From Acidimicrobiia bacterium (lineage in GTDB: Bacteria > Actinomycetota > Acidimicrobiia > Spongiisociales > JAHEDJ01): 64,000 nucleotides of DNA. Every line of letters begins with the position of its first letter. Within the stretch, counting starts at the first letter, position 1. The DNA is taken from positions 4,843 to 68,842 of the forward strand of contig JARGFH010000008.1 in the NCBI GenBank assembly GCA_029210695.1, given 5' to 3'. This document shows, piece by piece, positions 1 through 64,000 of this stretch. Made by a program: the position numbers and the translations under genes. Under the pieces are notes generated by a model that made no database searches, had not been told where the DNA came from, and saw only the letters and a program-made list of their open reading frames with translations.

Positions 1-150
1 CAGGTGTTCCCGGACCAGGTGTTCCCGGACCAGGTGTTCCCGGACCAGGTGTTCCCGGACCAGGTGTTCCCGGACCAGGTGTTCCCGGACCAGGCGTCGA
101 CCGACCAGGCGTCGACCGACCAGGTATTCCCGGACCATGTGTTTCCGAAG
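1..150 (-). repeat. 15-bp tandem repeat encoding SGNTW/SVDAW pentapeptides
   Basis: On the plus strand the unit is caggtgttcccggac, perfect six times from position 1 to 90. Two caggcgtcgaccgac variants follow (91-120), then one near-perfect unit and one degenerate unit to about 150. In the protease frame on the minus strand each unit is five codons. Near-identity at DNA level shows recent expansion, so copy number may vary between strains. The array continues outside the window. Confidence 0.95.
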
Positions 151-1358
151 ATGTCTACCTCGCCTTCGAGCATGACCCCGCCGATCCACAACCGCGAGAG
201 GCCGCGCGCCGCGTCCAATGATCCACTGCCGTCGGACCGCTGGATCGACTGTGAGTAGCTCGGGACGGAGGCGGAGATAGCCTCCGCAACGTTGAGCAGC
301 CGGGAGATCCCGAAGGTCTCGGACTTTGTCTTGTCGGCGGTTTTCTTCAGGAGCCACTTGACCTGGTCGGGGCTCAGATCGGGTCGTGCCTCGAGGAGGA
401 GGGCCACGGCGCCGGACACAACTGCGGCCGCCTGGGAGGTGCCGGTGGCGCGCACGAGATCGTCGCCGATGCGGCCGTCGAAGTTGAAATAGTCCGAGAA
501 CGAACCCGGGTTGCGAAGGCCGATGATCGACTTACCGGGGGCGCTCACATCGATCTTACGATTGGGAACGCCCTCAGAGGTGAAGTCGGCTTCGGTCTCG
601 GTTCCGGCGAGCATCGAGGCACCAACCGCGATGACCAGCGGGTCGTAGGCCGGAGAACTCAGGCTGGCTCCGGCGTTGCCATCGTTTCCTGCTGAAACCA
701 CCACGACGATGCCTGCCAGCCAGGCGCGCTCAACCGCATAGGCCAGCGGGTCTGACGAGTAGGGGTTGGTCGACGCAGTGCCGAATGACAAGTTGAGGAT
801 ATCGATGTCGGATGCACCGCTCGTCTTCTGATTGATGACCCAGTTGATGGCCGCAATCACTTGACTCACGTCCACCGTTCCATCCGCAGTCCCCGCCTTG
901 ATGCTGATCAGGTCGGCGTCTGGAGCGATACCGAGCACCCGGTCGGGTGACCGTGTGTGGTCACCGTCGAACCATGCTTGATCAGATGCCACCATGATGC
1001 TGGCGAGATGAGTCCCGTGTCCGTTGGCGTCTTTGCCGCGCAGATCCGGGATCATGTCATCGAACGAGAAATCGGGACCGATCGTCACGTTCGAGTACCG
1101 CAGGCCGGGGACGTCGACGACCCCGGTGTCGATCAGGGCGATCGTGACGCCTGCTCCGGTTGCCCCGGTCGCGGCGACGCCGTTCCCATCTATCAGGCCG
1201 ATACGCTCGGCCACCGCATACGGTGACCCTTGATACCCGGATAGATCCCCCCCGGTCAGCGCTCCTGCCGGTGCGCTCGCAACGACGATGATCAGGGACA
1301 AGACCACCATCAGCACGCGCCCGTGTGCCTTTCTCGTCCGCCACTCGATACCGTACAT
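1..1358 (-). CDS. Subtilisin-like secreted serine protease (S8) with C-terminal SGNTW repeats, 3' end outside window
   Basis: Secreted S8-family peptidase; 452 codons are visible and the C-terminus lies beyond the window start. The start is the ATG at 1358, preceded by GGGAGGG. Residues about 15-33 form a hydrophobic signal segment ending APAGA. The catalytic triad is readable: Asp77 in ALIDTGV, His114 in NGHGTH, and Ser in GTSQAAAVVSGA. The chain then becomes a tract of pentapeptides SGNTW with two SVDAW variants, encoded by 15-bp tandem repeats that run off the edge. Similar Trp/Asn/Gly-rich tails occur on actinobacterial subtilases; their role is unknown, perhaps a wall spacer or surface-binding stalk (inference). 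No propeptide domain is obvious. Confidence 0.93.
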   Translation of the reverse strand, partial: MYGIEWRTRKAHGRVLMVVLSLIIVVASAPAGALTGGDLSGYQGSPYAVAERIGLIDGNGVAATGATGAGVTIALIDTGVVDVPGLRYSNVTIGPDFSFDDMIPDLRGKDANGHGTHLASIMVASDQAWFDGDHTRSPDRVLGIAPDADLISIKAGTADGTVDVSQVIAAINWVINQKTSGASDIDILNLSFGTASTNPYSSDPLAYAVERAWLAGIVVVVSAGNDGNAGASLSSPAYDPLVIAVGASMLAGTETEADFTSEGVPNRKIDVSAPGKSIIGLRNPGSFSDYFNFDGRIGDDLVRATGTSQAAAVVSGAVALLLEARPDLSPDQVKWLLKKTADKTKSETFGISRLLNVAEAISASVPSYSQSIQRSDGSGSLDAARGLSRLWIGGVMLEGEVDIFGNTWSGNTWSVDAWSVDAWSGNTWSGNTWSGNTWSGNTWSGNTWSGNT

Positions 1359-1630
1359 TCGCCCTCCCGGTGCTTTCCGACCTCACGGCCGGGCTCCGTG
1401 CCCGGGGCCCCTTCGTGCCCCGACTGCGCATGCGAAGCACTATCACCATAACACACAAAAGAACTAGTCCCCCGGTCAGATTTGAAGAATTCTGCGTCGC
1501 GGCAATCCATTGCTCAGGGCTGGAAGCGGCCAAGCACCTTCGCCGGGTGGTCGTGGCAGGAGGCCCGCCGTGATAGTCAACCGCTAGTTGTGAATTGCGG
1601 GGCCGGGAGTCCCGGCAAATGCCACGCTTC

Positions 1631-1846
1631 CTATGCCTCGATCTCGAGCTCCGCCTGTGCATCGGCGAGGTCGGCGGCTCGGACGAATACCTTGGCTCTG
1701 GCCATTTCGAGACCTGCGTACGTGCCGCCTGCATCGTCGGCCTGGACGAAGGCCTTGATGCCGATGGATTCCAGGTGAGCCCGCGCGATATCCGCCTCGA
1801 TTCGGCTGAAGAATGCTCCTACTTCTACGGGCTCGTTCGGATCCAT
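1631..1846 (-). CDS. DUF2007-type small protein (putative signal-transducing)
   Basis: A 71-residue protein starting MDPNEPVEVGAFFS. It matches the pattern of DUF2007 proteins: an N-terminal beta strand, a helix in which residues are scanned as EADIARAHLESIGI, then a strand-rich half ending AELEIEA. Family members are about 70 residues and are called putative signal transducers, but no reaction is established. The frame is open further upstream, but those residues do not resemble the family, so the internal ATG at 1846 was chosen. The gene stands alone between the protease and the methionine operon, transcribed away from the latter. Confidence 0.7.
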   Translation of the reverse strand: MDPNEPVEVGAFFSRIEADIARAHLESIGIKAFVQADDAGGTYAGLEMARAKVFVRAADLADAQAELEIEA

Positions 1847-1975
1847 GCCCCGACCGTACTCTGAGAGTCCGGCTATCGGCGACGCAAATCTCTTGACATC
1901 TCCGTCGAACTCCCTTAGAACAAGGCGACTCGCACTTTGGAGGTTCGGACCGAATAACCACGACACGCACAAAAC

Positions 1976-2075
1976 ATCATCCAGAAAGGTGGAGGGAACA
2001 GGCCCTGTGAAACCTTGGCAACCATCTCAATGAGAACGGTGCCAATTCCTGCCCGTGGGAACGGGACAGATGAGG
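1976..2075 (+). promoter_or_regulatory. SAM-I (S-box) riboswitch aptamer
   Basis: The segment carries the hallmark SAM-I core in order: AAGGTGGAGGGA, GGCCCTGTGAAACC, TTGGCAACC, and GGTGCCAATTCCTGC. The ends can pair as helix P1 (TCATC at 1977-1981 with GATGA at 2069-2073). It lies directly upstream of metY, the expected location for S-adenosylmethionine feedback on methionine synthesis. SAM binding is expected to stabilise P1 and lower expression of metY and probably metX. Confidence 0.93.
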
Positions 2076-2096
2076 ACCGAGCGACGACCGTCGTGA

Positions 2097-3482
<1,386 letters not shown>

Positions 3483-3558
3483 GGGCCTCCCCGTCAGCGC
3501 TCGGGGGCCACGTCCCCGGCATTACGAGTTTTGACCCGCGTCGACCGGGAGCGTGGTG

Positions 3559-4707
3559 ATGAGCGGCACGGTGGGTCGCGTCGAAACTCGTTTTGTGACC
3601 TTGCCGGATGGCCAGGTGCTCGACGACGGCGAGCGACTTGCGCCCGTGACGGTGTCGTACGAGATCTACGGGGACTTGAACCCGGATCGCTCGAACGCCG
3701 TCCTCGTGTTCCACGCCCTGACCGGAAGTCAGCATGCGGCCGGCCTCAATGAGGAGGTCCCCGGACTCGACGGCCGGTGGACCGATGACGTCCGGGTTGG
3801 CTGGTGGGACGAGTTCATCGGGCCGGGCAAGGCACTCGACACTGACGAGTTCGCGGTGATCTGCGCCAACTACATCGGGAGTTGCTACGGGTCGACGGGG
3901 CCTTCCTCGGTGAACCCGGCGAGCGGGCGGCGCTACGGTTCGACCTTCCCGCGGATCACCCTCGGCGACATTGTCGACAGCCAGGTGGCTGTTCTCGACC
4001 ACCTCGGCATCGGTCGTCTCCACGCGGTCATCGGAGGGTCGGTCGGCGGGCTCATGGCACTGAGCCTCGCTTCCCGCTACCCGGATCGGGTCGACGTCGT
4101 GATCCCGATCGCCGCCGGCCTGGGCGTGACGGCCCTGCAGAGGATCCACAACTTCGAGCAAGCGCTAGCCATCGAGAACGACCCCATGTTCAACCGTGGG
4201 GACTACTACGACGGTCCGCGTCCGGAACGCGGTCTGGCGCTGGCCAGGATGATCGGCCACAAGACGTTCGTTTCGCTCAAGGCGATGGAGGAGCGGGCCC
4301 GGACGGAGGTAGTCGATCGCGACGAGACCGGCGGGTACGTCCGGATCGCGAATCCCCTCGAGTCGTACATGTGGCATCAGGGAACGAAGTTCGTCCAGCG
4401 GTTCGACGCCAACAGCTATCTGCGCATAATCGAGGCGTGGCAGACGTTCGATCTGCTTGATCAGGCCGGCGCGGCGGATCTCGACGAGTTGCTGCGACGC
4501 TGTCGCCACCAGCGGTTCATGGTGTTCTCGATCGATTCGGACGTGTGCTTCTATCCAGACGAGCAGGAGGAACTGGCCGCCGCCCTGAAGCGCGCCGGCG
4601 TTCCCGTCCGGCGAATCACAGTTCACTCCGATCGTGGTCACGACGCCTTCCTCCTGGAGCCCGATTTGTTCGCACCCCACCTTCGCGACTCACTAGCCCG
4701 GCACTAG
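3559..4707 (+). CDS. metX: Homoserine O-acetyltransferase (MetX)
   Basis: Alpha/beta-hydrolase-fold acyltransferase (382 residues) that activates homoserine with acetyl-CoA for MetY. Family motifs are visible: FHALTGSQHA (51-60), WWDEFIGPGKALDT, ANYIGSCYGSTGP, and the nucleophile elbow GGSVGG with Ser161 (most homologues have GGSMGG). The catalytic Asp lies in SIDSDVCFYP and the His in SDRGHDAFLLE near the C-terminus. The ATG at 3559 is preferred over two GTG codons just upstream because GGGAG lies eight bases before it. Whether the acyl donor is acetyl- or succinyl-CoA cannot be settled by eye; the metY neighbour favours acetyl. Confidence 0.93.
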   Translation: MSGTVGRVETRFVTLPDGQVLDDGERLAPVTVSYEIYGDLNPDRSNAVLVFHALTGSQHAAGLNEEVPGLDGRWTDDVRVGWWDEFIGPGKALDTDEFAVICANYIGSCYGSTGPSSVNPASGRRYGSTFPRITLGDIVDSQVAVLDHLGIGRLHAVIGGSVGGLMALSLASRYPDRVDVVIPIAAGLGVTALQRIHNFEQALAIENDPMFNRGDYYDGPRPERGLALARMIGHKTFVSLKAMEERARTEVVDRDETGGYVRIANPLESYMWHQGTKFVQRFDANSYLRIIEAWQTFDLLDQAGAADLDELLRRCRHQRFMVFSIDSDVCFYPDEQEELAAALKRAGVPVRRITVHSDRGHDAFLLEPDLFAPHLRDSLARH

Positions 4708-4712
4708 ATACC

Positions 4713-4764
4713 CGTTTTCGCGCGGGGTTCTTCCCCTATACGGTGGGATTCCCGCGCGAAAACG
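4713..4764. repeat. 52-bp palindromic intergenic repeat, copy 1
   Basis: Perfect 14-bp inverted arms CGTTTTCGCGCGGG (4713-4726) and CCCGCGCGAAAACG (4751-4764) flank a 24-nt centre containing CCCTAT and GGTGGG. A second copy lies at 28056-28106 in the opposite orientation. It sits in the gap between metX and the aldehyde dehydrogenase gene and could fold into a stable hairpin or cruciform. Confidence 0.85.
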
Positions 4765-4825
4765 CCTCGACGGCGGGCGGCTCTCTGCAACTACGCTTTG
4801 TTGCGGTGTCTTTGAAGGAGTCTTT

Positions 4826-6571
4826 GTGACGGTATCGGTCGGCAGCATCATTCACCCTGAAGGCGTTCACACGATCGAGGTTTCGACGCCCGAGGAGATG
4901 GATCGCTTTCTCGGCGAGTTGGACGCCAACAAGGAACGTTGGGTGCAGACGTCGATCGAGCGGCGCATCGAGTACCTCGAGTTGATCATGGCCCGCACCC
5001 GGGCTCTAGCCGAGCGATGGACCCGTTTGGCCTGCGACGCCAAGGGAATCGCTTTCGACGAGCCGGTGTCGTCTGAGGAGTGGAACTCGGGACCCCACCT
5101 CACCATTCGCAACGCCCGGCTCCTGCGGAACTCTTTGCGCGACATCCTCGAGCACGGCACCCCCCAGTTCCCGGGTCCGGTGACGACACGCAAGGGCCAG
5201 ACCGTCGTGGGAGTCTTTCCGACCGACATCTACGACCGGCTCCTCTGGACAGGGATCAAGGCCGAGATCTGGATGGAGCCGGGGGTGACACCTGCCGACC
5301 TCGCCGCCACTCAGGCTCTCGCTTATGGAGATGACGCTGATCAGGTCGGTCGGGTCTCGCTCGTGCTCGGTGCAGGCAACATCGCCTCGATCCCCCCAAT
5401 GGACGTCATGTACAAGCTCTTCGCCGAAAACGAGGTCGTGCTACTCAAGATGAACCCGGTCAACGAGTACCTCGGGCCACTCTTCGCCGACGTATTCGCC
5501 GACATGATCGACGACGGGTTCATGCGGATTGTCTACGGGGGAGCCGCCGAAGGCGACTACCTCAGTCACCACGAGCTGGTCGGGTCCATTCACATGACCG
5601 GTTCGGACAAGACCCACGATGCGATCGTGTTTGGACCGGGCGAGGAGGGCGCTGCCCGCAAGGCGGCAGACGATCCGGTCCTCGACAAGCCGTTCAGTTC
5701 CGAACTCGGCAGCGTGACGCCCGTGATCATCGTTCCCGGGCCCTGGTCCGAGAAAGACCTCCAGCACCAGGGAAAGAACATCTCGGCCATGCTGACCCAC
5801 AATGCCGGCTTCAATTGCATCGCGGCGCGGGTCGTCGTGACTCCCGAGAGTTGGACGCTGCGCGACCGGTTGATCGACGCGATCAAGAACGGCCTGTCGA
5901 TCACCCCCGAGCGTCCTGCCTACTACCCGGGAGCCGAGGATCGATGGAAGGCGTTCTTGAAGGAACACCCGGAGGCTGCCGGATTCGGTGAAACGACTCC
6001 GGGAACCGTGCCCTGGACACTGATCGAAGGCCTGCGGGCGGAGTCGACGGGGGACGTGTGCTTCACGACGGAATCGTTCACCGGCCTGTTTGCCGAGGCA
6101 TCGATCCCTTCGCCGGGGTCGACGGCTGAGTACCTCCGGCGGGCAGTGCAGTTCTGCAACGAAGATCTCTGGGGAACGCTCGGCGCCACCATCATCGTTC
6201 ACCCGAAGTCGCTGAAGGACCCGGAGGTGCGGAGCGCCGTCAACGAGGCGATCGCCGACCTCCGGTACGGAACGGTCTGCGTGAATCTGTGGACCGGGGT
6301 CGGCTTCTTCTCGACAAGCGCGACCTGGGGCGCATTCCCCGGCTCCCCGAGGAACGACATCCAATCGGGTCACGGTGTTGTTCACAACACGTACCTGTTC
6401 GATCGGCCGCAGAAGAGCGTGATGTGGGGCCCGTTCCGAACGCCGGTGAAGCCGCTTTGGTTCGCCGACCACAAGACGAAGCATCACGTTACGAAGAAGA
6501 TGGTCGACCTCGATGCGGATCCGTCGCCCGGGAAGCTGCCGGGCATCTTCTGGCTGGCGTCGAGGGGGTAG
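4826..6571 (+). CDS. Aldehyde dehydrogenase family protein
   Basis: A 581-residue NAD(P)-dependent aldehyde dehydrogenase-fold protein. It starts at GTG 4826 behind GAAGGAG. Lys208 in VVLLKMNP, Glu293 in SSELGSVTP and Cys331 in AGFNCIAAR align with the cofactor lysine, general base and nucleophile of the superfamily. It is longer than the usual 480-500 residues and diverges from the classic GGK/ELGGK pattern, so it belongs to an outlying subfamily; substrate unknown. A C-terminal stretch (VMWGPFRTPVKPLWF) suits a lipid- or aromatic-aldehyde enzyme, but that is a guess. It is followed 121 bp later by tetR. Confidence 0.82.
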   Translation: MTVSVGSIIHPEGVHTIEVSTPEEMDRFLGELDANKERWVQTSIERRIEYLELIMARTRALAERWTRLACDAKGIAFDEPVSSEEWNSGPHLTIRNARLLRNSLRDILEHGTPQFPGPVTTRKGQTVVGVFPTDIYDRLLWTGIKAEIWMEPGVTPADLAATQALAYGDDADQVGRVSLVLGAGNIASIPPMDVMYKLFAENEVVLLKMNPVNEYLGPLFADVFADMIDDGFMRIVYGGAAEGDYLSHHELVGSIHMTGSDKTHDAIVFGPGEEGAARKAADDPVLDKPFSSELGSVTPVIIVPGPWSEKDLQHQGKNISAMLTHNAGFNCIAARVVVTPESWTLRDRLIDAIKNGLSITPERPAYYPGAEDRWKAFLKEHPEAAGFGETTPGTVPWTLIEGLRAESTGDVCFTTESFTGLFAEASIPSPGSTAEYLRRAVQFCNEDLWGTLGATIIVHPKSLKDPEVRSAVNEAIADLRYGTVCVNLWTGVGFFSTSATWGAFPGSPRNDIQSGHGVVHNTYLFDRPQKSVMWGPFRTPVKPLWFADHKTKHHVTKKMVDLDADPSPGKLPGIFWLASRG

Positions 6572-6660
6572 CGCGGCGCGCGGTCGGCACCGGGAGGGCC
6601 CTTCGGCCCCTCCGGGTGGGTCTTCACTCAGGTGGTCATCGCCGGGCCATCGTCTAAACT

Positions 6661-6690
6661 TGAACCGACTCTAAACATAGAGAAGGTTCA
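6661..6690. promoter_or_regulatory. Nested palindromic operator at the tetR start
   Basis: TGAACC (6661-6666) and GGTTCA (6685-6690), and inside them CTCTA (6669-6673) and TAGAG (6678-6682), are inverted repeats with the same centre. This gives a 30-bp dyad with 22 of 30 bases paired. It overlaps the ribosome site AGAAGG of the TTG-started tetR gene. Dyads of this size at a tetR 5' end are the usual operator for autorepression. Binding is inferred. Confidence 0.7.
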
Positions 6691-6692
6691 GA

Positions 6693-7292
6693 TTGTCGCT
6701 CCGGCAGGCCAAAAAAGAGAAGACCTCGAAGGCGATCCTCGAAGCCGCCTCTGCCAGGTTTGCGACTGACGGAATCGAGGCCGCCCGCATGGACGACATT
6801 GCCGCGGACGCAGAGGTCGCCGTCGGGACGCTCTACAACTACTTCGGTTCGAAGCAGTCGCTCCTCATTGCTCTCTTCGAGGCCGAGGTCAGAGAGATGC
6901 TGGCCGCCGGTAGGGCGGCGGTGTCCCACGACGTCGACCCGGTCGAGGCCGTCCGGCACCTCTTCGCCGCCTATCTCGACATCATGCTGGCCACCGATCG
7001 AAACCTCCTCCGGGAGGTGCTCCGGTTCAGCCTCTGGGGCGGCGAAGCCATTCAAGAACTCGCTCGCCTCGACGAGGAGTTGATGACCCAGCTGGCCGGC
7101 GTTCTCTCCGTCCACCAAGAGTCCGGACGCCTCGACTCCTCGCTGGCTGTTGAGGACGCCGTATTCGTTCTCTACTCGGTTTTGATTGCAGAGCTCATCA
7201 TCTACTTGAGTCTGGAGGGTGTCGCCCCGGGGGCGGTTCATGCCAACGTCGGCCGGCGCGTCCGACTCGTTTTCGACGGCCTCAACCCCTAG
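6693..7292 (+). CDS. TetR family transcriptional regulator
   Basis: A 199-residue TetR regulator. The N-terminal helix-turn-helix is clear: AILEAASARFATDGIEAARMDDIAADAEVAVGTLYNYFGSKQ is the diagnostic region (residues about 14-55). The C-terminal ligand domain is unassigned. The start is TTG 6693 after AGAAGG, and the palindrome at 6661-6690 covers the ribosome site, suggesting autoregulation. It lies 8 bp before an ABC exporter operon, so it most likely represses that transporter in response to the exported compound. Confidence 0.93.
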   Translation: MSLRQAKKEKTSKAILEAASARFATDGIEAARMDDIAADAEVAVGTLYNYFGSKQSLLIALFEAEVREMLAAGRAAVSHDVDPVEAVRHLFAAYLDIMLATDRNLLREVLRFSLWGGEAIQELARLDEELMTQLAGVLSVHQESGRLDSSLAVEDAVFVLYSVLIAELIIYLSLEGVAPGAVHANVGRRVRLVFDGLNP

Positions 7293-7300
7293 GAGCTTCG

Positions 7301-8005
7301 ATGTCCATCGTCATGAAACAGGTCGACAAGACGTACGGGGAAGGCGCCACCACGGTTCATGCCTTGCGCGGCGTCGACCTCGAGATTCCGTCCGGCGAAT
7401 TCGCCGTCTTGCTTGGACCGAGCGGCTCCGGGAAGACGACCGCGCTCAACCTGACGGGGGCCATCGACGATGTGACGGCCGGTTCGCTCGTTGTGAACGG
7501 CATCGATGTCACGACCTTGACGGCCGACGAGCAGATTTCCTATCGCCGCTCGGAGGTCGGATTCATCTTCCAGTTCTTCAATTTGATCCCCACCCTGACG
7601 GCAGCCGAGAACGTCGAACTAGTCGCCGAACTGACCGGCCACGACGGTGGTGATCGGGCCCGTGAGGTTTTGAAGCTGGTGGGCCTGGCCGACCGGGCCG
7701 ACCACTTCCCGGCGCAGTTGTCGGGCGGTGAGCAGCAGCGGGTCGCCATCGCCAGAGCCCTCGCCAAGGAACCGCCGATTCTCCTGTGCGATGAGCCGAC
7801 CGGCGAGCTCGACTTCGAGACCGGTCGGATGATCCTCGGGCTGTTGCGGGACTTGAACCGCCGGAACAACCAGACGGTGCTCATTGTCACCCACAACGCG
7901 GCGGTCGGGGATATGGCCGATCGCGTCCTGCGATTGCGGTCGGGGATGGTGGTTGATGATCTTCGGATCGACTCTCCGGTGGAGGCGGAGGCACTGACAT
8001 GGTGA
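7301..8005 (+). CDS. ABC transporter ATP-binding protein (MacB/LolD-type)
   Basis: ATPase subunit (234 residues) of the MacB/LolD/FtsE class. Walker A is GPSGSGKTT (39-47), the Q-loop is in FIFQFFNL, the signature is LSGGEQQ (140-146), and Walker B ends in CDEPTG (Asp164, Glu165); the switch His is in IVTHN. It overlaps the permease gene by 7 bp, so the two are translationally coupled and work as one mechanotransmission-type transporter at the cytoplasmic membrane. Preceded by tetR. Confidence 0.95.
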   Translation: MSIVMKQVDKTYGEGATTVHALRGVDLEIPSGEFAVLLGPSGSGKTTALNLTGAIDDVTAGSLVVNGIDVTTLTADEQISYRRSEVGFIFQFFNLIPTLTAAENVELVAELTGHDGGDRAREVLKLVGLADRADHFPAQLSGGEQQRVAIARALAKEPPILLCDEPTGELDFETGRMILGLLRDLNRRNNQTVLIVTHNAAVGDMADRVLRLRSGMVVDDLRIDSPVEAEALTW

Positions 8006-10353
8006 GCACGCTCAATCGGAAACTCCGGCGCGACATCCGCCGACACCGTGCCCAGTTCATCGCAGTTGCAGTAACCGTCTTCCTCGGCGTCACGATGTTC
8101 GTAGCCTCCTACGACTCGTACCTCAATTTGGACGCCTCCTATCAGGCCACCTTCACCGAGTACCGATTCGCCAACGTGACCTACGTCGGGGGCGATGTCG
8201 AGACGCTGGCGGGCTCGGTGGCCGTGGTTGAGGGTGTCGAGTCGGTGGCGGTGCGGACCGTGGCCGACCACCCTCTTCAGATAGGCGGGGTCAAGATGCT
8301 CGGCCGGGTCGTCGGCGTGCCCGCCGACCGGCAGGCGGACGTCAATCAGTTGAAAGTGCTCGAGGGCTCGTATCTCGGCGTGGGCGACTCCGTGCTCGTC
8401 GAAGAGCACATGGCGAATCACTTCGACTTGAGCCCCGGTGAATCCATTGACGTTCTCGCCGGCGACAACTGGGTTTCAGCTGAAGTGGCAGGCATCGTTT
8501 CTTCGCCCGAGTACATCTGGCCTTCGCGCAGCCGCCAGGAACTCATCACCACCCCCGACAACTTTGGTGTGATCTTTACCACTGAGGAAACCGCGCAGAA
8601 GTTCACAGAGTCCGGCCCGAATGAACTGGCCGTCTATTTCGATGGCGGCGCGGAAAACGACGGTCTGCTCGAGCAGTTGGCGCCTACGGCGACGGCGGCG
8701 GGGGTCGCAGCGGATTACACGCGAGCGGAGCAGCCGTCGAATGCTGCGCTGTCTGAGGATATCAAGGGATTCGAGGAGATGGCAGGGTTCTTCCCCTTGT
8801 TGTTCCTTACGGCCGCCGGTCTGGCGTCGTATGTGATGATCAGCCGCCTCGTCCACGCGCAGCGCCCGCACATCGGAGCGATGCTCGCCAACGGGATGAC
8901 GAAAGGGAAGGTACTCAGGCATTATCTCGGGTACGGGGTGGTTCCGGGGGTGGTGGCCGCCGTTCCCGGAGCGATTGCCGGAGCGTTGCTCGCCCGCGTC
9001 ATCACTACCTTCTACACGGGACTGTTGTCGGTTCCGGTGACCCTCATCGAGTTCTACCCGATCAACGCCGTCGGCGGGATCCTCTTCGGCGTTGGAGCTG
9101 CCTTCCTGGCCGCCCTGGCGCCCGCCCTCGTCGCATCGCGTATTCGCCCTGCAGAAGCAATGCGTGGCGAGACTCCCACGGGAGGAGGGCAGATCAGCCT
9201 GCTCGAACGAATCATCCCGCCGCTTCGACGTTTGCCGATCCGCTGGCGCATGCCGCTTCGTGGTATCGGACGCAATCCGCGCCGCACGATCTACACGGTG
9301 GTAGGGGTAGTGCTGTCGCTGATGCTGGTGCTCGTGTCGTGGGGGATGATCGACACGGTCAACTACCTGATGAACACTCAGTTCGTCGACATCCAGCAGG
9401 AGGACGCGACGGTCTATTTCATCGGTCCGGTCGCGCCCGCCGAAGTCGCAGCACTGACCGGACTCGACGGCATCGACTCCGTTGAAACGAGCCTCCAGGT
9501 TCCGGTCACGCTGGTCGCCGGGGTCGAGGATTACGACACGGCGCTGGTCGCTCTTGCGTCCAATACGCAGATGCACAGGTTCCTGTCCGTGAACGGTGAT
9601 TGGCTCGATCTGGGGTCCGAGGGCGTGCTGGTTGGTAAGGCCGTTGCGGATCTCCTGGGAGTTGAGGTCGGTGACCCTCTCGAGGTGCAGGTGGGGGCTA
9701 TCGGGGCATCGTTCACAGACGAGATCGCGGGATTTCTCGATGAGCCCCTCGGGACACTCGCCTACATCTCGACCGAGCGTGTCGAGGGACTGGTGGGGTC
9801 CCGTCTGCCTGCCACCTCAGCCTTGATTAGATACGAGGAAGGTTTCGAGGGAAGCGACCTCCGACCGGCCATCACCGCACTGCCGGGTGTCGCAGCGTTC
9901 AACGACTCCAAGGCGATGTTCGACATGATGCAGCAGTTCATGCTGCTCTTCTATGCGTTTGTCGGGGTGATGCTGGTATTCGGCGGAGCGATGGCGTTCG
10001 CCCTGATCTTCAACGCAATGAGCGTGAATATCGCCGAGCGGCGTAGGGAAGTCGCGACCTTGCTGGCCGTCGGGACCGATCGTCGAACGATCAGTCGGTT
10101 GATCACAACCGAGAACTTGATCGTGGCGATCATGGGTATCCCGATCGGGCTCTTGGCCGGGTATTACCTCTCCAAGGCAGCGATGGGAACCTTCAGCAGT
10201 GACATGTTCTCGTTCGATCTCTATGTGAAGCCGATGACCTTCGTCTGGGCTTCGCTGGCCATAGTGGTGGTGGCGCTCGTCAGCCAGATCCCCGGCTTGC
10301 GAGCAATTCGCAGGATCAGCATCCCGGAGGTCATCAAGGAGCGAGCGGCCTGA
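7999..10353 (+). CDS. FtsX-like ABC transporter permease (two FtsX domains)
   Basis: A 784-residue permease. There is an N-terminal membrane helix (about 15-37) and a long extracytoplasmic domain (about 40-260). A first FtsX block of three helices starts with FFPLLFLTAAGLASYVMISR. A second extracytoplasmic section follows the helix VVGVVLSLMLVLVSWG, and a last three-helix FtsX block ends near the C-terminus. This is the 8-TM plan of lipoprotein/antimicrobial exporters in monoderm bacteria. The substrate is unknown; the tetR-ABC context suggests efflux of a toxic compound or lipid. Confidence 0.93.
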   Translation: MVSTLNRKLRRDIRRHRAQFIAVAVTVFLGVTMFVASYDSYLNLDASYQATFTEYRFANVTYVGGDVETLAGSVAVVEGVESVAVRTVADHPLQIGGVKMLGRVVGVPADRQADVNQLKVLEGSYLGVGDSVLVEEHMANHFDLSPGESIDVLAGDNWVSAEVAGIVSSPEYIWPSRSRQELITTPDNFGVIFTTEETAQKFTESGPNELAVYFDGGAENDGLLEQLAPTATAAGVAADYTRAEQPSNAALSEDIKGFEEMAGFFPLLFLTAAGLASYVMISRLVHAQRPHIGAMLANGMTKGKVLRHYLGYGVVPGVVAAVPGAIAGALLARVITTFYTGLLSVPVTLIEFYPINAVGGILFGVGAAFLAALAPALVASRIRPAEAMRGETPTGGGQISLLERIIPPLRRLPIRWRMPLRGIGRNPRRTIYTVVGVVLSLMLVLVSWGMIDTVNYLMNTQFVDIQQEDATVYFIGPVAPAEVAALTGLDGIDSVETSLQVPVTLVAGVEDYDTALVALASNTQMHRFLSVNGDWLDLGSEGVLVGKAVADLLGVEVGDPLEVQVGAIGASFTDEIAGFLDEPLGTLAYISTERVEGLVGSRLPATSALIRYEEGFEGSDLRPAITALPGVAAFNDSKAMFDMMQQFMLLFYAFVGVMLVFGGAMAFALIFNAMSVNIAERRREVATLLAVGTDRRTISRLITTENLIVAIMGIPIGLLAGYYLSKAAMGTFSSDMFSFDLYVKPMTFVWASLAIVVVALVSQIPGLRAIRRISIPEVIKERAA

Positions 10354-10436
10354 GAGGTTCAGCTTGGTGAGTTCCAGTTCGGATGGCGTCGGCGATAGTG
10401 TTCAACGAGCGATCAAGCACTAGGGAGGACCCGGGC

Positions 10437-11078
10437 ATGCGGACGCTCGTCATGTGGGCAGTAGGGGCGATGATCGCTCTCGCTGCCTGCGGAGGGAGTT
10501 CGTCAACAAGCAACGCCAGCCAAACCGAGCCGGTGCCCACCGTAGATGTAGTCGCCGCTGCAACCACCGGCGACGTTGTATCGGCCTCCCCGTCGTTGCG
10601 CGAGCAGATGGACGCCATCCACGAGGCCGTCGCCGCCTGGCGAAGTGCCACATCGGTCGAGGCTGCCCGGGTGGCCGCTGAAACGGCTGCGAACCTCGTC
10701 GTCGGACCGAACGGGCCCGGCTACGGCGATCGCAACGGCGACGGCGTCGTGAGCGGTGAGACAACCGCAGGAGTGCTACCCGGACTGGACGGCACGCCGC
10801 CAGGCCTGGCCGACCCGCTGATGGCGAACGATTGTGTCTTGCGCGACGTGCTCGGCGGCACCTGGACCGACCCCGGCGCAGAGTGGGGAGCGATGCTGAC
10901 TGCCATCGACGATTGGCGATCCGACAACAACACCATGCCGTCGCTCGCCAGCCACCCCATGCGCATCGTCGGCTGGGCAACGTTCACCCTCCAGTCCGAC
11001 TCACTTGACGAAGCCCACGAGTATGGGGGTCACGCCAAGCTGCACGTCGATGTTGCCCTCCGTGCGCTGGACTGCTGA
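10437..11078 (+). CDS. Predicted lipoprotein of unknown function
   Basis: A 213-residue protein with a clear lipoprotein signal: MRTLVMWAVGAMIALAAC, lipobox LAAC with Cys18 as the lipidated residue, then a Gly/Ser/Thr linker. The ATG at 10437 follows AGGGAGGA; an in-frame codon 54 bp earlier would hide the signal peptide. The mature part contains the acidic segment GDRNGDGVVSGE, resembling a calcium-binding loop, and HEYGGHAKLHVD near the end. No known family is recognised. It is the last gene in the tetR-ABC direction (83 bp after the permease), so it may be an accessory of that system. Confidence 0.75.
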   Translation: MRTLVMWAVGAMIALAACGGSSSTSNASQTEPVPTVDVVAAATTGDVVSASPSLREQMDAIHEAVAAWRSATSVEAARVAAETAANLVVGPNGPGYGDRNGDGVVSGETTAGVLPGLDGTPPGLADPLMANDCVLRDVLGGTWTDPGAEWGAMLTAIDDWRSDNNTMPSLASHPMRIVGWATFTLQSDSLDEAHEYGGHAKLHVDVALRALDC

Positions 11079-11185
11079 TCATCCCCGCGCTGATTCGGTC
11101 CTTTCGGCCGACCGGCCCTGATCGCCGGACCGGGCGCCATGGTGGCGGCAGGTCGGGTGCGGCGGGGGAAACGAACTTGCGCGTT

Positions 11186-11296
11186 CTAGTGGTCTGTCTG
11201 CTATTTGATGACCGGGGTAGGCAGTGCCACGAACCCTGCCACAGCGGGGATCGTCCGGCAGGAGACCAAGTCACCAAATCCGCGACGGACCACTAG
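11186..11296. mobile_element. MITE-like element with imperfect terminal inverted repeats
   Basis: A 111-bp segment bounded by CTAGTGGTC on the left (11186-11194) and GACCACTAG on the right (11288-11296). Comparing the left end with the reverse complement of the right end, 21 of the first 27 bases match. It encodes nothing. It lies between convergent genes, and its right end supplies the TAG stop codon of the DUF35 gene. No clear target-site duplication was seen, so mobility is inferred only from structure. Confidence 0.5.
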
Positions 11297-11832
11297 GTGG
11301 GTACGAAATAGACGTCGGTCGGCTTCAGCTTGCTGTTTCTCAGGAACCGGGGCTGTACTTCTCTGCCGATCCACTCGAGCGATGCCTGCGTGTGATCCAG
11401 GCCGATCAATCTGGTGAGGAACAGGGTGTTCACACCTTCGTACTCGATCAGGGCCAGTACGAACGGTGTATCCGGCAAGAACTCCTCCGATCCGAAGTAG
11501 CAGACGGTGAACGCGTGCACGGTCGCCGTTCGATCGGTGACATCGATCCATTCGGTCTCCCGACCTGAGTACATGTCATGGCCGCGCGGGGTGGCGTAGG
11601 AGTACCCGGATTCGGCATCCTGCGAGGCCAGCAGCCGTTTGTTGGAAGCGCCGGCGAACCAGGGGCTGTCCTGTCCATACGAATGGAGGTAGGTGATCGA
11701 GTACTCCTGCTCGATCTGGATGGGTGTCATCCGCTTGAGGAACGCCAGGGCGTCCGTGTCGGTCTCGATGGGAAATGGAACTCCGTGGACGACGAAGCCG
11801 CCCAACGTCTCGTCCCGGCGTGCGTCGCTCAT
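11293..11832 (-). CDS. DUF35 / OB-fold protein partnered with a thiolase-fold enzyme
   Basis: A 179-residue protein of the DUF35 OB-fold family that forms complexes with thiolase-like enzymes. The start ATG at 11832 overlaps the thiolase stop by one base (TGATG), behind an AAAAGGAGG ribosome site. The usual N-terminal rubredoxin-like zinc ribbon has lost its CxxC pairs here (the region reads LLASQDAESGYSYATP), while the OB-fold core VHAFTVCYFGSEEF...FVLALIEYEGVN is intact. The TAG stop lies inside the MITE-like element. Probable function: a subunit that delivers or stabilises CoA substrate for the neighbouring enzyme. Confidence 0.8.
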   Translation of the reverse strand: MSDARRDETLGGFVVHGVPFPIETDTDALAFLKRMTPIQIEQEYSITYLHSYGQDSPWFAGASNKRLLASQDAESGYSYATPRGHDMYSGRETEWIDVTDRTATVHAFTVCYFGSEEFLPDTPFVLALIEYEGVNTLFLTRLIGLDHTQASLEWIGREVQPRFLRNSKLKPTDVYFVPT

Positions 11833-13199
11833 CAGTTCCCCTCCTTTTCGAGAATGCTGACCGAAACGTAGGTGCCGGTCCCGGCGTGAGAGTGGATGGC
11901 TCCCCGGCGGGCGTCGGCGACTTGCAGCGTCTCGTCCCCGAAGTGCTTGCTGATCGTGTTCTGGAGTTGCCAAATTGCGAAGACTCCCTGCATCAGCCCC
12001 GTTGCCCCCACTGGATGGCCACAGGCGATCAGCCCGCCGGACGGGTTCACAGCGCAGGCCGGATCCTCGGTCAAATCGAGCCCGTAGTCGATGCCTGGCA
12101 TGAACGCCTTTCCGGAGGCTGCGAATGGTCCACCCTCGCCATACCGGCACAGTCCCAGATCCTCGTAGGTCTGGACTTCGCTGGAGGTGTAGGCGTCGTG
12201 AAGCTCGACAAAATCGAGCTCGGCCAGCGGATCGGAGATGCCGGCATGTGCGTAGGCCATGTTGCCGGCGGTGCGCCCGGCCCTGAACGAGTGGACCCCC
12301 GGATACCGTGTACCTCGCTCCCACAAATCCCGGTAGTAGGAACGAGTGTCATCGGAGTCCCGCTCCTGATCGGTTGCGTAGTCCGAAATGAATGTCTCGT
12401 AGTCGACGTGTGGACGATCACCCATCCGCATGGCATCGGTGCCACGGCCGATGCCGGTGACCCGGACGAGCGGCCGCGTGATTTCTGCACCGGCTGCCTC
12501 CAGCCGCTCGATACCCTCCTCTGAAGCAAAGATCACCGCCGCCGCGCCGTCCGACATGACGCAGATGTCCAGGCGGGTCAGCGGCCAGGCAACCATCGGT
12601 GAGTTGCGGACGTCGTCGATTGTGTAGCGGTTGCGCTTCTGGGCGTAGGGGTTGTGGTAGGCGTTGAGGTGGTTCTTGACCGAGACCGCCGCCATCTGCT
12701 CGACGGTCGTGCCGTACTCCTTCATGTGGCGGGTCACCATCATTGCGTAGTAGCCCGAATAGAACCCTCCCACCGGATAGTCCCACGACACGTCCGATGC
12801 AAGCGCAATGAACTCGTTGCCCTTCCAGGTTTCGACGTGGCTCATAGTCTCGAATCCGTAGGCGACGCACACATCCATGTGGCCGGACGCAATCGACTTC
12901 CACGCCTCTTGAAAACAGAGACCGCCGGTAGCGCCCCCACCTTCGACGCGGTGCGATGGTTTGGGTACCAGTCCCAGATAGTCCTGGGCCATGATCCCGG
13001 CCATCAGCTGGCGAGAGAAGTGATCCGAGAAATACGACGCTACCGAACCGTCGACGGCCTTCGTGAAGGCCGGGAATTCGAGGCCGAGGTCGGCGACGGC
13101 GTAGTCATAGGCCTCCTTGACGATGGCCTGGAAGGTCTTATCCGGTCTGGCCTTGGCGAATTTGGACACACCGCCGGACAGGGCGTAGACAGGTCGCAT
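11832..13199 (-). CDS. Thiolase-fold (SCP-x/Ltp-like) protein lacking catalytic cysteines
   Basis: A 455-residue thiolase-superfamily protein. Its overall pattern is SCP-x/archaeal-type: KNHLNAYHNPYAQ, LDICVMSDGAAAV and GGLIACGHPVGATG are present. Where thiolases carry the nucleophile (ACASG), this protein has GGATGG, so the Cys is Gly. The HDCF motif of SCP2 thiolases reads HDAY, so that Cys is missing too. Claisen thiolysis is therefore doubtful. Known cysteine-less relatives paired with DUF35 proteins include the Ltp2-type aldolases of steroid side-chain degradation, so a retro-aldol role is possible. The ATG at 13199 is preferred because GGAGG lies just upstream. Diverges from the acetoacetyl-CoA synthetase gene. 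Confidence 0.85.
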   Translation of the reverse strand: MRPVYALSGGVSKFAKARPDKTFQAIVKEAYDYAVADLGLEFPAFTKAVDGSVASYFSDHFSRQLMAGIMAQDYLGLVPKPSHRVEGGGATGGLCFQEAWKSIASGHMDVCVAYGFETMSHVETWKGNEFIALASDVSWDYPVGGFYSGYYAMMVTRHMKEYGTTVEQMAAVSVKNHLNAYHNPYAQKRNRYTIDDVRNSPMVAWPLTRLDICVMSDGAAAVIFASEEGIERLEAAGAEITRPLVRVTGIGRGTDAMRMGDRPHVDYETFISDYATDQERDSDDTRSYYRDLWERGTRYPGVHSFRAGRTAGNMAYAHAGISDPLAELDFVELHDAYTSSEVQTYEDLGLCRYGEGGPFAASGKAFMPGIDYGLDLTEDPACAVNPSGGLIACGHPVGATGLMQGVFAIWQLQNTISKHFGDETLQVADARRGAIHSHAGTGTYVSVSILEKEGN

Positions 13200-13313
13200 G
13201 CAGAGAACCTCCATCGTGTACGGCCTGCGCTGAGACTACCCAGTGCATGGCGCCCCCGACGGACGACATGATCACCCTGATTCCGGTTACACAACTTCAC
13301 TAGCCTCGAATCC

Positions 13314-15293
13314 ATGTACCGGGACATCACCGAAGGAACCGTCCTGTGGGAGCCCTCACCGGAGGAGCGCAGAGACGCCAAACTCACGGAGTTCTCGAAC
13401 TGGCTGGCGCGGTCCCATGGCAAGACGTTCGGCGACTACTCCGCCCTCTGGGAATGGTCGGTTTCTGATCTCGAGGGATTCTGGGGAGCGGTCTGGGAGT
13501 ACTTCGGGATCGAGTCGTCCTACGAGCGCGTGCTCAGTGGTCGAGACATGCCGGGCGTTCGCTGGTTCGAGGGCGCCCGCCTCAACTACGCCGAGCGGGC
13601 CTTATCCCGCAGAGACGACCATCTCGCCGTCATCGCCACAGACGAACTCGGCGTCCGCCGGGAAGTGACCTATGCGGCCCTGGCCGACCAGGTAGCGGCC
13701 GCTGCCGCCGGCCTCCGTCGCCTTGGGGTTGGAATGGGAGATCGGGTGGCCGCCCTGATGCCCAACATTCCGGAGACGCTGGTGGCGTTCCTGGCCACGG
13801 CCAGCCTCGGAGCCGTGTGGTCGAGTTGCTCACCGGAGTTCGGAATCGGAGCGGTGGCGCATCGCTTCGAGCAGATCGAACCCAAGGTTCTGTTGGCGGT
13901 GGACGGTTATCGGTTCGGGGGAAAAATGTTCGATCGTCTCGAGATCGTGGAGGAGCTGGCAGCTCGGCTTCCTTCCCTCGAGGCGACGGTCATTCTCAAC
14001 CGAATCGGCACCCGCCGCCCGTCGTCCACACTGGGCTGGGAGGAATTCACTTCTCATCCGGAACCCCTGCGCTTCGAGCCCGTCCCCTTCGACCATCCCC
14101 TGTGGGTCCTGTACTCATCGGGAACCACCGGGCTGCCCAAGCCCATCGTGCACTCACAGGGAGGCATTCTCCTCCAGCACCTCAAAGATCTGGTCTTTCA
14201 CATGAACCTCGGTGAAGACGATCGGTTCTTCTGGTACACATCGACGGGGTGGATGATGTGGAACCTCCTCGTGTCCGGACTGCAGGTCGGCGCAACGATC
14301 ATCCTGTACGACGGCAGTCCGGGCTATCCCGACCTGAGCGCCCTCTGGCAGATGGCCGAACGGCTCGAGCTCACCTACTTTGGAACGTCTGCCCCGTTCA
14401 TCCATGCGTGCCTCAAAGCCGATCTTCACCCGGGTAGCCAGTACGACCTTTCGCATTTGCGAAGCGTCGGCTCAACGGGCGCACCGCTCACTCCGGACGG
14501 GTTTGCCTGGGTCTACGACCGGGTCCACGATGACCTCCTGCTCGGCTCGATCAGCGGTGGCACCGATCTCTGCGCAGCATTCATCGGCTCGTGTCCTGTG
14601 CTTCCGGTGAAGGCAGGCGAGATCCAGTGTCGTTATCTCGGCGCCCGTGTCGAGTCCTACGACGTGCTGGGCAAGCCGATCATCGACGAGGTCGGAGAAC
14701 TGGTCATCACTGCACCGATGCCATCGATGCCCATCTACTTCTGGAACGATCCGGACGGCTCCAAGTACCGGGCCAGCTACTTCGAGATGTATCCCGGCGT
14801 GTGGCGCCACGGCGACTGGATCAAGGTGACCTCCGACGGAGGGTGCGTCGTCTCGGGCCGATCCGACTCGACGCTCAATCGAGGCGGGGTACGGACGGGA
14901 ACCAGCGAGTTCTACCGTGTCGTCGACAGCTTCACCGAGATCGAGGACAGCCTTGTCATCGATACCGGTGCACTTGGTCGCGAGGATCGGCTATTGCTGT
15001 TCGTCGCTTTGAAGGCCGGCTTCACGATGAACGCCGACCTGCAAGATCGGTTGCGCTCCAAAATTCGGTCAGAGATTTCGCCTCGCCACGTCCCCGACGA
15101 GATCCACCGGATCCCCGACATTCCGCGCACATTGAATGGAAAGAAGATGGAGGTGCCGGTCAAGCGAATCATCGGGGGGGTAGCGATCGAACAGGCGGCC
15201 CGCTTGGACGCCATGGCCAATCCGGCAAGTCTGGAGGCCTTCGTCCAGTGGGCGGCGGAGCGCAGGGATCAGCAGGGCGAGAGGGAGTACTAG
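13314..15293 (+). CDS. Acetoacetate--CoA ligase
   Basis: A 659-residue ANL-superfamily acyl-CoA synthetase, the length and N-terminal architecture (LWEPSPEER, then FWGAVWEYFGI and GVRWFEGARLNYAERAL) of acetoacetyl-CoA synthetases. The AMP-binding P-loop is LYSSGTTGLPKPIVHS and the A5-A8 region includes STGWMMWN and HGDWIKVTSDGG; the C-terminal lysine motif is NGKKMEVPVKRI. It activates acetoacetate, made in leucine and ketone-body breakdown, to acetoacetyl-CoA in the cytoplasm. It diverges from the thiolase/DUF35 pair, which could act on the same or a related CoA pool. Confidence 0.92.
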   Translation: MYRDITEGTVLWEPSPEERRDAKLTEFSNWLARSHGKTFGDYSALWEWSVSDLEGFWGAVWEYFGIESSYERVLSGRDMPGVRWFEGARLNYAERALSRRDDHLAVIATDELGVRREVTYAALADQVAAAAAGLRRLGVGMGDRVAALMPNIPETLVAFLATASLGAVWSSCSPEFGIGAVAHRFEQIEPKVLLAVDGYRFGGKMFDRLEIVEELAARLPSLEATVILNRIGTRRPSSTLGWEEFTSHPEPLRFEPVPFDHPLWVLYSSGTTGLPKPIVHSQGGILLQHLKDLVFHMNLGEDDRFFWYTSTGWMMWNLLVSGLQVGATIILYDGSPGYPDLSALWQMAERLELTYFGTSAPFIHACLKADLHPGSQYDLSHLRSVGSTGAPLTPDGFAWVYDRVHDDLLLGSISGGTDLCAAFIGSCPVLPVKAGEIQCRYLGARVESYDVLGKPIIDEVGELVITAPMPSMPIYFWNDPDGSKYRASYFEMYPGVWRHGDWIKVTSDGGCVVSGRSDSTLNRGGVRTGTSEFYRVVDSFTEIEDSLVIDTGALGREDRLLLFVALKAGFTMNADLQDRLRSKIRSEISPRHVPDEIHRIPDIPRTLNGKKMEVPVKRIIGGVAIEQAARLDAMANPASLEAFVQWAAERRDQQGEREY

Positions 15294-15442
15294 CCAATGG
15301 ATCCCACCTCTGTGTTCTGCTGATTTCGGATTGCGTAACCGGATCGCTCCCATGACAGAGCGCTCGAATCGATTCGGTTCGTCGATTCTGGTGGCCGGAC
15401 CCCCCGACCCGGGGTCTACCCTTCTTTGACAGGAGGCAAACC

Positions 15443-16597
15443 GTGGACTTTGTGGAGACGCAGGAGCAGTTGATGTTGCGACAGGCGATCGCAGAGATCG
15501 CGGCGGGCTTCGGCCACGAGTACTACGCCGAGCGGGGTCGGCGCGGTGAGAAGGTAGAGGAACTCTGGGAGGCGCTGGCGGGTGGCGGGTTCGTCGGCGT
15601 CAACATCCCTGAGCAGTTCGGCGGTGGCGGGATGGGCATCTATGAGCTTGCCATCGTGTGCGAGGAACTGGCCGCCCAGGGCCTCCCATTGCTGATCCTC
15701 ATCGTCTCGCCGGCCATCGCCGGATCGATCATCGCCAGATTCGGCACGGACGGACAGCAGCAGGCGTGGTTACCCGGCCTGGCAACGGGGGAGCGACGGA
15801 TTGCCTTCGCCATCACGGAACCGGATGCCGGATCGAATTCGCATCGCATCTCGACGACGGCCAAACGCGATGGCGATGTGTATCGCCTCAACGGCCAGAA
15901 GTACTACATCTCCGCGGTCGACGAGGCGGATCAGATCCTGGTGGTGACTCGCACCGGAGTCGATGAAACCACCGGGAACGCGCAGCTGTCGCTGTTCGTG
16001 GTTGATGTGGACACGCAAGGACTGACGAAGCAAAAGATCAACATGGAAATGGTCTCCCCGGAGAACCAGTACACGCTGTTCTTTGACAATGCGGCCGTAC
16101 CGGCCGATCGCCTGGTCGGGACCGAGGGGGACGGCCTCCGTCAGGTCTTCCAGGGCCTCAATCCCGAGCGCATCACCGGTGCCGCTATCGGAGCGGGTAT
16201 CGGCCGCTATGCGCTCGACAAAGCAGCCGATTACGCCCGTCAACGCAAAGTATGGGATGTGCCGATCGGTGCACACCAGGGAATCGCTCACCCACTCGCC
16301 AAGGCCAAGGTCGAGGTGGAACTTGCCAAGCTCATGACCTACAAAGCCGCCTGGCAATACGATCACGGACATGATGCGGCAGAAGCCGCCAACATGGCCA
16401 AATACGCCGCCGGCGAGGCGGCACTCGAGGCGCTCGACCACTCGATCCAAACGCACGGAGGAAACGGCCTGGCCTCCGAATACGGCCTCGCCGACATGTG
16501 GGGGAACGCGCGCCTGCTTCGAACAGCTCCGATCAGCCGTGAGATGATCCTCAACTTCGTTGCTCAGCACTCCCTCGGACTCCCTAAGTCGTACTGA
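15443..16597 (+). CDS. Acyl-CoA dehydrogenase
   Basis: A 384-residue FAD flavoenzyme of the acyl-CoA dehydrogenase family. GTG start at 15443 behind ACAGGAGG. N-terminal helical domain, then ITEPDAGSNSH (FAD/substrate loop), the YYISAVDEADQILVV strand region, and the C-terminal QTHGGNGLASEYGLADMWGNAR. The usual Glu base position cannot be fixed without alignment. Substrate chain type is unknown. It follows acetoacetyl-CoA synthetase by 149 bp and overlaps the next gene by one base, so it belongs to a fatty- or branched-acid oxidation operon. Confidence 0.92.
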   Translation: MDFVETQEQLMLRQAIAEIAAGFGHEYYAERGRRGEKVEELWEALAGGGFVGVNIPEQFGGGGMGIYELAIVCEELAAQGLPLLILIVSPAIAGSIIARFGTDGQQQAWLPGLATGERRIAFAITEPDAGSNSHRISTTAKRDGDVYRLNGQKYYISAVDEADQILVVTRTGVDETTGNAQLSLFVVDVDTQGLTKQKINMEMVSPENQYTLFFDNAAVPADRLVGTEGDGLRQVFQGLNPERITGAAIGAGIGRYALDKAADYARQRKVWDVPIGAHQGIAHPLAKAKVEVELAKLMTYKAAWQYDHGHDAAEAANMAKYAAGEAALEALDHSIQTHGGNGLASEYGLADMWGNARLLRTAPISREMILNFVAQHSLGLPKSY

Positions 16598-17628
16598 TGA
16601 AAGAAGAAGCCGCGCCCGCCTCGCCCGACTCAAAAGAGGTCGCGTCGGGGGTCATCAGGGTGCAGCTGCCGATCAACTTCACCGGCCTCGGGCATACGAA
16701 CATGTATGTTCTCGAGGATGACCGCGGCGCCGCCGTTATCGACACGGGCTTGCCCGGCAGAGCGGCCTGGGCGGCCATCCGTCGTGGATTGGATGCTGCC
16801 GGTGTCCCGATCGCCAGGGTCCACACGATCATGGTCACACACTCGCATCCCGATCACTTCGGTAATGCTGCCAGGCTGGCTGCCGAATCGGGCGCCGAAC
16901 TCCTGACGCACAAGTCGTTCCAGATCTGGTGGACACTCGACAACCACTCGGAAATCGACGAGGACGAGCTGGCCCGGCATGCGGAAGCCCGGGCGGGCCG
17001 GATGCCCTGGCATGGCGCGTCGCAGCGCCGTTCGGCCGGTGCCCGTGCCCGCGGGTGGTGGATGCGCAACGTCGGCCATCGCATGTATCGGATCCCCACC
17101 CCGACCAGGCGTCTCATCGACGGCGAGGAGCTTCAGCTCGGCCGCCGCACTTTGCAGGCGGTCCATACGCCGGGGCACACGGCGGATCATTTGTGTTGGT
17201 TCGATCCGGAATCGGGGGTGCTGTTCAGCGGTGATCACGTGTTGCCGACCATCACGCCGCACATCGCCGGAATCGGGGCCGGCGCCGACCCGCTGGCCGA
17301 CTATGTGGCCAGCCTCGACAAGGCGGTCGCTTTGCCCGGTGTTGGTTTGGTGCTTCCGGCTCACGGCGACCCGATCGTCGACCTGGCCCGTCGGGCGGCT
17401 TCGATCAAGCATCACCACGAGGAACGCCTCGATCAACTCCGCCAAATCGTCGCGACCTCCGGCCCGATGTCGGTCGAAATTCTGGCGGAGGAACTGTTTC
17501 CGAAACGTTCGTGGGGGTTCATGGCGGAGAGCGAGACGTTTGCCCATATCGAACATCTTCGCTTCCTCGGTGAAGTCGACCGGGCAACCGTCGACGGCAG
17601 GGTGGTGTTTGGAGCCACTCACCATTAG
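16597..17628 (+). CDS. MBL-fold metallo-hydrolase (lactamase B / LACTB2-like)
   Basis: A 343-residue metallo-beta-lactamase-fold hydrolase. Metal ligands are in THSHPDHFGN (HxHxDH), the HTPGHTADH His and the FSGDHVL Asp; a further His lies in LPAHGDPI. The C-terminal 80 residues look like the winged-helix BLACT_WH domain. Substrate unknown; such proteins hydrolyse thioesters or phosphodiesters. The start codon overlaps the acyl-CoA dehydrogenase stop (TGATG), implying coupled translation and perhaps an acyl-CoA thioesterase-like role (inference). Confidence 0.88.
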   Translation: MKEEAAPASPDSKEVASGVIRVQLPINFTGLGHTNMYVLEDDRGAAVIDTGLPGRAAWAAIRRGLDAAGVPIARVHTIMVTHSHPDHFGNAARLAAESGAELLTHKSFQIWWTLDNHSEIDEDELARHAEARAGRMPWHGASQRRSAGARARGWWMRNVGHRMYRIPTPTRRLIDGEELQLGRRTLQAVHTPGHTADHLCWFDPESGVLFSGDHVLPTITPHIAGIGAGADPLADYVASLDKAVALPGVGLVLPAHGDPIVDLARRAASIKHHHEERLDQLRQIVATSGPMSVEILAEELFPKRSWGFMAESETFAHIEHLRFLGEVDRATVDGRVVFGATHH

Positions 17629-17690
17629 CCCTGGGCGTGAGCCTGGAGTAAGAACCTAGAACTCATAACCTAGAACTGCTTGCCATCTGT

Positions 17691-17734
17691 GAAGAGCCGA
17701 TCATGCCCCAGCCCGGTGGCACGATCGGCTCTTC
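17691..17734 (+). terminator. Long inverted repeat after the MBL gene
   Basis: GAAGAGCCGATC (17691-17702) and GATCGGCTCTTC (17723-17734) are perfect 12-bp arms around a 20-nt loop. It lies 62 bp after the MBL stop. No U-tract follows, so it may be a terminator or an operator for the downstream CoA-ligase gene. Just before it (17651-17677) the short sequence ACCTAGAACT occurs twice. Nothing else is seen in the 286-bp gap. Confidence 0.5.
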
Positions 17735-17914
17735 AGTTCGCCCGTCCCCGGCGAGAATCTGTTCTTGTGCAGCAAGAGTCCGGTCGGCAGCCACTCTTCC
17801 TTTCGCGATGAGCATTCAATTCTCGCGCTGAATAACTAGTCACTTAGTCTCGACCTCCGTGGCGGGTGAGCCGTGGCCGTGCGAATATGATCACCCAACT
17901 TCGCGGAGCGCCAG

Positions 17915-19462
17915 ATGATCCACACCAGCCCGTACCCCGGTGTCTCGATACCCGATGTGTCCATCACGACCTATGTGTTGAAGGAGGCGAGTGCTAACCC
18001 GGACAAGCCGGCGTTGATCGACGGCCCTACCGGTCGCCAACTCACATTCGGGCAGCTCGAGGCCGGCATTCGTGCCCTGGCGGGGGGCCTGCGCTCCCGC
18101 GGATTCGGCCGAGGTGACGTCCTCGCCATCCTGGCTCCCAACCTACCGGAGTACGCGATCGTGTTCCACGGAGCCGCGATGGCAGGCGGAACGATCACCA
18201 CTCTCAACCCCACCTACACGGCAGAAGAGGTGAGGTTCCAGTTGGAGGACTCGGGAGCCTCATACCTCGTGACGGTCGGCATCATCGTCGATGTCGCCAG
18301 GGAAGCGGCGGCTCGGGCCGGTCTGGAGAACGTCTACACGATCGACCCGACCGAAGGCGCGGCGCCCCTGAGTGAGCTGTTCGGCGCTCCGCTCGGCGAG
18401 CACACGCCGGTCAACCCCTCAGAAGACGTCGTGGTGCTGCCCTATTCGAGCGGGACGACGGGTCTCCCCAAAGGCGTCATGCTCACTCACCGAAACCTCG
18501 TAGCCAATCTGGAGCAGAGTCAGGTCGTCCTCGAGATTTCCCCTGACGACATCGGGATCGGGATTCTTCCCTTCTTCCACATATACGGCATGCAGGTTCT
18601 GATGAACGGCGCGCTGGCGCAGGGGACAACCCTCGTCACGATGCCCCGGTTCGACCTCGCTCAGTTCTTGCAGATCTGCCAGGACCATGCGGTGACCCGC
18701 TATTACCTCGTACCTCCGATCGTGCTGGCTCTGGCCAAGCATCCGCTGGTCGACGAGTACGACCTCTCTGCGGCCAGGCAGGTTTTCTCCGGTGCGGCGC
18801 CGCTCGGCGCAGAACTCGCCGCCCAAGCTGCGGCAAGGGTGGGATGCGAGGTCGTCCAGGGCTACGGCCTCACCGAGACGAGCCCGGTCACCCATGCGAC
18901 TCCGGTCGGCGGCTTCAAAGCGGGTTCCATCGGGGTGTTGCTTCCGAACACCGAGTGCAGGATCGTTGATCCGGTCTCAGGTGCGGATCTCGGCCTCGAT
19001 GACGATGGAGAGATCTGGATTCGTGGCGATCAGGTGATGAAGGGATACCTCAACAACCCGGAAGCGACCGCGGTCACAATCGATGAGCATGGCTGGCTCC
19101 ACACCGGCGACATCGGCCATGTCGATGAAGATGGGCACTACTTCATCGTCGACCGCCTCAAAGAGCTGATCAAGTACAAGGGATTCCAGGTGGCGCCTGC
19201 CGAACTCGAGGCATTGCTGCTCACCCACCCCGCCGTCGCCGACGTGGCGGTCGTGCCAATTCCCGACGTCGAGGCGGGTGAACTCCCCAAAGCGTTCGTG
19301 GTGACAAAACCCGACGCGGCGGTTGCCGCGGCGGATCTCCAGGAGTACGTGGCCGGTCACGTCGCACACTACAAACAGATCAGGGCTCTCGAGTTCGTCG
19401 ACGAGATCCCCAAGTCGGCGTCCGGGAAGATCCTCCGGAGGGTTCTCCGCGACCGGGGGTAG
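17915..19462 (+). CDS. Acyl-CoA synthetase, 4-coumarate/long-chain-fatty-acid ligase type
   Basis: A 515-residue ANL ligase of the 4CL/firefly-luciferase-like group. The P-loop is PYSSGTTGLPKGVMLTH, A5 is GYGLTETSPVTH, A7-A8 is WLHTGDIGHVDEDGHYFIVDRLKELIKYKGFQV, and the A10 lysine is in PKSASGKILRR. It activates a carboxylic acid to the CoA thioester via an adenylate. Motif reading cannot tell aromatic from fatty acid substrates. It stands upstream of a ClC channel gene (40 bp apart). Confidence 0.9.
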   Translation: MIHTSPYPGVSIPDVSITTYVLKEASANPDKPALIDGPTGRQLTFGQLEAGIRALAGGLRSRGFGRGDVLAILAPNLPEYAIVFHGAAMAGGTITTLNPTYTAEEVRFQLEDSGASYLVTVGIIVDVAREAAARAGLENVYTIDPTEGAAPLSELFGAPLGEHTPVNPSEDVVVLPYSSGTTGLPKGVMLTHRNLVANLEQSQVVLEISPDDIGIGILPFFHIYGMQVLMNGALAQGTTLVTMPRFDLAQFLQICQDHAVTRYYLVPPIVLALAKHPLVDEYDLSAARQVFSGAAPLGAELAAQAAARVGCEVVQGYGLTETSPVTHATPVGGFKAGSIGVLLPNTECRIVDPVSGADLGLDDDGEIWIRGDQVMKGYLNNPEATAVTIDEHGWLHTGDIGHVDEDGHYFIVDRLKELIKYKGFQVAPAELEALLLTHPAVADVAVVPIPDVEAGELPKAFVVTKPDAAVAAADLQEYVAGHVAHYKQIRALEFVDEIPKSASGKILRRVLRDRG

Positions 19463-19502
19463 ACAGCGGTTGGATCCACCGCCACCACTAGGTTGGGTCA
19501 GA

Positions 19503-21509
19503 GTGAAGCAACGCCTCCGTACCCTCGTTCGCCGCCAGACGACGGCCGTGTTCATCGGTTTGTCGCTCGTCGTCGGGCTGCTGGCCGGTCTGGGCGGGGC
19601 CGCAATGATCGGGAGCATCGAACTCGTTCGCGACGGCGTCGGGTGGATGGACGGTGCTCTGTCGTGGGGGCGCTTCATGCCGCTGCTCACCGTCCCGGTC
19701 GGGCTGTTCGCAGCCTGGGCTTTGGCGCAGCGCTTTCCTGAACTGCGCGGAAGCGGCGTTCCGGAGACGACCGCCGGTCTGGCGGTTCGTTCCGGCTATG
19801 TGCCGACCCGGTCCAGCTACCTCAAGATTCTCGCCACCGCATTGACACTAGGCAGTGGAGGTTCGGCCGGGCGAGAGGGACCAACGGTGATGGTCGGTGG
19901 GGCGATCGGTTCATCGATCGGACGCTACTCGGGTCTCGGGGAAGACCAGGTGCGCAGCCTCGTTGCCGCAGGGGCGGGGGCCGGGATTGGAGCATCCTTC
20001 AACGCTCCCATTGCCGGGATGTTGTTCGCGATGGAGGTGATCCTCGGCAATTTTGCCATTCGCCATCTCAACGCGGTGGTCATTGCCTCCGTCACTGCCG
20101 CAGTGACTGCCAGATCGATTGTCGGTGAGGACCGGATTCTGTCTGTCCAGCCCCACAGTGTCGGCGATCCAACGGAACTCGTCCTCTATGTGGTTCTGGG
20201 ATTGCTGGCCGCGGTGGTGGGGTTTCTCTTCCTGAAGACGTTCGACTCAGTCCATACCCCGTTCGCCCGGTTCGAGAGGCGGACCTGGTTGCGTCCGCTG
20301 GCGTTCGGGATTCCGGTGGCCGCCATCGTGACGATCGAGCCGAGGGTCCTCGGAACCGGCCAGGACTTCATTCAGCAACTCGTGGGCGGCGGAATCATGG
20401 ATATCGCCTGGTGGGTTCTGCTGGTGCTGGTCGGCCTGAAGATCCTGGCAACGGCGGGGACCCTCGGATCTCAGGCCTCGGGTGGCCATTTCATGCCGGC
20501 GCTCTTCATCGGGTCGTCGCTCGGCGCTGCGTTTGCCGTGCTCGTCGAGCCGGTCTGGGGGTTTTCTCAACTCGACACGGGAGCGTTTGCCGTAGTGGGG
20601 ATGGCGGCGATGTTCGCGGCGGTCGCCCGGGCGCCGCTCACGTCGATCCTCATCGTGTTCGAATTGACCGGCGATTACGGTCTCGTCCTCCCACTCATGC
20701 TGGCTACCTCCTTGTCGACCGCCATCGCTGATCGAATACACAAAGAGAGCGTCTACACCATCCCCCTTGTGCGCAGGGGCATCCGATTACTGCGCACCAG
20801 CGATGTCGACTTGCTCGACACGGTGGCGGTTGGCGAGGTGATGAGCCTTTGGAGCGAGGTACTCCGACCAGGGATGACGACCGGAGAGGTGCAAGCAATG
20901 CTCGACCTGCATCGTCACCACGGGCTGCCGGTCGCCGACGACTCAGGTCGCCTCGTCGGCATTCTCACGGTCACCGACATTCTGCGGACGGGTGGGCCGT
21001 CTGATCAGGTAACCGCGGCCGAAGCAATGACCCCGCGTCCCGTCACCGTGACACCGGAAACGCCGGTGTCGCTGGCCCTCGAGCGCATGGCCAGCCTCGG
21101 TGTCGGGAGACTGCCGGTCGTCTCCGAAGACGATCCGACCCACCTGGTGGGGATGTTCCGGCGAGAGACCGCGGTCAAGGCCTACCACCACGCACTGACC
21201 GAGGTCACCGAGACGGAGCTGTTGCGCAAGCGCCAGCGCCTATGGACGCGGCCGGACGCCGAGTTCTTCGAGTTTCACATTCCGGCCGGGTCGATGGCCG
21301 ACGGTAGGCAGGTGAAAGAGGTTCACTGGCCGGCGGGGTGCACGTTGGTGGCCATCCGGCGCGGCCGGGCCGTGTTGGTCCCTGAGGGCAACACGGCTCT
21401 CCAGGACGGCGACATCGTCACCGGTTTCGGAGCGCCTGGAGCCCGGTCGCAGGTCCTGGAGCGGTTGCGTGCAACGGCACACGATGAGGATGTGGCGCCG
21501 GGTGATTGA
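19503..21509 (+). CDS. ClC-type chloride channel/antiporter with CBS pair and TrkA-C domain
   Basis: A 668-residue membrane protein. The GTG at 19503 was chosen because the open frame before it lies inside the ligase gene. The ClC pore motifs are present: GSGVPE near residue 80, GSGGSAGREGPTV, and GASFNAPIAGMLFAMEV. The GREGP motif carries the Glu typical of H+/Cl- exchangers. After about ten helices come two CBS modules (GEVMSLWSEVL..., AEAMTPRPVTV...) and a C-terminal TrkA-C-like domain (EFHIPAGSMADGRQVKEV). The soluble modules suggest gating by nucleotides or other ligands. Confidence 0.93.
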   Translation: MKQRLRTLVRRQTTAVFIGLSLVVGLLAGLGGAAMIGSIELVRDGVGWMDGALSWGRFMPLLTVPVGLFAAWALAQRFPELRGSGVPETTAGLAVRSGYVPTRSSYLKILATALTLGSGGSAGREGPTVMVGGAIGSSIGRYSGLGEDQVRSLVAAGAGAGIGASFNAPIAGMLFAMEVILGNFAIRHLNAVVIASVTAAVTARSIVGEDRILSVQPHSVGDPTELVLYVVLGLLAAVVGFLFLKTFDSVHTPFARFERRTWLRPLAFGIPVAAIVTIEPRVLGTGQDFIQQLVGGGIMDIAWWVLLVLVGLKILATAGTLGSQASGGHFMPALFIGSSLGAAFAVLVEPVWGFSQLDTGAFAVVGMAAMFAAVARAPLTSILIVFELTGDYGLVLPLMLATSLSTAIADRIHKESVYTIPLVRRGIRLLRTSDVDLLDTVAVGEVMSLWSEVLRPGMTTGEVQAMLDLHRHHGLPVADDSGRLVGILTVTDILRTGGPSDQVTAAEAMTPRPVTVTPETPVSLALERMASLGVGRLPVVSEDDPTHLVGMFRRETAVKAYHHALTEVTETELLRKRQRLWTRPDAEFFEFHIPAGSMADGRQVKEVHWPAGCTLVAIRRGRAVLVPEGNTALQDGDIVTGFGAPGARSQVLERLRATAHDEDVAPGD

Positions 21510-21545
21510 CGGGGAGACGTGACAGCCTCTGCCGGTGGGCCGGGG

Positions 21546-21953
21546 TCAAACCACGGAGTCCGTCGCGGGAAGCGGAGCAAACAAGTCAACCGGATTGCCG
21601 TCTGGATCGAGGACTGTGGCGTAGCGCTGGCCCCACGGGGCGTCGAACGGTGCGACGTGGCTCCGATTCCCGGCGGCGACTATGAGGCGGTGCCGGTCGT
21701 CCACTTCCTCCGGCGAACCGCACAGGAAGGCCAGCGCAATGCGATGACCACCTGTCGGCGGTTCCCACCGCGAGAACGATCTGACGATGTCGACCGTGTC
21801 GAGCATCAGTCGTAGCCCGCGGGCGAGGTTCAGCTCGACGTGCCCCTCGCTATGTGTTCCCGGCGGAATTTCGAGCCCGAGCAACGCGTAGAACGCCAGG
21901 CTCTTCTCCATGTCCTCGACGATGATTCCCATCGCATCAAATCGAACGGCCAT
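21546..21953 (-). CDS. VOC-family (glyoxalase/bleomycin-resistance-like) protein
   Basis: A 135-residue protein with paired beta-alpha-beta-beta-beta modules of the vicinal-oxygen-chelate fold: FDAMGIIVEDMEKSLAFYALLGLE opens the first module and the second ends with YATVLDPDGNPVDLFAPLP. Probable metal ligands include the His in EGHVELNL and Glu/Asp near the second module. The ATG at 21953 has GGAGG seven bases before it, so the longer frame was rejected. Substrate unknown. It is transcribed toward the ClC gene and divergently from the FAD oxidoreductase. Confidence 0.85.
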   Translation of the reverse strand: MAVRFDAMGIIVEDMEKSLAFYALLGLEIPPGTHSEGHVELNLARGLRLMLDTVDIVRSFSRWEPPTGGHRIALAFLCGSPEEVDDRHRLIVAAGNRSHVAPFDAPWGQRYATVLDPDGNPVDLFAPLPATDSVV

Positions 21954-22024
21954 CTGCACCTCCATGAGGCAGTGTATGGGGGTCTGCACCAAAAACACGG
22001 CGGGAATCTGCCACGATGGTCGCT

Positions 22025-23146
22025 ATGAACACCGCAGATTTCCTGGTAGTCGGCGGCGGTATCGCCGGAGCGTCGGCTGCCTACGAACTTGCCGCCCACG
22101 GCCGCGTCGTCCTGCTCGAACGCGAGCCTCAGTGTGGCTACCACACCACCGGTCGATCGGCCGCTTTGTTCACCGAAGCCTGGGAGACCCCGACAATCAG
22201 GTCGATCGTTGCGGCCGGCCGGTCGTTCTTCGAAGAACCCCCCGACGGTTTCACCGCCGTCCCCCTGGTTGCGCCTCGCCGCATCCTGCTCATCGGTCGA
22301 CCAGATCAGCGGGGAGCCGTCGAAGCTGCCGCCGCCGATGCCCGGACTGAGATCCCCTCCGTCCGGATGATCGACGGACAGGAGGCGCTCGAGTTGTGTC
22401 CGGCTCTGCGGCCGGACTACCTGGATGTCGCTGTTCTCGAGTCGGGCGGGTACACGATCGACGTCGACGCGCTCCTGCAGGGCTTTCTTCGCGGTGTGCG
22501 TCGTCGTCACGGTGAGGTGGTCACAGGCGCTCCCGTCATCGGAATCGAACGCTTGGATTCCGGTTGGAACGTCACCGCCGGTGAACAGCGTTTCGCCGCC
22601 CGGGTGCTCATAAATGCGGCAGGCGCCTGGTCGGATCAGATCGCCGGCCTGGCCGGCGTTCAACCGGTCGGGTTGACGCCGTTGCGACGAACGGCCTTTA
22701 CGTTTTCCGGCCCGTCGAATCATGATGTTCGGCAGTGGCCGGCGGTGATCGATATCGACGAGCAGTTCTACTTCGAGCCTGAAGGCCCGCAACTACTTGG
22801 CTCGCCGGCCGATGAGACGCCAACTCATCCGCACGATGTGCGCGCTGAAGAGATCGACGTGGCTATCGCAATCGAGCGGATCCAGGCGGCCACAACGATC
22901 GAGATTCGCCACGTTCGCAGGGCGTGGGCGGGGTTACGGACCTTCGCTCCGGATCGCTTGCCGGTGGTAGGGCCCGACCCGGATGTGCCCGACTTCATCT
23001 GGCTGGCCGGGCAGGGCGGATTCGGGATAATGACGTCGCCGGCGATGGCGAGAATCGCAATGTCGATGGCGATCGGGGCCGGCTTCCCCCTGGGCCTGCC
23101 TGCGCACCTCGAGGCTGCTATCCGGCCGGAACGGCTCCGGACGTGA
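22025..23146 (+). CDS. FAD-dependent amine/amino-acid oxidoreductase (DadA/DauA-like)
   Basis: A 373-residue DAO-family flavoprotein. The Rossmann motif VVGGGIAGASAAYELA sits near the N-terminus, followed by LLEREPQCGYHTTGRSAALF, which is close to D-arginine dehydrogenase-type sequences. INAAGAWSDQIA and the C-terminal WLAGQGGFGIMTSPAMARIA complete the FAD site. Probably oxidises a D-amino acid or secondary amine. Start uncertain: the ATG at 22016 is also possible. The adjacent gene 46 bp downstream is an RNA methyltransferase, so no pathway context helps. Confidence 0.87.
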   Translation: MNTADFLVVGGGIAGASAAYELAAHGRVVLLEREPQCGYHTTGRSAALFTEAWETPTIRSIVAAGRSFFEEPPDGFTAVPLVAPRRILLIGRPDQRGAVEAAAADARTEIPSVRMIDGQEALELCPALRPDYLDVAVLESGGYTIDVDALLQGFLRGVRRRHGEVVTGAPVIGIERLDSGWNVTAGEQRFAARVLINAAGAWSDQIAGLAGVQPVGLTPLRRTAFTFSGPSNHDVRQWPAVIDIDEQFYFEPEGPQLLGSPADETPTHPHDVRAEEIDVAIAIERIQAATTIEIRHVRRAWAGLRTFAPDRLPVVGPDPDVPDFIWLAGQGGFGIMTSPAMARIAMSMAIGAGFPLGLPAHLEAAIRPERLRT

Positions 23147-23192
23147 CCCGGCGTTTCCCTCGGGCAGGCTCGGCGATCGGGCCCGCCACGTC

Positions 23193-24002
23193 GTGAAGGT
23201 CTCAATCGTCGACCCGGCCGACCCGCGGATTCTCGACTACATAGGGCTACGCGATCATCAACTGCGGCGGCAGCGGGAGGCGTCCGGAGGCGACCTGGCC
23301 GGCGTGTTCATCGCCGAAGGGGCCCTCGTCGTCGAGCGAGCCCTCCTCGCCGGCTACCGGCTCAAGTCGCTGCTTATCGACGCTACCCGGGGTGAGCCGA
23401 TCCCGGCGATGGTCCCTGCCGACGTTCCCCACTACTTCGCGGGTCCGGACGTCGTACTCGAGGTCACGGGCATCCACCTGCATCGAGGCCTCATCTCCGT
23501 GTTCTACCGCAAACAGCTTCCATACCCGGAGGAGGTGCTGGCGGCGGCGCGCCGCGTCGTTGTACTCGAGAACGTGACGAACCCGACCAACCTCGGAGTC
23601 ATTGTTCGGGCGGCCGCCGGCCTCGGGTTGGATGGACTGCTCCTGGACCCGAGGAGCTGTGATCCCCTTTATCGGAGGGCACTCCGGGTGGCGATGGGAG
23701 AAGCTTTCGCCCTCCCGCATGCGCGGATCAACAGGTTGCCGATGGGGCTCGATCCGGTCCGTAGAGCAGGGTTCCGGATCGCGGCGCTGACACCGGATGC
23801 GTCGGCCATCCCGATTGACCAGCTCGTGATCGAGGCGGATGAGAAGCTCGCCGTCGTGCTCGGCGCAGAGGGGCCGGGACTCACGGAAGAGACACTGGCG
23901 GCGGTCGACGATCGGGTGAGGATTCCGATGCAGAACGGGGTTGATTCGCTCAACGTGGGGTCGGCAGCCGCGGTGGCTTTTTACGCTCTGACGCGGCGCT
24001 GA
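23193..24002 (+). CDS. SpoU/TrmH-family RNA 2'-O-methyltransferase
   Basis: A 269-residue SPOUT methyltransferase. N-terminal substrate-binding domain (FIAEGALVVERALLAGYRL). The C-terminal knot carries motif 1 (NVTNPTNLGVIVRAA), motif 2 (VVLGAEGPGL) and motif 3 (IPMQNGVDSLNVGSAAAVAFY). It transfers methyl from SAM to a ribose in rRNA or tRNA; the exact target is not readable. GTG start. Convergent with the SelW-like gene. Confidence 0.93.
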   Translation: MKVSIVDPADPRILDYIGLRDHQLRRQREASGGDLAGVFIAEGALVVERALLAGYRLKSLLIDATRGEPIPAMVPADVPHYFAGPDVVLEVTGIHLHRGLISVFYRKQLPYPEEVLAAARRVVVLENVTNPTNLGVIVRAAAGLGLDGLLLDPRSCDPLYRRALRVAMGEAFALPHARINRLPMGLDPVRRAGFRIAALTPDASAIPIDQLVIEADEKLAVVLGAEGPGLTEETLAAVDDRVRIPMQNGVDSLNVGSAAAVAFYALTRR

Positions 24003-24009
24003 AAGCTCT

Positions 24010-24031
24010 GCCCTTCCCGTTTTCGGAGGGC
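24010..24031. terminator. Possible bidirectional terminator hairpin
   Basis: GCCCTTCC (24010-24017) and GGAGGGC (24025-24031) form a 7-bp stem with one bulged T around loop CGTTTTC. It lies 8 bp after the methyltransferase stop and 6 bp after the selW-like stop, between convergent genes. Confidence 0.45.
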
Positions 24032-24036
24032 GGACT

Positions 24037-24261
24037 TCAGCGGATCTGGTCGGCGATCTCCTCGTACTCCGCGTGGCGTCCCGTCGCCTTCTTCGAGTAG
24101 ATGAGCTTCCCATCAACGACAACTTCGAACACGCCTCCGCGCGAGGGGATCAGCGTGGCGGCCTGTATCCCTTCCTCGAACTCGGTCAGTATTTGCTCGA
24201 CCATGCGAACCGCACGGTCAAGATACTTTCATTGCGCGCAGTACTCGATGCTGATGATCAT
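24037..24261 (-). CDS. SelW/Rdx-family selenoprotein with in-frame UGA (Sec11)
   Basis: A 74-residue SelT/SelW/SelH (Rdx) thioredoxin-like protein. It reads MIISIEYCAQ, then UGA, then KYLDRAVRMVEQ, and ends at a second TGA (24037-24039). Residues 8-11 form CAQU, exactly the family redox motif CxxU/CxxC, and the later GGVFEVVVDGKLIYSKK (42-58) is the conserved core after the motif. The ATG at 24261 has AGGAGG five bases upstream, and family similarity continues on both sides of the UGA (24229-24231), so this is not a chance stop. A SECIS-like hairpin begins six bases after the UGA. It lies 20 bp behind a histidine kinase gene in the carboxylase operon. Likely a redox protein; the partner is unknown. 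A pseudogene is the alternative if the genome lacks selABC. Confidence 0.85.
24196..24222 (-). promoter_or_regulatory. Bacterial SECIS-like element for the SelW-like gene
   Basis: On the minus strand CUUGACCGUGC and GCAUGGUCGAG pair over 11 bp (two G-U wobbles) around the loop GGUUC. The loop starts 17 nt after the UGA, inside the 16-37 nt range described for bacterial SECIS elements, and has G in its first two positions. The top UGC-GGUUC-GCA resembles the UGC-AGGUCU-GCA tip of the E. coli fdhF SECIS. It would recruit SelB with selenocysteyl-tRNA. Confidence 0.75.
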
Positions 24262-24281
24262 GCGACCTCCTGGCGGCGAGC

Positions 24282-26057
24282 CTAGCTGCAGGAAACCTCA
24301 CGCATCCCTGGTTGCCCGGATGGGAGGGTGAGACGGAAGACCGCTTCCCCGTGTTCTTCGTCGAAGTCGTAGACCAGATCTCCTGCCATTAGTTTGGCCA
24401 GCCGTCGAGACACGGCAAGTCCCAGACCCACCGAAGCGGTAACGCCGGGCTGGTTGTGCGCCCGTGCGTACGGTTCGAAGATCCGCTCGCGGTCTTCGTC
24501 CGGGATTCCCGGGCCATCATCGCGCACTTCGATGGTGACCACGTCCCCGTCGTGCCTGCCGACGATGCGCCGGCTCTTCCCCCCGTAGCGGTGTGCATTG
24601 GCGATGAGGTTTCGAACGATCTGGCGGAACCGGACCGGATCGGCGAGCACCTCGCAGTCGCCGGACGGCCGTGTGATCGAGTTGTCCCATCCGAACTCTG
24701 TGACGATTCGATCGACGTTTTCTGCGACGTTGATTCGCTCGGGGGCGATGCTGATCTGGTTGATGTCGGCACGGGCCGCAACGAGCAGGTCTTCAACGAT
24801 GAACGCCATCTCGCGCGATTGGCCGGCAATGAGTTCGAGCAATTCGGCCCGTTCCGAATCAGAGAACACCATATGTCCATGGGCGAGCTCGCCGGCCAGG
24901 CCGACCACGGCCGTAAGGGGGGTGCGCAATTCGTGGCTCACAGAGGCGATGAACTCGTCCTTCGAGCGGATCAGTTCGGCCATCCCGCCGCGGACGCGCA
25001 TCTCTTCCGTGATGTCGTGGATGGCAATCACCAGCCGGTCGGGATTCGGCCGGAGGCGGAGTGGTCGAATCCATCGCACTTCGATCCAGATCTGGTCACC
25101 GTTGAACGTCACCGTTTCGTAGGTGCACTCGAAGGTCAGCCTGCCTTCGACCATCGCCACTACCTCGGAGACCAGGGCCTCGATGGATGTCTCGTTCACC
25201 CTGGTGGTTGACATGGGGCCAACCAACGCGGCCGGATCGTCGAGCCCGAGTAGCTCGGCGGCCGCAGCATTCACGCGCACGTAGACGATTCCGGCCGCGA
25301 GATCGGTCACCACGGCCGGGTGGGCGAGGAGGTACTTCCCCAGTTCCTGCGGGTCATTGATGCCCAGGTTCTCCACCGCTCGCAATGTCGCGCCCCAGTC
25401 CTGTTCCAGCAGCGCAACAGGGCTGTCTTCAAAGAGCCGGACGTACCGGCTGGCCGATACCAATGTCGCCATCCTGACGGACAGCATGATGAGAGCCACC
25501 AAGCCAAATCCGGTGACGATGGTGGCGGCGGTGGCCACCCTCGCAGCCCCGTCCTCCACCCATAGGAAACCGGCCAGCACGAGCACGGCACCTACCCCGA
25601 TCACATACGCGAGACGCCCTGTGTCGACGAACAGCAGACCAATGCCGCCGATGATGACCAACGCCAAAGATGCCGGCAGCAGCGTGGCGTCGGTGCCGAC
25701 GAGGGGGTAAGTGATCACGACCGAGACGAGCGACAGGATCAAACTCAGGACAACCTTCCGGCCGCCGGACCAGGCCTGCCAGCCGAAGAGCGCCGCCACG
25801 ATTGCCGGCGTTATCGATTCCAAGAGCTGATCGGTACTTCCCGTGAAGAGGCCGGATGCGAAGATTACCAAAGCGGTCAAGGCCGATGCGATGGCCCCCA
25901 TCCGCATCATCGTCAATCGAACGGTGACGATTGCCTCGTGGAAGACGTCGGTCTCCTCGGGGTCGTTCGTGACGAGTGCCCGGAGGGTCTGACGGGTGGC
26001 GCTCAGAGGGCTGTCGGGCCTGGAGAACCGGCCTGAATCCGGTCGACGGTTGCTCAC
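24282..26057 (-). CDS. Membrane sensor histidine kinase with PAS domain
   Basis: A 591-residue sensor kinase. Residues about 50-200 hold five or six membrane helices. A PAS-like domain spans about 205-350 (LFEDSPVALLEQ ... ITEEM). HisKA has the phospho-acceptor His375 in SVSHELRTP. The ATPase domain shows the N box NLIANAHRYGG, G1 DDGPGIPDED and G2 VGLGLAVSRRLA. GTG start overlapping the carboxylase stop by 4 bp. No response regulator is adjacent, so it is an orphan kinase co-transcribed with the carboxylase. The upstream gene and the selenoprotein behind it may share its signal (inference). Confidence 0.9.
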   Translation of the reverse strand: MSNRRPDSGRFSRPDSPLSATRQTLRALVTNDPEETDVFHEAIVTVRLTMMRMGAIASALTALVIFASGLFTGSTDQLLESITPAIVAALFGWQAWSGGRKVVLSLILSLVSVVITYPLVGTDATLLPASLALVIIGGIGLLFVDTGRLAYVIGVGAVLVLAGFLWVEDGAARVATAATIVTGFGLVALIMLSVRMATLVSASRYVRLFEDSPVALLEQDWGATLRAVENLGINDPQELGKYLLAHPAVVTDLAAGIVYVRVNAAAAELLGLDDPAALVGPMSTTRVNETSIEALVSEVVAMVEGRLTFECTYETVTFNGDQIWIEVRWIRPLRLRPNPDRLVIAIHDITEEMRVRGGMAELIRSKDEFIASVSHELRTPLTAVVGLAGELAHGHMVFSDSERAELLELIAGQSREMAFIVEDLLVAARADINQISIAPERINVAENVDRIVTEFGWDNSITRPSGDCEVLADPVRFRQIVRNLIANAHRYGGKSRRIVGRHDGDVVTIEVRDDGPGIPDEDRERIFEPYARAHNQPGVTASVGLGLAVSRRLAKLMAGDLVYDFDEEHGEAVFRLTLPSGQPGMREVSCS

Positions 26058-28042
26058 GGCTCGATCCCAACGTTGGTCACGACGATGAGGATCTGGTCGG
26101 CGAGGACCTGGTCGTCGGGTTCGATCCGGACCGACGTGATTACCCCTCCGGTCGGAGCACGGACAGAATGCTCCATCTTCATTGCCTCAATGACCACCAG
26201 AACGTCGCCCTGGGCGACGCGGTCGCCTTCTCTTGCTGTTACGGCGACCACCCGCCCCGGCATGGGGGACAGCAGCGAGCCCGGCTCTTCATGCGCGGTC
26301 GCCTCTGGAAATCGAGGGAGTTCCAGGAGGGCTGAATGCCCCAGGACGCTGTCGACATACCACGTGTCTTCCTGGCGATGGGTCGTGAAAGCCCGCAGCA
26401 CCCCATCGATTTCGATCTCAACGGACGCGTCCGAGCATGACCGGAGCACGGCCGGTACGGGTTCGCCGCCTAGGCAAACGCTCAAGCCCCGGCGATCGAA
26501 CCGATAACCCATCTCGATGTCTCCGCTTTGTCCCCGGAAGCCGAAGTTCTGGAGCTGCGATGGGCTGTTTCTCCATCCGGAGGGAATCGTCCTGAGAAGC
26601 GCGGCTTCCGACCGGGCGACGTACTGGCCGGCCAGAGCGGCAGCCAAGGCGTGCATCCGCTCTGAAGCCGGATCTGCGAGAGGTGCTCCCAGTTCGGCCG
26701 GGTCGTGCCGGTCGAGGAAGTGGGTGTCGGTCCGGCCGGCCAGGAATTCCGGATGGCGCAGAATTCTGACCAGGAGTTCCCGGTTGGTGTACAGCCCGTG
26801 GATTTGCGCACGGGCCAAAGCTGCCGCCAGGCGCCCGGCTGCCTCATCCCGGGTCGGTGCATACACGACCACCTTGGCCAGTAGCGGGTCGTAGTGAATT
26901 GAGACCTCGGAGCCGTTTTCTACCCCGGTGTCGAGGCGGACGGACGAATCGGGTTCGGTGAGCTCGAATCGGTGGAGCGTACCGGTGGTCGGCAAGAACT
27001 CGTGGCGTGGGTCTTCCGCATATAGGCGTGCTTCGATGGCGTGGCCGCTGGTCGTTGCTCCGATCACCTCCGGGTCGAGCGGGTGGCCCTCGGCGACTCG
27101 GATCTGGGCTCTAACGAGATCGAGGCCCGTCACCATTTCCGTGACCGGATGTTCCACCTGGAGCCGGGTGTTCATCTCGAGGAAGTAGAACTCGCCTTCG
27201 GGATCCAGAAGAAACTCGACCGTCCCGACCCCCAGGTATCCGACGGCTTCAGCGGCCCTGACGGCCGTCTCTCCAAGGGCGGCCCGCCGGACCTGGTCCA
27301 CGGCGGGGGAGGGAGACTCCTCGATGATCTTCTGATGGCGGCGCTGTATCGAACATTCACGTTCAAAGAGGCTCACCACTGTGCCAAACGAATCGCCGAG
27401 GATCTGGACCTCGATGTGGCGCGGTTCCTCGATGTAGCGCTCGAGGAAGAGCGTGTCGTCCCCGAATGCCGACTGCGCTTCACGACGGGCAGCCGCCATG
27501 GACTCCTCGAGTTCGGCGGCGTCCCTGACGATGCGCATGCCTTTCCCGCCGCCACCCGCTGAAGCCTTCACGAGGATCGGATATCCGACCCGCGCCGCAG
27601 TAGCTGCCACCGCCGTCGTGTCGAGCCCGGCAACTTCCTCTCCTGGCGCCACCGGGATGCCGGCGGCCAGCATGAGGCGACGGGCCTCGACCTTCGAGCC
27701 CATGGAGGCGATCGCCGCAGGCGAGGGTCCGATGAAGATGATGCCCGCTTCCGCGCATGCAGTCGCGAAGGCCGCGTTTTCGGCCAGGAACCCGTATCCG
27801 GGGTGGATGGCCTGTGCGCCCGTTTTGAGTGCGGCTTCGATGACCAGATCGCCGCGCAGGTAGGTGTCGGCAGGAGCGGCGCCCGGGAGTTCGATTGCTT
27901 CGTCTGCTTCTGAGACGAAGGGTGCGTGGCGGTCGGCGTCTGAATACACCGCTACCGTCGCGACGCCCATCAAGCGACAGGTCCTGAACACCCGCCGGGC
28001 GATCTCGCCCCGGTTCGCAACCAGAATCTTGCTGAACCGCAT
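26054..28042 (-). CDS. Acyl-CoA carboxylase alpha subunit (biotin carboxylase + BCCP)
   Basis: A 662-residue biotin-dependent carboxylase subunit. The biotin carboxylase part starts MRFSKILVANRGEIARRVFR, with ATP-grasp motifs KASAGGGGKGMRI and the catalytic region RDCS-like ECSIQRRHQK, then EMNTRLQVEHPVTE. The C-terminal biotinyl domain has EAMKMEHSVRAP, Lys being biotinylated. Length and architecture match 3-methylcrotonyl- or propionyl-CoA carboxylase alpha chains. The ATG at 28042 follows GGGAG; the 52-bp palindromic repeat lies just upstream. Beta subunit gene is 79 bp away. Confidence 0.94.
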   Translation of the reverse strand: MRFSKILVANRGEIARRVFRTCRLMGVATVAVYSDADRHAPFVSEADEAIELPGAAPADTYLRGDLVIEAALKTGAQAIHPGYGFLAENAAFATACAEAGIIFIGPSPAAIASMGSKVEARRLMLAAGIPVAPGEEVAGLDTTAVAATAARVGYPILVKASAGGGGKGMRIVRDAAELEESMAAARREAQSAFGDDTLFLERYIEEPRHIEVQILGDSFGTVVSLFERECSIQRRHQKIIEESPSPAVDQVRRAALGETAVRAAEAVGYLGVGTVEFLLDPEGEFYFLEMNTRLQVEHPVTEMVTGLDLVRAQIRVAEGHPLDPEVIGATTSGHAIEARLYAEDPRHEFLPTTGTLHRFELTEPDSSVRLDTGVENGSEVSIHYDPLLAKVVVYAPTRDEAAGRLAAALARAQIHGLYTNRELLVRILRHPEFLAGRTDTHFLDRHDPAELGAPLADPASERMHALAAALAGQYVARSEAALLRTIPSGWRNSPSQLQNFGFRGQSGDIEMGYRFDRRGLSVCLGGEPVPAVLRSCSDASVEIEIDGVLRAFTTHRQEDTWYVDSVLGHSALLELPRFPEATAHEEPGSLLSPMPGRVVAVTAREGDRVAQGDVLVVIEAMKMEHSVRAPTGGVITSVRIEPDDQVLADQILIVVTNVGIEP

Positions 28043-28055
28043 CACGCCCAACTCC

Positions 28056-28106
28056 CGTTTTCGCGCGGGAATCCCACCTCATAGGGTGTGAATCCCGCGC
28101 GAGAAG
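28056..28106. repeat. 52-bp palindromic intergenic repeat, copy 2
   Basis: CGTTTTCGCGCGGGAATCCC on the left and a matching right arm (with CGAGAAG instead of CGAAAACG at the outer end) flank CACCTCATAGGGTG. Its reverse complement aligns over its whole length with copy 1 at 4713-4764, including the CCCTAT and GGTGGGATTCCCGCGCG parts. It lies between the carboxylase alpha and beta genes. Confidence 0.82.
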
Positions 28107-28121
28107 CTGATTTGAACCGTT

Positions 28122-29720
28122 TCACATTCGGAAGACCCCGAACTCACCGGTGCCCTGGACAGGAGCGGAGTGAACCGCGGAGAGGGCGATCCCGAGGACC
28201 GTGCGCGTGTCGCGCGGATCAATGATGCCATCGTCGCGGACGCGGCCGGTCGAGTAGTAGCCGAGTGCTTCTCGCTCGATCTGTTCCTCGATAGCGCGGC
28301 GGCGCTGCTCTTCCTCAGCCTCATCGACCTCCTGCCCGCGGGCGGCCGCCCCGGCCCGGGTGATGATCGACATCACGCCGGCCAGCTGCTCGCCGCCCAT
28401 GACTGCGACCTTGTGACCGGGCCATCCGAACACAAACCGGGGATCGAACGACCGGCCGGACATGCCGTAGTTGCCGGCCCCGTACGACGAACCTGCCATC
28501 AAGGAAATGTGCGGGACCTCGCTGTTGGAGACCGCATTCACCATTTTGGCCCCGTCTTTGATCATCCCGCCCTGCTCGTACTCTTTGCCAACCATGTAGC
28601 CGGTGGTGTTGTGGATGAAAAGGATCGGAGTGTCGTAGCGATTACACAACTGGATGAACTCGGTTGCCTTCTTCGCTTCTTCGCTGAACAGGACTCCGTG
28701 CTGGTTGGCGACGATCCCAACCGGGAAGCCATGGATCGATCCCCAACCGGTAACCAGCGATGTGCCGTAGGTGAACTTGTATTCATCGAAACGTGAGCCG
28801 TCGAGTACGCGGGCCAGCACCTCGCGCATGTCGAACGGAACCTTGAGATCAGCCGAGATGATTCCCAACAGGTCTTCAGGGTCGTGCCGCGGCTCATCCG
28901 CCGGCAGCTTCGGTCCGTAGCCCAGCTTGCTCCAGTTGAGATGGTTGACGATTTCTCTCCCGATGCGGATTGCGTCGTGCTCGTCGGCCGCCAGGTAGTC
29001 GGACAGTCCAGAGATCCGCGAGTGCATCTCGGCCCCGCCGAGTTCCTCGTCGGTTGAATCCTCTCCCGTCGCCATCTTGACCAATGGGGGCCCGCCGAGA
29101 AACACCTTTGCTCGCTCCTTGACCATGACGGCGTAGTCGGCCATGCCGGGGACGTAGGCCCCGCCTGCGGTTGAGTTCCCGAACACGAGAGCGATCGTCG
29201 GGATACCGAGTTTGGACAGCTGAGTCAGGTTTCGGAACCACTTGCCACCGACCAGGAATACGTCAGCCTGCGTCGGGAGATCTGCTCCGCCCGACTCAAC
29301 CAGATTGATGAGCGGGAGCCGGTTCTGGCGGGCGATGTCTTGAATGCGAAGGCTCTTGGGGAGCGATATCGGGTTGGATGAACCCGCCCGGCTCGTGGGG
29401 TCGTTGGCGCTGATGGCGACCTCCACGCCTGAGACGACTCCGATGCCGGTGACGAGGTTGGCTCCAATCGGGAAGTCCGTCCCCCATCCGGCCAGCGAAG
29501 AGAATTCGAGGAACGGCGTGTCCCGATCGAGCAGCAACTCGATTCGCTCCCGTGCCAGGAGCTTGCCACGGCTGTGATGCCGCTCGACGTATTTTGGGCC
29601 ACCACCGAGCCGCGACGTGTCCATGAGTTGCTCGAACTCGGTCAGCCGTTCGACCATGGCTGAACGGTTTGACAGATACTCAGTGGAACGTGTGTCGATC
29701 TTCGATGTCAGCACCGGCAT
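28122..29720 (-). CDS. Acyl-CoA carboxylase beta subunit (carboxyltransferase, MccB-like)
   Basis: A 532-residue carboxyltransferase. The N-terminal half carries GGPKYVERHHSRGKLLARERIE, then NLVESGGADLPTQ and the oxyanion motif FGNSTAGGAYVPGM. The C-terminal half carries GYMVGKEYEQGGMIKDGAKMVNAVSN and SSYGAGNYGMSGRSF. These are characteristic of MCC/geranyl-CoA-type beta chains. With the alpha subunit it carboxylates an enoyl- or acyl-CoA, most likely 3-methylcrotonyl-CoA in leucine breakdown. The ATG at 29720 was chosen because the upstream open frame has no similarity. Diverges from the membrane protein gene. Confidence 0.93.
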   Translation of the reverse strand: MPVLTSKIDTRSTEYLSNRSAMVERLTEFEQLMDTSRLGGGPKYVERHHSRGKLLARERIELLLDRDTPFLEFSSLAGWGTDFPIGANLVTGIGVVSGVEVAISANDPTSRAGSSNPISLPKSLRIQDIARQNRLPLINLVESGGADLPTQADVFLVGGKWFRNLTQLSKLGIPTIALVFGNSTAGGAYVPGMADYAVMVKERAKVFLGGPPLVKMATGEDSTDEELGGAEMHSRISGLSDYLAADEHDAIRIGREIVNHLNWSKLGYGPKLPADEPRHDPEDLLGIISADLKVPFDMREVLARVLDGSRFDEYKFTYGTSLVTGWGSIHGFPVGIVANQHGVLFSEEAKKATEFIQLCNRYDTPILFIHNTTGYMVGKEYEQGGMIKDGAKMVNAVSNSEVPHISLMAGSSYGAGNYGMSGRSFDPRFVFGWPGHKVAVMGGEQLAGVMSIITRAGAAARGQEVDEAEEEQRRRAIEEQIEREALGYYSTGRVRDDGIIDPRDTRTVLGIALSAVHSAPVQGTGEFGVFRM

Positions 29721-29781
29721 TACCGGCAGGTTAGTTGCGGAGAAACGGGGTAGCCGATCCCTGCTGGGTACCATCGCCTTC

Positions 29782-30603
29782 ATGCGATGGACGCGATTCG
29801 TGGGTGCGCTCGGGATGCTGGTTGCCGTCGGCGGCGTTTCGGCGGCGATGGTTGCCTCAGGGCAGCTGCGGGCTGCCGCCGTCGACCGGTCCGCCTCGCT
29901 CGACCGGGCGCTCGCCGCCAGTGGCGAAGCGCTCCGCACGGCCGACGACACGGTCGCCATCGTTGCCTCGATCGTGGACCAGTTGGCCGGCAGCCTGGTG
30001 GCCGTCGAGGATGCCGCGTTCGATTCGATCTCCACCATCGATGGCGCCGAGAGCGGACTACGGAAACTGGCGGAGATCAGCGGAGAGGACCTTCCGCGCA
30101 TCGTCGAGTCGCTGCAAGAGGCAATGCCGGCTCTTATCCAGGTAGCCGACGTCATCGATGGAGCCCTCGGAGCCTTGAGCTTCGTCGGCGTGCCCTACGA
30201 TCCGGACGTGCCGTTCGATGAGTCGCTCACCGGTGTGGCAAGTTCTATCGAGACCCTCCCGGAACAGGTTCGAGCCCAGGCCGTGCTCATCGAAGAGGTT
30301 GCGGACGGACTCGGTGGGCTGGCCGATCAGGCCGGTGATCTGGTCGTCGAAGTCGGCGCGGCACGTGCGCAACTCGCCGACGGACTGGAATTGCTCAATC
30401 AGTATCGAGCGACCACCGCCACCGCGATCGATGCCGTCGAATCCCAGCGGCAACTGCTCAACACACGCATCGAGTCCGAACGTTCGGCAATCTGGTGGAT
30501 GAGTGCGGCGGTCGTAGTCGCCCAGTTCGGCTTGTTCGGCGGCGGAGCCTGGCTGGCGTTTCGCAAGGATGGCCAATCAACACCGGTGGACACCGGCAGC
30601 TAG
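29782..30603 (+). CDS. Predicted membrane protein with extracytoplasmic helical domain
   Basis: A 273-residue protein with a helix near each end (FVGALGMLVAVGGVSAAMVASG, about 6-27; WWMSAAVVVAQFGLFGGGAWLAF near 240-262). In between is an alanine- and acidic-rich helical region (LDRALAASGEALRTADDTVAIVASIVDQLAG). The pattern resembles the sensor part of chemoreceptor-like proteins, but no signalling domain follows. Function unknown. It is divergent from the carboxylase operon and 110 bp before feoB. No ribosome site is visible before the ATG at 29782, so the start is uncertain. Confidence 0.65.
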   Translation: MRWTRFVGALGMLVAVGGVSAAMVASGQLRAAAVDRSASLDRALAASGEALRTADDTVAIVASIVDQLAGSLVAVEDAAFDSISTIDGAESGLRKLAEISGEDLPRIVESLQEAMPALIQVADVIDGALGALSFVGVPYDPDVPFDESLTGVASSIETLPEQVRAQAVLIEEVADGLGGLADQAGDLVVEVGAARAQLADGLELLNQYRATTATAIDAVESQRQLLNTRIESERSAIWWMSAAVVVAQFGLFGGGAWLAFRKDGQSTPVDTGS

Positions 30604-30676
30604 CGATTCGCCGTGGTTTCCGACACGGGTTCGGAACCTCGGGCCGAACGCCCCCGGCGTCGGACCTTCCGACCCT

Positions 30677-30704
30677 ATGGTCACCCGACCGAGTCGGCGA
30701 CCAT
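30677..30704. promoter_or_regulatory. Inverted repeat in front of feoB
   Basis: ATGGTC (30677-30682) and GACCAT (30699-30704) plus CCGAC (30685-30689) and GTCGG (30693-30697) form a nested dyad ending 9 bp before the feoB start. It could be an operator or an mRNA hairpin near the ribosome site. It does not match the IdeR or DtxR consensus. Confidence 0.45.
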
Positions 30705-30713
30705 GGGGCCGTC

Positions 30714-32690
30714 ATGGGAGGTCATTGCCACACTCCGATGGCAGGGGAGACACCTCGAAAGGCAGGAGTCGTAGCCCTTGTTGGTCATCCCAACGTCGGC
30801 AAATCGACGCTGTTCGAGGCGCTCACCGGTCATCGAGTAATCGCCGCCAACTATCCCGGCACGACGGTTGAGATCGTCCGTGCTGCCGGGCGTCGTCTCG
30901 ATGCCACCTTCATCGACTCGCCCGGAATCCTCTCGTTCCCTTCACGGACCGAGGATGAGCAGGCGACGGTGCGCGTGCTCCTCGACTCCTCTCCCGTCGG
31001 GGTGCTACAGGTAGGCGACGCCAAGAACCTTCGCCGGACCCTTCTCGTGACCGTGCAACTCGCCGAGATGGGCCTGCCGCTCACATTGGCGCTCAACATG
31101 GCCGACGAGGCCGGAGAGCGCGGCATGCCCGATCGGGCCGAGGAACTCTCCCGCCTCCTCAGTATCCCGGTTGTCGCAACAACTGCAGTGCGTGGTGAGG
31201 GAATCAGGACCCTCGAAGAGGCCTTGCGCGCTCCCGGGACTCCTTCCATCCGGGTCGGGTATCCCGCGCCGATCGAAGCAGCTGTTCGTCAGCTTGCCGA
31301 GATCCTTCCCGATGATTCTCTCAGCGAGCGGTCGGTCGGGCTGCTGTTCCTGGCCGGGGACCCCGTCGCGGAAGAGTGGGTTCGGGACCATCTGGACGAT
31401 CGTCGGGTCGGTGAGATGGTTCGCCTCCGAACGAAGGCAGCTGAAGAACTTGGGTCACCGCTCTCGTCGGCGATCCTGGCAGCTCGGATCGCGGTCGTTG
31501 ACACGTTGTTGGGGGATGGCATCGGTACTGCGCCGATTGGGGGGCAGGTTCGCAAACGCAGGATCAGTCGCCTGACGACCCACCCGGTCTGGGGCATTCC
31601 GCTGCTGGCTGCGGTGCTTTCCGGGCTCTACTGGTTCGTCGGGGTCTTCGGGGCAGGAACACTCGTCGGCTGGCTCGAAGGGACGCTCTTCGGTGAATAC
31701 ATCAATCCCTGGCTCAGCGCGCGTCTCGACCGGCTCGTAGCCTGGGACTGGCTCCGGGATCTCCTGGTAGGGGAATACGGCCTCTGGACCATGGGGATGA
31801 CCTATGCACTGGCTCTGATCCTACCGATCGTGGCCACCTTCTTCTTCGCCTTCGGGCTGCTGGAGGACTCGGGATACCTTCCACGGCTGGCGGTTCTCAC
31901 GAACCGGATCTTCAAGGCGATGGGCCTCAACGGCACAGCGGTGGTACCGATGGTGCTGGGGCTCGGTTGCGTAACGATGGCAACCATGACGACCCGGATC
32001 TTGTCCTCGAAACGAGACCGATTGTTGGTCATCCTGTTGCTCTCACTCGGCGTGCCGTGCAGTGCCCAGTTGGGGGTGGTGATGGGCATGTTGGGCGGCA
32101 TCTCTATGACGGCGTTGATGATTTGGGGATTCGTCGTAGCGGGCGTGTTGGTGACGGTTGGCTGGCTGGCGGCCCGGTTGGTGCCGGGCGACCGCTCGGT
32201 GTTCGTCGCCGAACTGCCACCGATGCGTCGCCCGCCGGTCCGCCCCGTCGTACTGAAAACGGTGGCCAGGGTCGAGTGGTACCTCCGGGAGGTCGTGCCT
32301 CTCTTTCTGCTCGGCTCGGTGCTGTTGTTCGTGCTCGATCGGCTAGATGTTCTCCAATGGCTGGTCGGTGTGGCCGAACCGCTCGTGGTCGATTGGCTCG
32401 AGTTGCCCGCCGAGGCGGCCACCGCCTTCATGATGGGGTTCTTCCGGAGGGACTTCGGCGCCACCGGCCTGTTCCTCATCGCCGGCGCCGGGCTACTCAC
32501 CCCGCTCCAGATCGTGGTGAGCATGACCACCATCACGCTGTTCGTCCCATGTGTGGCCAGCGTGCTGATGATCGCCAAAGAACGCGGAGCGAAGACGGCG
32601 GCGGCGGTAACGGCGCTTGTCTTCCCGCTGGCCATCCTGATCGGCGGTCTGCTGAGCCGCACACTCGAGTTCGTGGGATGGGGAGCATGA
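30714..32690 (+). CDS. feoB: Ferrous iron transporter B
   Basis: A 658-residue FeoB. The cytoplasmic GTPase domain starts with GHPNVGKST (G1, residues 24-32), then G2 YPGTTVE, G3 DSPGI and the G4-like NMADE; the later part has Gate domains with ten-odd membrane helices. The pore motifs GLGCVTMATM and VPCSAQLGV are present. It imports Fe(II) with GTP hydrolysis. The ATG at 30714 gives a short MGGHCHTPM leader with a CxH motif, similar to other actinobacterial FeoB; the ATG at 30738 is an alternative. feoA overlaps its end. Confidence 0.94.
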   Translation: MGGHCHTPMAGETPRKAGVVALVGHPNVGKSTLFEALTGHRVIAANYPGTTVEIVRAAGRRLDATFIDSPGILSFPSRTEDEQATVRVLLDSSPVGVLQVGDAKNLRRTLLVTVQLAEMGLPLTLALNMADEAGERGMPDRAEELSRLLSIPVVATTAVRGEGIRTLEEALRAPGTPSIRVGYPAPIEAAVRQLAEILPDDSLSERSVGLLFLAGDPVAEEWVRDHLDDRRVGEMVRLRTKAAEELGSPLSSAILAARIAVVDTLLGDGIGTAPIGGQVRKRRISRLTTHPVWGIPLLAAVLSGLYWFVGVFGAGTLVGWLEGTLFGEYINPWLSARLDRLVAWDWLRDLLVGEYGLWTMGMTYALALILPIVATFFFAFGLLEDSGYLPRLAVLTNRIFKAMGLNGTAVVPMVLGLGCVTMATMTTRILSSKRDRLLVILLLSLGVPCSAQLGVVMGMLGGISMTALMIWGFVVAGVLVTVGWLAARLVPGDRSVFVAELPPMRRPPVRPVVLKTVARVEWYLREVVPLFLLGSVLLFVLDRLDVLQWLVGVAEPLVVDWLELPAEAATAFMMGFFRRDFGATGLFLIAGAGLLTPLQIVVSMTTITLFVPCVASVLMIAKERGAKTAAAVTALVFPLAILIGGLLSRTLEFVGWGA

Positions 32691-33118
32691 GTCGCTCGAT
32701 GTCCTGTCCGCTCTGCGGCGCTCGCTTCGATCCGGAGATCGAAATCGCTTGTGGAAGTTGTCCCATGCACGGAGCTTGCACCCTGGCCTGCTGCCCGGAA
32801 TGCGGGTATACGACCGTCGACATTGGAAGGTCCCGCTCGGCCGGTCTGCTCGCCAGGTTATTTCCCGCGCGCAAAGAGGAAACGATCGTGGCGGCGACAC
32901 TCGACGTTGCGACGCTCGGCGAGGATGTAGCGATTGCCGGTTTCGCGGAGAATATGACCACCGGACACCGGGAACTCCTGCGCGCTTACGGAATCGAACC
33001 CGGGCGAATGGTGCGCGTCGGTCAGCACTCGCCGGTCACCGTTGTGCGGGTCGATGAGACCGAGATCGCGTTGGAAGCCGACCTGGCGAGGTTGATCTTC
33101 ATCGGCGCCCCCCGCTGA
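32687..33118 (+). CDS. feoA: FeoA-domain protein with N-terminal cysteine-rich domain
   Basis: A 143-residue protein whose ATG overlaps the feoB stop (ATGA). Residues 1-50 are a cysteine-rich module: CPLCG (7-11), CGSCPMHGAC, then CCPECGY, i.e. a zinc-ribbon- or metal-binding-like domain. Residues about 70-143 are the FeoA SH3-like fold, ending VTVVRVDETEIALEADLARLIFI. FeoA regulates FeoB. The Cys-rich part is absent in the roughly 75-residue enterobacterial FeoA and could sense iron or redox state, as FeoC does elsewhere (inference). Confidence 0.88.
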   Translation: MSRSMSCPLCGARFDPEIEIACGSCPMHGACTLACCPECGYTTVDIGRSRSAGLLARLFPARKEETIVAATLDVATLGEDVAIAGFAENMTTGHRELLRAYGIEPGRMVRVGQHSPVTVVRVDETEIALEADLARLIFIGAPR

Positions 33119-33224
33119 TCGATTCCGTTCTCGGCCGTCCTGCTCGTTCCCGGGCCGGGCTTTGCCGCGCCGCCAAGCTGGTTCGGGGAGGTACCGTCTT
33201 GTGGATAGCAGGAATGGAGGGGTT

Positions 33225-34115
33225 GTGAACGAAAAGATCGGATTCATCGGACTCGGGATCATGGGATCGGGGATGGCCCGCAACCTCGTGGAGAAAGGTC
33301 ACGACGTAACCGTGTGGAACCGCACCACATCCCGGGCGGATGAGCTGGCCGCGGTGGGTGCAGTGGCGGTGGATTCGCCGAAGGCGGTGGCGGAGTCATG
33401 TGATATCACGATGATCTGCGTCTCCGACACACCCGATGTCGAGGCGGTGCTGCACGGCGATCAGGGCGTGTTGTCCGGTCTGAGCGAAGGGCAGCTCGTT
33501 ATCGATCATTCCACGATCAGCCCATCGGCCACGCTTCGCTTCGCCGAGGAGGTTGGCAACGTGGGCGCCTTCTGGCTCGATGCCCCGGTCAGCGGCGGCA
33601 GCGAGGGAGCGGCGCGCGGCACCCTCTCGATCATGATCGGGGGTGACGCCGACCAGTTCGAACGTGCCGTGCCCTTCCTGGAGGCGTTCGGGACCACTAT
33701 TACCCATGTTGGCCCGACGGGAGCCGGGCAGCTAGTGAAGCTGGTCAATCAGATTCTGGTGGTCGGCACCCAGCTGGCGGTATCGGAGGCTCTCCTGTTC
33801 GCCGAGGCAGGAGGACTGGACCTCGAGAAGACGCTGAGTGCCGTCGCCGGGGGAGCGGCCGGGTCGTGGATGCTCTCCAATCGGGGTCCGCAGATGATTG
33901 TTCGCGATTGGCGGCCGGGCTTCACGATCGACCTCCAGCAGAAAGACCTCCGTCTCGTGCTCGAAGCCGCAGACGAGTTGGGAACACCCGTTGTCGGTAC
34001 CGGTCTGGTGTTCCAGATGTACCGGGCATTGCAGCGCCGGGGATTGGGCGGCGACGGCAACCACGCACTCGTGAAAGCGCTCGAGGAGATGTCGGGAATC
34101 ACCCTCGGAACGTGA
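33225..34115 (+). CDS. 3-hydroxyisobutyrate dehydrogenase-family (beta-hydroxyacid) dehydrogenase
   Basis: A 296-residue NAD(P)-dependent beta-hydroxyacid dehydrogenase. N-terminal GFIGLGIMGSGMARNLVEKGHDVTVWNRT is the family signature with the cofactor loop. DAPVSGGSEGAARGTLSIMIGG and the catalytic Lys in GAGQLVKLVNQI follow. Substrate could be 3-hydroxyisobutyrate (valine breakdown), tartronate semialdehyde or succinic semialdehyde. GTG 33225 is behind GGAGGGG and gives the correct N-terminus. Confidence 0.93.
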   Translation: MNEKIGFIGLGIMGSGMARNLVEKGHDVTVWNRTTSRADELAAVGAVAVDSPKAVAESCDITMICVSDTPDVEAVLHGDQGVLSGLSEGQLVIDHSTISPSATLRFAEEVGNVGAFWLDAPVSGGSEGAARGTLSIMIGGDADQFERAVPFLEAFGTTITHVGPTGAGQLVKLVNQILVVGTQLAVSEALLFAEAGGLDLEKTLSAVAGGAAGSWMLSNRGPQMIVRDWRPGFTIDLQQKDLRLVLEAADELGTPVVGTGLVFQMYRALQRRGLGGDGNHALVKALEEMSGITLGT

Positions 34116-34167
34116 CGATACGGTCACCATTCGACTACGTTGATTCGAAACTACGACCGGGAGCGAC

Positions 34168-34734
34168 ATGGCGGCCGTTGATGCCCTCCATTGGACCGAA
34201 AACGAAGACGCCAACCGGCTGCTGGCGGCCGATCCTCTGGCACTGCTGATCGGGATGTTGCTCGACCAGCAGTTCCCGATGGAGCGAGCGTTCTTTGGGC
34301 CATTCCTTCTCTCGCAACGGCTCGGGCGGGATCTCGATGCAGCCGACCTCGCCTCGATAGACGAAGAAGAACTGATCACGCTCTTCAAGGGGCCACCGGC
34401 GATTCACCGGTTCCCCGGTTCGATGGCCAAGCGCACCCAATCGTTGTGCCAGGCCATTGTCGACGACTATCGGGGCGATGCCGCGCAGATCTGGGTGACC
34501 GCCTCCAACGCGGCCGAGCTCCTGAAGCGGCTCAAAGCCCTCCCGGGCTACGGCGTGGCGAAGTCTCGGATCTTCATCGGAATACTTGGAAAGCGACTTC
34601 GGGTGACCCCTGACGGTTGGGAGAAGGCGGCCGCGGACTGGCCCTCCATTGCCGATGTCGCTGTCTTCGATGACGTGCTCGAGCTGCGTGAGAAGAAGCG
34701 GGCAATGAAGGAAGTCGGGAAGACCAACACCTGA
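34168..34734 (+). CDS. HhH-GPD-family base-excision DNA repair protein
   Basis: A 188-residue protein with the helix-hairpin-helix motif LKALPGYGVAKSRIFIGILGKRL near residues 118-140 and the upstream LLIGMLLDQQFPMERAFFGPF region. It resembles an uncharacterised actinobacterial HhH-GPD family. A typical GPD catalytic Asp after the HhH is not clear (GWEKAAADWPS follows), so glycosylase activity is uncertain. Starts 52 bp after the dehydrogenase and converges with the WYL regulator gene. Confidence 0.85.
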   Translation: MAAVDALHWTENEDANRLLAADPLALLIGMLLDQQFPMERAFFGPFLLSQRLGRDLDAADLASIDEEELITLFKGPPAIHRFPGSMAKRTQSLCQAIVDDYRGDAAQIWVTASNAAELLKRLKALPGYGVAKSRIFIGILGKRLRVTPDGWEKAAADWPSIADVAVFDDVLELREKKRAMKEVGKTNT

Positions 34735-34755
34735 GCCGGCCCTTCTCGACCACCG

Positions 34756-35670
34756 TTAGCCAGAAACGGCTGCCTGATACCGAGCCAGGGTTTGCTCCGC
34801 GAAGTCGATCAGCGTCCGGCGGAGTGCCTCGGGCGCCGTTACCTTGACTGCGCCGCCCCACGGCAGAAGCGCAGATCGCGCCTGAATGATGTCGTCGAAT
34901 CGGAATACGAGCCGGGTGCCGGAGACGGTGAGTTCGTTGCCGAATCGACGTCGGAGCAGCGGTATGACGGATTCGGAAGCCGACGCCTTGGCAACGAAGT
35001 TTCGCCGGCTGACGGCGGCGGTCGTTGCATAGCTCTGCCAGAAGGCGGTGAGTTCGAAGTCGGCCGGTCTTTCGAATCGGGTCGTGGTGAGTTTCGCCGA
35101 CGCGATTGCATTGACCTGGTCGACACGGACCCGTCGATCGGCCAGCGTCCAAACGAGGTGCCACCGCTCTGCCTGGGAGACGAGGCCGAGCGGCTGCACG
35201 CGGCGCTCTACCCGGGAATCGAACATCCTTGTTACCGCAAGATCGACGCATAAATCCCCATGGACCGCCCGGTTGAGGACTTCGAGCAATGTGTCGCCGG
35301 CGGCAGGGTCGATATAGACCCGGCCCTCGGGACGGCGCTGTTCCGCCGGGATGGCGGCGCTGAGTTTGGCGAGCGCCGAAATGAGGGGTCCGCTCACCAA
35401 CGACGCCGATTCCGTCGTGGTCAAGAGGGCGAGTGCTTCGTACTCGCCTGCAGTGAGGCCGGTTAGCTCCGTTCGCCAGTCCCCATAGAGGCGCGCTCCG
35501 CCTCCAGGTCCTGCGTCGGTGATGAGCGGTACACCGGCGACACGCAATCCGTACCAGTCCCGATAGATCGTTCGAACCGAGACCTCGAGGTCCCGGGCCA
35601 ATTCGTCTGCAGTCACTCTTCCCTTTCGCTGGATGATCAGCAACTCAGCGAGCAGACGATCGGCTCTCAC
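34756..35670 (-). CDS. YafY/WYL-domain HTH transcriptional regulator
   Basis: A 304-residue DeoR/YafY-type regulator. N-terminal winged HTH: GRVTADELARDLEVSVRTIYRDWYGLRVAGVPL. A WYL domain follows, with residues matching its core in LGLVSQAERWHLVWTLADR and a C-terminal WCX-like extension with LLPWGGAVKVTAPEALRRTL. WYL proteins bind nucleic acids or small ligands. GTG start; the promoter region faces the GyrI-like gene (139 bp gap), which it probably controls. Confidence 0.9.
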   Translation of the reverse strand: MRADRLLAELLIIQRKGRVTADELARDLEVSVRTIYRDWYGLRVAGVPLITDAGPGGGARLYGDWRTELTGLTAGEYEALALLTTTESASLVSGPLISALAKLSAAIPAEQRRPEGRVYIDPAAGDTLLEVLNRAVHGDLCVDLAVTRMFDSRVERRVQPLGLVSQAERWHLVWTLADRRVRVDQVNAIASAKLTTTRFERPADFELTAFWQSYATTAAVSRRNFVAKASASESVIPLLRRRFGNELTVSGTRLVFRFDDIIQARSALLPWGGAVKVTAPEALRRTLIDFAEQTLARYQAAVSG

Positions 35671-35809
35671 GGGCGAGCTCCGAAAGACGGTTCCACCCGA
35701 GAACCACGGTCGGCATGTCGGGGTCGTTCGTGTTCCGTTTTACCCCGATCCATATTGCTGACACTAGATGACAGGTATCGGGCGGTACGGTTTCGGCGAA
35801 GGAGGTCAA

Positions 35810-36286
35810 GTGTCGGATATCACGGTGGAAATCCGAGATCTAGACGCAATGACCGTGGCCAGTGCCCTCGGCTTCGGCACCGAGCCCGAATACGAAGCAT
35901 GGGAGTTGATTCGCGGGTTTGCCGAAAGGCATGGACTCGATCTCACCTCGGGCGAGCATCGCTTTTTCGGGTTCAACAATCCGAACCCGTCACCGGGTAG
36001 CCCTAATTACGGGTACGAGCAGTGGATGACCATTGATCCAGACATCGAGGTCGAGGAGCCGCTGACGCGTAAACAGATACCGGGGGGACAGTACGCGGTG
36101 ACCCGCCTCAAAGGGATCGAGAACATCACGGAAACCTGGCGGGAATTTGTCGCCTGGTTCGAAGAAAGCGGCCGGCACCCCGGGCGTGGATGGGACCAGT
36201 GCCTGGAGGAACTGCTGACGCCGATCACGTCGCCGCCGGAACAATGGGAGTTCGAATTGTATCTGCCGGTGGCCGTCGGCCCATAG
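35810..36286 (+). CDS. GyrI-like small-molecule-binding protein
   Basis: A 158-residue protein of the GyrI-like/AraC effector-binding fold: start VSDITVEIRDLDAMTVASALGFG; internal NPNPSPGSPNYGYEQWMTIDPDIEVEEPL and QYAVTRLKGIENI; ends WEFELYLPVAV. Ligand unknown. GTG 35810 is directly behind AAGGAGGT, so the longer frame from 35768 is rejected. Divergent from a WYL regulator, a pairing seen in drug- or metabolite-responsive modules. Confidence 0.85.
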   Translation: MSDITVEIRDLDAMTVASALGFGTEPEYEAWELIRGFAERHGLDLTSGEHRFFGFNNPNPSPGSPNYGYEQWMTIDPDIEVEEPLTRKQIPGGQYAVTRLKGIENITETWREFVAWFEESGRHPGRGWDQCLEELLTPITSPPEQWEFELYLPVAVGP

Positions 36287-36372
36287 CCGCTTGGTCGGTG
36301 TCCCCGTCCTGAGCGTGGTCGACGGAGCGCAGCCTGTCCGCATAAGAGCTCCGTCTCGGCTATCAATGGTCC

Positions 36373-36981
36373 ATGCAGGTTTCGTTCTTCTTCGATCCGA
36401 TCTGTCCATGGTGCTGGGAAACGGCCCGATGGCTCATCGAGGCGCGCAGTCACCGTCCGATCGAGATCGACTGGAGGCCGTTCAGTCTCGACATCAAGAA
36501 CGAAGGCGCCTCTCCGTCGGAACGTGGGAAGCGGATGCAGCTCGAGGGCAGGAGAGCACTCCGGGTGGCGGAGTACGTGCGGGCGAAGTCAGGGCCTTCA
36601 GCAGTAGAGAACCTGTATGTAGAGATGGCGCGGCGCTGGCACCTGGAGGGCGAGCGGACCTTTGACCTGGCGTCGATCGTGGAAGCGGTTGGGCTCGAGT
36701 CGCTCGCACCCGGTGTGGCCGACGATTCCGACTGGGACGTACCCGTTGAGGTCGCAATGGCAGAGGCGATGACCGTTGTCGGGGAGGACGTTGGTGTGCC
36801 GATTGTCGTGTTCGAAGGAACCGACCCGGTCGGCTTCTACGGCCCCATAATGGCTCCCGCACCGCGAGGGGAGGAAGCCGCCCACCTCTTCGATCATTTG
36901 ATGGTGCTGGCTCGCACTCCCGGGTTCTTTGAACTCAAACGCCAACGGGACGCTCCGCCGCGGCTGAGGGGAGCACCGTGA
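36373..36981 (+). CDS. DsbA-family oxidoreductase, mycothiol-dependent nitroreductase (Rv2466c-like)
   Basis: A 202-residue thioredoxin-fold DsbA/FrnE-type protein without a signal peptide. Active site CPWCW near residues 11-15 (FFFDPICPWCWETARWL) matches the Rv2466c/FrnE-like CPWC group; the cis-Pro is in GVPIVVFEG. It probably acts in the cytosol with mycothiol. Its stop overlaps the next start by 4 bp. Confidence 0.85.
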   Translation: MQVSFFFDPICPWCWETARWLIEARSHRPIEIDWRPFSLDIKNEGASPSERGKRMQLEGRRALRVAEYVRAKSGPSAVENLYVEMARRWHLEGERTFDLASIVEAVGLESLAPGVADDSDWDVPVEVAMAEAMTVVGEDVGVPIVVFEGTDPVGFYGPIMAPAPRGEEAAHLFDHLMVLARTPGFFELKRQRDAPPRLRGAP

Positions 36982-37940
36982 ACCGTGAGGTGCTGGCCCG
37001 GAGAATCCGGAGCGTGGGATCCATCGGCATCATGCTGGTCGTGCTGACCCCGCTCATGCCGCTCTTCCTGGTGCTGGCCGGCCTGCTCGGCCTACTGCGA
37101 CGCACCAACTTCGTAGTGGTCCGACTTCTCGTGTTCGGGTGGTTGTATCTCGTTGGTGAGTTGCTCGGTGTATGCCGGGCAGGGGCGATCATGCTGATCG
37201 CCAGACCTGGAAGCCGTCGTTTTCTCGACCTCAACTACCGGCTCCAGACCTGGTGGGCGCTGTTTCTCTTCCGCTGGGTTTCACGTTTGCTCCGCCTCTC
37301 CTTCGAGGTGCAGGGTGACGACGAGCTCGAGCCGGGCCCCATCCTGATCTTCATGCGCCATGCGTCGATCATCGACAATCTGCTCCCGCTGGTGTTTGTG
37401 TCTGAACCGCACAACCTGCGTATCCGCTACGTGCTGAAGAAGGAACTCCTATCGGATCCGGCGCTCGATATCGTCGGCAACCGCCTTCCGAACTTCTTCA
37501 TCGATCGCGCGAGTAGCGACGAGGCTCAATTGCAGGCGCTGCGTGACCTGGTGACCGACCTCGAACCTCATGAGGGCGCCATCATCTACCCGGAAGGGAC
37601 GCGGTTCACCCGCCGCAAGCGCCATGCGATCCTCGCCAAGTTGGAAGGGTCGGAGTTCTTCGAGCGGGCGTCCGCCCTGGAACGGGTTTTGCCCCCGCGC
37701 ATCAACGGGCCGCTGGCCATGCTCGAGGGAGCCCCAGGAGCAGACGTGATCATCTGCGCGCATCACGGTCTCGAAGGATTCGCCACGGTGGGTGACATTC
37801 TCTCAGGTCGGTTGGTTGGGTCGACGATCACCGTCATGTTCAGAAGGATCGCCCGCCGCGATGTCCCGACCGATCGTCAGCTTCGTATCGACTGGCTCTA
37901 TGCGGAATGGGCCAGGGTCGACGCAGACGTCGCTGATTGA
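36978..37940 (+). CDS. 1-acyl-sn-glycerol-3-phosphate acyltransferase-family protein (PlsC-like)
   Basis: A 320-residue PlsC-family membrane acyltransferase. Two N-terminal hydrophobic segments (IGIMLVVLTPLMPLFLVLAG and RLLVFGWLYLVGELLGV) are followed by the HX4D motif RHASIID and the substrate motif YPEGTRFT. A C-terminal helix-rich section ends LYAEWARVDADVAD. Acylates lysophospholipid or a related alcohol. Overlaps the nitroreductase by 4 bp. Confidence 0.87.
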   Translation: MNREVLARRIRSVGSIGIMLVVLTPLMPLFLVLAGLLGLLRRTNFVVVRLLVFGWLYLVGELLGVCRAGAIMLIARPGSRRFLDLNYRLQTWWALFLFRWVSRLLRLSFEVQGDDELEPGPILIFMRHASIIDNLLPLVFVSEPHNLRIRYVLKKELLSDPALDIVGNRLPNFFIDRASSDEAQLQALRDLVTDLEPHEGAIIYPEGTRFTRRKRHAILAKLEGSEFFERASALERVLPPRINGPLAMLEGAPGADVIICAHHGLEGFATVGDILSGRLVGSTITVMFRRIARRDVPTDRQLRIDWLYAEWARVDADVAD

Positions 37941-38033
37941 CCGCTATTTGCCCGCACCGGGCCTACAGGCCACACTGCGGATGTGGCTGCTGACACCTCT
38001 CAGGGATGGCCTGACAAGGGCAAGGGAAGACCG

Positions 38034-38642
38034 ATGGTGATCGGCATTGCCGGTGGCTCCGGTTCCGGAAAGTCGACGATCGCCGACCGCGTGCTCAACG
38101 CCATCGGGGTGGACCGGGTCCTACTCATCGAGCACGACGCCTACTACCGCGATCGCCCGGAGTTGTCGGCCGAGCAGCGGGCCGGAATCAACTACGACCA
38201 CCCCAACTCGCTCGAAACGGAGCTACTGGTCCTGCATATCGAAGCCCTGTTGGCGGGGCGGAAGATCGATCAACCGCTGTACGACTTCAGCGTCCACGCC
38301 CGCCGGCCTGAGACGGTCGTGGTCGAACCGCGCCGGGTGATCATTCTCGAGGGGATTCTCGTGCTCGCCGAGGAGCCGTTGCGAGAGCTGATGGATCTGA
38401 AGATCTATGTCGACACCGACGCCGACCTCCGCCTCGCCCGGCGAATGGATCGGGATATTCGGGATCGGCACCGGACGCCGGAATCCGTGTTGGATCAATA
38501 CCTGGTGTCTGTGCGGCCGATGCATCTCCAGTTCGTTGAACCTTCCAAGCGGTATGCCGACATCATCATTCCGGAGGGCTACAACAGCAGCGCCGTCGGT
38601 ACCGTGATCGGGATGATCCGGGAGTATCTCGCCCGGGAGTAG
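38034..38642 (+). CDS. udk: Uridine kinase
   Basis: A 202-residue P-loop nucleoside kinase. Walker A GGSGSGKST at the N-terminus; HDAYYRD, YDHPNSLETELL, and the substrate motif QPLYDFSVHARRPE follow; Walker B-like IILEGILVL and lid RRMDRDIRDR. Phosphorylates uridine/cytidine in pyrimidine salvage. The ATG at 38034 is preferred over a GTG 51 bp upstream because family members start at the strand before Walker A and AAGGGAAGA lies just before it. Confidence 0.92.
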   Translation: MVIGIAGGSGSGKSTIADRVLNAIGVDRVLLIEHDAYYRDRPELSAEQRAGINYDHPNSLETELLVLHIEALLAGRKIDQPLYDFSVHARRPETVVVEPRRVIILEGILVLAEEPLRELMDLKIYVDTDADLRLARRMDRDIRDRHRTPESVLDQYLVSVRPMHLQFVEPSKRYADIIIPEGYNSSAVGTVIGMIREYLARE

Positions 38643-38654
38643 GGAGCCGACCCC

Positions 38655-38766
38655 TTTTCTCGGCAATGCTGTGGTGTGTCACGCGCCATTGCATTGCGCA
38701 GAAAACCCCGACCCGTTTCTCGGCAATGCTGTGGTGTGTCACGCGCCATTGCATTGCGCAGAAAAC
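38655..38766. terminator. Tandemly duplicated palindromic terminator
   Basis: Two copies of a 60-bp-spaced unit (38656-38706 and 38716-38766) that are identical over 51 bp. Each unit is itself an imperfect palindrome with TTTTCT/AGAAAA outer arms and CAATGC/GCATTG inner arms. It fills the gap between the convergent genes udk and ybaK, so it would act as a terminator in both directions. The duplication is recent. Confidence 0.7.
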
Positions 38767-38774
38767 GGGTTTTG

Positions 38775-39245
38775 TCAGTCGGCGATTGCTGCGCGTGTGC
38801 CGTCGTTCAACTCGATGAGCAACCGGGGCCGCACCTCTAGTTGCACCCCGCGCTGGCCGCCGCTCACGAAGACCGTGTCGTGCTGGAATGCGGATTCGTC
38901 AACATAGACCGGGATCCGCCGGGTCCTGCCGAACGGGCTGATGCCGCCGACCACGTATCCGGTCAGCCTCTCGGCGTCCTTGGCATCTGCCATGTGGGCG
39001 CGTTTGCCGAGGGCAACCCGGGCGAGAGCCTTCATCGAGAGTTGGCGATCGACCGGAACAATGCCGACGGCCGGCCGGCCGTCGACCGAGGCAACCAGCG
39101 TCTTGAACATTCGGCCGCCGTCTACGCCCACTGCCGCCGCCACCGACTCACCGTAGGAGCCCTCGTCGGAAGCGACGTGGTAGTAGTGGACGTGGAATTC
39201 GGCTCCTGCTCTTTCGAGCGCCTGGATTGCCCGTATCTTGGTCAC
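38775..39245 (-). CDS. ybaK: YbaK/EbsC-family Cys-tRNA(Pro) deacylase
   Basis: A 156-residue YbaK-domain protein. Family core: MFKTLVASVDGRPAVGIVPVDRQLSMKALARVALGKRAHMADAKDAERLTGYVVGGISPFG is the diagnostic block (Lys-rich pocket). It hydrolyses Cys-tRNA(Pro) mischarged by ProRS. The GTG at 39245 is preferred over the ATG at 39287 because the latter leaves only 13 bp to the divergent proC. The start remains uncertain. Convergent with udk. Confidence 0.88.
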   Translation of the reverse strand: MTKIRAIQALERAGAEFHVHYYHVASDEGSYGESVAAAVGVDGGRMFKTLVASVDGRPAVGIVPVDRQLSMKALARVALGKRAHMADAKDAERLTGYVVGGISPFGRTRRIPVYVDESAFQHDTVFVSGGQRGVQLEVRPRLLIELNDGTRAAIAD

Positions 39246-39286
39246 GACGCATTGTTCCACGCTCGGCCCCCCGCGCGTCGAGCTCA

Positions 39287-39292
39287 TATACT
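39287..39292 (+). promoter_or_regulatory. -10 element of proC, likely leaderless transcript
   Basis: TATACT at 39287-39292 lies 8 bp before the GTG at 39301, so transcription would begin at or next to the start codon. No ribosome site is visible. Leaderless mRNAs are common in actinobacteria. No clear -35 box was seen. Confidence 0.6.
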
Positions 39293-39300
39293 GTTCCTTC

Positions 39301-40137
39301 GTGACTCACCAACATCCTTCCGTTGCGATCCTTGGAGCCGGAGCCATGGGCGAAGCCCTGGCCATGGGCTTGATCGACGCTGGGTGGGAGCACACAGCCA
39401 TCGAACTCGCCGCCAGGCGAACCGAGCGGGCCAAACGCGTCGCGGCAAGCACGTCGTGCCGGTGTGTGCTCGATCCTGCTGAGATCCTGCCCGGCAAGGA
39501 CGTCGTGGTTGTGGCGGTGAAACCACGAGACGTGCATCACCTCCTGGGACAGATCCACTCTGCGCTCGGCGCAGGACAGGTCGTTGTCTCGCTGGCTGCC
39601 GGGGTACCGACCACCGTCTTTGAGAAGGTTCTCGGTGCAATCCCCGTGGTGCGGGTGATGCCGAACACCCCCGCGATCGTGCGCCAGGGCATCACCGGTA
39701 TGGCCGCCGGTGCCCACGCCGGCCCCGCCGACCTCGATCTGGCCGAGCGAGTCCTGACCGCGGTCGGGCCGGTGACCAGGCTCGACGAGCACCTCCTCGA
39801 CGCAGTGACCGCGGTGTCCGGCACCGGGCCTGCGTATGCATTCCTGCTTGCCGAGGCTCTCACAGAGGCAGCCATCCGTGAGGGACTTCCCCGAGACGTA
39901 GCCGAACTGCTTGTTCACCAGACGATCAAAGGTGCCGGGCACCTCCTTGTCGACACCGGACGCAGCCCCTTCGAACTCCGATCCGAAGTGACCTCTCCCG
40001 GGGGTACAACCGCGGCGGCCATGCACGTCCTCGAGGAGCGCGGTTTTCGGGCGCTCGTTGAAGATGCGGTCCGGGCCGCCGCCCAGCGATCGAGAGAAAT
40101 GGGTGGATTCGCCGTGGCGGCCGAGGAGGAAGAATGA
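39301..40137 (+). CDS. proC: Pyrroline-5-carboxylate reductase
   Basis: A 278-residue NAD(P)H-dependent enzyme that makes proline from pyrroline-5-carboxylate. N-terminal Rossmann motif SVAILGAGAMGEALAMGLI; VVVAVKPRDVHHLL; VVRVMPNTPAIV; and the P5CR signature around VTSPGGTTAAAMHVLEERGFRALVEDAV near the C-terminus. GTG start at 39301, probably leaderless. It overlaps the proline dehydrogenase gene by 4 bp. Confidence 0.94.
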   Translation: MTHQHPSVAILGAGAMGEALAMGLIDAGWEHTAIELAARRTERAKRVAASTSCRCVLDPAEILPGKDVVVVAVKPRDVHHLLGQIHSALGAGQVVVSLAAGVPTTVFEKVLGAIPVVRVMPNTPAIVRQGITGMAAGAHAGPADLDLAERVLTAVGPVTRLDEHLLDAVTAVSGTGPAYAFLLAEALTEAAIREGLPRDVAELLVHQTIKGAGHLLVDTGRSPFELRSEVTSPGGTTAAAMHVLEERGFRALVEDAVRAAAQRSREMGGFAVAAEEEE

Positions 40138-41048
40138 TCAACGCCTTCAGCAAGGTCATGCTGAAGGCAACCGATCTGCGGCTGTCGAAATGGCTCTTCA
40201 CTGATCTGAATGCAGGTCGCAAACTGGCGCTGCGTTTTGTGGCCGGCGAGACCCTCGCAGAGGCGGTGGCGGTCGCAACGACGCTCAATGCCAGGGGAAT
40301 GAGCGTATCCATGGATCACCTCGGTGAGGCGGTCACGGATGTGGGCTCTGCCCGGGCTGCGCGGGACGACTACCTGGCCTGTCTCGACGAGATAGCCTCC
40401 ACCGGTCTCGATGCCAACGTGTCGGTGAAGCTCACCCAGCTCGGTCTCGCGCTCGATCGGGGCATTGCAATCGAGGCGATGCGACAGATTGCCGGTCGAG
40501 CGGCAGAGCTCGAGACGACGGTCACTATCGACATGGAAGACAGCCCCTATACCGATGCCACCTTGGACATCTACGAATTGATACAGAAGGAATTCGGGAA
40601 CGTTGGGGTGGCCGTTCAGTCATATCTCTATCGGTCCGGTGCGGATATCTCCCGGATCGCGCCACTCGGCGGGCATATCCGGCTCTGCAAGGGGGCATAC
40701 GCCGAGCCGGAGTCCATTGCGATGAGCCGCAAGGAGCACGTCGACGCCAACTTCGCGACCCTGACCCGTCAGCTGATGGACCAGCACGATGCAAAGCCTG
40801 CGATTGCCTCACACGATGATCGGCTGATCGACCTGGCGAGAGCCCTGGTGGCCGGCCGCTCGTCGCCTTTCGAGTTCCAGATGCTGTTTGGAATCCGGAC
40901 GCAACTGCAGGAAGAGCTGGTGCGTCAGGGCCACCCATTGCGCATCTACGTACCGTACGGCTCTGAGTGGTACCCCTACCTGACTCGGCGGCTGGCCGAG
41001 CGCCCGGCCAACACGTTGTTTTTCATGCGAGCGTTGTTCGGCAAGTAG
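40134..41048 (+). CDS. Proline dehydrogenase
   Basis: A 304-residue monofunctional PRODH (FAD, TIM barrel), not fused to P5C dehydrogenase. Typical stretches: GMSVSMDHLGEAVTD, NVSVKLTQLGL, TIDMEDSPYTDATLDIY, VAVQSYLYRSGADI, HIRLCKGAYAEPE, and the FAD/proline site FQMLFGIRTQLQEELVRQG with YVPYGSEWYPYLTRRLAERPAN. Oxidises proline to P5C and passes electrons to quinone. ATGA overlap with proC, so enzymes of opposite directions are co-translated. Confidence 0.93.
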   Translation: MINAFSKVMLKATDLRLSKWLFTDLNAGRKLALRFVAGETLAEAVAVATTLNARGMSVSMDHLGEAVTDVGSARAARDDYLACLDEIASTGLDANVSVKLTQLGLALDRGIAIEAMRQIAGRAAELETTVTIDMEDSPYTDATLDIYELIQKEFGNVGVAVQSYLYRSGADISRIAPLGGHIRLCKGAYAEPESIAMSRKEHVDANFATLTRQLMDQHDAKPAIASHDDRLIDLARALVAGRSSPFEFQMLFGIRTQLQEELVRQGHPLRIYVPYGSEWYPYLTRRLAERPANTLFFMRALFGK

Positions 41049-41090
41049 CGTGGTGGAGAGCTACCGACGACGATCGTGCGAGGTGACCGA

Positions 41091-41552
41091 GTGCTCGAAA
41101 TAGGTCAACAGGCCCCCATGTTCAAGCTTTCCGACGAGACGGGAACGCCGGTGTCGTTGTCCGACTACACAGGCCGCAATCTGGTCATCTTCTTCTATCC
41201 GAAGGCAATGACTCCCGGGTGCACTGCGGAGGCGTGCGACTTCCGCGACCGTGCTGATGCGCTGCTGACCGGTGGATTTTCTGTATTGGGAGTTAGTCCG
41301 GATCCGATCAACCGGCTGGCCGCCTTCAAGGACAAGGAGTCGCTGAACTACCCGCTCCTTTCCGACGAAGAGCACACCGCCGCCTCCGCCTACGGAGCGT
41401 GGGGAATCAAGAAGAACTACGGGCGCGAGTATGAAGGTCTGATCAGGTCGACCTTTGTGGTCGACGCGACGGGAAGACTGAGTCATATCTACCGGAACGT
41501 GCGCGCCAAGGGGCATGTCGGTCGCGTGACGAGCGACCTCCTGGGCCTGTGA
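41091..41552 (+). CDS. bcp: Bacterioferritin comigratory protein (thioredoxin-dependent peroxiredoxin)
   Basis: A 153-residue peroxiredoxin of the BCP/PrxQ group. Catalytic region FYPKAMTPGCTAEACDFRD contains the peroxidatic Cys (PGCT) and a resolving Cys five residues later (EAC). The C-terminal GYEGLIRSTFVVDATGRL is the typical Prx tail. GTG 41091 with AGGTGA just upstream is preferred over a GTG 15 bp earlier. It reduces peroxides using thioredoxin. Confidence 0.92.
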   Translation: MLEIGQQAPMFKLSDETGTPVSLSDYTGRNLVIFFYPKAMTPGCTAEACDFRDRADALLTGGFSVLGVSPDPINRLAAFKDKESLNYPLLSDEEHTAASAYGAWGIKKNYGREYEGLIRSTFVVDATGRLSHIYRNVRAKGHVGRVTSDLLGL

Positions 41553-41605
41553 ATAGATCCGGGCTTGCGCCCCACCCGGCAGGCCTGCCGGCCTGGCCCA
41601 TCGCT

Positions 41606-42994
41606 ATGCTGCCGAGAGTGATACGCCGATCCTCGCTTCTCGTGCTGGTTGTCTTGGCCGTCCTCGCTGCTGTACCTGCCCTCGCAGCCGAACCCGAAGA
41701 CATCGCCGTCGAACTGGAGTTCCGCAACTACGCAGCGGAGCCGGGCACTTCGGTGGATATCAATGCACTCGAGGAGCTCATTGTCGATGTCGATGCCGTC
41801 GGACAGGGCGTCTACTTCGTCGTCCTCGCCTCCGACCCGACCGGAGGCAACGACCTGTTCGCAGCCCGACTACTCGACCTGCAACTCGAGGGCACTGTGA
41901 TCGTGATCTCTCCGAATGAGATCGGAGCGGCCTCAACCGTCTTCGAAGACGCGGCCGTGAACGATGCCGTCGACTCGGCCTACGACAAGTTCCTCGATCG
42001 CGATGACGTCGGAGCGTTCAGAGAGTTCGCCCGGGATCTTCCGAATAGCGCCCAGCCGGCGACCGGGTCGACGGCGGCGGTAGACGAGCCGGTCCCGGCT
42101 TCGCAATCATCCGGGGGAGGAGGGGGATGGTTCTTCCTCATGTTCATCCTGCTCATCGTCGGGGGCATCGGGTTCATGCTGTGGCGCAACTCGCGGCGGG
42201 ACGAAGCGGTTGCCGAAGGCCGGGTGGATGAAGCCCAGGATGAACTCAAAGGGCAGCTAGACGTCATCGCCAACGAGATCCTCGATCTCTCCGATCGGGT
42301 GACCGTTGCCGAGAACGAGGTGGCGCTGGCACACTTCCGCGCCGCCAGCGACACGTTCTCTGAAGTGACCGACGCGGCAGAAACCGCGACGGCTCTTGCC
42401 GATCTCGAAGCGCTTTCCGATCGGCTCGACCGCGCCCGCTGGCAACTCGAAGCCGCGGAGGCCCTTATTGAAGGCAGGGAGGTTCCGCCTGAGCCGGAGG
42501 ACCGACCGGCTCACTGCTTCTTTGATCCTGCCCACCGGGCAGGTGTGGAAGAAGCGGAGATCCGCACCCCCGCCGGTTCGAAGATGGTGAGCGTGTGCCG
42601 TGAGTGTGCTGCGAAGCTTCGCAAAGGCGAGACGCCGACACCGCGTTCGATCAACGTTGGAGGGCGACCGGTTCCCGCACCACGAGCACCGAGATCCTAC
42701 GGTGGCGGAGGGCTCGATTGGCTCGGGGCCTTCTCGATCATTCTCGGCGGACGGGACAGGGGCACCTCCTACGACTTCGGAAGCACGCGTAGCGCCAACC
42801 GGAGCCGCGGGGGCGTCGGGTCCGTGTTGGGCCGCCTCGGCACTCGGGGCAGCGGAACATCTCCAATAGGTGGGACTCGGAGCGCCAGCCGATCGACGCC
42901 CCGTCGAACTACGACCAAGCGAACCTCCACGCGGTCGACCTCCACGAGCACCCCGGCGCCGAAGGTCAAGGGTCGAGCTCGCCGCCGCCGCTAG
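41606..42994 (+). CDS. Secreted/anchored membrane protein beside PspA, basic Ser/Thr-Arg tail
   Basis: A roughly 462-residue protein of unknown function. N-terminal signal (LLVLVVLAVLAAVPALA) is followed by an extracytoplasmic domain (about 28-155) and a transmembrane segment (WFFLMFILLIVGGIGFMLW) behind a Gly-rich hinge. A cytoplasmic coiled-coil follows (DELKGQLDVIANEILDLSDRV...), then a CxxC-containing part (HCFFDPAH..., VCRECAAKL) and an Arg/Ser/Thr-rich tail. The coiled-coil next to PspA suggests a membrane-stress or scaffold role. A GTG at 41549 overlapping the bcp stop is an alternative start. Confidence 0.75.
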   Translation: MLPRVIRRSSLLVLVVLAVLAAVPALAAEPEDIAVELEFRNYAAEPGTSVDINALEELIVDVDAVGQGVYFVVLASDPTGGNDLFAARLLDLQLEGTVIVISPNEIGAASTVFEDAAVNDAVDSAYDKFLDRDDVGAFREFARDLPNSAQPATGSTAAVDEPVPASQSSGGGGGWFFLMFILLIVGGIGFMLWRNSRRDEAVAEGRVDEAQDELKGQLDVIANEILDLSDRVTVAENEVALAHFRAASDTFSEVTDAAETATALADLEALSDRLDRARWQLEAAEALIEGREVPPEPEDRPAHCFFDPAHRAGVEEAEIRTPAGSKMVSVCRECAAKLRKGETPTPRSINVGGRPVPAPRAPRSYGGGGLDWLGAFSIILGGRDRGTSYDFGSTRSANRSRGGVGSVLGRLGTRGSGTSPIGGTRSASRSTPRRTTTKRTSTRSTSTSTPAPKVKGRARRRR

Positions 42995-43118
42995 CAACCG
43001 TTCCTGCCGCCTGCTCGCCCGGATCAACAACGAGCAACATACGACCCGGTGTTCGCCTCCACCGCGCCTTTCCCGGTCTTAGTATGGATCGCAGTCATCG
43101 ACAGAGATCGGAGAAACG

Positions 43119-43835
43119 ATGTTCAAACGCGTGTGGGGGTACATCAAGGCGCTGTTCAGGCGCACCGTCGAAGGTGCGATGGATCCTGAAGTAGAGATCG
43201 AGCAAGCCATCCAGGAGGCACGCAAACAGGATCAGGTGCTGCGTAACCAGGCTGCCAAGGTCATCGCCCACCGAACTCAGCTGGAAGCCAAGATCGAGCA
43301 GGCCGCCGACACCGTCGGCGAGGCCCGCGAGATGGCCAAGAAGGCCCTTCTGCGCGGCGAAGAGGCCAAGACGCAGGGTGATCTCGACGGGTTGAACAAA
43401 TGGAATCAAGCTGCTCAAAGCCTGGCTCTCAAGCTCCAGGCAGGTGAGAACAACCTCAACGGACTGAAGGACCAGTACGAGGTCTCGGTGAATCAGGCTG
43501 AGGACGCCAAGCGAGCTGTTCAGCAGAACGCGATGCGGCTGCAAGAACTGGCCGCCAAGCGGATGGAACTGGTCGGTCAACTACAACAGGCCAAGATGCA
43601 GGAAGCGGTCAACTCGGCCGTCGAGACGATCTCGGCATCGATGGAAATCGAACAACCCAGCCTCGACAAGGTCCAGGACAAGATCCAGGCGCGACTGTCG
43701 GAAGCGAAGGCTCGCGCCGAGTTGCGCGAAGCGACTCCCGAAGGGTCGGAAGCCGAGCTGCGTGAGGCGATCTCGCTGGCCCAGGCCGACACCAGGCTCG
43801 AAGAGCTGAAAGCGGAACTAGGGCTCACGGAGTAG
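43119..43835 (+). CDS. pspA: PspA/IM30 family protein
   Basis: A 238-residue coiled-coil protein of the PspA/Vipp1 (ESCRT-III-like) family: N-terminal amphipathic start MFKRVWGYIKALFRRTVEGAMDPE, then long helices with KIEQAADTVGEAREMAKKALLRGEEAKTQGDL. It binds stressed membranes and helps keep the proton gradient. The membrane protein upstream is a plausible partner (125 bp gap). A 405-bp gap of tandem repeats follows. Confidence 0.92.
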   Translation: MFKRVWGYIKALFRRTVEGAMDPEVEIEQAIQEARKQDQVLRNQAAKVIAHRTQLEAKIEQAADTVGEAREMAKKALLRGEEAKTQGDLDGLNKWNQAAQSLALKLQAGENNLNGLKDQYEVSVNQAEDAKRAVQQNAMRLQELAAKRMELVGQLQQAKMQEAVNSAVETISASMEIEQPSLDKVQDKIQARLSEAKARAELREATPEGSEAELREAISLAQADTRLEELKAELGLTE

Positions 43836-43884
43836 CAAAAGCCGGATCGTTCGTGATTGGTGCCGCAGCGGCAGGCCGCTGCGG

Positions 43885-44157
43885 CACTTTCCCCCCTACC
43901 CCAGCGGCAGCAGCCGCTGCGGTACTTTCCCCCCTGCGGGGGGAAAGTACCGGCGACCAGCGACTCTGTTGCGGATGCCCCCTTACCCCAGCGGCAGCAG
44001 CCGCTGCGGTACTTTCCCCCCTGCGGGGGGACCGAACCGGCGACCAGCGACTCTGTTGCGGATGCCCCCCTACCCCAGCGGCAGCAGCCGCTGCGGTACT
44101 TTCCCCCCTCCGGGGGGACCGAAGCCGCGACCAGCGACTCGCGACCAGCGACTCTGT
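43885..44157. repeat. 87-bp tandem repeat array
   Basis: Units start TACCCCAGCGGCAGCAGCC at 43897, 43984 and 44071, spaced exactly 87 bp, preceded by one degenerate partial unit. Each unit holds GCGGC...GCCGC and CCCCCCTGCGGGGGG palindromes, so the array folds strongly. No protein is likely; the open frames there are Ala/Pro-rich by-products of GC repeats. It occupies most of the gap between pspA and the FadF-like gene. Confidence 0.9.
43921..43951. terminator. Perfect terminator-like hairpin in the first 87-bp unit
   Basis: GGTACTTTCCCCCC (43921-43934) pairs with GGGGGGAAAGTACC (43938-43951) around loop TGC, a 14-bp stem. In the second and third units the right arm has changed to GGGGGGACCG, destroying the outer pairs. 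It follows pspA by 85 bp and is probably its terminator. Confidence 0.55.
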
Positions 44158-44240
44158 GACCTTCGACCCTGACGGGGAGCCGTCTGTCGGGTCGGGAGGT
44201 TCGTAGACTCTTTCGCATCGCCCAGACGAAAGGACGAATC

Positions 44241-46391
44241 ATGGAGCCCCGCCGACGGCCGACTGCGACTCTCGTGCTTCTCGTCATGGCCTTTGCGGCA
44301 TTTCCCGCCACGCTGCTCTTGTGGTGGATGGGCACTCTTCCCGGTCACAACGTGCCGGAGATCGGGAGGGAGATCTTCGGCAACGTTCCGGGCGCGTTGC
44401 AGGCAGCGTTCTATGTGGGAGTGGGAGCGTTCCTGTCGCTGACCCTGTATCTGTTCTCCGAGCGCTCGCGGAGCTGGGAGCGTGGGGGCGCCGAATCTCG
44501 CGCCGGCCGCTGGGGTGAGCGCTTCCGAACCATGATGGCGGGACTGGAGATGCGGACGCTGCTGAGGGATCGAGCCGCCGGAATCATGCATGCGCTCATC
44601 TACTACGGGTTCGTGTTGTTGTTTCTCGGCACCGTCACGCTCGAGATCGATCATCTCCTTCCGGATGGTTTGAAGTTCTTGAGTGGCACGTTCTACAAGG
44701 TGTACTCGGCGATTCTCGACGCGGCGGCAATCGCGCTGGTGGTCGGCGTTGTGTGGGCCGTCATCCGGAGATATGGCCAAGCACCCTGGCGGCTCCGATC
44801 AAAGACGAAAGCGGAAGATGCGTGGATTCTCACGGTGCTCGGTCTGATCGGGGTGACCGGGATCTTCACGGAGGCGGCCCGGATCGCAGTTGACGGCCGG
44901 CCTGACTTCGAAGTGTGGTCGTTCGTCGGGTACCCGTTGAGTTCGCTGTTCCCTGCCTCCGCCGCTGCGGGATGGCATCAGTTCTTCTGGATCTTCCACG
45001 TAATCACGTTTGTCTGGTTCCTCGTGATCCTGCCCACGACCAAGCTCCGGCACATGGTGACCTCACCGGCCAACATGTTCCTGGCGCCGAAGGACCGACC
45101 CAAAGGGGCGATGAAGGCGCTTCCGAACTTGATGGAAGCAACCGACATCGAATCGCTCGGTGCTTCTGTGATCACGGACCTCACCTGGAAGCAGATCTTC
45201 GATACAGACGCCTGCACCGTGTGCGGCCGTTGCACGAGCGTGTGTCCTGCCAACATGACCGGGAAGCCGCTCGATCCCCGCGAGATGGTGTTGAAGGTCG
45301 GGGAGGTGGCGGCGTCGACTGCACCGGCGCGGATCTCTACGCCCGTCTCCATGGATGCGGAGATCACGATCGACGCCGGCAGCTTGTTCGATCGGGTGAC
45401 TCCTGAGGAACTGTGGTCGTGCACTACGTGTAGAGCGTGTGATGCCATTTGCCCCGTCAACATCGAAATCCTCGACAAGATCCTCGATATGCGGCGCTAC
45501 AAGGCACTGATGGAAGCCGACTTCCCGACCGAACTCGGAAAGGCGTTCGTTGCTCTCGAGAACCAGGGGAATCCCTGGGGCCTCAGTCAGCAGAATCGTA
45601 TGGACTGGGCCAAAGACCTGGACTTTAAGGTCAAGGTGCTCGGTGACGATGGGGTCGAATCGGCCGACTACCTCTACTGGGTTGGATGTGCCGGGTCCTT
45701 CGACGACCGCAACGTCGAGGTCACGAAGGCGACAGCCCGTTTGCTGCACGAGGCCGGGATCGATTTCGCCATACTGGGCCCGAAGGAGTCGTGCACGGGC
45801 GATCCGGCCCGCCGTTCCGGCAACGAGTACCTCTATCAGCAGCTCGCCTTGTCGAATATCGAGACACTCAATGATCTTGGGGTTGAGAGGGTGATCACGC
45901 AGTGCCCACATTGCTTCAACTCGCTTGCCAACGATTATCCCCAGCTCGGCGGTGACTACGAGGTCGTTCACCACAGCCAGCTGCTCATGGAGTTGGTCGG
46001 GAAGGGCTCACTCGACACGGCGGCGGCGACCGGGACCACCCCACAGATAACCTTCCACGATCCCTGCTATCTGGGCCGTCACAACGACGTCTATTTGGCG
46101 CCACGGGAGGTCGTGTCCGCATCGGGTGCGTCTCTAGTGGAGATGGAGCGGAACGGCACCAACGCGATGTGCTGCGGGGCCGGCGGAGCTCGTTTCTGGA
46201 TGGAAGAGCAGACCGGCAAGAAGGTGAATGTTGAGCGCGCCGAGCAAGCCATCGCTACCGGCGCCGACGAGGTGGCAGTCGGATGCCCCTACTGCTACGT
46301 CATGATCGACGACGGTGTCAAAGAACTGGGGTCAGAGATGCGGGTCCGTGATATCTCGATGATCCTGGCCGACTCGGTATTCAAGAAATGA
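44241..46391 (+). CDS. FadF-like membrane iron-sulfur oxidoreductase (ETF:quinone-type)
   Basis: A 716-residue protein with an N-terminal membrane half (helices from about 10 to 280, NarI-like) and a soluble iron-sulfur half. Two 4Fe-4S motifs are clear: CTVCGRCTSVCPAN and CTTCRACDAICPVN. Two cysteine-rich CCG domains follow (VGCAGSFDD...CPHCFN and CYLGRHNDVY...MCCGAGG), as in heterodisulfide reductase HdrD. It is the plan of FadF/EMO proteins that pass electrons from ETF-linked acyl-CoA dehydrogenases to menaquinone. It fits the acyl-CoA dehydrogenase at 15.4 kb. Confidence 0.9.
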   Translation: MEPRRRPTATLVLLVMAFAAFPATLLLWWMGTLPGHNVPEIGREIFGNVPGALQAAFYVGVGAFLSLTLYLFSERSRSWERGGAESRAGRWGERFRTMMAGLEMRTLLRDRAAGIMHALIYYGFVLLFLGTVTLEIDHLLPDGLKFLSGTFYKVYSAILDAAAIALVVGVVWAVIRRYGQAPWRLRSKTKAEDAWILTVLGLIGVTGIFTEAARIAVDGRPDFEVWSFVGYPLSSLFPASAAAGWHQFFWIFHVITFVWFLVILPTTKLRHMVTSPANMFLAPKDRPKGAMKALPNLMEATDIESLGASVITDLTWKQIFDTDACTVCGRCTSVCPANMTGKPLDPREMVLKVGEVAASTAPARISTPVSMDAEITIDAGSLFDRVTPEELWSCTTCRACDAICPVNIEILDKILDMRRYKALMEADFPTELGKAFVALENQGNPWGLSQQNRMDWAKDLDFKVKVLGDDGVESADYLYWVGCAGSFDDRNVEVTKATARLLHEAGIDFAILGPKESCTGDPARRSGNEYLYQQLALSNIETLNDLGVERVITQCPHCFNSLANDYPQLGGDYEVVHHSQLLMELVGKGSLDTAAATGTTPQITFHDPCYLGRHNDVYLAPREVVSASGASLVEMERNGTNAMCCGAGGARFWMEEQTGKKVNVERAEQAIATGADEVAVGCPYCYVMIDDGVKELGSEMRVRDISMILADSVFKK

Positions 46392-46492
46392 ACTCGAACC
46401 TCGAGCGCTGAGTCGCTCGCCGGGGCTGATCTCCGTCGACATCTGGTTCTGCTGAGGCCTTGTGGCCTCTCACAAGACGACCGCGCTAAGCA

Positions 46493-46521
46493 TTGCGATC
46501 CCTACTAAGAGTGGCTATGAT
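46493..46521 (+). promoter_or_regulatory. Sigma-70-type promoter before the small zinc protein
   Basis: TTGCGA (46493-46498) and TATGAT (46516-46521) are separated by 17 bp, the optimal spacing. A 90-bp leader would follow to the GTG at 46620. It stands well clear of the FadF-like stop. Confidence 0.6.
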
Positions 46522-46619
46522 TGATGCTGCGGATCGCGGCCGGGCGGGCGGCGAATCCACGGAAGCGTGAACTGCCACTGGTAGGTTGACGTGGTCCTTG
46601 GGGAGCAAGGGAGGCTCGA

Positions 46620-46895
46620 GTGCGGCACAAATCGAACTGCAAAAAGGGTATGCACGCGTTCGGACGTCAGTCCGACGTGGGTGGCGGACTTCAACGCCAG
46701 GTCTGCAGATCGTGCGGGCTGGTCGAGATCGATTTGCGCTCCGATGCAGAAGTCGAAGATTCCAAGCTGTTTGCCCCTGTGCGGACTGACAGCATCTTCG
46801 CTATTCAGTCTGTGCTGGAAGCCGAGTTCGAGCCGCCTGAGCGGCGGTTCGGGGTTCGTCCCTCTCACAGGTCGATATCCAGCGACGTGTCCTGA
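46620..46895 (+). CDS. Small Cys-rich (zinc-ribbon-like) protein
   Basis: A 91-residue protein. The first 40 residues contain the likely metal site: CKKGMH, then VCRSCGLVEIDL (Cys, His, two Cys in CxxC). The remainder is mostly polar. GTG 46620 follows GGGAGG and a good promoter. Similar small actinobacterial proteins are uncharacterised. Overlapping frames in this segment lack a ribosome site and pattern, so this frame was selected. Confidence 0.65.
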   Translation: MRHKSNCKKGMHAFGRQSDVGGGLQRQVCRSCGLVEIDLRSDAEVEDSKLFAPVRTDSIFAIQSVLEAEFEPPERRFGVRPSHRSISSDVS

Positions 46896-46944
46896 CAGGT
46901 CTTAGACCTACGGATGGCGGTCCGCTGCGAACGTGACAGAGGGG

Positions 46945-46973
46945 GGGCTACGACCGGCAACCGCCCGTAGCCC
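46945..46973 (+). terminator. Terminator-like hairpin after the small zinc protein
   Basis: GGGCTACG (46945-46952) pairs with CGTAGCCC (46966-46973) around a 13-nt loop, 50 bp after the stop. No U-tract. The rest of the 282-bp gap to 47178 holds AGATCT repeated at a short distance and no gene. Confidence 0.45.
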
Positions 46974-47177
46974 GAGTACCGAGTACGCGTCGATTCCTTT
47001 CTCACTGAACTCTCAGGTTGTTTCCAGATCTGCCTTAGATCTACCGGGCATCCTCCGGGGGGCAGTGAGAATTCGCCGTTAGACGAAACGGTGTGGAGAT
47101 AGACGATCCCGGTCTCCGCAGCGTGAGCTCTGGCCCCGGCCGACTCTGATTGCGATCAGAACGCGAGAGGATGCAAG

Positions 47178-48758
47178 ATGAGCGATACCAAAGTCATATC
47201 GGAGTCACACATGCCACCAGATGAAGACTCCTCGCCCGAGGGTGAGGGAGAAACCACAGACACAGTGCGGCGACGTGGACGCTGGATGTGGTGGGGGGTC
47301 GGCCTCCTGGTCGTCGCCGGCGCGGCCAGTGCTGCGGTACTCATGGCCAACGAGGCTCCTTCCGATTCGACTGCGGTCACGGCCATCCAACTGAATTACG
47401 GTGAGGCGGTCATCACCGATCTCGTGCAAACGGAGAGCTTCGACGGCACGCTCGGCACCGTGGACGGCGATCCTGTGACGACCCAGTTCGCAGGCACCGT
47501 CACGAGCGCGGCGACCGCCGGCGAGAGGGTCGAGCAGGGTGACGTGTTGTTCAGCATTGACGGAGAACCCGTCGTGCTCCTCTACGGCGAGGCGCCCGCC
47601 TATCGCGATCTGGCTATTGGTGTCGACAGCATGAGCGTGCCGGGCCGGCTGGTGGGAACCATCACTGGCATCGTCGAACCGGGGACCGCGATCGAGCAGG
47701 GTGATGTCCTGTACCGGGTCAACGGCGAGCCGGTGGTCGTGCTCTACGGTGATGTTCCGGCCTACCGGACCTTGCGCGATGCCTCGACCAGCCTCGAAGG
47801 AGATGACGTCCAGCAGCTCGAGGCGGCACTGATCGCGCTCGGCTATGACTCCGGCGAGACCGTGACCGTCGATCAAGAATTCACCTACAACACTGCGCAG
47901 ATCGTGGAAGCCTGGCAAGAAGACATCGGCGCTGAAGTCGACGGGGTCGTCGACCTGGGCGAGGTGGTCTTCATCCCGGGCCCTGCCCAGGTTCGGAGCG
48001 GTGCGGCGATCGGGGATTCCACCGGCACGGGGAGTCCGGCCGTCACTCTCATCACCGGTGAGGCAATGGCGGGTGCCGACGTCGAGCAACTTGAAGCCGC
48101 ACTCAACGCTCTCGGGTTCAATCCCGGCATCGTGGACGGCACATTCACCGATGAGACCCGGATTGCCGTGCTCGACTGGCAGGCTGCAACAGGACTCCCT
48201 GAGGATGGCGTCGTCGACCTAGGTGAGATTGTGTTCCTGGAGGGTGCTGTGCGTGTGAGCGACCGGCTGGCTTCGGTCGGCAGCCGCGTCGGTGCCGGCA
48301 GCCCCGTCCTGGCAGTTTCATCGTCCGAGAAGGTGGTCCGCCTCGACCTGCCTGCCCGCAATCAGGGCATTGTCTCGGTCGGCGATGAAGTCATCATCGT
48401 GATGCCGGACTTCTCAGAGACGCCCGGTGTCGTGGCCTCCGTCGCTACTACCGCTTCTGTCGACCAGGGCAACCAGGCTGTGTTCGAAGTGATCGTGGAA
48501 CTCATCGATCCCTCCGTGGCCGATGGCCTCGATGAAGCACCGGTCGATGTCGACGTGATCTCCGAGTCGGTTGAGAACGTGCTGGCAGTCCCCGTATCTT
48601 CGCTCGTGGCGCTGACCGAAGGTGGCTACGCCGTGAGAGTCGACACGGGCGGGGCAAGCCCGCAACTGGTGGCCGTCGACCCCGGGTTCTTTGCCGACGG
48701 CCTCGTCGAGATCACCAGCAGCGAGGTGCAAGCGGGCGATCGGGTGGTGGTGCCGTGA
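47178..48758 (+). CDS. Efflux membrane-fusion-type adaptor with peptidoglycan-binding domains (MacA-like)
   Basis: A 526-residue protein: one membrane helix (WGVGLLVVAGAASAAVLMA, about 40-60), then an extracytoplasmic region. The lipoyl-like segments TVTSAATAGERVEQGDVLFSIDGEPV and TGIVEPGTAIEQGDVLYRVNGEPV are near duplicates. Two PG_binding_1-like repeats follow (VQQLEAALIALGY..., VEQLEAALNALGF...), then a beta-barrel region (VISESVENVLAVPVSSLVAL). It likely couples an ABC exporter to the cell wall. Its stop overlaps the ATPase start by 4 bp. Confidence 0.87.
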   Translation: MSDTKVISESHMPPDEDSSPEGEGETTDTVRRRGRWMWWGVGLLVVAGAASAAVLMANEAPSDSTAVTAIQLNYGEAVITDLVQTESFDGTLGTVDGDPVTTQFAGTVTSAATAGERVEQGDVLFSIDGEPVVLLYGEAPAYRDLAIGVDSMSVPGRLVGTITGIVEPGTAIEQGDVLYRVNGEPVVVLYGDVPAYRTLRDASTSLEGDDVQQLEAALIALGYDSGETVTVDQEFTYNTAQIVEAWQEDIGAEVDGVVDLGEVVFIPGPAQVRSGAAIGDSTGTGSPAVTLITGEAMAGADVEQLEAALNALGFNPGIVDGTFTDETRIAVLDWQAATGLPEDGVVDLGEIVFLEGAVRVSDRLASVGSRVGAGSPVLAVSSSEKVVRLDLPARNQGIVSVGDEVIIVMPDFSETPGVVASVATTASVDQGNQAVFEVIVELIDPSVADGLDEAPVDVDVISESVENVLAVPVSSLVALTEGGYAVRVDTGGASPQLVAVDPGFFADGLVEITSSEVQAGDRVVVP

Positions 48759-49456
48759 TGCCGTCTGAGCCGGTTCTTTCCCTGAACAATGTGTTCAAGG
48801 AGTACCCGACGACGCCGGTGGTTCGTGCTCTCCGTGGTGTGAGCTTCGCAGTCAACTCAGGCGAACTCGTCGCGGTGGTCGGCCCGTCTGGATCCGGCAA
48901 ATCGACTCTGCTGCACATCATGGGAACCCTGGATCGACCGACCTCCGGCGAGGTCACGGTGGCGGGCTACCAGGTCTCCCGACTGTCGGACAGAGACATG
49001 TCGTCGCTGCGCGCTCACCATATCGGCTTCGTGTTCCAGCAGTTCCACCTGCTGAGCGGGTTCACGGCACTCGACAATGTGGCAGATGGTTTGTTGTATA
49101 CCGGCCTGCCACTTCGCACTCGTCGCGACATGGCCGAAGTCGCGCTGCGCAGGGCCGGCATGGGTCACCGCCTCGACCACGTTGCCACCAAGTTGTCCGG
49201 CGGCGAGCGTCAACGAGTGGCGACCGCCAGGGCCTTGATCGGCAATCCCTCGATCGTGCTGGCGGATGAACCAACCGGCAACCTCGACTCGAAGACATCT
49301 GATGCAATTGTCGAACTCATCGAGGAACTGAATGAGAGTGGCACGACCATCGTGGTGATCACCCACAACCCCGAGATTGCCGAGCATTTCCCTCGCTCCG
49401 TTGGTCTTCGCGACGGACAGATCGAATACGACACCTCCTGGAAGGACGTTGCCTGA
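48755..49456 (+). CDS. ABC transporter ATP-binding protein (MacB-type)
   Basis: A 233-residue ATPase: Walker A GPSGSGKST, Q-loop FVFQQFHLLSGFTALDNV, signature LSGGERQ, Walker B LADEPTGNLDS, switch His in VITHNPE. It shares 4-bp and 1-bp overlaps with its neighbours, so adaptor, ATPase and permease are made together. Confidence 0.95.
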   Translation: MMPSEPVLSLNNVFKEYPTTPVVRALRGVSFAVNSGELVAVVGPSGSGKSTLLHIMGTLDRPTSGEVTVAGYQVSRLSDRDMSSLRAHHIGFVFQQFHLLSGFTALDNVADGLLYTGLPLRTRRDMAEVALRRAGMGHRLDHVATKLSGGERQRVATARALIGNPSIVLADEPTGNLDSKTSDAIVELIEELNESGTTIVVITHNPEIAEHFPRSVGLRDGQIEYDTSWKDVA

Positions 49457-50661
49457 TGGCAACCACCCTCAAGCCGAGCAGCCTCCATCCGCGGGACCTG
49501 GGGAGGACTGCGACGGTCGGACTCCGGACCCGCAAGCTGCGAACGGCGCTTTCTGCCCTCGGCATATTGATCGGCATTGCGGCGATGGTCGGCGTACTCG
49601 GGCTGTCTGAGTCGTCGAAGTCGGAGTTGCTGTCGCAACTCGACCGGCTCGGGACGAACCTGCTGACCGTGGAGGCCGGAACCGGAATCGGGATCGGCTC
49701 GGGAGAACTCCCCGAAGAAGCGGCCGGGATGATCGCTCAGATCGGACCGGTCGAGACCACCACTGTGGTGAGTGCGGTCGATGACGCCAACGTATATCGA
49801 ACCGACTACATCCCGGAGGGACAGACCGGTGGTGTCTCCGTTCAGGCCGTGGACCTGACGTTGCTCGACACTCTGGCCGGCGACGTCGCCGATGGCCAGT
49901 GGCTAGATGCCGCGACGGGCGCCTATCCGACGACGGTGCTCGGTTCTGTTGCCGCCGAGCGATTGGGGGTCACCGAGGTGACCGGTACCGAGCAGGTGTG
50001 GCTCGGTGATCAGTGGTTCACGGTGATCGGCATCCTCGAGGAGTTCGAGCTGGCTCCGGATCTCGACCGTGCTGCCATGGTTGGTCTCGACGCGGCCGCC
50101 GACTACCTCGACGCTGACGGAGTGCCGACTCGCATCCTCGTTCGCGTCGACCCCGACCAGGTCGATGCGGTGATGGGCGTGATGGCTGCTACTGCCAATC
50201 CGGAGAACCCGGAGGAAATCGAAGTCGCCCGCCCCACCGATGCATTGGAGGCCAAGGAGGCTGCCGATGATGCGTTGACGGCGCTGTTTCTCGGGCTGGG
50301 CGCGGTTGCGCTTCTCGTTGGAGGGGTCGGAATCGCCAACGTGATGGTCATCTCGGTGTTGGAACGAAGGGCTGAAATCGGGCTTCGTCGTGCTCTGGGC
50401 GCGACCAAGCGGCACATCGCTTCGCAGTTCCTCGGTGAGGCCCTGCTGCTGTCCGGCATCGGAGGAATCGGTGGGGTCTTGGCGGGCGTGGCGGTGACTA
50501 CCACTTACGCCAGCATTCGCGGCTGGTCTGCGCTCGTGCCACCTATTGCCATCGGCGGTGGGATCGCAGCCGCGCTGGTCATTGGCGCGATCGCCGGCCT
50601 GTATCCGGCCATCCGGGCCGCCCGCATGTCGCCAACGGAGGCGCTCCGCACCGCCGGGTGA
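49456..50661 (+). CDS. MacB-like ABC transporter permease
   Basis: A 401-residue FtsX-family permease. A first helix (ALSALGILIGIAAMVGVLGLSES, about 32-54) is followed by a MacB periplasmic core (about 60-265), then three helices ending near the C-terminus with LVIGAIAGLYPAIRAARMSPTEALRTAG, the classic MacB tail. Exports an unidentified compound together with the PG-binding adaptor; in a monoderm the adaptor probably reaches into the wall. Confidence 0.93.
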   Translation: MATTLKPSSLHPRDLGRTATVGLRTRKLRTALSALGILIGIAAMVGVLGLSESSKSELLSQLDRLGTNLLTVEAGTGIGIGSGELPEEAAGMIAQIGPVETTTVVSAVDDANVYRTDYIPEGQTGGVSVQAVDLTLLDTLAGDVADGQWLDAATGAYPTTVLGSVAAERLGVTEVTGTEQVWLGDQWFTVIGILEEFELAPDLDRAAMVGLDAAADYLDADGVPTRILVRVDPDQVDAVMGVMAATANPENPEEIEVARPTDALEAKEAADDALTALFLGLGAVALLVGGVGIANVMVISVLERRAEIGLRRALGATKRHIASQFLGEALLLSGIGGIGGVLAGVAVTTTYASIRGWSALVPPIAIGGGIAAALVIGAIAGLYPAIRAARMSPTEALRTAG

Positions 50662-50720
50662 GTGCGCACTTCCGCTGGCTCTCTGGGCTGCAAGAGGTGT
50701 TTTGCCCCCTCCGCCTCGCC

Positions 50721-51240
50721 GACTCGGCACCTCCCCCGCTTTCAGCGGGGGAGGAACGCGCTGGTGGTTGGGGGCTGTGGCGGCGGTGATGTCCCCCTGC
50801 TGGTCGGCGTTCTCCCCTCACGGAGTGGGGGGAGTCCCGGAGCGGAGCGGAGGGGAGGGGGGCTGGTGAGGTCTTTGTTTGGGGTTTGTTGCCCCCTCCG
50901 CTGGTCGACATGAATCGGCCCGCGTTGGTTTGGCTGGTCGAATCCATTCACATCGATCGTCGACTCGGCACCTCCCCCGCTTTCAGCGGGGGAGGAACGC
51001 GCTGGTGGTTGGGGGCTGTGGCGGCGGTGATGTCCTCCTGCTGGTCGGCGTTCTCCCCTCACGGAGTGGGGGGAGTCCCGGAGCGGAGCGGAGGGGAGGG
51101 GGGCTGGCCGGTTTGGTCTGGGGTTTGTTGCCCCCTCCGCTGGTCGATATGAATCGGCCCGCGTTGGTTTGGCTGGTCGAATCCATTCACATCGATCGTC
51201 GACTCGGCACCTCCCCCGCTTTGAGCGGGGAGGAACGCGT
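50721..51240. repeat. About 240-bp tandem repeat, two full units plus a partial
   Basis: Units begin GACTCGGCACCTCCCCCGCT at 50721, 50962 and 51201 (spacings 241 and 239 bp). Each contains the hairpin CTCCCCCGCTTTCAGCGGGGGAG, then a GC-rich segment and TGAATCGGCCCGCGTTGG. It fills the 601-bp gap between the MacB-like permease and the amylase gene. Open frames read through it are artefacts of repetition. No gene is supported here. Confidence 0.9.
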
Positions 51241-51241
51241 G

Positions 51242-51276
51242 TTGCCTATTGCCTATTACCTATTACCTATTACCTG
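51242..51276. repeat. Degenerate heptamer array at the amylase 3' end
   Basis: Five consecutive heptamers: TTGCCTA, TTGCCTA, TTACCTA, TTACCTA, TTACCTG. The amylase stop codon (TAA, 51263-51265 on the complement) and its last codons lie in them. The same consensus (GGYRRYA on the other strand) recurs at 61881-61922 and 61984-62025. Confidence 0.85.
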
Positions 51277-52729
51277 TGATTTCCCATACCGCGCCTGTCC
51301 GGGGGGCCAACGCAATATGGATCTCTCCGTCGGTCGATTTGATGCCGCCAGTTCCCCACAGCGTCCTGAACCCGGTTCCGAGGAGCTCATCGACGATCGT
51401 GGCCGAGGATCCGAGGTCGGATGTATTCACTGCGATGAGAAGCTGTTCTTGGCCATCTTCCATCACGAAGGTATACAACGAGGAGCCGTCCTCGGCCGGC
51501 AACCTGCGGTACTCGCCGTGGCGCAGCACGCGGTGTTTTCGTCGCAGGGCGACCAGCGATCGGTGGGCGCGCAGCAAACGGTCGTTCCACAGGTCGGTGC
51601 GCTTCCATGGGAATGCGCCGCGTGATCCCGGATCATTGCCACCGCTGAGCCCGATCTCGTCGCCGTAGTAGATCGAGGGGGCGCCGGGGAAGGTGAAGTT
51701 CAGGAGAGTCGACAGAATCACCGAGTCGATGTCGCCGCCCGCCACGCTGAGCACCCGCGCCGTGTCGTGAGAACCGAGCAGGTTGAGGTTGGCCAGGTGG
51801 GCGTGACGCGGATACCTCCCCAGGAGTTCCTCAACAGCGTCCCCGTAGGCCGGCGCGTCGAGCGCCGGCGCCACCGGGAAGGGGAGTCCGGCGGCCAGTT
51901 GAGCGTTGACCCGGTCTCCGGCCGTGAAGGCAATCGTCCTGCCCCCGAAGTGGTAGTTCATCGTTCCATCGAACCGATCGCCGCGCACGATCCAGTCGGT
52001 GGCGTCCTCCCAGATCTCTCCGACGATATAGAGATCCGGGTTGATTGCCCGCACTCGCTCCCGGAACTGCTCCCAGAATCCCTCGGTTGTGATCTCGTTC
52101 GGCACGTCGAGCCGCCAGCCGTCGATACCCCGCCGAGCCCAGTACTCCCCGATATTGAGGAGATACTCGGCGACCTGCGGGTTGTCGGTGTTGAACTTGG
52201 GGAGGGCCGCGTTGCCCCACCAGGCCTGGTAGCCGGGGTGCTTGCCGTCGTAGGCGTGGAGGGGCCAGCTTTCGATGATGAACCAGTCCAACCAAGCCGA
52301 GCTCTCTCCATTCTCGAGCAGATCGTTGAATCGCAGGAACCCCCGGCCGCAATGGTTGAACACCCCATCGAGCACAACGCGAATGCCGCTTCCGTGGCAG
52401 GCATCGAGGAGCTCGTCAAAGGCAGCTTCACCTCCCAGCATTGGGTCGATCTGGTAGTAGTCCCAGGTGTGATATCTGTGGTTTGAAGCCGACGAGAAGA
52501 TCGGATTGAGATAGAGGGCGTTGATGCCCAGGTCGACCAGGTAGTCGAGCTTCTCAGCGATGCCGAGCAGATCCCCGCCCTTGTAGCCGAAGATGGTCGG
52601 CGGGCTGTCCCAGTCTTCCAGATTGGGTGGCTTGTCAACGCGATCGGACGATGCGAACCGATCGGGAAAGATCTGATAGAAGATGGCGTCGGCGACCCAG
52701 GCCGGGGGACGGTCTATTTGTCTGGTCAT
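51263..52729 (-). CDS. Alpha-amylase-family glycoside hydrolase (GH13, neopullulanase-like)
   Basis: A 488-residue GH13 enzyme without a signal peptide. Conserved regions: I DGVFNH, II GWRLDVPNE (nucleophile Asp), III GEIWE (acid Glu), IV LLGSHDT (stabiliser Asp). The start AIFYQIFPDRFA is typical of cyclomaltodextrinase/neopullulanase. A C-terminal beta domain follows. Hydrolyses alpha-glucans or cyclodextrins in the cytosol. The final residues EITGNR and the stop run into a heptamer array. Confidence 0.93.
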   Translation of the reverse strand: MTRQIDRPPAWVADAIFYQIFPDRFASSDRVDKPPNLEDWDSPPTIFGYKGGDLLGIAEKLDYLVDLGINALYLNPIFSSASNHRYHTWDYYQIDPMLGGEAAFDELLDACHGSGIRVVLDGVFNHCGRGFLRFNDLLENGESSAWLDWFIIESWPLHAYDGKHPGYQAWWGNAALPKFNTDNPQVAEYLLNIGEYWARRGIDGWRLDVPNEITTEGFWEQFRERVRAINPDLYIVGEIWEDATDWIVRGDRFDGTMNYHFGGRTIAFTAGDRVNAQLAAGLPFPVAPALDAPAYGDAVEELLGRYPRHAHLANLNLLGSHDTARVLSVAGGDIDSVILSTLLNFTFPGAPSIYYGDEIGLSGGNDPGSRGAFPWKRTDLWNDRLLRAHRSLVALRRKHRVLRHGEYRRLPAEDGSSLYTFVMEDGQEQLLIAVNTSDLGSSATIVDELLGTGFRTLWGTGGIKSTDGEIHIALAPRTGAVWEITGNR

Positions 52730-52983
52730 CGGTCCTCCCGTTGCCTTGCTTCACATTCGCGGCAGTCGGCCATGCGTAGCTCGTCGCTATCACTGCTGCC
52801 GTCCCCGCCACGACGCGTGCCGTCAACGACGATCGCGGGATGAACAGCGGACACCGGACTCCGGGGCCTGGTCAACTGAGGCGATCATGGCCTCTCCTGC
52901 CGGCTCGGCACACACAAGGAGTGAATCTAGCGGTCGGAGGCCCGCTATCCCACCCGTGCTCGGTAGGCTGCCGCCGAGCCACG

Positions 52984-54345
52984 ATGATTGGATGGCAATT
53001 GAGTTCGGGTCTTGTCTGGTTTCGCAAAGATCTCCGCCTGTCCGACAACCCGGCCTGGTCGGCCGCGACGTCTGATCACGAGATCGTGCAGGCGCTCTTC
53101 GTGGTCGATCCCCGGCTGTGGGACCGCGCCCCGGCTCACCGCCGGATCCAACTGGAGGCCAATCTTTCCGCGCTCGACGGACAACTCACCGCGATGGGCG
53201 GGCGACTGAAAGTACTGACCGGTGATCCGGCCGCGCTGGTGCCGGCGGCGGCGCGGAACCATCAAACCATCTACTGGAACGAGGACGTTTCCTCCTTCAG
53301 CCGGCGCAGGGACGCACAGGTCCGGGAACGGATCGCCGGGGAGATTGCCACGTACCACGGGTCCCTCGTTCACCCGCCCGGGGCAGTCGTCACCGCCGGT
53401 GGGGAGACCTACCGGGTGTTCACGCCCTTCTGGCGCAAATGGTCGGCAACGGAGTGGCAGCCGTGGCCGGAGGCAGGTAATGCGGCGGTGCTCGCCGATC
53501 CGGGAGACGGCCTAGCGCCGTCCGGGATCGCTCCGGTTCTGACCCCGGGCGAAGAGGGGGCGCTCGGTCGCCTGCGTGCCTTCGACGTTGACATGTACGA
53601 GGCAGAGAGGAATCGGCCGGACACGAACGGCACGTCGATGCTGTCGGTCGACTTGAAGTTCGGAACCATCAGCCCGCGGACGATCATCCGTCATCTGTCC
53701 GGCCGGCGGGCAGAGCCATTCATCCGACAGCTCGCCTGGCGAGACTTCTATGCCCATCTGCTGGTGGTCTTCCCGGCGATGGCGACTACCAACCTGCGGT
53801 CCGACTACGACGGGATCGCCTGGCGCAACGACCTCGGCGAGTTCGAAGCATGGCAGACGGGCAACACCGGATATCCCATCGTTGACGCCGGTATGCGGCA
53901 GCTGATCGAGACCGGATGGATGCACAACCGGGTGCGGATGGTGACGGCTTCGTTCCTGGTCAAGGACCTTCTCATCGATTGGCGTTGGGGAGAGCGGCAT
54001 TTCCGCCGGTTGTTGCTCGATGCCGATCCGGCCCAGAACGCCGGCAACTGGCAGTGGGTGGCGGGAACCGGAGCAGACGCGGCCCCCTATTTCCGGGTGT
54101 TCAACCCCGTCACCCAGAGCCGTAGATTCGATCCGGATGGCGCGTACATCCGACGCTATGTTCCGGAACTCGCCTCTGTTCCGAAGCACCTGATCCACGC
54201 CCCGTGGGAGGCCGGTGGCCTGGAGTTGGCAGAGTACGGAGTCACCATCGGCCGGGACTACCCGCCGCCACTCGTCGACCACGCCATCGCCAGAGAAACG
54301 ACAATCCTCGCCTACCAGGCGGCCAGAGCTCGGAATGTGACTTGA
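52984..54345 (+). CDS. phr: Deoxyribodipyrimidine photolyase (CPD class I-like)
   Basis: A 453-residue cryptochrome/photolyase. The antenna domain starts [18 protein letters not shown]; the FAD domain has the conserved [58 protein letters not shown] and [31 protein letters not shown] stretches. It repairs UV pyrimidine dimers with light. The ATG at 52984 is chosen; the frame upstream lacks similarity. The 254-bp gap before it holds the amylase/photolyase divergent promoters and no gene. Confidence 0.94.
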
Positions 54346-54385
54346 TCTGACCTCCGTTGCACTCCGGCGCAACGTCGTGGGACGC

Positions 54386-55126
54386 CTACCGAACGAACCC
54401 GACTTCCCGGTCAGGTATTGGAACTGCAAAGACGACGACGTTGCTGTCGTAGCTACCCGCCGATTCACTGAACCCTCCACCACAGGTGATCAGCGTCAGG
54501 ACCGGTGAACCCTCCCTGGCGAAGATCGTGTCGAGTGGCAGTTCGTCCTTTTGGTAGATAGTCCTTGCTTCGACCCGAAACCGACGTACCGAACCGTCGC
54601 TGAACCCGACGGCAACGATGTCACCCGGATCGACGTCTCGTAGACGAAAGAACACACCGGGTCCTTGATTCGCCAGATCGACGTGGGCGGCAAGCACCGC
54701 GGAGCCACTCTCGGCAGGGCGAGGTCCAAACTCGTACCAGGCGACCTCGGTGACGTTGCGGGGTACTGCCATCTGGCCCGTGCGGGCATCTACGCCCGTT
54801 GGGATGATCGGAGCCTCGACATCGATCGAGCCGACGGTCAGCACCACGGGGAGGATGGCTTCCTCGACTTGTGTGTCAGAGAGCCTGCCCGGCCAGATGG
54901 GTACGGTGGAAGAAGGTCGAACTGCATCGGATGGGGGAGGGAGGCCGGCGGTCGTGCTGGTAGCGGTGGAGGGGGTGGTGCTCGCCACCGGATGACCAAG
55001 AGACGCCTCAACTGCAGCGACATCACCGGCTTCACCGGATCGGCCGGTGCCGACAAACATGGCGGCCACGGCCATCAAGGTGATGAGGCTGATCGTGAAC
55101 GCGTACGTGAGGGTGCGGCGGGACAT
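54386..55126 (-). CDS. Sortase (class E/F-like)
   Basis: A 246-residue membrane-anchored transpeptidase. An N-terminal helix (YAFTISLITLMAVAAMFVG) precedes a Ser/Thr/Pro linker. The catalytic His is in LAAHVD and Cys in LITCGG, followed by an Arg in the C-terminal strand (PIPDR). It attaches a substrate's C-terminus to wall or pilin. The adjacent DUF4397 protein, encoded upstream on the same strand, is the probable substrate. Confidence 0.9.
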   Translation of the reverse strand: MSRRTLTYAFTISLITLMAVAAMFVGTGRSGEAGDVAAVEASLGHPVASTTPSTATSTTAGLPPPSDAVRPSSTVPIWPGRLSDTQVEEAILPVVLTVGSIDVEAPIIPTGVDARTGQMAVPRNVTEVAWYEFGPRPAESGSAVLAAHVDLANQGPGVFFRLRDVDPGDIVAVGFSDGSVRRFRVEARTIYQKDELPLDTIFAREGSPVLTLITCGGGFSESAGSYDSNVVVFAVPIPDREVGFVR

Positions 55127-55140
55127 GAAAGAAGTGTAGA

Positions 55141-55177
55141 AAACCCCGGGGGGGCCGCTGGGGCCTCCCCGGGGTTT
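55141..55177 (-). terminator. Intrinsic terminator of the DUF4397 gene
   Basis: AAACCCCGGGG (55141-55151) pairs with CCCCGGGGTTT (55167-55177); on the minus strand the hairpin ends in GGGGTTTTCT, a run of T. It is between the DUF4397 stop and the sortase start, so part of the transcription may stop there before the sortase. Confidence 0.75.
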
Positions 55178-55191
55178 GCCCGGTATGTTCG

Positions 55192-56019
55192 CTACTTGCC
55201 GGAACGGCGGGTGAGAGCAACCCCGGAGCCGGCCAGGCCGATCAGCGCCATGCCGCCAGCGAGCGCCAGGGCGAGCGGGAAGCCGTCTGAAGCCAGTCCA
55301 GCGTCGCCGGTGGGAACACCGGTGGGAGCAGCTCCAAGACCCGAGATGGTCTGAACCGCCACCGTGAAGCTTCCGCCTTCGAGCGAGCCGATGGCGTAGA
55401 CGATGGTTGAGGTTCCCTCAGCCAAGTCGAGGTCTGCCTCGAATACGACCGGATCGGTTGCGCCGGTGGGTACGACCTTGGCGTTGTACGTTGCGGCAGG
55501 AACGTCGCCGGCAGCTTCGTTCGGATTGCTCAAGCCGGCGAAGAGGACGCCGTCATTGGCGAGCACGTCGACGGTCGGGGCGGCTGCAGTGTGACGCACC
55601 GTCAGGCGGGTATCGCCGGCGGCGATTTCTGAGATGTCATTGACGAACACGGAGGCGGTGGCGGCACCGGCCTCGTCGAGGTGGGCCTCGATAGTGGCGT
55701 TCGCTCCGGCCGGGAGGGTCACGACCAATGGTCCGAGCGCCGGGTCGGTGCTCGCAGGGTCGGCTCCGGCGCCGTAGATCTCAATCGAATAGTCGGCAGC
55801 CGGCAGGGTGACAGGCCCGGCGAAGTTGCCGAAGGTCAAACCCGGGATGAATGGGGCGCTGTAGTCGCCGTTGACGTAGATGTCGACCGGGAATCCACCG
55901 TCGCCGGGGATTCCGTGTAGGACGGAAACGGTACCGTCGGTGGTCTGGGCGAGGGCCGCACCGGCCGGCAGGGCCAGCAGCAACACTGCCACTATGAATA
56001 TGCGTCCGAGATTGCGCAT
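55192..56019 (-). CDS. DUF4397-domain cell-wall protein with sortase-type tail
   Basis: A 275-residue secreted protein. Signal peptide MRNLGRIFIVAVLLLALPAGAALA; DUF4397 beta-repeat region about 30-220 (VSVLHGIPGDGGFPVDIYVNGDY, then VRHTAAAPTVDVLAN). The C-terminus reads GVPTGDAG, then a hydrophobic helix (ALALAGGMALIGLAGSGVAL) and TRRSGK, the layout of a sortase sorting signal although not a canonical LPXTG. Ribosome site AAGGAGAA. Divergent from the sigma/anti-sigma pair. Confidence 0.85.
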   Translation of the reverse strand: MRNLGRIFIVAVLLLALPAGAALAQTTDGTVSVLHGIPGDGGFPVDIYVNGDYSAPFIPGLTFGNFAGPVTLPAADYSIEIYGAGADPASTDPALGPLVVTLPAGANATIEAHLDEAGAATASVFVNDISEIAAGDTRLTVRHTAAAPTVDVLANDGVLFAGLSNPNEAAGDVPAATYNAKVVPTGATDPVVFEADLDLAEGTSTIVYAIGSLEGGSFTVAVQTISGLGAAPTGVPTGDAGLASDGFPLALALAGGMALIGLAGSGVALTRRSGK

Positions 56020-56153
56020 GGCTTCTCCTTGTAGTTGGCGCCCGTATTTCGGGCTTCATACAGGTGATCTACGGAGGCGCCGGTGGACATGGATGACACT
56101 TAGTGATAGAAACACGGGGCGGCCGAGGGTTTTCTTCGGAAGGGGCCGCTGCA

Positions 56154-56729
56154 ATGCGTCCAACAGAACTGTCAGCGCTCGCCGACGCTCCCTTGGTCAC
56201 GGCTATCGGCCGCTTCTCCCAGGAGGCGCTCGGCGAGGCATACCGTCGGCACTCCGGAGCCGTTCACGGCCTGGCGCGTCGCCTCCTGCGGGATGACACC
56301 CTGGCGGAGGAGATCACACAAGAGGTCTTCCTGCGCCTCTGGAATGATCCCGAGAAATTCGATGCCGGTCGCGGATCGTTGCGTTCGTTTCTCCTCGCCC
56401 ATACTCACGGGCGCAGCATCGATCTCATCCGCTCAGAGTCGGCGCGCCGTACAAGGGAGGACAAAGACGCCCGGCTGGATCCCGGTTTGGGCCAGGACGT
56501 TGAGGAAGAAGTTTGGGATATGGCCCTTGCCGAAAGCATTCAAGGGGCCCTTTCCACCCTGGGAGAAGGCGAGCGTCGACCGATCGAACTTGCCTACTTC
56601 GGCGGACACTCCTATCGGGAGGTCGCCGAGATCCTCGGCGAGCCCGAAGGAACGGTGAAGAGCCGGATCAGGTCCGGATTGAAACGGCTTCGCGTATCGC
56701 TCGATGCTGCAGGTGTGAGCAACGCATGA
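56154..56729 (+). CDS. ECF-type RNA polymerase sigma factor
   Basis: A 191-residue sigma-70-family factor. Region 2: EEITQEVFLRLWNDPEKFDAGRGSLRSFLLAHTHGRSID; region 4: ELAYFGGHSYREVAEILGEPEGTVKSRIRSGLKRLR. The SigK/RskA-like arrangement is completed by an anti-sigma gene overlapping by 4 bp. The ATG at 56154 has GGAAGGGG upstream, preferred over a GTG at 56103. Probably controls envelope genes including the divergent DUF4397 gene (inference). Confidence 0.93.
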   Translation: MRPTELSALADAPLVTAIGRFSQEALGEAYRRHSGAVHGLARRLLRDDTLAEEITQEVFLRLWNDPEKFDAGRGSLRSFLLAHTHGRSIDLIRSESARRTREDKDARLDPGLGQDVEEEVWDMALAESIQGALSTLGEGERRPIELAYFGGHSYREVAEILGEPEGTVKSRIRSGLKRLRVSLDAAGVSNA

Positions 56730-57511
56730 CACAACACGACGAGTACACGGATATCGAAGATCTGCTCGGGGTGTATGCCCTGGACGCCATCGACGCGCCC
56801 GAACGTGACCTCGTCGAGCAGCATCTTCAGGTGTGTGAGGTCTGCCGGGCCGAGGTAGACGAGCACCACACGGTGCTGGCCACGCTGAGCGCAGACATGG
56901 AGCCTGCCCCCGATCGGATCTGGGCTCGGATTGCCGGCACGCTGGACGCCCAACAGCCCAGGTTCGCCAACGTCATCCCTTTGACAGGCTCGCCTCGCAA
57001 CACGGGCCAAAAACCCTTCCGCTGGGTGGCCGGGGTGGCCGCGGCCATGGTTGTGCTGCTGGGCGGCGCAGTGTTCTCTCAAGCGAACCAGATCGACGAC
57101 CTCAACACCCGGGTGGCGGCTCAGGAGCAAGAGATCACCACGCTGGCCTCGGCACAAGCCGGTAATCCCCTCGAGCAGGCAGTCACGGTGGCGCTCGACG
57201 ACCCGGGCGCGCAGGTTGCCACATTGACCGCTGAAGGGACGGCTGGAGCGATGTTGATCGTGGTCCTGCCGGATGGAACCGGCTACGTATATCAGAGCAC
57301 TCTCGAGCAGCTCCCAGATGACCTGACCTACCAGCTCTGGGCCGTGATCGATGACAGAGTGATCTCGGCAGGTGTTCTCGGGAACCGTCCCACCATCGTT
57401 CCGTTCCACATCGATCCAGAAGGCCTCAAGGGATTGGTCATCACTCGAGAAGTGTCCGGTGGGGTGGCTCAATCTGAGGCGGACCCGGTTGTCTCATGGT
57501 TCGGCGCGTAG
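56726..57511 (+). CDS. RskA-like anti-sigma factor
   Basis: A 261-residue anti-sigma factor. N-terminal zinc-binding-like motif HLQVCEVC (HxxxCxxC) in a helical domain (MTQHDEYTDIEDLLGVYALDAID), a membrane helix (VAGVAAAMVVLLGGAVFSQ) and an extracytoplasmic RskA domain (GTAGAMLIVVLPDGTGYVYQSTLEQLPDDLTYQLWAVID). It holds the sigma factor until cleaved. Overlaps both neighbours, so it is in an operon with the sigma factor. Confidence 0.93.
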   Translation: MTQHDEYTDIEDLLGVYALDAIDAPERDLVEQHLQVCEVCRAEVDEHHTVLATLSADMEPAPDRIWARIAGTLDAQQPRFANVIPLTGSPRNTGQKPFRWVAGVAAAMVVLLGGAVFSQANQIDDLNTRVAAQEQEITTLASAQAGNPLEQAVTVALDDPGAQVATLTAEGTAGAMLIVVLPDGTGYVYQSTLEQLPDDLTYQLWAVIDDRVISAGVLGNRPTIVPFHIDPEGLKGLVITREVSGGVAQSEADPVVSWFGA

Positions 57512-58476
57512 CCGTGGGCGTCTCCAGCTCCCTCGATTTGGATGATGTGCTCGATCGGACGGTGATCGGGAGCTTCACCAATATCGGTTTTGCCCTTCGG
57601 AGCCGCAGGTGGCCTCGTGAGCTTCCCACGCTCGAAGGGAAAACGATTGTCGTCACCGGTTCGACGTCAGGGCTGGGCCGGGCGGCGGCGGAACGACTGG
57701 CCGGTCTCGGCGCTCGCCTATGTCTGGTCGGGCGTTCCGAGGCAAAGCTCGAGACGGCCCGCCGGGAGATCCGCGCGGCCACCGCTAACGACGACCTGGC
57801 GGTGTACGTTGCCGATCATTCCGATGTCGGATCGGTGCGCGAACTCGCCGATGCTCTCCTGGCAGGTGAACCCAGGATCGATGTGTTGATCAACAACGCC
57901 GGCGCCCTGTTCACCAAGCGATCCGAGACCGCAGCCGGTATCGAACTAACGCTCGCCACGAACCTCCTGAGTCACTTCGTGCTCACCAATCTGTTGATTC
58001 CCCGTCTCGAAACCTCCGCACCCTCCGGCATCATCAATGTGTCATCGGGTGGCATGTACACGCAGCGGATCAGAGTGCGCGATCTTCAGTCCAGGCGCGG
58101 TGAGTACAAGGGTTCGATCGCGTATGCCCGGGCGAAACGTGGTCAGGTGATTCTCACCGAGCTGTGGGCTGAGCAACTGGCGGATCGTGGTGTCGTGGTC
58201 CACGCGATGCACCCCGGCTGGGCCGACACTCCGGGGGTTGAGGATTCGCTTCCGACCTTCCGCCGGGTCACCAAGCCGTTTCTGCGGACTTCCGAACAGG
58301 GAGCAGACACCATCGTCTGGTTGGCCGCCTCGGATGAAGCTTCCCGATCCACCGGCTTGTTCTGGCTCGACCGCCGTCCCAGGCCAACGCACCGGTTGAA
58401 GAGCACCGTCGAGGCGCCTGCCGATCGACACGGGTTACGAGTGGCCCTCAACGCACTGGCCGGTACCGCCTTCTGA
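57496..58476 (+). CDS. Short-chain dehydrogenase/reductase (DHRS12-like)
   Basis: A 326-residue SDR. Cofactor motif GSTSGLGRAAAERL, structural NNAG, and the catalytic YARAK (YxxxK) with Ser in INVSSGGMY. The N-terminal 40 residues (DRTVIGSFTNIGFALRSRRW) match the extension in DHRS12-type SDRs. Its ATG lies 16 bp inside the anti-sigma gene in another frame; a GTG at 57514 or later is an alternative. Substrate unknown. Confidence 0.88.
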   Translation: MVRRVAVGVSSSLDLDDVLDRTVIGSFTNIGFALRSRRWPRELPTLEGKTIVVTGSTSGLGRAAAERLAGLGARLCLVGRSEAKLETARREIRAATANDDLAVYVADHSDVGSVRELADALLAGEPRIDVLINNAGALFTKRSETAAGIELTLATNLLSHFVLTNLLIPRLETSAPSGIINVSSGGMYTQRIRVRDLQSRRGEYKGSIAYARAKRGQVILTELWAEQLADRGVVVHAMHPGWADTPGVEDSLPTFRRVTKPFLRTSEQGADTIVWLAASDEASRSTGLFWLDRRPRPTHRLKSTVEAPADRHGLRVALNALAGTAF

Positions 58477-58599
58477 CGTCGAGGTGCGCCCGGCTCCGAA
58501 CCGCCCGGCGGGCTGCCCTGTCAACGTCCTAACCATCCTGGCACCGCCAACCCGCCTTGCGGCTTCTAGGCTTCAGTGGCTTTCGGAGACAGGAGAACG

Positions 58600-59457
58600 A
58601 TGCATCTCGGCGTAGCGATATTCCCAACGGACACGACGCTGCAGCCTGTCGATCTGGCCCGGGCAGTTGAAGAGCGGGGGTTCGAATCGTTGTGGTTCCC
58701 GGAACACAGTCATATCCCGGTCAGCAGGCGAACCCCCAGGGGTGGCGTGGCCGGGGCCGCCCCCCTCCCCGACTACTACTGGAGAACCCACGACCAGTTC
58801 GTGGCACTGGCCGCGGCAGCCGCGGTCACTTCGACTCTCAAGTTGGCCACCGGAATCACACTCGTAGCTCAGCGAGACCCACTCTGGCTGGCCAAGGAGG
58901 TCGCCTCCCTCGATCTGATCTCCGGCGGACGTGTGTTGTTCGGCATCGGCTATGGGTGGAACAAGGAGGAGATGGCCGATCACGACCTCCAGTACACCGA
59001 GCGGCGTGCGGTGCTCCGCGAGAACATCCTGGCCATGCAGGAGTTGTGGACCAAGGACGAGGCGGAGTTTCATGGCGACCACGTCGATTTCGAGCCGAGT
59101 TGGTCGTGGCCAAAACCCGTCCAGAAGCCGCATCCTCCGGTCATCCTCGGTGGGGCGGCGGGTCCGAAAACGATAGAGCACATCGTTGAATTCTGCGACG
59201 GATGGATGCCGATCGCCGGGAGGCACTCGTTTGGCGACCGGCTGGACGACCTGCGACTGGCTGCCGAGCGAGCGGGGCGCGACCCGGCTTCCATCGAGCT
59301 TGGTCTGTTTATGGCTCCTCCGAACGCCAGTGCCTTAGAGCCGCTGGCCGCCTCCGGGATCGGCCGGGCCGTGCTGGGACTCCCGCAGGGGCCGCCGGAG
59401 GAGGTACTGGAGGCGCTGGATTCGTTTGTGCCGCTCCTCGACGTGGTTGGAGGGTGA
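58600..59457 (+). CDS. LLM-class F420-dependent oxidoreductase
   Basis: A 285-residue luciferase-like TIM-barrel protein of the F420-dependent type. MHLGVAIFPTD... then ARAVEERGFESLWFPEHSHI, TGITLVAQRDPLWLAKEVASLD, GGRVLFGIGYGWNKEEM and PVILGGAAGPKTIEHIVEFCDGWMPI are characteristic. Substrate unknown. ATG 58600 follows GGAGAACG. The stop codon overlaps the DoxX start by 4 bp (GTGA). Confidence 0.92.
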   Translation: MHLGVAIFPTDTTLQPVDLARAVEERGFESLWFPEHSHIPVSRRTPRGGVAGAAPLPDYYWRTHDQFVALAAAAAVTSTLKLATGITLVAQRDPLWLAKEVASLDLISGGRVLFGIGYGWNKEEMADHDLQYTERRAVLRENILAMQELWTKDEAEFHGDHVDFEPSWSWPKPVQKPHPPVILGGAAGPKTIEHIVEFCDGWMPIAGRHSFGDRLDDLRLAAERAGRDPASIELGLFMAPPNASALEPLAASGIGRAVLGLPQGPPEEVLEALDSFVPLLDVVGG

Positions 59458-59813
59458 CCGGCACCGCCTGGATTGTCGCCTTCTTCCTCGGAATGTTGTT
59501 CCTGGCGACCGGTGCAATGAAGTTGATCGTTCCGTATGAGCAGGGGCGGGCACGCATCGGCTGGATCGGAGACGTGCCGGCGGGTCGCTACCGGCTGGTC
59601 GGATGGCTGGAAATCGCGGGAGCGATCGGCCTGGTGTTCCCGACTCTGGTCGACGCCTTCGACCCGGTGGTGCCCGTCGCTGCCGGGGGTCTGGCTGCCG
59701 TCATGGTGGGAGCGATGGGTCTCCACGCTCGCCGCCACGAGTGGGGATCTCTATTACTCACGTCGGTGCTGCTGGCGGGTTGCGTGTTCGTGGTGGTCGG
59801 CAACCTGGGATGA
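59454..59813 (+). CDS. DoxX-family small membrane protein
   Basis: A 119-residue membrane protein with four predicted helices (AWIVAFFLGMLFLATGAMKLI; LVGWLEIAGAIGLVFP; VAAGGLAAVMVGAMGLHAR; SLLLTSVLLAGCVFVVV). GTG start overlapping the LLM gene stop. Function of DoxX-like proteins in this context is unknown; some serve in thiosulfate or redox stress modules. Convergent with the 592-residue protein gene (31 bp). Confidence 0.85.
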   Translation: MTGTAWIVAFFLGMLFLATGAMKLIVPYEQGRARIGWIGDVPAGRYRLVGWLEIAGAIGLVFPTLVDAFDPVVPVAAGGLAAVMVGAMGLHARRHEWGSLLLTSVLLAGCVFVVVGNLG

Positions 59814-59844
59814 CGTCAACTGCCGCCAAATCGCCGGCGGGCGG

Positions 59845-61623
59845 TCAGACGAGTGCCGGAGCTGCAATGCGCTCGGCTTGACCGCGGAGTTCGGCTAGCT
59901 GCGTGAGGAATTCGGGTCCGGTGCCAAGCTCTTCGGCGATCGTCGTGTAGTAGTCGAGTCCTTCGATCAGGTTCGCCTTGTACTCATCGAAGTAGCTCGC
60001 CTTGCGCGGTGAGAGATCGAGCACGAAACGATCGAGTTCCTTATTGACGAAGTCGAGGTAGAGCTCTGCCTCGCGGATGAACATGTGGGGACGCCCGGGC
60101 TGCGACATGAGCTGGGCCCGCCCATAGATATGGTCGACCATTTCGCGGAGGCTGGCCAGCTTCGAGAAGTTCACGATATTCGGACCGGTGCAGATTGATG
60201 TGTGCGACCGGTTCTTGATGGCGTTCTTTCCCTCGGCTCCGCCGGCTAGATCCCGGCACAAGCATGTTTTCGCCAGGATGTCCTCACGAACTACCGCGAG
60301 TTGTTCCGGTGAGTAGCCCTCCTGATCGAGGTGGGCGAGCTTCTGGACCTGGTAGGTCCGCGACGCAACGCAGATCGGCTCTTCGCTGAACTCGGTATTG
60401 GAGAGAGCGAGATATCCCTTCGGGCAAGCGCTGCCCGGGCGGCCCTTCTCGATCTTGTCGCGGCGGTTTCTCTCGCTCTCCGACGTGCGCAGGCTCCAAA
60501 ACGGTATGCCGAACGGTGAGGAGTTGCTGAGATAGACATCGTCGCCGGTGGCCTCCTGCAGCTTCACCAAATGCTGGTCATCAACGTTCGTGACTTCTGG
60601 AACCAGGAGAAATGGGGTGCCCCACCCTGCGGAGTCCACGTTGAAATACTCAACTATCTGCCGGTGCTCTTCTGCGGTGCCGATCCCACCCTGGACGGTG
60701 ATTCGCAGCTCGGGTGGGTCTGCGACGGGGGACCGGTCCGTCTCTTCGAGGCCGCGGTTACGCATCGAGTGAAGTGTCTCGATGAGCTCTGCGCGCCTCT
60801 TCTTGAACTCGTCGAGGATCGGTCCGAGCAGCTTTCCGGCGGTTGGGAAAGTGTGACCGCCACAGTTGAGCCCAGACTCGACCCGGAACTCCGATACCCA
60901 CAGGCCCCGCTTGGCGAGGTACTTCCCCTGGATGAGGGCGGAGCGAAAGTCGCTCACCTTGAGGACGATTTGTTTCCGCAGTTCGCCCTGGTCGTCCGGG
61001 TAGAAGTCGTCGAACTGAGTCAGGTAGTTGTACAACCTGGGGTTGAGCCCGGCGGAGAAAACGACTGCCGAGCGCAGGGTGCTGCGGGCGAAGCCGCGCA
61101 AGCCGGATAGCGCGTCGCTCAACTCGGGTGCTTGTTTCATTCCGTCCTGGTAGGCGTCGCGATCGACCTTGGTCATGAGGTTGACGTCGATCGAGCCTGC
61201 CGTGACGTGGCGCCGCAGCAGATCCTGGAGGCGGTCGCGCTCTGACTCATCGCGGCTCTCCCTCATTCGCTGGTAGGCCTGGCGGAGGGGTCCGGTGGGC
61301 AGCATCTCGAAGTACTTCGTGAGGTCGTTACCGGCTTCGAACAGCATCAACTGCATGGAACGGATCTGCTGCGCTACCTGAGTCTGAACGAGATCGAGGT
61401 AGGCGGTGATCCGCCTGGCTCGCGCATCGTCGGCGTCGTCGGGGATCTCCTCGTAGGTCTCTCCCGCCAGCTCACTGTGGAACTTGCGCATCTGCTCGAT
61501 GAGCATGTCGTCGACGATCTGAATCACAGACGAGATGCCGAAACGGGCAACCTTCAACGGAGTGTCGATCGTGAAGCCTGTGCCCATTACCGGGATGTGA
61601 AAAGAGTGGACGGCAGCCGTCAA
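59845..61623 (-). CDS. Large protein of unknown function with NPD/TIM-barrel-like motifs and a Cys-rich C-terminal half
   Basis: A 592-residue protein of a family I do not recognise. The N-terminus HSFHIPVMGTGFTIDTPLKVARFGISSVIQIVDD resembles the start of nitronate monooxygenase/FabK-type flavin barrels, and VQGGIGTAEEH (310-320) with WGTPFLLVPEV (334-344) resembles their phosphate-binding loop. Cysteines 254 (GLNCGGHTFP), 400, 418, 454, 456 and 478 could bind metal or an Fe-S cluster. The start is TTG 61623; ATG at 61587 is an alternative, but the upstream residues look conserved. Downstream of trpB2 on the same strand. Role unknown. Confidence 0.75.
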   Translation of the reverse strand: MTAAVHSFHIPVMGTGFTIDTPLKVARFGISSVIQIVDDMLIEQMRKFHSELAGETYEEIPDDADDARARRITAYLDLVQTQVAQQIRSMQLMLFEAGNDLTKYFEMLPTGPLRQAYQRMRESRDESERDRLQDLLRRHVTAGSIDVNLMTKVDRDAYQDGMKQAPELSDALSGLRGFARSTLRSAVVFSAGLNPRLYNYLTQFDDFYPDDQGELRKQIVLKVSDFRSALIQGKYLAKRGLWVSEFRVESGLNCGGHTFPTAGKLLGPILDEFKKRRAELIETLHSMRNRGLEETDRSPVADPPELRITVQGGIGTAEEHRQIVEYFNVDSAGWGTPFLLVPEVTNVDDQHLVKLQEATGDDVYLSNSSPFGIPFWSLRTSESERNRRDKIEKGRPGSACPKGYLALSNTEFSEEPICVASRTYQVQKLAHLDQEGYSPEQLAVVREDILAKTCLCRDLAGGAEGKNAIKNRSHTSICTGPNIVNFSKLASLREMVDHIYGRAQLMSQPGRPHMFIREAELYLDFVNKELDRFVLDLSPRKASYFDEYKANLIEGLDYYTTIAEELGTGPEFLTQLAELRGQAERIAAPALV

Positions 61624-61831
61624 GTGGGTTCCCCGTTTTCGTAAACCCCAGTCAAGCAGACAAATGCCATTAAAGGGAGGGTCAAAATCAAGAGGTTCAG
61701 CAAGAGATTCTGAGTTATTGCAAGAGATTCTGAGTTATAGGTTCTGAGTTTTGCAGGAGGTTCTGAGTTTTAGGTTCTGGGTTGTGGTCCGTCGGGAGGC
61801 GTCTATCCCATCACGGGCACGCGTCGCCGGC

Positions 61832-62060
61832 TAGAACCTACAACGTAGAACCTGAAACCAGATCGCAGATCGTCGCGGATGGCAGTAGGCAGTAGGCAGC
61901 AGGCAGCAGGCAATAGGCGATAAGGGGCGCCGGTTAGAACCTACAACGTAGAACCTGAAACCAGATCGCAGATCGTCGCGGATGGCAGTAGGCAGTAGGC
62001 AGCAGGCAGCAGGCAATAGGCGATAAGGGGCGCCGGTTAGAACCTACAACGTAGAACCTA
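61832..62060. repeat. 103-bp tandem repeat with heptamer core
   Basis: TAGAACCTACAACGTAGAAC starts at 61832, 61935 and 62038 (period 103 bp; two full units and a partial third). Each full unit also contains six heptamers of the GGCAGTA/GGCAGCA/GGCAATA type. Further upstream (61691-61790) shorter sequences such as GATTCTGAGTTAT and GGTTCTGAGTTTT recur. The 483-bp gap between the 592-residue protein and trpB2 holds nothing else recognisable. Confidence 0.9.
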
Positions 62061-62106
62061 AAACCTCGATCGCAGATCGCAGATCGTCCGACTCCTCCTC
62101 AGCTCC

Positions 62107-63465
62107 TTACACCTCGGGCAAGTGCGCCAGGGCTTCTGCGACCTTTGCTTCGGGATAGTCGTAGTCGATGATCTCTCCGGCCAGGAACTTGTCGTAGGAA
62201 GCCAGATCGAAGTGTCCGTGCCCGCACACCGCGGTGAGGATGACCTTCTCCTCTCCAGATTCCTTGCATGCCTCGGCTTCCCGTATGGCCGCGGCAATGG
62301 CGTGGGTCGGTTCGGGAGCAGGAATGATCCCCTCGGTCCGTGCGAACCGGATGGCGCTCTCGAAACACTCGACCTGGCCGATCGCGGTCGCTTCGATGAG
62401 CCCGAGCTCGTAGATGTGCGAGAGCAACGGCGACATGCCGTGGTAGCGCAAGCCGCCTGCATGGATCGGGTCCGGTATGAAATCGTGGCCGAGGGTGTGC
62501 ATCTTCATCAAAGGAGTCATCCCCGCCGTGTCGCCGTAGTCGTAGGCATAGACGCCTTTGGTGAACGACGGGCAGGCGGCCGGCTCGATAGCGCGGATGG
62601 TCGGGTTGATCTTGCCCGCCATCTTCTCGCGAAGGAACGGGAAGCTGAGCCCGGAGAAGTTCGAGCCACCCCCCGTGCAAGCCACGATCACGTCGGGCGA
62701 CTCACCGATCTTCTCGAACTGACGGAGGGTCTCCTCTCCGATGATCGTCTGGTGCAGAAGTACGTGGTTCAAAACGCTGCCGAGCGCATAGCGGATCGTG
62801 GGATCCTGAACCGCAGCTTCAACTGCCTCTGAGATGGCGATCCCGAGCGAACCAGGACTGTTCGGATCTTGTTCGAGGATCGTCCGACCGGCAGCCGTGA
62901 GCATGGAGGGGCTCGAGTGGACCGTTGCGCCCCAGGTCTCCATCATCGACTTGCGGTAGGGCTTCTGCTCGAACGAGGCGGCTACCTGCCAGACCTCACA
63001 TTCGAGACCGAACAGGGCGCTGGCAAACGCCAGGGCACTGCCCCATTGGCCAGCCCCCGTCTCGGTGGTCAGCTTCCGGATGCCTTCCCGGGCGTTGTAG
63101 AAGGCCTGCGGAACGGCGGTGTTCGGCTTGTGAGAGCCGGCCGGGCTCACGCCTTCGTACTTGTAGTAGATGCGCGCCGGCGTATCCAGGGCTTGCTCGA
63201 GACGTCGCGCCCGGTAGAGCGGAGTGGGCCGCCATAGCCGGTAGACGTCGAGGACTTCACCTGGGATGTCGATATAGCTGTCTGTGCTGACTTCCTGCAT
63301 GATCAGCGCCATGGGAAAGAGCGGGGCGAGATCTTCAGGTCCGACAGGTTGTTTGGTGCCGGGATGGAGCGGTGGGGGAGGTGGTTCGGGCAGGTCGGGC
63401 ACGATGTTGTACCACTGGGTGGGCATCTCCGACTCGTCCAGCATGATCTTGGTGGCGTCGCTCAC
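62107..63465 (-). CDS. Tryptophan synthase beta-like chain (TrpB2 type)
   Basis: A 452-residue PLP enzyme of the TrpB2 group. The PLP lysine is in [11 protein letters not shown] and the phosphate loop is [10 protein letters not shown]. The long N-terminal section (about 100 residues, [23 protein letters not shown]...) is characteristic of TrpB2. No trpA lies nearby, consistent with free-standing TrpB2 that joins indole with serine. GTG 63465 follows GAGAGG. Confidence 0.92.
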
Positions 63466-63534
63466 AGCATGTACCTCTCGTCTGCTCCTGAATCGATGGT
63501 AGCTCTCCTGCGCTGAGCCGACCACGGATTGAAA

Positions 63535-63564
63535 GAGGGCCCGCAGCAGCTGCTGCGGGCCCTC
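63535..63564 (-). terminator. Perfect 30-bp palindrome, terminator of the EB_dh gene
   Basis: GAGGGCCCGCAGCAG and its exact reverse complement meet at 63549/63550. It lies 21 bp after the stop of the gene reading leftward from the window end and 69 bp before trpB2. No U-tract follows directly. Confidence 0.7.
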
Positions 63565-63585
63565 AGTCGTAGGTTGCGGGTTGGA

Positions 63586-64000
63586 TTACGGAGCGAACAC
63601 GAACGGTGTCACGCCAACCTGGAAGGAATGGCGAACCTGGGCGTTGTCGAAGGTCGCAACGCCGAAGTAATAGGTGGCACCCATGTCCGAGAACTGCACA
63701 TCGAACTCGGAACCGGTCGTCATCGCACGTGCGATCTCGACCGTCCAGGTACCGTCGGCATACGTCCACTCTGCTGAGATGTCGCTGCGATCACCAGTGA
63801 ACTCGGCCTTGTAGATACCGGGAACCCGGTCACCGGCCACGAACAGTGAGTCGTCGAACTCCACCTTCTCGGAGTCGAGGATGTAGCCGGGCGAACCGTC
63901 CTTGGCGCCACCATCGGGTGACATGAAGGCAGGCAGGGTCTTGTCTTCGTTCTCGTTGTTGGTGTAGCCGCCGCCGTCACTCGGGTCGCCGTGGCGCCCG
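63586..64000 (-). CDS. Ethylbenzene-dehydrogenase-related (EB_dh) haem-binding domain protein, 5' end outside window
   Basis: The last 138 residues of a protein that starts beyond the window. Visible: HGDPSDGGGYTNN, LPAFMSPDGGAKDG, then VPGIYKAEFTGDRSDISAEWTYADGTWTVEIARAM and DVQFSDMGATYYFGVATFDNAQVRHSF. These match the C-terminal part of the EB_dh/cytochrome c-552-like domain that binds haem b in the gamma subunit of ethylbenzene dehydrogenase and DMSO-reductase-family enzymes. The open frame continues to the edge without a stop. Confidence 0.8.
   Translation of the reverse strand, partial: GRHGDPSDGGGYTNNENEDKTLPAFMSPDGGAKDGSPGYILDSEKVEFDDSLFVAGDRVPGIYKAEFTGDRSDISAEWTYADGTWTVEIARAMTTGSEFDVQFSDMGATYYFGVATFDNAQVRHSFQVGVTPFVFAP

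Follow-up and report, generated by a model that had tools for sequence, protein, structure and literature searches.

The window, a 64,000-nt stretch of one contig of an Acidimicrobiia genome, carries on its minus strand a 74-residue selW-like gene of the Rdx family (24037..24261) for which selenocysteine (Sec) is predicted at residue 11. A Shine-Dalgarno-like AGGAGG (24266..24271), read directly from the sequence, precedes the ATG start codon (24261-24259) with a 4-nt spacer, and the frame is closed by a TGA stop codon at 24037-24039. Codons 8-11 (TGC GCG CAA TGA; 24229..24240) encode an N-terminal redox motif, C8-A-Q-U11, in which an in-frame UGA (24229..24231) occupies the second redox position. 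With this TGA read as U, the translation is MIISIEYCAQUKYLDRAVRMVEQILTEFEEGIQAATLIPSRGGVFEVVVDGKLIYSKKATGRHAEYEEIADQIR. An earlier note on this DNA had described the AGGAGG, the ATG, the in-frame UGA and a frame open to a true stop, and all were present on the minus strand where the note placed them. As the note had also anticipated for standard gene finding, the frame was absent from the standard-code ORF list (ORFs of ≥80 residues).

The assignment to the SelW family was made with Cys placed at residue 11. The protein matched Pfam Rdx (PF10262) with E=1.3e-22 and 80.2 bits (cut-off 22.6), residues 3-74 aligning to positions 2-73 of the 74-position profile, and scored 64.0 bits against the NCBIfam model CXXU_selWTH (TIGR02174; cut-off 34.2). 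The score against the narrower equivalog NF041051 was 84.3, below the cut-off of 88. Because the Rdx and CXXU_selWTH matches both span residue 11, the similarity runs across the UGA, as had been claimed. A search of the whole genome for Rdx returned a single copy with one TGA inside the match. The terminal UGA, near which there is a hairpin of -13.6 kcal/mol, was considered as a second Sec site and rejected; many relatives have a sense codon at this position and the family homology stops at residue 74, and the terminal UGA was therefore taken as a real stop.

The selW-like gene closes a row of four ORFs on the same strand, with 20 nt between its start and the stop codon of a histidine kinase ORF directly upstream (24282..26057). 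Further upstream are a biotin carboxylase/acyl-CoA carboxylase ORF (26054..28051) and a carboxyltransferase ORF (28122-30155), likewise on the minus strand, while a TrmH/SpoU-like RNA methyltransferase ORF (23193..24002, plus strand) is convergent. The kinase, biotin carboxylase and methyltransferase families were read from the sequence. This layout raises the possibility of a genuine Sec-containing SelW whose function is tied to the upstream carboxylase and kinase genes. The shared strand and short spacing favor such a link, as does the lack of a sigma-70-like promoter in 23900-24500, and the carboxylase-SelW neighborhood recurs in the genus, both with the kinase (L050 and L021) and with the kinase absent (L051, L022 and L023). 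However, the kinase was missing beside SelW in two of the three other same-genus species read, and none of these neighbors was found within the fetched flanks (mostly 1.5 kb) of more distant loci, except for a weak kinase match in L052. Thus, the operon arrangement proposed in the earlier note stands as a same-strand layout, but the linkage was not seen beyond the genus. Since the neighborhood is kept only in the genus, it gives no functional clue for SelW, and we consider a function tied to these genes unlikely.

SECIS-type hairpin and Sec-decoding machinery

Starting 6 nt past the in-frame UGA, we detected a predicted bacterial SECIS-type hairpin (24196..24222, minus strand) with a 12-bp stem and a GU in the apical loop at 24210-24209, which corresponds to nt 19-20 after the UGA (G at nt 19); the predicted fold around it extends to 24227-24188. 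The 53-nt stretch folded had a minimum free energy of -21.6 kcal/mol (z -3.9), with no shuffled sequence equally stable, and the z scores for hairpin stability against shuffles were -3.9 and -4.7. The hairpin was also more stable than synonymous recodings drawn with the codon usage of the window (p=0.002), while stretches further along the gene, excluding the hairpin, gave no signal in the same comparison. Only 14 of 30 relatives surpassed synonymous recoding at p<0.05, and thus in some of them the stability of the hairpin is no greater than expected from the encoded protein alone.

In an alignment of 27 sequences used to assess conservation of the structure, an 8-bp core stem was paired in 93.5% of cells, pairing fell to 17-42% when the stem partner was slid by 1-3 columns, and RNAalifold recovered the same core stem. 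Two-sided changes were seen at three core-stem pairs, and 72 of 500 shuffles attained the observed value for pairs changed on both sides. As the stem hardly varies, the covariation signal is modest. The loop GU was present in all 27 loci. The Arg codon at columns 16-18 was CGT in 25 of the 27, although CGT makes up 12% of the Arg codons in window genes, and in the two sequences with CGC the partner is G instead of A, so that the pair is regained. In other phyla, many loci have an alternative short stem with an AGU or GGU loop at about the same spacing from the UGA. The only Rfam match in the region was a chance snoRNA-like one under the gathering score, and the SECIS call is accordingly based on layout and conservation. 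With a GU in the apical loop and a position within ~40 nt of the UGA, the predicted hairpin is laid out like a bacterial SECIS element.

The genome (a draft assembly of 3.9 Mb in 181 contigs, 97.9% complete) encodes the full Sec-decoding machinery. One tRNA-Sec (selC) scored above the Rfam cut-off (73.3 bits compared to 47; contig C15) and was called tRNA-SeC with anticodon TCA (UCA) by ARAGORN. The selA (433.8 bits) and selB (327.8 bits, pieces summed) genes lie in that order on contig C80 with ~12 nt between them, and selD (398.6 bits) is on contig C20 (L019, G000 C20:13659-14588). SelD is itself a Sec form, with its own in-frame UGA in HGSG-U-ACK (MDLNPRLTQYSHGSG-U-ACK). Several further loci below the cut-off for tRNA-Sec or SelB were taken as ordinary tRNAs and translation factors. 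The sel genes are on contigs other than that of the window, and the association is repeated in same-genus genomes. A search for selA, selB, selD and tRNA-Sec had been set beforehand as a check on the selenoprotein reading, and all four were found.

These observations bear on whether the UGA might instead be read as Trp or by near-cognate suppression. Taken alone, the gene sequence reveals just an intact frame, which would suit this reading as well. However, the genome has a dedicated tRNA-Sec, SelA, SelB and SelD, the SECIS-type hairpin is at the right place, and the non-UGA loci read have Cys at this residue and in no case Trp. We therefore regard decoding as Trp or by near-cognate suppression as highly improbable. 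Sec is very probably inserted at UGA-11, and the proposed route is that SelB and tRNA-Sec would decode codon 11 as selenocysteine after being recruited by the SECIS hairpin immediately downstream, within the coding sequence.

Conservation of the UGA codon among relatives

Of 149 related genomes searched, 81 contained SelW matches (82 in total), and 80 of the 82 had a single TGA with no further stop. The exceptions were a fragment at a contig edge without the UGA site (G021) and a Cys form, KIRYCTQC, in a genome that lacked a selA match and gave no more than a weak selD-like hit (G140). With a single TGA in 80 of the 82 matches, and in the same column in the loci fetched, chance is excluded. 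Across 73 loci, which do not represent 73 independent species given that some (for example, L021 and L050) are apparently the same genome in both collections, the two motif positions were Cys-UGA in 70, UGA-UGA in two and Cys-Cys in one. The UGA is flanked by homology on both sides and aligned with Cys or Sec in homologs, with the UGA column aligning to Cys in the non-UGA loci read. This agrees with the earlier placement of the UGA on the second Cys position of the motif. Five genomes with the UGA form had no selA match (G041, G086, G106, G124 and G136); as these are 69-90% complete and all have selD (G041 partly), missing sequence is the likely cause. We also noted genomes of families f6 and f3, among them G009, G016 and G022, that have selA and selD yet gave no match to SelW. 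There are many such genomes in the order, and other selenoproteins must maintain the Sec trait there.

We then compared the SelW form, scored by the count of stops inside the match, with the presence of selA in 296 genomes of the phylum. Of the 38 genomes with a UGA form, 36 had selA, the two without a selA match being G210 and G158; of the 13 with a Cys form, 11 lacked selA and two had it (Fisher p=1.2e-7, treating genomes as independent of kinship). In G292 and G272, both of genus g182 and both with selA, SelW has no stop; these are apparently Cys forms and a natural Sec/Cys switch. One tentative and, in our judgment, rather doubtful extension is that Sec-SelW is effectively obligatory in this actinobacterial order, such that the gene, where kept, stays in the Sec form without drift to Cys. 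If true, Sec would do something in SelW that Cys cannot, and the lineage would be a good place to learn the role of bacterial SelW.

The same data speak to the possibility that the gene is a pseudogene in which a formerly Cys-containing SelW-like frame acquired a nonsense mutation, as a stop early in the frame of a short gene could suggest. Yet the stop is single, always TGA and confined to one codon in 80 of the 82 matches in relatives, the remaining frame is intact and conserved, and UGA replaces Cys mainly where selA is present. The order-wide conservation of the UGA refutes the pseudogene reading, which we give almost no weight. A sequencing or assembly error at 24229-24231 hiding a true TGC or TGT, which the earlier note had named as a potential refutation and which a draft assembly could allow, has a negligible probability, given that the same TGA is found at this codon in dozens of genomes assembled separately from the genus, the order and across phyla, including public records L050-L053.

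Collectively, the family assignment, the Sec machinery and the UGA conservation agree with the SelW-family selenoprotein reading put forward earlier, and we conclude with high confidence that the product of the window gene is a bacterial SelW-like selenoprotein in the Rdx family, with UGA-11 decoded as Sec.

Predicted fold and proposed redox chemistry

AlphaFold2, run with 28 sequences and with Cys at residue 11 in the model, predicted a thioredoxin-like SelW fold (pLDDT 96.7, pTM 0.84). A Foldseek search of this model against the PDB gave 21 matches at E<=0.001, all SelW-related and at 0.9-1.9 Å, with the best reaching a TM score of up to 0.95 at ~0.9 Å and E values down to 7.9e-9. In the SelW family, the CxxU pair serves as a redox site at which a Se-S bond can form. 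Given the motif and the predicted fold, the mature CxxU site of the window protein would most likely act as a thiol/selenol redox center. Based on established knowledge, the Sec selenolate would react with an oxidized substrate, the Se-S bond would then be resolved by Cys-8, and the site would be reset by a thiol reductant of the cell.

Other probable selenoprotein genes and known SelW proteins

Additional TGA-containing frames were observed elsewhere in the genome. A molybdopterin oxidoreductase (L094; G000 C29:34870-36141) has an in-frame TGA in DSCNRT-U-HAPSVVGL, followed by a GGUCU-loop hairpin, and is probably formate dehydrogenase alpha, another classical selenoprotein. Two thioredoxin-fold/Prx-like proteins with a TGA in VFLRGDW-U-PYC (L103; G000 C55) and FFHMADG-U-PPC (L105; C66) are probable UxxC selenoproteins, and a third AhpC/TSA match containing a TGA was noted (L111). 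Thus, ordinary translation cuts short a real SelW gene and, in the same genome, no fewer than four further probable selenoprotein genes.

In a Verrucomicrobiales MAG, a SelW-like gene (L085:5001-5216 and L086:313-528) has TGA at both motif positions (MEISILY-U-GM-U-NY) and is a putative UxxU double-Sec SelW, unlike the CxxU form that reviews list as the sole form of SelW (including PMC13188914). Near contig ends, the two copies share ~500 identical bases, and they may be one gene.

With 48 genes, SelW-like CxxU proteins formed the largest selenoprotein family of the 2005 Sargasso Sea set (PMC1088965), and they were reported in genomes including Symbiobacterium, placed there under Actinobacteria, with few Cys homologs in Sec-using organisms (PMC1794560). 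They are still listed as having one Sec in a CxxU motif (PMC13188914). The window gene is thus a further member of a selenoprotein family that has been on record in bacteria since 2005, ranks among the most frequent ones of marine metagenomes and has a well-known Sec form. It brings an order-wide set of Sec-SelW genes from an actinobacterial lineage on which the literature searched has little, a single paper there mentioning Acidimicrobiia together with selenocysteine, and the conserved Sec form could help reveal the role of bacterial SelW proteins, called unclear in PMC1088965.

Compared to the bacterial SelW-like selenoproteins described previously (PMC1088965, PMC1794560, PMC13188914), the window gene is alike in the CxxU motif, the single Sec, the size and the Rdx domain, as well as in the bacterial SECIS right after the UGA and the dominance of the Sec form in Sec-decoding bacteria; it differs in sequence and actinobacterial host lineage, while mechanistically nothing differs. 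The SelW-related structures 2FA8 (Agrobacterium), 3DEX (Streptomyces SAV_2001), 2OBK, 2OKA, 2OJL and 2P0G have the same fold (TM 0.85-0.95) and the CxxC/U motif at the same position, with Cys there instead of Sec. Mouse selenoprotein W (2NPB) shares the thioredoxin-like fold (TM 0.74 on the query) and the CxxU motif at only 22% identity. In mammalian selenoprotein W, the eukaryotic SECIS sits in the 3´ UTR, unlike the hairpin of the window gene.
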